This document shows, one piece after another, positions 1 through 25,115 of a stretch of DNA of 25,115 nucleotides. Made by a program: the position numbers and the translations under genes. The stretch's first letter is position 1, and each line of letters starts with the position of its first letter. The stretch lies in the IMG/VR virus record IMGVR_UViG_3300025108_000355, positions 1 through 25,115 of that record; one strand, given 5' to 3'. The notes below the pieces were generated by a model that saw nothing but the letters and a program-made list of their open reading frames with translations, was not told where the DNA came from and searched no databases. This stretch comes from a virus.

Positions 1-19
1 TTTCCGGCTTGAATGGCAT
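1..19 (-). CDS. Start of next head gene (5' end only, partial)
   Basis: An ATG lies one base beyond the stop codon of the prohead protease gene and begins the peptide MPFKPE before the window ends. A strong Shine-Dalgarno sequence (GAGGGG) sits about five to six bases upstream, inside the end of the protease gene, which is the main reason to call a start here. In T4 the gene after gp21 is the scaffold gp22, followed by the major capsid protein gp23, so a scaffold or capsid gene is expected. Six residues are too few to identify it; the identity is inferred only from gene order. Confidence 0.5.
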
Positions 20-20
20 T

Positions 21-620
21 TTATCCCCTCATTATTGAGTTGATAATTGACTCAATCTTTGTTTCGGCTTTTGGTTGTTCTACACCTTCGTTAACAGGTC
101 TCATAAATGCACCATGTGTGGATGGATTCGATACAAAATCAAATGCAATAAGTTCAAAGTCTGGTTGAACTTCAACAGTATCTTCACCATCTGCTTCTTT
201 CATTGGCTCAACAGAACCTAATCCTCTTGAAGAGATACCAAGTTTAATACCTGATTTAAATAATTCTTTTAAGATGTTTCCAGCGGGTGTTGATAAAACT
301 TCAACGGTTCCTAACAAGTCATCACCATCCCAATGCATTTCAATAATATTATGTGAAGCATTATTTAAATTCACAACTGAACTTTCTGGATGATCAAGTT
401 CTCCTAAAGCTCTTCTCTCCGTAACCTGATGTTCTAAATATTTTCCGACTTCTTTTAACAATACTTCTCGTGGATATATTCGTCCATTTTGGTTCTTGGC
501 TTCTGCCCGTTGTAATACACCCTTGACAATTAATTTTCCACCATTATCTTTAATGGATTCATCAATTTTTGTTATTGATATATCAAACGGTCTAACATCT
601 ACTAATAATTTTTTACTCAT
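21..620 (-). CDS. 21: Prohead core protease, T4 gp21-like
   Basis: This 199-residue protein looks like the serine protease that cleaves scaffold and capsid precursors inside the T4-type prohead before DNA packaging. Seen directly: GELDHP at residues 73-78, with the likely catalytic His77, followed by VNLNNASH; GISSRG at 128-133, with a likely catalytic serine at 130 or 131; and FDFVSNPS at 160-167, with a candidate acidic residue Asp161. The order His then Ser with this spacing fits the gp21 (S80) protease family, and the length is near the T4 protein. The start has a GGAT ribosome-binding sequence upstream. Its neighbours are the portal-side genes upstream and the start of another head gene right after its stop, as in T4 (20-67-68-21-22-23). 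The family call is firm; the exact catalytic residues are inferred. Confidence 0.88.
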   Translation of the reverse strand: MSKKLLVDVRPFDISITKIDESIKDNGGKLIVKGVLQRAEAKNQNGRIYPREVLLKEVGKYLEHQVTERRALGELDHPESSVVNLNNASHNIIEMHWDGDDLLGTVEVLSTPAGNILKELFKSGIKLGISSRGLGSVEPMKEADGEDTVEVQPDFELIAFDFVSNPSTHGAFMRPVNEGVEQPKAETKIESIINSIMRG

Positions 621-634
621 ATTATTATCCTATA

Positions 635-838
635 TTAATCTCTTGTAAAAGTTTTCCACGCTGTGCCATTATATATAAAAATCTTATCAGACTCGACACT
701 ATAAGTCATCGTACCTTTAGCAGGATTAGCAACTTGAGCCGCAACATCTGTAGTAAAGGCTTGTATAAAAGATGGATTATCAGAAACTAAAGGTTTAGGT
801 ACTGATTTTGTACTATCATTAGGATCTACGTTATACAT
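635..838 (-). CDS. Small virion-associated protein, unknown
   Basis: A 67-residue protein of unknown function. Its start codon shares one base with the stop of the gene before it (TAATG), so it is probably translated by coupling. Its C-terminal part, GTMTYSVESDKIFIYNGTAW at residues 42-61, resembles the short closing motif at the ends of the 488- and 289-residue fibre proteins in this window (Y-x-N/S-x-x-x-E/K-I-x-I/Y-x-G). That suggests a small beta-structured virion part rather than an enzyme. In T4 this position between portal and protease holds the small prohead core proteins gp67 and gp68, but the sequence is not like them. No signal peptide or membrane segment is visible. Confidence 0.7.
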   Translation of the reverse strand: MYNVDPNDSTKSVPKPLVSDNPSFIQAFTTDVAAQVANPAKGTMTYSVESDKIFIYNGTAWKTFTRD

Positions 839-1143
839 TATTTCCCTCCCCAGGAGTTTCGTTTAATCCAAATATCACGTAAGATATCGGATACTTCTTT
901 TCTAATTTGTTTTTTAATTTCTTCCATATCACTATTGCTTACACCCTCGTCCATGAATTTATACCCAGTTTGTTTTTCAAGATTTTTCTTCTTCTTCTTA
1001 CTGGTCTTTCCAAATGCATTAGGTGTTTCAAATCCATCAATACACGCAGTAGTAGTTATTTCTTTTAGCTTCTTTTTAAATAAACTACTTGCAAGTTCCT
1101 TAACTAAAGAATTAAATTTTGTTGAGTTCTTTGTCAAGCTCAT
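838..1143 (-). CDS. Basic protein of the head gene block, unknown
   Basis: A 101-residue, lysine-rich protein of unknown function. A run KTSKKKKKNLEK lies at residues 46-57, and the C-terminal third (MEEIKKQIRKEVSDILRDIW) looks like an amphipathic helix. The gene overlaps the end of the 281-residue gene by 32 bases in another frame, and its stop overlaps the start of the next gene (TAATG), so the three small genes form one translation unit. Highly charged, helical small proteins at this position in T4-like phages are often prohead core parts (gp67 and gp68), so a core or DNA-binding role is possible. That is inference from position and composition only. Confidence 0.65.
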   Translation of the reverse strand: MSLTKNSTKFNSLVKELASSLFKKKLKEITTTACIDGFETPNAFGKTSKKKKKNLEKQTGYKFMDEGVSNSDMEEIKKQIRKEVSDILRDIWIKRNSWGGK

Positions 1144-1957
1144 AATACCTTAATAATTGAACAACTGAATTGTCGTCTGTTTGGTTTGACTCATTCAAAC
1201 AAAATTTATCGGCACAATTAATTGCCTCTTGTAATTTAATTTTTAATACTTTATCTTTAACTTTATTTACTTTTGTATTTAACTTATCTTTTAAAATAGG
1301 TATTTGATTTGATACAAAAGAAGAAAAGTTATTAGTATTTGCAATATTACTAATGTATTCTTTTAATACTTGCTTTTGAGCATCACTTAAATTAGTATAT
1401 TTTTTATTAAATTTTTCTAACAAAGCTTTATAAGATAAAATTCTTAAATCTTTATCTTTCATCTCTTCATGTATAAAAATATCAGTTTTTTCATTAGTTA
1501 TTGTCGTAACGTTTTCTAAAATAATAAAATAACTTTCTGTCTTTTCATCGGCACTTAATTCACCGATGCCTTCAAATAACTTATAAGTAGATGCATAAAC
1601 TTTATAATTAGGAACACTTGAAGAAAATAACTTATTAATATCATAATGTTCTTTAATACTCTTTATAATATTATATTTTTCTCTTCGTAATACAGAATTA
1701 TTTAACTTACCCCTCTGTCTCAATACTTCGGCCAGAAAGAAATCGGCTTTTTTATCTGTTTTAAATTTTTTGGTTGTTATCAAATTATATAATGCCAATT
1801 CTTTACCTATTTCGGTATGTTCATTGAATTGTTTTTTTATAATTTTTATAGCCGGTGAATCTTTTTTCTTATTCAAAACGTCTACTGTTACCTGTCTCAG
1901 TAGAAATTCAAATAAAAGTCCAGCGTTTCTTAATTTACTGTGTCTGAATTTACTCAT
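1112..1957 (-). CDS. Conserved-looking helical protein next to portal, unknown
   Basis: A 281-residue protein rich in lysine, asparagine and isoleucine that appears mostly alpha-helical. It begins with MSKFRHSKLRNAGLLFEFLL and continues with RQVTVDVLNKK. I have a general impression that related N-termini occur in other marine T4-like phages beside the portal gene, but I cannot name a family or function. It lies between portal and prohead protease, where T4 has gp67 and gp68, so a role in prohead core assembly is a reasonable guess. The upstream ribosome-binding sequence is weak (GGAA). The gene is preceded by a 69-bp gap, one of the few in the window, which contains an AT-rich element repeated in two other gaps. 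Confidence 0.75.
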   Translation of the reverse strand: MSKFRHSKLRNAGLLFEFLLRQVTVDVLNKKKDSPAIKIIKKQFNEHTEIGKELALYNLITTKKFKTDKKADFFLAEVLRQRGKLNNSVLRREKYNIIKSIKEHYDINKLFSSSVPNYKVYASTYKLFEGIGELSADEKTESYFIILENVTTITNEKTDIFIHEEMKDKDLRILSYKALLEKFNKKYTNLSDAQKQVLKEYISNIANTNNFSSFVSNQIPILKDKLNTKVNKVKDKVLKIKLQEAINCADKFCLNESNQTDDNSVVQLLRYYELDKELNKI

Positions 1958-1982
1958 AGATATTCCAATGTATTTTGATACA

Positions 1983-2003
1983 ATTATTCATATATAAATA
2001 TAA
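1983..2003. promoter_or_regulatory. AT-rich intergenic element, copy 1 (possible promoter)
   Basis: Within the gap between the portal and the 281-residue gene lies a 21-bp element identical to one at 22084-22104, with a shorter near-copy at 10052-10066. On the plus strand it contains TATAAATA (1993-2000), the T4 late promoter octamer; in the direction of the genes it reads TTATATTTATATATG. The repeat at equivalent positions, 13 to 33 bases before a gene start, argues for a regulatory role. Which strand is active cannot be told from the sequence. Confidence 0.45.
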
Positions 2004-2026
2004 TGTAATTTAGAATAAGTAGACGT

Positions 2027-3769
2027 TTACTCTTCTATTATATTATCTTCACTTAATAATGACGAATCTTTTTTAGGGAATTTATTTTTTAATTGATCCA
2101 AAATACCCTCACGAGCAACGGCCGTATGGGCTTTACTTGTAGCTAATGGTGATTTACCTTTGAATTCCCTCTTTCCATAACTTCTATCGGCTTTTCTAAG
2201 TTTACCATCATCTTCTCTTGGTTTATTTTTACCAAAATGTTCTTTCTCACTACCACCCCAATCACCGGGTCTTGCCATACCGTCATCATCGTCTGATGGT
2301 TCTACTGGTTGTTCCGCTGGATCTTGGCCTTCGGTTTCGATTTGTTCAAATCTATATTTTTGTTTTGTATCTTCAACAATATCATTAAATATTTGTATCT
2401 TCTTATCATTTGAAAAATCAAATATATTATCATAAATCCATTTACGACTAAATAGTTTAGTTTCCATGGCTTTTTCAGCTAATTCAACCCGTTGATTCAT
2501 TAATTCAAGTTTTTCTTGCTCATGAATCATTGATGGATTTTGTAATTCTAAATCGAAATCTATTAAATCCGAATCATCAAACCCTTGACTATACAGATGA
2601 ACTATACCAATTTTTGTCAATTCACTAACAACAATCTTTTGTAATCTTTCTATTGTACGAGCAAACCTAACATCTTCTGCAGCCAATGTGGCTTTACCAC
2701 CACTTAATCCTTCTTCATATCCAAGAAATGCTTTTGGAATCCTAAGACTTGCCATTAGTTTGTTTCTCAAGTATTCAACATCTTCTATAGCATCATTATT
2801 AGATAAACCAGGAAGAGTTTCTATTTGAGTTCCACTATCTCCACCACGAACTGGTAGGAAATAATCTTCGGTAACTGACTCTACATTATATTTTAAATTA
2901 TATTCACCAGTAGTCTGGTCGATGACAGGAACCTTTTTCATCTTATTGATGATTTTTTGCATAAATTGTTCGACTTCTCTTGGTGGTATATTTCCAACGT
3001 CAATTTTAAATATTCTTTTTTCGGGCGCTCTCATGATTCTATGTATCAACATAGCATCTTCCATAAGAGTTAATTGCTTAAATACTTTTCTACCGGCTTC
3101 TAATTGAGACCTACCATAAGGTAAAAAATTTGTATCACTCATTAATCTAAAATGAGCAATTTCATAATTTTCTTTTATTTCTTTTTTATCATCATTTATT
3201 TCAAATTGAATCAATTGTGGGTTAGCAGGATCATGGTCTTCAAGTCGTGTAATATCATAAGCACTAATTGGTTTTACATTTACGACACCATACTTGTCTA
3301 CAATATCAAGTGATAAATAAAAATCACCATACTTAGTTAGGTTTCGCATCCAACTCCATAAGTTAAATTCAATATTTATAATATCGTAATATAAATTATG
3401 AAGAATTTTACTAATTTTACTATTTTCTGTTTTTATTTTTAAAATTTCTCCCTCGATATTATCAATCGTGGATTCGTCAGAATAAATGTCAAGGGCAGAA
3501 GCAATAATCGGGTCTTGATCCATCAATTCATAATCTTTAAATAAGTCATGTTTTCTTATTTCATAAGCAGCTCTTCTATTTTGAGCTACATTATATGGAT
3601 TTGAATAGGTATTTTGCATTAATCGTTGATAACGATCAATAAAATTTGAAGTTAAACTCGTTTGAGTAAAATCCAAATCCTTAACAACCAATTGATTGTT
3701 ATCTTTTTTTCTTATTATTACATTAGATTGAAATAATCTACCTAATCTATTAAAAATATTATCTGCCAT
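2027..3769 (-). CDS. 20: Portal vertex protein, T4 gp20-like
   Basis: The portal forms the twelve-subunit ring at one capsid vertex through which DNA is packed and to which the neck joins. This 580-residue protein shows the well-known conserved block of the T4 portal family: IMRAPEKRIFKIDVGN at residues 245-260, followed by a helix; DYFLPVRGGDSGTQIETLPG at 302-321; and RIPKAFLGYEEG at 343-354. T4 gp20 has 524 residues; the extra length here is mainly an acidic then basic, low-complexity C-terminal tail (about 495 to 580) that is probably flexible. The start follows the terminase stop by three bases. In T4 the tail sheath and tube genes lie between terminase and portal; here they do not, so tail genes must lie elsewhere. 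Identification is secure. Confidence 0.95.
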   Translation of the reverse strand: MADNIFNRLGRLFQSNVIIRKKDNNQLVVKDLDFTQTSLTSNFIDRYQRLMQNTYSNPYNVAQNRRAAYEIRKHDLFKDYELMDQDPIIASALDIYSDESTIDNIEGEILKIKTENSKISKILHNLYYDIINIEFNLWSWMRNLTKYGDFYLSLDIVDKYGVVNVKPISAYDITRLEDHDPANPQLIQFEINDDKKEIKENYEIAHFRLMSDTNFLPYGRSQLEAGRKVFKQLTLMEDAMLIHRIMRAPEKRIFKIDVGNIPPREVEQFMQKIINKMKKVPVIDQTTGEYNLKYNVESVTEDYFLPVRGGDSGTQIETLPGLSNNDAIEDVEYLRNKLMASLRIPKAFLGYEEGLSGGKATLAAEDVRFARTIERLQKIVVSELTKIGIVHLYSQGFDDSDLIDFDLELQNPSMIHEQEKLELMNQRVELAEKAMETKLFSRKWIYDNIFDFSNDKKIQIFNDIVEDTKQKYRFEQIETEGQDPAEQPVEPSDDDDGMARPGDWGGSEKEHFGKNKPREDDGKLRKADRSYGKREFKGKSPLATSKAHTAVAREGILDQLKNKFPKKDSSLLSEDNIIEE

Positions 3770-3772
3770 ATT

Positions 3773-5350
3773 TTACCCCAATAACCAACTTAGGTCTTCT
3801 TTTTCACCATTAATATCCATCTCGTATGGATTATTTTTTGGTTTGTTTGATGTCATAATCGGAGACCGTTCATTTAAATTTCCAATTGAATCCACCAAAC
3901 TACTTTGAAATTCATTTCTCTCTGATTGTATACGAATAGCAGTATCCCTAATCCATAATAATATAGAATAAGACATTACTAAATCATCATTATATCCATC
4001 AAGAGCTTCGGTTTTATTGTTCTTATATATAAATACAAAAAGTTCATCAATTAATCGTGTTGATTTTAATTTTACCATCTTCTCTCTTGTATATTCTTCC
4101 ATCTTTGCCACAAGTAATGGTTTAGTTTTCATTGTAGTTGTAAAACCAGGTATTTTATTTTTATCAATATGTCGATATCTATTTGTATGTTGTATATCTT
4201 CATCAACGATTAAATGATTCTTTTCTTGATAAAAAAGATTTTCATATCCCCTATCAATAATTGTTTGTAATGTAGCCCAACCTATGTTGTTATTCTCCAC
4301 TACTAATAGAGCATCATTATATTTAGTTCCCAATTCAATTAAGAAATTACCAAACTCAGTTGTTCCTAACTGACCTTTGTATTCTGCCACTTGTTCCATT
4401 TCTTCTATATCAAAAACTTGAGCTGCACTAAAATCAGTTCCATCACCACGAGCAACGTCAGCACTTATTAAATATTGTTTTGAATAATCAGGATAACCCC
4501 ATATCCATAAATTTCTATCAAACCCACTTTTTTCATTTGGTTCACAACACATCTTTTCTTTATACCACTCCAAAATAGCAGGATCGACAACTGAACGACC
4601 TGAACTTAGAAAGTCGGCATCACATTCTTGAGCGGCTTGTGATGGTCCTAATATTCTATCTTGATCACGTCTCCATTCTTCATCTCTTTCTGGATGCTCA
4701 GACCAATGTAATTTTACCGTATTAAATTTATTAACACCATCGGTGGCATCTAACCAAGTTTTATGAAACCAATTACCAACGCCATTTGGTGTAGATATTG
4801 CCAAACAACGACCACCAGTTGCAAGTGTTTGTTGAGCTGCAGTCCATATTGTATCAATCTTTTCAATGAACGCGGCTTCATCTAATATTAACAGAGATAG
4901 AGCTTCAGAGCGACCTGCACTTTCATTAGAAGCAATAGCTTTGATTTGACTACCATTCTTAAACACCAACGACAGTTTATTATTCTCAACAATCTGTGTC
5001 TTTAGCCAAGCAGGTAATCCATCATACATAATACGAACTTTAGTTACTAAATTTTTAGCGGTATCTTTTGTTGTTGCAATACACAATACATTCTTATCAT
5101 TGTGAAATAACATCATCCATAATGAATAAGCGGCACTTAATGTTGAAATACCAAGTTGTCTTGATTTCAATACCACATTATAATCATGTTCTTCATATTC
5201 TTTTAAGACTTCCCGTTGAAAAGGATATAGTTTAAACTTAATCTTACCCCGCTGTGGATGTTGAATAGTACAGTATTGATTAATAAAATATGACGGATCT
5301 TGTACACATTTTAAATAATTTACTTTTATGGCTTGTTTTAAATTACTCAT
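3773..5350 (-). CDS. 17: Terminase large subunit, T4 gp17-like
   Basis: This is the motor and nuclease that cuts concatemeric DNA and drives it into the prohead through the portal. The 525-residue protein has an N-terminal ATPase domain with LKSRQLGIST at residues 61-70 (Walker A region), LLILDEAA at 153-160 (Walker B, with catalytic Glu158) and AISTPNG at 184-190 (coupling motif). The C-terminal RNase-H-like nuclease domain shows SADVARGDGTD at 296-306 (Asp298), LVVENN at 349-354 (Glu352) and YNDDLVMS at 453-460 (Asp455/456). The usual Walker A lysine just before S/T is an isoleucine; a lysine at residue 62 may replace it, as in lambda-type terminases. T4 gp17 has 610 residues, so this form is somewhat short. 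Its start overlaps the stop of the upstream zinc-ribbon gene by four bases (ATGA). Confidence 0.95.
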   Translation of the reverse strand: MSNLKQAIKVNYLKCVQDPSYFINQYCTIQHPQRGKIKFKLYPFQREVLKEYEEHDYNVVLKSRQLGISTLSAAYSLWMMLFHNDKNVLCIATTKDTAKNLVTKVRIMYDGLPAWLKTQIVENNKLSLVFKNGSQIKAIASNESAGRSEALSLLILDEAAFIEKIDTIWTAAQQTLATGGRCLAISTPNGVGNWFHKTWLDATDGVNKFNTVKLHWSEHPERDEEWRRDQDRILGPSQAAQECDADFLSSGRSVVDPAILEWYKEKMCCEPNEKSGFDRNLWIWGYPDYSKQYLISADVARGDGTDFSAAQVFDIEEMEQVAEYKGQLGTTEFGNFLIELGTKYNDALLVVENNNIGWATLQTIIDRGYENLFYQEKNHLIVDEDIQHTNRYRHIDKNKIPGFTTTMKTKPLLVAKMEEYTREKMVKLKSTRLIDELFVFIYKNNKTEALDGYNDDLVMSYSILLWIRDTAIRIQSERNEFQSSLVDSIGNLNERSPIMTSNKPKNNPYEMDINGEKEDLSWLLG

Positions 5351-5811
5351 CTTCTATGTTCGTGGCCTGCTAAAGCATTGGCAACAGTTTTATCAAATTG
5401 ATTTTTTTCTTTCATTTCTGTCATTTCTTGTTCATATTCCTTTAATATACCATCCCATCTTTTCTTTTCTTGGTCAGCAACCCAATCATTCCATTTACCT
5501 TCCCTATGTAAAATAGCTTCAAATTCCATTTGACAATATTGACATTTTTGAAATCTATTATAAGTTTGCTGGTCAATAGTTTTTAATATTAAACTTTTAC
5601 AATCATTACATTTATCAAATCCTTTAGGTGGTACTTTGGTGAGTTGTTTTCGTTTACCATTTTCTTTAACATATTTTCTACCACTTGGTTCTTCCCAAAT
5701 CTCACCCTCTTTTCTCATATGGATAGTTTTTCCAGTATAACCGATTCTCGGAGTACCTTGTCCACCAACTCCTGCTATTAATTTTTTTACTTTTTCTATA
5801 TTTTTACTCAT
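5347..5811 (-). CDS. Zinc-ribbon protein upstream of terminase, unknown
   Basis: A 154-residue protein with two cysteine pairs, CNDC at residues 68-71 and CQYC at 90-93, spaced as in a zinc ribbon. The N-terminal part is basic and glycine-rich (GVGGQGTPRIGYTGKT). The C-terminal part (about 105 to 154) is a charged, tryptophan-containing helix that could be a coiled coil. The gene overlaps the large terminase start by four bases (ATGA), so the two proteins are probably made together. T4 has the small terminase gp16 in this place, but gp16 is a helical ring protein without a zinc ribbon. This protein could recognise packaging DNA or act on the motor; that idea rests on location and on the general DNA/RNA-binding habit of zinc ribbons, not on a recognised family. 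Confidence 0.75.
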   Translation of the reverse strand: MSKNIEKVKKLIAGVGGQGTPRIGYTGKTIHMRKEGEIWEEPSGRKYVKENGKRKQLTKVPPKGFDKCNDCKSLILKTIDQQTYNRFQKCQYCQMEFEAILHREGKWNDWVADQEKKRWDGILKEYEQEMTEMKEKNQFDKTVANALAGHEHRR

Positions 5812-5821
5812 AACCTATTCC

Positions 5822-8800
5822 TTAAAATGTCATCAAACCAGTAATCTGGTTTAGTGGAGCAAATGCGCCTGTAAATTTATAAACATTACCATTATATTTA
5901 AAAACTATTCCCTCAGTTGGAACAACGGCATCCAATCCACCAATGGCATTTAATCTATCTAATTGTATTTTTAATTTGTTTAATTTCTTTATATCACCAC
6001 CACTTCTTATATCTTTTATAGCACTCTGTAATTTCTTTCTCATATTTTGAACTGATTTTGCTGGATTTACTGCCATCCAACCATCCATATTTTTCAATAC
6101 AGTAGCACCAACTTCAAAGAATAATTCCTCAAATGGTTTCATATTATTCTTGACCATTTTAGCATGGTCATTTTTATCAGTACTTAATACCCATTCTAAA
6201 AATTTAGGATATTCTTTAAGGTCTTTTTTAATCTGTGGAATTTTATATGACTTATCAAAGAAAGCCCATCGTTTTGTTAACTTGACTAATATCTCATTTG
6301 TTATGTTTTGATAATCTGTTTGTTTAGCTCCATTAAAAATCCATTCTTGCCAATATGATTGATGATATAAAGCAAGAGTATCATTATCCTTTAAAGAATA
6401 TTGTGATTGTAGTTTTTTTAATCTACTTAAAAACTTACCCTTTAGTTTACCAAAATCTTGATGTTTAGGTACTGTCATAAAATGTGGTTTTTTAATCTTA
6501 TAATGTTTCTGTATGTTTTGATTAACTTGTTTAATCATACCAGCCAATATTCTTGCACTATCTTTTGCCTGGCCAATTACTCTTGCACTATCGTCATATT
6601 CTAATGTTCCATGAAACATCAATTCTGTTATATCATAGTTCACTACATTTTCACTGGCTGGCCACATCACTTCTAAACTCATCCACTTAGAACCTTCACC
6701 AAATATCTTTGTTCTTTGTTTATCACTTAAAGCACCAATTGCTTTACTTAAATCTCTTACGGCATAAACAAAGGCATTTCTAATATCACCTCGTCCTTTA
6801 AATTTACTCTCCACGTCTTTTATACTTAAAGCGGTTTTACCTTTATTCTTTATATGCCCTTTATTACGAGCAGAGATTAATTTACCATTCTTCCAACTAA
6901 TCATAAGATTTTGACCATCAGTTTTTTCCGTAACGTTATCTTCACGATTTAACTGGCCGCCTAATCCCATCGTAATAATATTTTTTAAATCCTTAAAGGT
7001 TAATTCCTTGTCATCAAACGGATGACTCATATGCCCATAGGCTCCACCCATTAATAATAACTCCTTTTGTTCTTTATAAACAACTTTTAAATTACCTTTA
7101 TCTATTTGTTTATCTTTATGTAATTTTTCCATTTCTGGTTTGTTAATTACAAGTTTTGGTTTTTCATTTGGTTTACTACCAACACTCGGTACGGCATAAT
7201 AAGCTTTTCTCAATCCAAATTTCTTAGCAGCAACATGACCTTTACCACCATATTTTTTAACCAAATCTTTTTGAGCTTCTTCTTTTGAATATCTTATTTT
7301 AATACCACGTCGCATCAACCTTTGTTTGAACATTTTAACTTTAGCCGATACTTCCGTTAATGATAATACTTCTTTTACAATATCATATTCATCATGTTGT
7401 TTATTTCCCCTATTAACTTTTGTTTCTTCTGGCTCTTCAGCATCAAGTTGTTTTGCGGTTTTTGGACTATCTTTAACAATAGCTTTTCTTGCCTTTGCCA
7501 TATCATCAACATATTCATAATCTTGATTTTTTAAAATCATATCAATATGGTCTAACCATTTATTCCATAATTCAGTTCCAACATAATCTGTTAAATTTTG
7601 AGCACTTGGTTCTTGAACACCAGCAGGTCCAAAGGATACTGAATCAACAGGTCCTTTTGGATACTCTGTATCTTTAACGAAACCAAAATCTTGACTATAA
7701 TAATAATCATCATCAATTAAATTATGTGCAATTTCCCATCCTAATTTCCCAGCTTCGGTTTCGGCTCTATTTTGATATGCCTTTAAACTCGATAAGAAAC
7801 CAGGTCCATCATCAACTTCTCCGGCAGTATGTGTACCTGAATTTTCGAATAAACCCACATAATACTCAAATAACTTTTTGAATTTATTCGTCATCATAAT
7901 ATACAACCCTTTATCGAAATATCCAAATGTTTTTTTGAAAAACTTTTTCTTTTCTTTATCATCAATTTTTGGATTGCCCAGCATATCTCGTGTTTTCGTA
8001 CCACTTAAATTTCCAAATTGGGGAGCCGTAATAAAGTATCCGTGTTCTTCATATCCTTTTATATCATTCTTATTCTTTTTGTAATCTTGATAATATGTTT
8101 TACCACCACTCTTTTTAGTACCTGCTTTTAAACGACCAGCGTCTTTCTGTCCAAAGGCATAAACTACTGCTGTGGTTTCGGTATTGAATTTCTTCAATAA
8201 GTTCTTTGCCACATAAGGTGTTCTTTCTTCAATGATACGATTAGCTGGAATACCCATCTTCGTCATGTGTCGAACTTTCTCTTTAAAGTTCATTGGATGT
8301 CTTGGTGGTTTTTTAATATTAGTTGTCGTTATATAGGCTTCATCAACTTGTTTTGCCAACCACTTATATGTAGCCAAATGTCCTGAATGAAATGGTTGGA
8401 ATCTTCCACCGAATACACCAATGGTTTTTTTGATTTTACTTGGAGCTTCATTCAATTTAGCTATTTGTTTTTCTATATCCTTTATTTGCAATTTTAACTT
8501 ATGACTATTGGCTCCACTACCAAATCCTATAGCTTTTTTAATTAGTTTTTGCCTCTCATCTCTAAGTTTATTTTGTTTTATTTGGTCTTTTCTACTTAAT
8601 TTTTCATTTACTTTTTTACCGGTATCGGTTTTAGTAAATGGACCTCGTCTTAATGTTGCAAACTTTACAGGTGTCTCCATACCAAATAAGTTCTTAGGTG
8701 CTATAATTCTTAACTTAACCATCTTTGAACTATTATCAATACCCAATGTCTCAAATTCTATTTCTTTATATTTCTTACCCTTCATAGTAAGATTATGACC

Positions 8801-9613
8801 CGTAATAAACTTTTCAACTTTACTACCCTTTACGGCATTTGCCTCGTTTATTGATTCTTTCATTATCTTTTGTTTAGCAATCCATTTTTTACCAAGATGA
8901 TTTTTAATAGGTTTTTTAATAAATTTATTAATACCTTTTTTCATCAACATATCAAATTTGTTAATAGCAGCTTTTTCACCTAAAGTTTTTGAGTTATCCA
9001 CCATCATAAAATTAGCATTTCCAAACAATCCTTGAAATGATATTTTATTTTTCTGTACATCATTCCAGCTTGTTTCTACTAATTCAGGACTAAGTTTTCT
9101 TGGTCTTTCCATATTTCTTTTCTGAGCAACTTCTAAATCCGTATGGACAAATACCATAAAACAATCATATCCTATTTCTTCTAATTCTTTTTTCTTTTTT
9201 AATATTGAACCATATTTATGACCTGTTCCGTCTATAATCATTCCCAATCTACCGTTCATGTATTGTTTTTTCTGTTGTTTAGTTATATCTTTTGCATAAC
9301 TTCTCATTCCACTATAATCCTCGTAATCAGGATCTGTAAGTTGTCTAAATAAATCTTCTGGCATATCATCTAAATCTGTACCGAATCCATATTTCTTTAA
9401 TAATGTTTCAAGTGCTTTATCTTGATTGACTACTTTTAAACCATATGCTGATGTATTAACTGTTTTTGGTATACCAAACAATCCTTTAGAAACAAATCCC
9501 TTTCCACTACCAGGTCCACCAGCAAGAAATACTGCTTTAAGAATTCCAGGATCGTTAATTCCCTCTTGGAGTATTGGTTTAGTTATTTCTTCTACTAATT
9601 TTTTTAAACTCAT
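5822..9613 (-). CDS. Kinase / NadM-like nucleotidyltransferase / ligase-like fusion
   Basis: A 1263-residue protein with three enzyme-like parts. (1) Residues about 22-215 form a P-loop kinase: AGGPGSGKG at 31-39, IIDGTG at 126-131, VFVHTDLEVAQKRN at 154-167 with RPRKLS following, like zeta-toxin or polynucleotide-kinase type NMP-kinase folds. (2) Residues about 397-575 form a HxGH nucleotidyltransferase: GRFQPFHSGH at 403-412 and LSGTKTRDML at 536-545, the signature pair of archaeal-type NMN adenylyltransferase (NadM). (3) Residues about 855-1263 carry ligase adenylyltransferase motifs: EKTDGQN at 896-902 (likely nucleophile Lys897), SARNKGH at 914-920, WMSLEVMWP at 977-985, EGIVFK at 1234-1239 and VYKF at 1244-1247. 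Residues 590-850 match nothing I know. RNA repair, NAD synthesis or both are possible. The start overlaps the Nudix stop by four bases. Confidence 0.85.
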   Translation of the reverse strand: MSLKKLVEEITKPILQEGINDPGILKAVFLAGGPGSGKGFVSKGLFGIPKTVNTSAYGLKVVNQDKALETLLKKYGFGTDLDDMPEDLFRQLTDPDYEDYSGMRSYAKDITKQQKKQYMNGRLGMIIDGTGHKYGSILKKKKELEEIGYDCFMVFVHTDLEVAQKRNMERPRKLSPELVETSWNDVQKNKISFQGLFGNANFMMVDNSKTLGEKAAINKFDMLMKKGINKFIKKPIKNHLGKKWIAKQKIMKESINEANAVKGSKVEKFITGHNLTMKGKKYKEIEFETLGIDNSSKMVKLRIIAPKNLFGMETPVKFATLRRGPFTKTDTGKKVNEKLSRKDQIKQNKLRDERQKLIKKAIGFGSGANSHKLKLQIKDIEKQIAKLNEAPSKIKKTIGVFGGRFQPFHSGHLATYKWLAKQVDEAYITTTNIKKPPRHPMNFKEKVRHMTKMGIPANRIIEERTPYVAKNLLKKFNTETTAVVYAFGQKDAGRLKAGTKKSGGKTYYQDYKKNKNDIKGYEEHGYFITAPQFGNLSGTKTRDMLGNPKIDDKEKKKFFKKTFGYFDKGLYIMMTNKFKKLFEYYVGLFENSGTHTAGEVDDGPGFLSSLKAYQNRAETEAGKLGWEIAHNLIDDDYYYSQDFGFVKDTEYPKGPVDSVSFGPAGVQEPSAQNLTDYVGTELWNKWLDHIDMILKNQDYEYVDDMAKARKAIVKDSPKTAKQLDAEEPEETKVNRGNKQHDEYDIVKEVLSLTEVSAKVKMFKQRLMRRGIKIRYSKEEAQKDLVKKYGGKGHVAAKKFGLRKAYYAVPSVGSKPNEKPKLVINKPEMEKLHKDKQIDKGNLKVVYKEQKELLLMGGAYGHMSHPFDDKELTFKDLKNIITMGLGGQLNREDNVTEKTDGQNLMISWKNGKLISARNKGHIKNKGKTALSIKDVESKFKGRGDIRNAFVYAVRDLSKAIGALSDKQRTKIFGEGSKWMSLEVMWPASENVVNYDITELMFHGTLEYDDSARVIGQAKDSARILAGMIKQVNQNIQKHYKIKKPHFMTVPKHQDFGKLKGKFLSRLKKLQSQYSLKDNDTLALYHQSYWQEWIFNGAKQTDYQNITNEILVKLTKRWAFFDKSYKIPQIKKDLKEYPKFLEWVLSTDKNDHAKMVKNNMKPFEELFFEVGATVLKNMDGWMAVNPAKSVQNMRKKLQSAIKDIRSGGDIKKLNKLKIQLDRLNAIGGLDAVVPTEGIVFKYNGNVYKFTGAFAPLNQITGLMTF

Positions 9614-10038
9614 GCCTTTAACTCCAAAGCAACTCTTAAATTATCTTCAATTGGTCGTGGTAATGACTTAACATCATAGTATCCCCAATCAGAATGTTCT
9701 TCATCAAGTTTAGGTTCAGGTTTATTCTGTAATTCAATCATATATAACTTTACAATTCTATTGTACTTAGAGTCTTTTATCGTATCTAAATATACTAAAG
9801 AATTGATATCAATGTCAAGCTTTGTTTCTTCTTGAAATTCTCGATGAGCACCCTGTATGAACTTTTCTCCACTCTCAACGTGTCCCATTGGAACTGCCCA
9901 AAAGTTTGGATACTTTCCAGCAGTTTCAGAACGGCGAACCAGTAATACTTGATTTTCTGATTTAACTACAACCCCACCAATTTTTTTTGGTTTTTCTATA
10001 TTGAGTTCAATTAAATCTTTTAATTTTGGTATAGACAT
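9610..10038 (-). CDS. Nudix hydrolase
   Basis: A 142-residue single-domain Nudix protein, which would cleave a nucleoside diphosphate linked to another group. The Nudix box is clear: Gly52, Glu58, then REFQEE at residues 66-71 (G-x5-E-x7-R-E-x-x-E-E), with lysine at 73 in place of the usual glycine and Leu74 after it. A WAVPMGHVESGE segment leads into the box. Candidate substrates are dNTPs, ADP-ribose, NAD(H) or capped RNA ends; the sequence does not decide. A SQPWW-type motif of NADH pyrophosphatases is not seen. The gene overlaps the kinase/NadM-like/ligase gene by four bases (ATGA) and has a strong AGGAGA ribosome-binding site. NadM and Nudix domains are joined in some bacteria and in vibriophage KVP40, so this pairing may be functional. 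Confidence 0.9.
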   Translation of the reverse strand: MSIPKLKDLIELNIEKPKKIGGVVVKSENQVLLVRRSETAGKYPNFWAVPMGHVESGEKFIQGAHREFQEETKLDIDINSLVYLDTIKDSKYNRIVKLYMIELQNKPEPKLDEEHSDWGYYDVKSLPRPIEDNLRVALELKA

Positions 10039-10051
10039 AGATATTCTCCTA

Positions 10052-10066
10052 CATCTATAAATATAA
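10052..10066. promoter_or_regulatory. AT-rich intergenic element, copy 2 (possible promoter)
   Basis: In the 50-bp gap before the Nudix gene, 15 bases match the elements at 1989-2003 and 22090-22104 with one difference. The plus strand again holds TATAAATA (10056-10063); in gene direction it reads TTATATTTATAGATG and runs straight into the AGGAG ribosome-binding site of the Nudix gene. It may separate transcription of the Nudix/fusion-enzyme pair from the upstream endolysin and fibre genes. Confidence 0.4.
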
Positions 10067-10088
10067 GTTATTATAATTCAACTTAATA

Positions 10089-10565
10089 TTAAACTTCTAA
10101 ACCACGTCTAAACCAACCAAAGTAAAACTTTTCCAAGTCTGGTTTACGAGTTACTAAATCAGCATAATATTTAATACGATAAGCACGAACTCTTTCTAAT
10201 TCAACACCAGTTAGAGCACCAATTGTCTTTGGTCCTAATCCACCATCTACTTTTAAATTAGCACCCTTGGCATTAGCGGCTTGTTGTAGAATTTTTACTG
10301 CCCTACCTCTACCTTGATTCACACACATATCAAAATAGATATGTTTTAAATCATCTGGTAAATCATCTACTTTGTTCTTATCCCAATAGTCTTCCTTGTA
10401 GATTTCTTTAGCACCTTCTTTGGTGAGATTTTTGATATCCACATCTGGATGACTTCTCTTGGCTATGCCAAAATTAGTCTCTCCGCCAGGATCATCAGGA
10501 TCGTTTACGTATCCACCCTCGTGGTGTAGAACTACTTCTATTATTTCATCGAATTTTACTAACAT
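10089..10565 (-). CDS. Endolysin, GH108-type muramidase
   Basis: A 158-residue lysozyme-like protein expected to cut peptidoglycan, either for lysis at the end of infection or, as it sits beside fibre genes, as a virion-borne wall hydrolase. The N-terminal HHEGGYVNDPDDPGGETNFG at residues 14-33 is the signature of glycoside hydrolase family 108, with Glu16 as the likely catalytic acid. YWDKNKVDDLPDDL and a short helical stretch to VNQG follow, and the C-terminal part (VDGGLGPKTIGAL at 106-118, FYFGWFRRG at 147-155) is the peptidoglycan-binding part usual for this family. The length is normal. There is no signal peptide, so a separate holin would be needed for release as a lysis enzyme; no holin is evident nearby. 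An AGGA sequence precedes the start, 11 bp after the giant fibre stop. Confidence 0.92.
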   Translation of the reverse strand: MLVKFDEIIEVVLHHEGGYVNDPDDPGGETNFGIAKRSHPDVDIKNLTKEGAKEIYKEDYWDKNKVDDLPDDLKHIYFDMCVNQGRGRAVKILQQAANAKGANLKVDGGLGPKTIGALTGVELERVRAYRIKYYADLVTRKPDLEKFYFGWFRRGLEV

Positions 10566-10576
10566 AACTTTAATTC

Positions 10577-13500
10577 CTATTTGTTTTCTAAATCCTCTAT
10601 TCGTTTATTTAATTGAATAATATACAAAGATAATTCCTCAATTTTTTCTAACAACAACATATCTCTATCACTAACACTCAATATTTTCCATTTATCCATA
10701 TCATTCATATCTGGAACATTTGGTAAATGTTTATTTTCAGTAACAAATGTTTCTAATTCTGATATAGTTTGTAACACATATGTTGAGTCATAAACATAGT
10801 CAGGAACATTTGTAAGACTAGCGCCATCACCAGCAAATGATGTTGCTATAGTATGACCTAATGAAGCAGTACTGTAAGATGATTGTGAAATATGACCTAA
10901 TACATTAATATCCTGTAGTACATCTAATGAACCAAATAAATTAACTTGTCCTGCCATATCAAGTGTAGATGCAGAACCCGTAATGCGTGAATCTCTAAAT
11001 GTTCGTCCTGTCGTGGAATCTCCTAAAGTATATTCATCAATAACTTCACCACCAGTACCAACTACATAAAATCCACTATCGTCAGGTTTAAAAAACATTC
11101 CATTTGGACCTGATTCTTCTGAACTTACACTAAAGCTATTTACGAATCTTGCACTACTGATGTCCCAATTTTTACTTAAATTATATTGATATATTTCATC
11201 TTCGGTTGAACCCACAATGAACATTTGACTTCCGTCTTGTTTGAATTTTATTCCATATACATATGTTTCTTCAATTGGAACATCCAGTTGATATTCAAAA
11301 CTTAAACTTCCGATATCAAAAGCAGAACCCGTTACGGCATATTGCAATACTGCATCAGTAGTCGTGCCGACAACATAAACTTTTGTTCCATCTGGTTTCC
11401 AATCGATTCCGTATGGATAGTCTTCGTTTACTGCATTATTAACAGTTCCAATATTAATGCTTTTAACTGCACTTGCAGTACTGATATCCCAAGGAGTTGT
11501 TAAATTATATGAATTTATACCATCGTCCCCACTTCCAACAACAAACAACCAATATCCATCAATACTCATGGTGAATCCATATATGTTTGATTCTTGACTT
11601 GATACGGATAATTCAGCAACCTTTGCTGTATTTAAAGTACTGATGTCCCACGGAGTTGATAATGTATATTGATAAATTTTATCTACATTATAATCATCTG
11701 ATAAAAAAACTACTTTACCATCAGGCTTAAAGTATATATCCGTAATATCACCAATCGTAGCAGGATCCGCAGAAGTTTGTTTATAAACCGCAGTCGTTAT
11801 GTCAATTGGATTTGATATATTTGAAACATTAATACTACCAGTTAAACTGCTGATACCATGATTGAAATTAGCTTCTGTTTTAAAATCATTTGCCCAAGGT
11901 TGTTGTAAAGTTAACTTACCTTTTATATCAACATCACCATAAATATCAGTACTGGCTCCAATGGTTAATTTTTGACTATAAGAACCTGTATCAAAACCTT
12001 GAAATTTATACTCATTTACTTCATCCTGATTTGAACCAATTATATAAAATCCACTATTGTCAGGTTTTAAAAATAGTCCGTATGAATAATTTTCTTCTGA
12101 ACTTACACTAAAGACATTTATGACTCTAGCAGTGCTCATGTCCCAATTTTTACTTAAATTATATTGAATTACTTCATCTTTCTGGTTACCCACAATGAAC
12201 ATTTGACTTCCGTCTTGTTTGAATCGTACTGCAGTTGGCCATGATTCTTCAATTGGAACATCCAGTTGATATTCTAAACTTAAACTTCCGATATCAAAAG
12301 CAGAACCCGTTACGGCATATTGCAATACTGATTTAGTAGTATTACCGACAACATAAACTTTTGTTCCATCTGGTTTCCAATCGATTCCGTATGGTGTACT
12401 TTCTGAAGCAACTCTATTGGCTATATTATCTAAATCAATGCTTTTACCAACAGTCATGGTTGTCAAATCCCAAGGTATGGGTAATGTGAATTCAGTAATT
12501 CCATCTATTGTAGAACCAACAAAATAAACTTTTGTTCCGTCTGGATGAAAAGCCATTCCGAATGGCTGGGTTTCAGTTCCTAGGGTTTGAACTGTCAAAT
12601 ACTGTTGAGTTAATACATCCCAGGGAGTTTTTAATTCAAATGAATATATTTTTCCACTACTTTGACCATACAAGACAAATAACTTTCTTCCGTCAGGTGA
12701 AAAATACAAATCAAATGCATTATCTATTGACACATTACCATCAAATCCATAATCATAGGTATATCCAGCATCTTTTGAACCTTTAATGTGAACCGCAGTC
12801 GTTATGTCAATTGGATTTGATATATTTGAAACATTAATACTACCAGTTAAACTGCTGATACCATGATTGAAATTAGCTTCTGTTTTAAAATCATTTGCCC
12901 AAGGTTGTTGTAAAGTTAACTTACCTTTTATATCAACATCACCATAAATATCAGTACTGGCTCCAATAGTTATGCTTTTACTTCCTGTCACATAGCCATG
13001 TGTAAATTTATACTCATTTATTTCATCTCCACCAGTACCAGCTACATAAAATCCACTATCGTCAGGTTTTAAAAATAGTCCATGTGGATGCGGTTCTTCT
13101 GAACTTACACTAAAGCTATTTACGAATCTTGCACTACTGATGTCCCAATTTTTACTTAAATTATATTGATATATTTCATCTTCGGTTGTACCCACAATGA
13201 ACATTTGACTTCCGTCTTGTTTGAATTTTATTCCATTTACATATGTTTCTTCAGTTGGAACATCCAGTTGATATTCAAAACTTAAACTATGAATATCAAA
13301 ACCAGAACCCGTTACGGCATATTGCAATACTGCATCAGTAGTCTGACCAACAATATAAACTTTTGTTCCATCTGGTTTCCAATCGATTCCTTTTGGAGCA
13401 CTTTCTGAAGCAACTCTATTGGCTATATTATCTAAATCAATGCTTTTACCAACAGTCATGGTTGTCAAATCCCAAGGTATGGTTAATGCGAATTCAGAAA

Positions 13501-15910
13501 TTCCATCTATTGTATTACCAACAAAATAAACATATGTTCCATCTGGATGCATCGTAAATCCTTGTGGATACTGTTCAGATATGCCGTAAGTGATTTGTTT
13601 CTTAAGTATATATTGTTGTGTTGCTATATCCCAGGGAGTTTTTAATTCAAATGAATATATAGTTCTGCTACTGTGACCATCCAATACAAATAACTTTCTT
13701 CCGTCAGGTGAAAAATACAAATCATACAAATTAGAAGAAATCGAGACGCCACCATCAAATCCATAACCACTGGTATATCCAGCATCTTTTGAACCTTTAA
13801 TGTGAACGGCAGTCGTTATGTCAATATCACCACTTGAAATAGAAGGTGTAATTAAGGAAGCTGAAGTTACATACATGGAACCCGTAGAAATCGTAATGGT
13901 ATCAGAAAATGATCCCGTAAGACCTGAATCTGATTTAAACACTATTCCACCAAGAGTTGTACCAGTTGCTGTCATACCAGTACCACCCGTAACAGTAGCA
14001 GTAACGGCAGCTGAAGCCCATTTGCTTCCATCCCAAGTCAATACTTCATCACTACTTGGACTGGCTTGACCTATTTTTGTTACATGACCTGAACCATCAA
14101 ACGTAATGGCTGCAGTTCCACCGGCTTCTTTTAATGAACCACCATCGTCAATTATTATATCACCAGTTACCTTAGCATCACCAGTAACGGTTAATGTACT
14201 TCCATCAAATGTAAGATTAGATTCGGCATCTAATTCTGTTGTCGTAGAACCTATAGTTACTAATTCATTAGCAGTTGCGTTATTTAATGCGGTGATTGTT
14301 CCACCACCGCCACCACCGCCTGAACCAAATCCAGCAGTTGCAGCCGAAGCACTTACGGCTGTATCCCAATTAACACCGCCTTTTATGATGTGCCCGAATG
14401 AACCAGTTGAAGATACTGAACCACTTATGGTTGTTGATGTTCCATCAGAAAAACTTTGAGTCGTAAATGCTTCTCTTGTTGTTATTCTACTGGCAAGACT
14501 TGAACTTACTGATGTAAAGGCACCACTTATTTGTGTGGCTATTTGTCCAGAACCACTAATTAATGTATAAGATTGCCAGGAGCCACTTATTCCAGCAGCT
14601 GTAAAAGACGAACCACCACCGCCTCCACCACCAAATCCAGCAGTTGCAGCCGAAGCACTTACGGCTGTATCCCAGTTGACTCCACTCTTCATTATGTGTC
14701 CAAATGAACCAGTTGAAGTTATTGAACTGCTTACATCTCCTTTGAATTCAGCACTATATCCTTTTAGTTTTCCATATACTTCTAAAGTTTGAGCGACTGT
14801 TACATCACCATGAATTCCTGTTTTGCCTATAATATCAATTGAACCTGTATTATAAGTATCTGTTCCACCATTCCATGAATATTGATTTATTCTGTCATTA
14901 CTATAATCTAAGCCCCATAATCTAGTTCCTTCGGGGTTACCTGTCATTTTAATATTATTAGGCATATTAACATTATTCCCGGTATATGTTGCTGTGCTGA
15001 ATGCCCAAGGTGTGGATAATTTCCATTCACAAAGATATTTACTATCTTTTTCAAATAAATAAGCGTATCTTCCGTCACCTCTAAAAAACACATCATAAGC
15101 ATCGCCTGTTCCTTGAGCTGCTAAAGAATAAGTACCAACAAGTGTCATCGTTGAAATATCCATTGGCTCCGTCATTTCATATTCCGACAAATAATCAGAC
15201 TCATGGACTGAATATAGTCGTAAACCATCTGGTCTAACTTCTATTCCTTGGCACGCAGATAACACATATAAAGTTGAAGTACGGACATAAGTTCTAGTCG
15301 TTATATCCCATGGTGTTGATAAAGAATATTGATAAAACTTATCATTACCTGTACCCATAGTTATTAGCTTTGTACCATCTGAGTACCATGCCATAGACCT
15401 CATCATCGAATCTTGAGAGCCAAAACTTGCTGATTGAGTAGACGAGACACTGCCTATATCCCAAGATCCAGATAATTTATATTGTATTATAGTATCAGAG
15501 CTACCAATAATGCTCACATACACATTTAAGCCATCAGGAGATGCTGAAAGATCCCAACTATTCCCGCCCCATTCAGGTTCAGGAGAACCATCTTGCATAT
15601 ATTTGTCTAAAGATATAGTAGATAAATCCCATTTTCTTGTAATAACTTGTGAATCAAAATCACCACCCGCAACAGTTAGCCCACCGGCGCCAAACGAACC
15701 AGTTGAAGTTGAACTTCCACTTATAAGAGTCGCAGTTCCATCGCTCCATGACATATTATCAGAACCACCGCCACCACCGCCTGAACCAAATCCAGCAGTT
15801 GCAGCCGAAGCACTTACTGCAGTATTCCAATTTACACCACCTTTTATAATGTGTCCAAATGATCCAGTTGAAGTTGATGAGCCACTTACGTTTCCAGCAT
15901 GAATTGCCAT
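10577..15910 (-). CDS. Giant fibre protein with four beta-propeller-like modules
   Basis: A 1777-residue structural protein, probably a tail fibre or adhesin. The N-terminal and middle parts (1-80 and 390-690) hold fibre repeats such as STGSFGHIIKGGVNWDTAVS followed by SASAATAGFG and glycine runs. Four modules of blade-like repeats (about 117-347, 725-970, 1065-1305 and 1388-1628) each show five copies of a pattern x-PDG-x-x-x-Y-x-x-G ... Y-x-L-x-x-PWDI, for example at residues 734, 788, 845, 897 and 948 in module 2. Similar repeats in lactonase and NHL proteins form beta-propellers that bind sugars or proteins. Between modules 2 to 4 lies a shared spacer ending in NPIDITTAV. The C-terminus has HLPNVPD at 1729-1735 and a leucine-rich coiled coil (1752-1777), as in fibres with self-assembly tails. 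The start overlaps the previous stop (TAATG) and has a GAGGAG ribosome-binding site. Confidence 0.88.
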   Translation of the reverse strand: MAIHAGNVSGSSTSTGSFGHIIKGGVNWNTAVSASAATAGFGSGGGGGGSDNMSWSDGTATLISGSSTSTGSFGAGGLTVAGGDFDSQVITRKWDLSTISLDKYMQDGSPEPEWGGNSWDLSASPDGLNVYVSIIGSSDTIIQYKLSGSWDIGSVSSTQSASFGSQDSMMRSMAWYSDGTKLITMGTGNDKFYQYSLSTPWDITTRTYVRTSTLYVLSACQGIEVRPDGLRLYSVHESDYLSEYEMTEPMDISTMTLVGTYSLAAQGTGDAYDVFFRGDGRYAYLFEKDSKYLCEWKLSTPWAFSTATYTGNNVNMPNNIKMTGNPEGTRLWGLDYSNDRINQYSWNGGTDTYNTGSIDIIGKTGIHGDVTVAQTLEVYGKLKGYSAEFKGDVSSSITSTGSFGHIMKSGVNWDTAVSASAATAGFGGGGGGGSSFTAAGISGSWQSYTLISGSGQIATQISGAFTSVSSSLASRITTREAFTTQSFSDGTSTTISGSVSSTGSFGHIIKGGVNWDTAVSASAATAGFGSGGGGGGGTITALNNATANELVTIGSTTTELDAESNLTFDGSTLTVTGDAKVTGDIIIDDGGSLKEAGGTAAITFDGSGHVTKIGQASPSSDEVLTWDGSKWASAAVTATVTGGTGMTATGTTLGGIVFKSDSGLTGSFSDTITISTGSMYVTSASLITPSISSGDIDITTAVHIKGSKDAGYTSGYGFDGGVSISSNLYDLYFSPDGRKLFVLDGHSSRTIYSFELKTPWDIATQQYILKKQITYGISEQYPQGFTMHPDGTYVYFVGNTIDGISEFALTIPWDLTTMTVGKSIDLDNIANRVASESAPKGIDWKPDGTKVYIVGQTTDAVLQYAVTGSGFDIHSLSFEYQLDVPTEETYVNGIKFKQDGSQMFIVGTTEDEIYQYNLSKNWDISSARFVNSFSVSSEEPHPHGLFLKPDDSGFYVAGTGGDEINEYKFTHGYVTGSKSITIGASTDIYGDVDIKGKLTLQQPWANDFKTEANFNHGISSLTGSINVSNISNPIDITTAVHIKGSKDAGYTYDYGFDGNVSIDNAFDLYFSPDGRKLFVLYGQSSGKIYSFELKTPWDVLTQQYLTVQTLGTETQPFGMAFHPDGTKVYFVGSTIDGITEFTLPIPWDLTTMTVGKSIDLDNIANRVASESTPYGIDWKPDGTKVYVVGNTTKSVLQYAVTGSAFDIGSLSLEYQLDVPIEESWPTAVRFKQDGSQMFIVGNQKDEVIQYNLSKNWDMSTARVINVFSVSSEENYSYGLFLKPDNSGFYIIGSNQDEVNEYKFQGFDTGSYSQKLTIGASTDIYGDVDIKGKLTLQQPWANDFKTEANFNHGISSLTGSINVSNISNPIDITTAVYKQTSADPATIGDITDIYFKPDGKVVFLSDDYNVDKIYQYTLSTPWDISTLNTAKVAELSVSSQESNIYGFTMSIDGYWLFVVGSGDDGINSYNLTTPWDISTASAVKSINIGTVNNAVNEDYPYGIDWKPDGTKVYVVGTTTDAVLQYAVTGSAFDIGSLSFEYQLDVPIEETYVYGIKFKQDGSQMFIVGSTEDEIYQYNLSKNWDISSARFVNSFSVSSEESGPNGMFFKPDDSGFYVVGTGGEVIDEYTLGDSTTGRTFRDSRITGSASTLDMAGQVNLFGSLDVLQDINVLGHISQSSYSTASLGHTIATSFAGDGASLTNVPDYVYDSTYVLQTISELETFVTENKHLPNVPDMNDMDKWKILSVSDRDMLLLEKIEELSLYIIQLNKRIEDLENK
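11786..11962. repeat. 177-bp exact direct repeat, copy 1 (between propeller modules 3 and 4)
   Basis: This stretch is identical at every base to 12791-12967, with a period of 1005 bp, which is one propeller module plus spacer. It encodes the spacer from STDIYGDVDIKGKL through SNPIDITTAV. Complete identity including third codon positions shows recent duplication or gene conversion, since the adjoining propeller sequences have diverged. Confidence 0.95.
12791..12967. repeat. 177-bp exact direct repeat, copy 2 (between propeller modules 2 and 3)
   Basis: Second copy of the spacer repeat described at 11786-11962, same orientation and same reading frame. A partial third relative of its edge appears near 13801-13825, where the sequence shares the coding of DIDITTAV before diverging into the non-propeller part. 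Confidence 0.95.
14310..14412. repeat. 103-bp exact repeat shared by two fibre genes, copy in giant fibre
   Basis: Identical to 16316-16418 in the neighbouring 786-residue fibre gene. It encodes the cassette STGSFGHIIKGGVNWDTAVS plus the alanine-rich segment and glycine run. Diverged relatives of the same cassette lie near 15765-15875, 14628-14725 and 19644-19740, so five versions are spread over three fibre genes. Confidence 0.93.
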
Positions 15911-18270
15911 TATTTAATCTCCTCAATCTTAAAACGATATTTTTTACCGTTCTTTCTATTCAATAAATATAAGTCACCATCACCTTCCTGTATTGTCCAT
16001 GAGCCAGTTGTTCCGTCTACCTCGTTTCCTTCAGCCCCTTCGTTTGATAATTGTAAGTCAGCAGAATATATGTTTGCCCAACGTTTTGATGCTGAACCTA
16101 AATCTTTTGAATTATCTACTAGTGGAAGTATATCACCGCCAGTTTCTAAATGACCAAACGAACCAGTTGAAGTTGATGAGCCACTTATGATTGTAGCAGT
16201 ACCGTCTGAAAAACTTTGAGTCGTAAATGCTTCTCTTGTTGTTATTCTACTGGCAAGACTTGATGAAGCATCCGTGAATGAACCACTTATTCCAGCAGCC
16301 GTGAATGATGAACCACCACCACCGCCTGAACCAAATCCAGCAGTTGCAGCCGAAGCACTTACGGCTGTATCCCAATTAACACCGCCTTTTATGATGTGCC
16401 CGAATGAACCAGTTGAAGTTATTGAACTGCTTATATTCCCAGTAGCAGTTAAAGTAGTCACATTAGTTATTGCATTAGAACTTAAATTTAAAGTTGTAGT
16501 AGCAGTATGATTTCCTAAATTATCACCACCTGCTACTGCTGCAGCTAATGAAGCTGATACATCATTAATATTTGGAATACTTAATACCCCACCTACAATT
16601 AAAGCACCACCAATATCAGAAGCACCAGCAGTTTCTATTCTTCCGAAAGAACCAGTTGAAACAACACTTCCACTTATCAAAGTTGCGGTTCCATCTGAAA
16701 AACTTTGAGTCGTAAATGCTTCTCGTGTTTCTATTCTACTGGCAAGACTGGAACTTACTGCTGTGAATGAACCACTTATTCTTGCATTTGTTAATCCTCG
16801 AATTAATGTGGCATTGGCACCAAGTGATCCACTAATATTAGAAGCAATTTGAGCTGAACTGCTTAAAGTATTTGCTGGAAGGTTTGGTGTTACTTGACTT
16901 GCTGATATAAAATTCTGACCTTGCCAGGAGCCACTTATAATTGGAGCAGTTAATCCTCGAATTAATGAAGCATTTGAACCAAGAGAACCACTAATTTGTG
17001 TAGCAATTTGAGCACTACTGCTTATTAATGTATTTCCTAATTCTAATTCAGCAGTTGTTATTCTTGATGAAAAACTACTACTATCAGCAGTTAAATTTAC
17101 AGCAGTTAAACTTCCACTAACATAAACTGATCCTGTAAATTGATGAGTATCCGTTATGTCATCACCAAATATTGTACTACCACTACTGAATGATGAAGTC
17201 ATATAGGTTACGGATGATGAAACAATATAATTTCGAGCAGTTATATCACCAGTTGTAGTTAATCCAGCAAATGTTGGACTATCAGAAGTATTTAATGACT
17301 GACCTACCTTTGATTCTAAAGTATCTATATTTGCTTCTTCGGTTGTTAATCTCGTTGAAAAACTTGAACTTGGTTGAGTAAACGAACCACTTATACTTAC
17401 ATTTGTTAATCCACGAATTACTGAAGCATTTGGACCTAATGAACCACTTATGTCTGAAGCAATTTGTGCCGAACTACTTAATATGCCACTATCTAAATTA
17501 AGAGTTACACTATTACCACTAGCAACACTTGACATTCCACCACCACCAGCAATAGTAAGAGTTTCAGAATCTAAATCTATTGTTCCTGTTCCACTATCTC
17601 CAGCAAAGTTTAAATCATCATCGGTATCTAATGCTTCTAATGTTGTAACACGAGTAGAAAAACTACCACTATCTGTTTGTAAATTATCAATATTAGTCTG
17701 TTCACTTGTCATCGTGGATTGTAAAGTATCAATATATCCCTGTTCGGTAGCAAGTGTTGATTGTAAAGTATCTACATTTGATTCTTCGGTTGATAATCTC
17801 GAAGCAAGACTGGAACTCGTTGAAGTAAATGAACCACTTATTCCAGTAGACGTAAATGAAGCTGGTAAATTTGTTAATAAACTACCATCCCCATAAATAA
17901 ACCCACTTGAACTTATATTACCACTTGCGGTTATATTGGTAATGGATGTTATAGAATTTGTAGTTTTATCGTAAGTAAAACCAGCATCACCCCCAGTTAA
18001 ACCACCATCATTAAACTGAACATATGTATCATTTCCTGCAGGAGTAGTAGTGGCGGTTAAATTAGTTAATCCTCGACCATCTCCCAATAGATAACCAAAT
18101 GAAGCAGTTGATTGAGCAGAACCACTAAAAAGTGTAAACTCATTACCAGTTATACTTCCACTAAAAGTAGTAAAGGAAGCAGTTTCGGCTATTACCGAAT
18201 TCCATCTTTTCTCATCAGTTCCTAATTTACCCTCATTATTACCTCTTGGGACTATATTTTTTGTTGCCAT
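15910..18270 (-). CDS. Fibre protein with coiled-coil and repeat segments
   Basis: A 786-residue, serine/threonine/alanine-rich structural protein, probably a tail or neck fibre. It begins MATKNIVPRGNNEGKLGTDE with KRWNS following, a start typical for a fibre attachment domain. Residues about 150-212 contain repeated heptad-like segments (NVDTLQSTLATEQGYIDTLQ) suited to a trimeric coiled coil. The middle carries many copies of SSAQIAxxISGSLGxNAxxI and RGLTNxxISGSF-type repeats, then the glycine-rich cassette shared with the giant fibre. The C-terminal part (about 700-786) contains DNSKDLGSASKRWANIYSAD and NEVDGTTGSWTIQEGDGDLY, closing with a basic segment; I associate this ending with marine phage fibres. 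The gene ends one base into the start of the giant fibre gene (TAATG), so the two fibres are probably made as a pair. Confidence 0.85.
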   Translation of the reverse strand: MATKNIVPRGNNEGKLGTDEKRWNSVIAETASFTTFSGSITGNEFTLFSGSAQSTASFGYLLGDGRGLTNLTATTTPAGNDTYVQFNDGGLTGGDAGFTYDKTTNSITSITNITASGNISSSGFIYGDGSLLTNLPASFTSTGISGSFTSTSSSLASRLSTEESNVDTLQSTLATEQGYIDTLQSTMTSEQTNIDNLQTDSGSFSTRVTTLEALDTDDDLNFAGDSGTGTIDLDSETLTIAGGGGMSSVASGNSVTLNLDSGILSSSAQIASDISGSLGPNASVIRGLTNVSISGSFTQPSSSFSTRLTTEEANIDTLESKVGQSLNTSDSPTFAGLTTTGDITARNYIVSSSVTYMTSSFSSGSTIFGDDITDTHQFTGSVYVSGSLTAVNLTADSSSFSSRITTAELELGNTLISSSAQIATQISGSLGSNASLIRGLTAPIISGSWQGQNFISASQVTPNLPANTLSSSAQIASNISGSLGANATLIRGLTNARISGSFTAVSSSLASRIETREAFTTQSFSDGTATLISGSVVSTGSFGRIETAGASDIGGALIVGGVLSIPNINDVSASLAAAVAGGDNLGNHTATTTLNLSSNAITNVTTLTATGNISSSITSTGSFGHIIKGGVNWDTAVSASAATAGFGSGGGGGSSFTAAGISGSFTDASSSLASRITTREAFTTQSFSDGTATIISGSSTSTGSFGHLETGGDILPLVDNSKDLGSASKRWANIYSADLQLSNEGAEGNEVDGTTGSWTIQEGDGDLYLLNRKNGKKYRFKIEEIK
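16316..16418. repeat. 103-bp exact repeat shared by two fibre genes, copy in 786-residue fibre
   Basis: Second copy of the repeat at 14310-14412, same orientation and frame, about 2.0 kb away in a different gene. Recombination between the copies would delete the 5' part of the giant fibre gene and join the two fibres in frame. Confidence 0.93.
17384..17466. repeat. 83-bp exact repeat shared by fibre genes, copy 1
   Basis: Identical to 20054-20136 in the 488-residue fibre gene. It encodes QIASDISGSLGPNASVIRGL followed by TNVSISGSF in both. The flanks differ, so this is a discrete exchanged or converted block. Confidence 0.93.
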
Positions 18271-18271
18271 A

Positions 18272-18586
18272 CTAATCCTCTAAATAACTTACAGTTGAAC
18301 CAGAAGTAAACATCATTACATTTCTTGGCATTATATCGCCATTGGAATCAACTTGCCATCTCCTATCTATTACATATTTTGTTGATGTATCAACTGGCAT
18401 ATAATCATCACCGTCAATTTCAAATGCCTCCGATACATTAATATTAAAAGTTAAGGCATCTGATCCAACACCAGTTAAACCACTACCATCACCACTATAA
18501 GAATTTGCCGTAATTGTATCGTCTACGGTTAACGAAGATAAACTGGCATTACTACCAGATGTTATGATTTTTTTCCAGCTTGGCAT
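18272..18586 (-). CDS. Short fibre-like protein with MPSWKKI start
   Basis: A 104-residue protein whose first part, MPSWKKIITSGSNASLSSLT then VDDTITANSYSGDGSGLTGV, is nearly the same as the start of the 488-residue fibre upstream (MPSWKKIITSGSSPNFSQVT). The shared start is probably an attachment or oligomerisation domain. The remainder (residues about 45-104) is different and has no fibre repeats; it includes a DRRWQVDSNGDIMPRNV segment. It may be a natural mini-fibre or what remains of a longer fibre after loss of its repeat region. The start has an AGGA ribosome-binding sequence within the possible 22-codon gene before it, and the stop lies next to the start of the 786-residue fibre. Confidence 0.78.
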   Translation of the reverse strand: MPSWKKIITSGSNASLSSLTVDDTITANSYSGDGSGLTGVGSDALTFNINVSEAFEIDGDDYMPVDTSTKYVIDRRWQVDSNGDIMPRNVMMFTSGSTVSYLED

Positions 18587-18594
18587 TTGTATTC

Positions 18595-18663
18595 CTATCG
18601 CGGTTGGTTACTCATCGTTGAGCCCACTTCTTCCATTTCGGAAGCCAACAATATAAAAGACAT
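18595..18663 (-). CDS. Possible 22-residue peptide gene
   Basis: A 23-codon frame begins with an ATG that shares one base with the stop of the 73-residue gene (TAATG), the same coupling seen at real gene junctions in this window, and it fills the otherwise empty 76-bp gap. It encodes MSFILLASEMEEVGSTMSNQ plus two residues: a short hydrophobic start, an acidic middle and a polar end. No family is recognised. It could be a chance frame; the coupling and filling of the gap are the only support. Confidence 0.35.
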   Translation of the reverse strand: MSFILLASEMEEVGSTMSNQPR

Positions 18664-18884
18664 TAATCTTTCTTAGATAAGTATCTAAAATGTTCCTGTA
18701 ACTTAACAATTAAATTATATGTAAACTCAATTTCCACGCCTTTAAATTCAATTTGTGCCAATTTAGCTAAAATAAATTTAATTTCATCAACATTTAGATC
18801 AAAGTTAATATCATTTTCTAAAATTTTTTGTTCTTGCTTTACTACTTCTTTTTTATCACCTACCGCTTTACTTAATGATCCCAT
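18663..18884 (-). CDS. Small helical protein between fibre genes, unknown
   Basis: A 73-residue, charged protein of unknown function. It looks alpha-helical throughout, with a lysine/glutamate-rich first part (KKEVVKQEQKILENDINFDL) and a second half ending VKLQEHFRYLSKKD. The start has an AGAGG ribosome-binding sequence about six bases upstream. Its place between two fibre genes that share the MPSWKKI start suggests a fibre-assembly helper, as small helical chaperones often sit beside fibre genes, but the sequence gives no family match. Confidence 0.7.
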   Translation of the reverse strand: MGSLSKAVGDKKEVVKQEQKILENDINFDLNVDEIKFILAKLAQIEFKGVEIEFTYNLIVKLQEHFRYLSKKD

Positions 18885-18906
18885 TTAAAACCTCTTATTT
18901 TAATTT

Positions 18907-20373
18907 TTAACTTCCTGTATAAATCCAAATTTCACCATCTGAATTAACATACATTTCTCCTACACCATAATGTACATCAGTACTGTCTGGATCATTTCCA
19001 TCAGTAGCCGTTACTACTGTTGTCACAAATGCCTTTGGTGCAGCTGACGCATCATCTGCTTTTACATCTTTAGCAACTGCCCACCTACCACCATTTATAT
19101 TAGTTGTAGAATGAGAAGTTACTTCATGATACAGAGCACTTCCTGTCATAGCAGAACTTCCGCTTTGTATTAAAAGACCAGCATCTACAGGATTATTTTC
19201 TGAACCAGAAGCAAAGAAACCAAATTGGTCTGCAATAACTAATGTTTCAGCAGCACTTTGTGATCCTTGTAGAGTTAAATTACCAGCAATAGTAACATTT
19301 CCACCAAATACATCAGGACCTGTTGTGGTTATTTTATTAAATACTACATCATCAGTCGCTCCAACTCTTTGATTTCCAAAAGCACCACTAATTTGTGTAG
19401 CTATTTGACCACTACCACTTATTAATGTATTGCCAAGTTCGGATTCAGCAGTCGTGATTCTACTGGCGAGACTACTGCTTGTTGATGTAAAGGCACCACT
19501 AATAGCAGTTGCAATTTGAGCAGACTGACTTAATATTGTCTTTCCTTTTACAATGGATTCATTAGTTTCTACTCTACTGGCAAGACTTGAACTTACTGTT
19601 GTGAATGAACCACTTATTCCAGTTGATGTAAACGATGAGCCACCACCAACACCAAATCCAGCGGCCGCGGCTGATGAACTAACTGCCGTATCCCAATTAA
19701 CTCCGCCTTTTAATATATGACCAAACGAACCAGTTGATGTTGATGATCCACTTATATTTCCATGCTTTACATTTAATCCAGTTGAACCACTTAAAATTAC
19801 TTCACCAGTAAATGTATGTGTATCATCGGAAGTATCACCAAATAAAGTTGAACCACTTGAAAAATTTATAGTTTGATTAGTTACAGAAGAACTTACAATA
19901 TAAGTTTCGGCAGTTAAAGTTCCTTCAACAGTTACGTCACCCGTAGTGGTTAGTCCAACAAAAGTAGGACTCGCATCTGTTTTTACGCTTTGATTTAAAT
20001 ATCCTTCATTAGTTGTTATTCTTGAAGCAAGACTTGATGATGCATCTGTGAATGAACCACTTATACTTACATTTGTTAATCCACGAATTACTGAAGCATT
20101 TGGACCTAATGAACCACTTATGTCTGAAGCAATTTGAGCACTACCACTCAGTAATGTATTTCCGAGTTCTGATTCGGCTGTCGTTATTCTACTGGCTAAA
20201 CTCGATGACGCTTCCGTAAAAGCACCACTAATTTGAGTTGCAATTTGAGCACTACTACTTAAAGCTCCTTGAAAAATACCAGAAAAAGCATTTGCCGTTA
20301 CGGTGTTATCTACTGTTACTTGTGAAAAATTCGGGGAACTTCCACTTGTTATAATCTTCTTCCAACTTGGCAT
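18907..20373 (-). CDS. Fibre protein with MPSWKKI start and repeats
   Basis: A 488-residue fibre-like protein. It begins MPSWKKIITSGSSPNFSQVT, a start it shares with the 104-residue protein downstream. The middle holds repeats of the form SSAQIATQISGAFTEASSSL followed by ASRITTAESELGNTL, which look like alternating beta-turns and short coiled coils, and one diverged copy of the STGSFGHILKGGVNWDTAVS cassette. The C-terminal portion (about 375-488) lacks the repeats and ends GEMYVNSDGEIWIYTGS, a closing motif related to those of the 289- and 67-residue proteins. The function is probably a trimeric fibre or whisker. The next upstream gene stops five bases before its start. Confidence 0.85.
   Translation of the reverse strand: MPSWKKIITSGSSPNFSQVTVDNTVTANAFSGIFQGALSSSAQIATQISGAFTEASSSLASRITTAESELGNTLLSGSAQIASDISGSLGPNASVIRGLTNVSISGSFTDASSSLASRITTNEGYLNQSVKTDASPTFVGLTTTGDVTVEGTLTAETYIVSSSVTNQTINFSSGSTLFGDTSDDTHTFTGEVILSGSTGLNVKHGNISGSSTSTGSFGHILKGGVNWDTAVSSSAAAAGFGVGGGSSFTSTGISGSFTTVSSSLASRVETNESIVKGKTILSQSAQIATAISGAFTSTSSSLASRITTAESELGNTLISGSGQIATQISGAFGNQRVGATDDVVFNKITTTGPDVFGGNVTIAGNLTLQGSQSAAETLVIADQFGFFASGSENNPVDAGLLIQSGSSAMTGSALYHEVTSHSTTNINGGRWAVAKDVKADDASAAPKAFVTTVVTATDGNDPDSTDVHYGVGEMYVNSDGEIWIYTGS
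20054..20136. repeat. 83-bp exact repeat shared by fibre genes, copy 2
   Basis: Second copy of the 17384-17466 block, in the same orientation and reading frame, about 2.7 kb away in a separate gene. Confidence 0.93.
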
Positions 20374-20377
20374 AATA

Positions 20378-21247
20378 TTATCCTGTTCCTAAATAAAATT
20401 CATTATTGTCTGTATTATAGTAAAACCCACCTTCAACCACGGTTGGTTCTACAGTAAAACCACCTAAATTAACTACTCCTTTATTATTAACATTTAAAGC
20501 CGTATGACTACCACTTTTAATTAACATAAAATCTACATCTTGCCGTGGTACATTTACGGATAACCAAGCATCATCGACGGATAAATCACCAACACTTAGT
20601 ATAGCAAACGAACCAGTTGCTGCATCACCTATATTCTTTCCTTTGAATTTACCTCGTCGAGCATTTGCTCTGATTTGATCTGGTGTGAAATGTAATTTTT
20701 GTGTAGTATTAAGATTCTTTGTATTAAAAAACTCAAATTCATCATCGTCACTTATCATTATACGACCAATTTCTTCAGTACCGGCATACATTTTAATAGA
20801 ACCCGATGAAATGTGTAAATCTCTAAATGGTTTGGTAGTTGAACCTAAATCATAAGAGTTTCCTGCATTTGGTACAATATGCCCAGCCACTTCAATTCTA
20901 CCAAGAGAAGCCGTTGAAGTTAATCCAGTAATACTAAAACTATTTAAATCTAAATTAGCACCAAGTTGTGGTGATGCATCTTCGTGAATATTACTTAAAC
21001 CACTTCCACCAGTTTCTAAATTCGTGCCACCCCAATATAAAGTTCCACCACGACTATGTAGTTTATTACCAGTTACGGAATCACCATCTTCTATTTCAAA
21101 AAATTCACTCGTGGTAAAGGATCCAGATAATCTAAATTCATCTAATGTATTACCAAGAGCATCATAAACGGTTTTATCGTCTGCGCGAACTTGTAATAAA
21201 TGCTGAAATGTATCCGATATATTAAGATTGGTTAAATCAAAAGCCAT
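20378..21247 (-). CDS. Fibre or collar structural protein
   Basis: A 289-residue structural protein without long repeats. It starts MAFDLTNLNISDTFQHLLQV. Residues about 70-100 contain LYWGGTNLETGGSGLSNIHE and DASPQLGANLDLN, a segment frequent in marine phage tail fibres. SYDLGSTTKPFRDLHISSGS at about 136-155 is related to the DLGSASKRWANIY segment of the 786-residue fibre, and the C-terminus GGFYYNTDNNEFYLGTG resembles the end of the 488-residue protein. These shared parts place it in the same fibre family. It may be the adaptor or tip of a fibre complex; that is inference from size and position. Confidence 0.8.
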   Translation of the reverse strand: MAFDLTNLNISDTFQHLLQVRADDKTVYDALGNTLDEFRLSGSFTTSEFFEIEDGDSVTGNKLHSRGGTLYWGGTNLETGGSGLSNIHEDASPQLGANLDLNSFSITGLTSTASLGRIEVAGHIVPNAGNSYDLGSTTKPFRDLHISSGSIKMYAGTEEIGRIMISDDDEFEFFNTKNLNTTQKLHFTPDQIRANARRGKFKGKNIGDAATGSFAILSVGDLSVDDAWLSVNVPRQDVDFMLIKSGSHTALNVNNKGVVNLGGFTVEPTVVEGGFYYNTDNNEFYLGTG

Positions 21248-21248
21248 T

Positions 21249-21767
21249 TTAATTCAACTGTTTTAAAACTGTTTGTAAAAATTTATCAAAACCTTCTTGT
21301 ATGTTTGCCTCTATATAATAATTATGTAATACTTTAGAGAAACGAGACTTATTTTTTACTAATATCTTTTTAGTAATGTTATTTTCCTTTAACATATTCA
21401 TTAATTCGTTTTCAGGAGTTACTTTTTCAATTACAATTTTTGGTTTTGATGATTTATGTGAAATAACTTCAACGGTTGCCTTTTTACTCGTTATGACTTG
21501 AAAGGTTTCTTCATAAGGTTGGAAATAAGCATCTTCAGCAATCACTTCTAATTCCATTTTACCAACTTGCCCATCTTCTGATATATTTTTTAATTTGGGG
21601 AAAATAATCTCTCCCTTTCCATTCGATTTAATCTTACCCTCGACCATCAAGTTCTTATCATCAAATTTTAATATTGCTCTTAATTTAGACTCTTTGATTG
21701 ATGCCCCTTCAAGAGAAACATTACATTCAAATATCTCTGATTTATCTGTATATAGTTTAAGCGACAT
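21249..21767 (-). CDS. Two-part protein upstream of fibre genes, unknown
   Basis: A 172-residue protein with two distinct parts. Residues about 1-100 look like a beta-sandwich of alternating hydrophobic residues (MSLKLYTDKSEIFECNVSLE, LRAILKFDDKNLMVEG), which could be an Ig-like decoration or adaptor domain. Residues about 115-172 appear helical and basic (NELMNMLKENNITKKILVKN). I recognise no named family. It overlaps the 104-residue gene upstream by 11 bases and ends just before the 289-residue structural gene, so it is part of the same unit and is probably a virion component or assembly factor. Confidence 0.72.
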   Translation of the reverse strand: MSLKLYTDKSEIFECNVSLEGASIKESKLRAILKFDDKNLMVEGKIKSNGKGEIIFPKLKNISEDGQVGKMELEVIAEDAYFQPYEETFQVITSKKATVEVISHKSSKPKIVIEKVTPENELMNMLKENNITKKILVKNKSRFSKVLHNYYIEANIQEGFDKFLQTVLKQLN

Positions 21768-22071
21768 TTATATTCACCATAGGTTTATTCAATACTTCTT
21801 GAATTACCATATCTATATCCGATAAGGCAATTTGTGTATTAAGTGGTATTTCAACTTTTTGTTTTATTTGATTGGATTTGACTTTCATTATCAATTCAAT
21901 TACTTTTTTCTTCTTGGTTCTATCTTTAAATAAATCAGCATAAATATCTTGTCGTTTATATCGTCCACCAACTTCACCAATTAAAGACAATTCATAAGCA
22001 ATACTAAAATCTGACCACGTATATGTGGCTAAACTCCAAGATGTTGTTGCTGATGTCCATGTGGTCGGCAT
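21757..22071 (-). CDS. Small structural-type protein, unknown
   Basis: A 104-residue protein of unknown function. The first 30 residues are rich in tryptophan, serine and threonine (MPTTWTSATTSWSLATYTWS), a style seen in small phage virion proteins, while the rest is lysine-rich and mixed alpha/beta (VIELIMKVKSNQIKQKVEIP). An AGGAT ribosome-binding site lies about eight bases before the start, directly behind the AT-rich element at 22084-22104. The first gene after the largest gap, it may open a transcription unit that runs into the fibre block. Confidence 0.72.
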   Translation of the reverse strand: MPTTWTSATTSWSLATYTWSDFSIAYELSLIGEVGGRYKRQDIYADLFKDRTKKKKVIELIMKVKSNQIKQKVEIPLNTQIALSDIDMVIQEVLNKPMVNINVA

Positions 22072-22080
22072 ATAATTATC

Positions 22081-22173
22081 CTAATTATTCATATATAAAT
22101 ATAAAGTTAAATAACTATACACGATAATAAGTACAGGCAAGCATTTCTTTTTTCTTAATGTATGGTCTTTCAT
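22081..22173 (-). CDS. Possible 30-residue hydrophobic peptide gene
   Basis: A 31-codon frame starts with an excellent ribosome-binding site (AAAGGAG, seven bases before the ATG), as good as any in the window. The peptide has a basic start (MKDHTLRKKK) followed by a hydrophobic, tyrosine-rich stretch (CLPVLIIVYSYLTLYLYMNN) that could span a membrane. Its stop lies nine bases before the next gene. Such a peptide could be a small membrane protein, even a holin-like one given the endolysin in the window, but it is short for that and far from the endolysin. Against it, its 3' end coincides with the AT-rich element repeated elsewhere, so part of the frame may be regulatory DNA. Confidence 0.38.
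   Translation of the reverse strand: MKDHTLRKKKCLPVLIIVYSYLTLYLYMNN
22084..22104. promoter_or_regulatory. AT-rich intergenic element, copy 3 (possible promoter)
   Basis: A 21-bp match, base for base, to 1983-2003, 20 kb away, with TATAAATA on the plus strand at 22094-22101. It lies 13 bases before the start of the 104-residue gene. The same element before three separate units makes a shared promoter, terminator-free processing site or other control signal likely. Confidence 0.45.
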
Positions 22174-22175
22174 AA

Positions 22176-22364
22176 CTATACTCCTTTTCTTGATTGTTGA
22201 AATTCATCATCATCTGTCCCACTTATCTTTTTATCGTAGGTTAATGAATATTTAGAAAGATTCCATGATTGTCCATAAACCTCCGATAATGGATACTCCC
22301 AGTCTATTTTTGGAATTTTAAGCCTGTCACGAAAAATTAAAGCGAACTGAATTACATTTGTTAA
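22176..22364 (-). pseudogene. Headless 3' remnant of a gene
   Basis: An open frame of 62 codons ends in TAG but has no usable start; an in-frame TAA lies directly upstream at 22365-22367. The peptide looks like real protein: LKIPKIDWEYPLSEVYGQSW followed by NLSKYSLTYDKKISGTDDDE. Its first residues, TNVIQFA, are encoded by 22 bases (22341-22362) identical to 23925-23946 within the VGIGT-repeat fibre gene and in the same frame, after which the two diverge. The simplest reading is that recombination in the fibre region left the end of a lost gene joined to a scrap of fibre sequence. The remnant's stop lies just before the strong ribosome-binding site and start of the 30-residue frame. The remaining gap from 22365 to 22383 shows nothing. 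Confidence 0.55.
22341..22362. repeat. 22-bp exact match to the VGIGT fibre gene
   Basis: Twenty-two bases identical to 23925-23946, encoding TNVIQFA in both places. In the fibre gene the sequence continues to PADN; here it continues to LIFRDRL. The match marks the edge of the gene remnant and is probably a recombination junction. Confidence 0.85.
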
Positions 22365-22383
22365 TTATCGTAAAATCTGCTGT

Positions 22384-22659
22384 TTATGGATTAATAGAGC
22401 CTGATAAAAATGTATTATACGCACGCTTTACATCATCTGTCCACACGGCATTTGCTACCGATTGAACTTCAGTAGTTTCTGTAGCAAGACTAGCTGAAAT
22501 TACTGCATCACTTCCATTTGGAGATATTATTCTCCTATGAAAACTTTTAGCTAACTCTACACCATCTTCAGATACTACTATAGCCTCACGTATCTGTATT
22601 TTTTTATAATCTCCAACTATTTCTAGTTTATCTATTTTTATTTCTTTTGTTAAAGCCAT
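22384..22659 (-). CDS. Small fibre-companion protein, unknown
   Basis: A 91-residue protein starting MALTKEIKIDKLEIVGDYKK. It contains IVVSEDGVELAKSFHRRIIS and an ending with VANAVWTDDVKRAYNTFLSG. I know the same general layout (MALTKEIKIDKIEVVGDYK, SFHR, VWTDEVK) from short proteins next to tail fibre genes in cyanophages and other marine myoviruses, where no function is assigned. The start has an AAGGAG ribosome-binding site and follows the large fibre stop by 14 bases. A role in fibre assembly or as a small virion protein is likely but unproven. Confidence 0.8.
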   Translation of the reverse strand: MALTKEIKIDKLEIVGDYKKIQIREAIVVSEDGVELAKSFHRRIISPNGSDAVISASLATETTEVQSVANAVWTDDVKRAYNTFLSGSINP

Positions 22660-22673
22660 TTTTTAGCTCCTTA

Positions 22674-25115
22674 TTATTGTGCTGATTTATAGCAAAATTC
22701 AAAATATATTTTATCGCCGGTTTGTAAATCTGTCCAGTCTAAAGCATCCCAATTAGCGTTATCAATCGTTTCATAAATTCTTAATGTCTCATCAGTCTTT
22801 ACCCAAACATTCAAATTCATAGGCTTAGATACTGTATCAACACCATACATCATTAGATTACCACCAACAGTTTGAAATTCTACCGAAAATGGCAATCCAC
22901 TAATTATTAAATCGCCAGCTGCGCTAGTATCTACAATAGAAGTGCAAACAGCCCAACACTGTACAAGTGCTCCAATTTTTACATATCTAGCATCAGTTAC
23001 GGACCACGAAGCCCCTGTGCCTGGAGTGGGAGTCCATGTCCCCTCTTCATAATCATCTAATAATGTAGATGTATTAGTTCCCCCCTCATCCGCTTCAGTA
23101 CCAGCAGAAAAATCAATACCTTTTCCACTCGCCATATAAATATCACCACCGAACTCCGTAGTTGAGCCAGATGGTTGTATCATTAATTTATTTGTTGTTC
23201 CGTTTGTAAGTTTTGCCTGTATGCTAGAATTTCCTTCATATGTTCCAAGATGTAGTGCTCTATTTTTTATTGTATTGTCTACTATTAAAATGTCTTGTGT
23301 AGCTGCAGCAGATGAAGCGGATACATGAAGATTAGTAGCAGGACTCGCTGTCCCGATGCCGACATTTCCTGATGAGTCAATACGCATTTTTTCTGAATAT
23401 CTTGCGTCAACCGAATCACGAGTGCCAAAAATCATATCTCCATAACCAGTACCACTATTTGCCGCTATACCTATATAAGAGACTGCGTTATTTCCAGTGT
23501 CTGGGTCAGCACGAAATTGAATACCCGCATAACCATTGGCTTGATCCGTACTATTAGTAAGAATCAGCATAGCTGTTGGTAAAGCTGTGGTTGAGTAAGT
23601 GCTTGTGTCCTTTTCTAAAGATAGTAAGTTTGCAGGACTATCCGTCCCGATGCCGACGTAGCCTGTTGAATCTTGAATCCTAAATTCAGTACCAGATGCT
23701 ATATCAGCGTTTTGAGATATTGAAAAATCTTGCTGGGAAGTTATACCCGCATACCAATCATCACTTGTATTTTTATAGTGAATAGCAGTATTACCTCCAG
23801 TACTTCTTTCAACTCTCACTTGATTAGCGTCAGATGAATAAACGTGAAGTAGCTTCGCTGGCGTAGCAGTCCCGATGCCGACATTGCCGTCACCCTGAAG
23901 CGTCATGGCAACATTATCAGCGGGAGCGAACTGAATTACATTTGTTGAGCTATCGTATTGAGTAGATAAAACAAGAGAGTTCTGTCCTGCTTGGTCGTAA
24001 ACAATTTTAGCTGTTTGGGTTCCGCCAGCAGCATCTTCAAAGCGGATTTCGGGAGGATTAGTTGCGTCCGTTATGTGGAGTTTACTTGCTGGTGCACCAG
24101 TCCCGATGCCGACATTTCCTGAGCTACGAAGATATAAAGTATCAGCAGGAGCTCCCTTTTCAATAACAAAAGAATCATAATTACCACTCAGCGTATCTCT
24201 AAAAAACAAATGACCACTTGAACCAATAAACATATCCCATTGTGCGTTTTCTTTAGAAGAACCATTAGCTCTCTGTATTCTAAAATTAGGGAAAATATCC
24301 CCACTTGCATATAACTCTAAATTTGGTCCAGTAGAAACACCTCCTGGACTATCCGTCCCGATGCCGACATTGCCAGAGGAGTCTATACGTACCCTATTGT
24401 CATTTCCAGCTATAAGAGTAAGGTCATCTCCTACTGCTCCAATCCCCGCATATCCATTTGCTGTACTATTTGAATCTGTAAATCTTATATTTGCATTAGC
24501 GTCTGTAGATTTGAAATTAGCTATTGCGTTATCAGCAGTTTCTACTTCAAATAGATAATCTGGACTCGTTGTCCCGATGCCGACGTTGCCATTCTGTAAA
24601 AATGAAACCTTGTCTGATATGCTCCCATAAGAATCATCCATTGTTCTAATATTAAGAACCCCTGCATTATGATAGAACGCCCAATTTTCATCTGTTGAAT
24701 TATCTTCTTTAAAAACTAAAGTTGGACCATTAGATGAAATCATCACTCGATTGTCAGAACCCTGCGCAATATGTAAATCAGCATCTGGACTACTCGTCCC
24801 GATGCCGACTTTGCCTCCAATCTCTACTGTTAATCTTGGATTGGTTGTCATAGTTGTTCCTTCAGCTATAACAAACCCAACTGTTTCATCTACTCCAGTA
24901 CTCCAACTTCTATCAGTATTTTTATACTCAATAAAAGCATCTCCATCAGCACCCCTTTCAATAAGTAATAAATTAGGGTCAGATGTTGAATATATATGTA
25001 AAGGATTAGCAGGGCTAGTAGTCCCGATGCCTACTTGGCCAGATTCATCACCAAAGAATAAAGTATTAGAATTTGTAGCATCATAAATTTTAAATCCACT
25101 ACCCTCATCGGTGGA
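22674..25115 (-). CDS. VGIGT-repeat tail fibre (5' end beyond window)
   Basis: The reading frame stays open from the stop at 22674 to the window end, so the methionine at 24851 is internal and at least 813 residues belong to this protein. It carries eight repeats in the window of the form G-x-VGIGT-x-(S/A/T)-P-x-x-x-L-H-(I/V), each followed by a 60-90 residue beta-rich module such as QVRVERSTGGNTAIHYKNTS. This pattern is typical of trimeric fibre shafts in marine phages and Bacteroidetes proteins. The last 125 residues, from LLDDYEEGTWTPTPGTG onward, form a different domain that looks like a beta-sandwich and is a plausible receptor-binding tip. The repeats use GC-rich codons (GTCGGCATCGGGAC) in a gene that is otherwise AT-rich. 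A small companion gene follows its stop. Confidence 0.88.
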   Translation of the reverse strand, partial: STDEGSGFKIYDATNSNTLFFGDESGQVGIGTTSPANPLHIYSTSDPNLLLIERGADGDAFIEYKNTDRSWSTGVDETVGFVIAEGTTMTTNPRLTVEIGGKVGIGTSSPDADLHIAQGSDNRVMISSNGPTLVFKEDNSTDENWAFYHNAGVLNIRTMDDSYGSISDKVSFLQNGNVGIGTTSPDYLFEVETADNAIANFKSTDANANIRFTDSNSTANGYAGIGAVGDDLTLIAGNDNRVRIDSSGNVGIGTDSPGGVSTGPNLELYASGDIFPNFRIQRANGSSKENAQWDMFIGSSGHLFFRDTLSGNYDSFVIEKGAPADTLYLRSSGNVGIGTGAPASKLHITDATNPPEIRFEDAAGGTQTAKIVYDQAGQNSLVLSTQYDSSTNVIQFAPADNVAMTLQGDGNVGIGTATPAKLLHVYSSDANQVRVERSTGGNTAIHYKNTSDDWYAGITSQQDFSISQNADIASGTEFRIQDSTGYVGIGTDSPANLLSLEKDTSTYSTTALPTAMLILTNSTDQANGYAGIQFRADPDTGNNAVSYIGIAANSGTGYGDMIFGTRDSVDARYSEKMRIDSSGNVGIGTASPATNLHVSASSAAATQDILIVDNTIKNRALHLGTYEGNSSIQAKLTNGTTNKLMIQPSGSTTEFGGDIYMASGKGIDFSAGTEADEGGTNTSTLLDDYEEGTWTPTPGTGASWSVTDARYVKIGALVQCWAVCTSIVDTSAAGDLIISGLPFSVEFQTVGGNLMMYGVDTVSKPMNLNVWVKTDETLRIYETIDNANWDALDWTDLQTGDKIYFEFCYKSAQ
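23350..25034. repeat. Eight copies of a GC-rich 14-bp repeat in the VGIGT fibre
   Basis: The plus-strand sequence GTCCCGATGCCGAC recurs at 23350, 23644, 23869, 24100, 24355, 24571, 24796 and, with one change, 25021. Spacing varies from 216 to 294 bp. It encodes the VGIGT core on the minus strand, always with nearly the same rare GC-rich codons, while the sequences between copies differ. Confidence 0.92.

Follow-up and report, generated by a model that had tools for sequence, protein, structure and literature searches.

A Modular Multi-Enzyme ORF of a T4-like Marine Phage, Probably Encoding a Capsid Cargo Polyprotein Processed by the Prohead Protease

Results

The window (the whole stretch of viral DNA analysed here, 25,115 nucleotides) contains an intact open reading frame (ORF) of 1263 amino acids at 5822..9613 (minus strand, as are all features given below). 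It is flanked on one side by an endolysin/Nudix pair, of which the Nudix hydrolase gene (9610..10038) overlaps the ORF start, and on the other side by genes encoding the terminase large subunit (3773..5350), a gp20-like portal protein (2027..3769) and a prohead protease of the Peptidase_S77, T4 gp21 family (21..620; 7.9e-31). This position places the ORF among the head and packaging genes of a T4-like phage. In an alignment of the protease with gp21 both catalytic motifs, His (LGELDHP) and Ser (GISSRG), are conserved, and it is presumably the enzyme that would cut the polyprotein described below. The terminase lies at most 2.5 kb downstream of the polyprotein gene in 138 of 152 loci. A Nudix gene occurs near it in only 14 of 51 loci, and Nudix was rejected as a fixed partner.

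The ORF product is rich in lysine (15%), has a pI of 9.7 and can be read as a modular polyprotein in the order leader, kinase, PRE, coil, nucleotidyltransferase (NT), DDGP, VSKK and ligase-like domain (slashes indicate candidate cuts). The capsid-targeting-like leader MSLKKLVEEITKPILQE (residues 1-17; 9563..9613) terminates in LQE/G. It is followed by the P-loop kinase module (residues 18-257; 8843..9562; P-loop at 9497-9520), bordered by LQE/G at its start and by MKE/S and INE/A at its end; the small, basic PRE module with no assigned function (residues 258-337; 8603..8842); and the lysine-rich coil module (residues 338-389; 8447..8602), which terminates in LNE/A. The NadM-like HxGH nucleotidyltransferase module (residues 390-583; 7865..8446; HxGH motif at 8378-8407) terminates in LFE/YYVGLFE/N, and is followed by the acidic DDGP module, also with no assigned function (residues 591-748; 7370..7843), the basic VSKK module (residues 755-848; 7070..7351), preceded by LTE/V, and the RNA-ligase-like module (residues 849-1263; 5825..7069), in which KTDG, Glu981 and EGIVFK are encoded at 6914-6925, 6671-6673 and 5897-5914, respectively. 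The three motif sets that a preliminary description had read in one chain were all recovered at their residues in the intact ORF: GGPGSGKG (32-39) for the kinase; GRFQPFHSGH (403-412) and LSGTKTR (536-542) for the NT; and KTDG (897-900), SLEV (979-982), EGIVFK (1234-1239) and YKF (1245-1247) for the ligase type.

The assignment of the first module to P-loop kinases was borne out by both Pfam (zeta/AAA_33 type) and PDB profiles. In the window protein Zeta_toxin scored barely above the cut-off (2.3e-5), and AAA_33 (1e-4) fell below the cut-off that it passes in relatives. The nearest PDB profile was PSTK (5e-5), followed weakly by the bacterial Pnkp kinase and zeta toxin. The NadM-like call was likewise upheld, as the NT module matched CTP_transf_like above the cut-off (residues 400-484; 2.6e-9), combines HxGH with an SxTxxR-type motif, and has archaeal NadM as its nearest solved relative (1f9a, 5e-5), followed by the Synechocystis NMNAT/Nudix protein (1.6e-3). 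The first His of HxGH varies in the family: about half of the relatives have GRFQPFGPHH.

The C-terminal part, about 400 residues, had no match in Pfam or PHROG, and its profile had none among PDB sequences. Its Rnl1-type motifs I (KxDG), III, IV and V are nevertheless present in order: across 40 relatives, K897, D899, G900, E981, E1234, G1235, K1239 and K1246 each reach at least 97% conservation. When distant phages are added to the alignment, K897, E981, E1234 and K1246 stay invariant; K1239 is replaced in more distant phages. The structural model of this domain is of moderate confidence (pLDDT 72, pTM 0.52). In Foldseek the top five PDB matches of the model were all RNA ligases, none being significant (E 0.18-0.48), and in BFVD the named matches coming after close relatives were mostly RNA ligases, mostly with E of 0.01-0.06; the predicted fold thus weakly ranks RNA ligases first. 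Profile homology to T4 Rnl1 or DUF6267 is not claimed, as the scores lay within those of shuffled-column decoys (reached by 47/150 and 17/100 hhalign decoys, respectively). From the decoy-level Rnl1 score and the weak fold matches, we name the module RNA-ligase-like and not a member of Rnl1. The earlier ligase-type call stands as to conserved motifs and nearest predicted fold, but gained no significant match in PDB and none in Pfam or PHROG.

Relatives of the protein were collected by scanning IMG/VR, which gave 215 in one scan and at least 523 contigs with the ligase profile, so that the family is common in marine samples (hundreds of contigs). Among 56 non-redundant relatives chosen by the ligase-like domain, we counted 34 module orders. 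The NT and ligase-like domains occur together in 56/56 of this ligase-chosen set, whereas the kinase is found in 29 and missing from 27; the fusion is modular, with an optional kinase and a shuffled order. About a dozen other modules are variable too, including a CCA-adding enzyme, HD and an Ntn hydrolase. The CCA-adding enzyme with HD (PolyA_pol 1.2e-29; L046/L048) occurs in only one non-redundant relative. One relative carries a zincin-like stretch (HEIDHA), and the variable set also includes small modules of basic composition. The kinase and the ligase also exist in other phages as standalone genes, each with a leader of its own.

The borders between modules fall on [LIVM]xE/, the consensus of the T4 prohead protease gp21, which cuts after L/I-X-E; in T4 IPIII, changing the P1 Glu to Asp blocks processing (PMC9026906). 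Most kinds of border show this motif. It lies within one residue of 177 of 237 module starts, where 8.9 were expected (the module starts having been set in part at motifs of the seed protein), and within three residues of the PRE start in all 17 of the 56 relatives that have PRE. A test independent of module definitions used the points at which BLAST homology from one relative to another stops: 12.4% of these points lay exactly on [ILVM]xE/, for a motif density of 1.48%, i.e., an 8.4x enrichment (9.6x for [IL]xE). The nine control patterns gave 0.1-1.7x (hxD 1.1x, hxK 1.5x, hxG 1.0x, hxN 0.9x, hxS 0.1x and polar-xE 1.7x among them). Between modules we counted 570 motifs versus 281 in composition-keeping shuffles, and inside the kinase, NT, ligase, Ntn and CCA domains 367 versus about 393, the NT alone carrying more than its shuffled expectation. 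Being short, the motif is also met within folded domains, and the sites by themselves are no proof of cuts. The major capsid protein gene is absent from the 25-kb window, a viral contig, and the capsid proteins of relatives were used instead; in their pro-region, at the position of the gp23 cut, they carry QLI[DS]E/[ASN]. The border of the ligase-like module reads LLxE/GG in 22 of the 56 relatives, and is devoid of the Glu in the window protein (ELLLM/GG) and 33 others; in the latter case the ligase-like module would stay joined to the module before it, VSKK in the window protein.

Most complete relatives start with a leader of 15-17 residues ending in the motif, after which the next module varies; leaders such as MNKLTxWLxxPFLxE/ thus stand before differing modules. 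The window leader, MSLKKLVEEITKPILQE/G, is short and ends in [LI]xE, as in T4-type cargo bearing a capsid-targeting sequence (CTS); the leader of T4 ipII and ipIII is MKTYQEFIAE/A (NC_000866). Similar leaders precede the standalone kinases of Methylophilales phage Melnitz (MKTFAELQE/G) and Pelagibacter phage HTVC008M (MIPFILKE/G) and a standalone jumbo-phage ligase (MKFLKSYEEFLNENLILE/G); Melnitz and HTVC008M are cultured relatives, as is Microcystis phage Mel-JY01. In T4, the 10-residue CTS suffices to have a fused enzyme packaged and delivered (PMC9026906). MKKFSAFLNE/A is the leader of the S-SM1 cytidyltransferase (gene cluster T4-GC190), which was detected in virions by mass spectrometry (PMC3037559). 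NMNAT-like proteins were also observed in the virions of other cyanophages, for which the authors do not exclude purification carry-over. A tblastn search with the 1263-aa protein did not find the virion-detected cyanophage NT, which belongs to the same superfamily.

The Ntn hydrolase module of relatives (about 290 aa) had no match by Pfam or PDB sequence profile and was identified by its predicted fold, which matches mature isopenicillin N acyltransferase, bile salt hydrolases and penicillin V acylase (model versus 2x1e: E 9.2e-8, prob 1.0). Its Cys1, Arg18 and Asp19 are invariant. In the fused copies readable among 34 loci of one scan the catalytic Cys directly follows [IV][DH]E/, and in standalone genes a short leader, MK.H.EE, stands just before it. 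The three matched enzyme types need a free N-terminal Cys, and self-cleavage is usual in the Ntn hydrolase class. Given the position of the Cys directly behind [IV][DH]E/, a prohead-protease cut would create the N-terminal nucleophile. This is how we read the sequence, self-cleavage being the alternative.

Discussion

Together, these data support the proposal that the ORF of this T4-like marine phage encodes a packaged cargo polyprotein, processed by the prohead protease, a reading in which we have good confidence. By analogy with T4, we infer that the 1263-aa protein would be cleaved, packaged and injected and, more weakly, that it would serve RNA and/or NAD repair against host defence. We propose that the leader acts as a capsid-targeting sequence that would carry the chain into the prohead, where the phage's own gp21-type protease would cut behind the Glu of [LIV]xE at module borders. 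The products would be the leader, the kinase, the small modules, the NT, and a joined piece comprising VSKK and the ligase-like domain. The freed modules, mostly basic, would remain with the DNA, be injected along with it and be active at once in the host, where they may repair or replenish RNA and/or NAD that host defence has damaged. This model of packaging, cutting and injection accounts for the leader and the motif, for the shuffling of modules, and for the place of the gene and the lysine-rich composition of its product.

The preliminary description had suggested one enzyme in which the joined kinase, NMN adenylyltransferase and ligase couple NAD synthesis or RNA/DNA end repair. The intact catalytic motifs of all three in one chain speak for it, as does the constant NT/ligase-like pair (in a set chosen by the ligase). 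However, the kinase is missing from 27/56 relatives, unrelated modules are inserted at the borders, prohead-protease motifs lie between modules that are shuffled and lost independently, and both kinase and ligase stand alone in other phages behind their own leaders. We therefore do not favour a single coupled enzyme and regard it as very unlikely. Equally improbable is an injected chain of the polyvalent type, left uncut or cut by another peptidase, with [LIV]xE as a by-product of linker composition. Phage polyvalent proteins are indeed injected multidomain chains, some of which contain embedded peptidases (PMC5512222), and one relative has the zincin-like HEIDHA stretch. Against this stand the control motifs containing Glu or hydrophobic residues, which are hardly enriched, the inter-module motif at twice its composition-keeping shuffled expectation, and the lack of any Pfam peptidase domain in the window protein.

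Two further explanations concern what the cargo does and are compatible with the cargo polyprotein. As a tRNA (RNA) repair set, the kinase would act on 5'-OH ends and the RNA-ligase-like module would seal, next to a CCA-adding enzyme with HD in one relative. The PSTK and Pnkp profiles of the kinase, the RNA ligases heading the fold matches and the PolyA_pol plus HD of L046/L048 make this a tenable, if tentative, option, set against a ligase profile that does not exceed shuffled decoys in the comparison with T4 Rnl1, a CCA-adding enzyme confined to one non-redundant relative, and an NT with no obvious role in RNA repair. We find somewhat doubtful a NAD-supply set, in which the kinase would be a nicotinamide riboside kinase acting with an NMN adenylyltransferase and with the Nudix encoded alongside, after the pattern of NadR and NadM-Nudix proteins. 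The NT is nearest to NadM and NMNAT/Nudix, the Nudix gene overlaps the ORF, and jumbo phages fuse a HIGH NTase to Nudix or to a P-loop kinase (PMC7824862), but in the PDB search PSTK, Pnkp and zeta came closer to the kinase than NadR did, Nudix is near the polyprotein gene in only 14 of 51 loci, and the first catalytic His is gone in half of the relatives. It is a reasonable guess that RNA/NAD repair fits the module set, and not the fusion as such. This guess draws on the kinase, RNA-ligase-like and NMNAT-like modules, and on the CCA-adding enzyme with HD of one relative.

RNA viruses split polyproteins with their own proteases. On balance we think that, in the cargo polyprotein proposed here, the phage head-maturation protease splits a chain of exchangeable enzymes in the capsid and activates the Ntn hydrolase, and that modules are swapped at the protease sites. 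Our literature search, which covered few subscription papers, found no phage polyprotein processed by a head protease. If true, this would be, as far as our searches go, the first phage capsid polyprotein with a modular enzymatic cargo freed by the head-maturing protease. Module swapping at protease sites would make one gene a rapidly evolving injected tool kit, and would explain the long, variable multi-enzyme genes beside terminase in marine T4-like phages. Furthermore, injected cargo would become readable from sequence by cutting after [LIV]xE and inspecting the pieces.

Comparison with Known Systems

The T4 internal proteins IPI-III and Alt have capsid-targeting sequences and are cut by gp21. 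The window protein resembles them by its short leader ending in [LI]xE, by the gp21-family protease of the same phage and, as we propose, by delivery with the DNA. T4 cargo is one protein per gene, whereas the window chain comprises several exchangeable modules with internal cut motifs. Engineered T4 CTS fusions of IPIII to foreign enzymes (PMC9026906) are alike in leader, cut site and enzyme delivery but, unlike the window chain, are man-made with one cargo each. CTS cargo and prohead proteolysis are known from T4; new is that exchangeable enzyme modules are strung together, with cut motifs inside the chain.

Polyvalent proteins are multidomain, shuffled and thought to be injected, and the window protein shares their shuffled multidomain architecture in the phage late region, next to terminase. 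Their release is ascribed to embedded peptidases, their domain set is another one, and the prohead protease is not mentioned in the parts of PMC5512222 consulted. Pfam and PHROG scans of the window protein detected none of their typical domains (ART, GNAT, embedded peptidase).

As for cellular enzymes, NadR and NadM-Nudix (Synechocystis slr0787 type) combine an NMNAT-like domain with a P-loop kinase or a nearby Nudix, as here. The NadR plan evoked in the preliminary description holds insofar as the chain has both a kinase and an NMNAT-like NT. It fails in that the kinase lies N-terminal of the NT, with a PSTK/Pnkp/zeta profile that is not NadR-like. Unlike both systems, the chain adds ligase-like and other modules, with cut motifs between them. 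In general type, the kinase and ligase motifs agree with those of T4 Pnkp and Rnl1, which are separate enzymes in T4. Finally, the cyanophage T4-GC190 proteins and their relatives share with the window protein a HIGH-superfamily NT and a capsid-targeting-like leader, and are found in virions by mass spectrometry; their NT is encoded by a separate gene, not fused to a window-type ligase domain in the cases examined.

Small head-protein candidates and modules of relatives

Near the portal gene, the window carries a lysine-rich ORF of 101 aa (838-1143; 20% Lys, pI 9.8) with several [LIV]xE prohead-protease motifs, which is possibly another internal head protein. A basic 154-aa protein (5347-5811), which overlaps the terminase start and contains a zinc-ribbon-like CxxC pair, could be the small terminase or a cofactor.

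In the relatives L084/L085, an ORF beginning MKLKSYLNAGTLITMENGDQKAIESLTEGD (3859-4389), downstream of the capsid gene, resembles a Hint/intein-type domain. A module of the L071 polyprotein, near residues 1194-1273 and presumably also cargo, gives a weak match to PF04187 (Tiki/ChaN, haem-binding) that does not reach the cut-off (E 0.03).

The Ntn hydrolase also occurs as a standalone gene (L176, L178-L180, L185-L187 and L189). With the start read just upstream of the match start, its N-terminus is MK.H[ILM]EE|C (bar, presumed cut), i.e., MK.H[ILM]EE would be a minimal leader preceding the catalytic Cys.

Comparison with known phages

In the cyanophage clusters of syn9 (L196, 6200-11647), S-SM1 (L312, 951-5837) and P-SSM2 (L313, 2650-5292), a DUF6267-like protein and a cytidyltransferase with a leader are followed by [LIV]xE-rich proteins, which are likely further head cargo. 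In HTVC008M (L089, 8245-12438), separate neighbouring genes encode a DUF6267 protein with ligase-like motifs (KWDG and EGYVAV), a small module, a kinase with a leader, and an HxGH-type nucleotidyltransferase fused to DUF5824. This gene group amounts to a split version of a similar module set.
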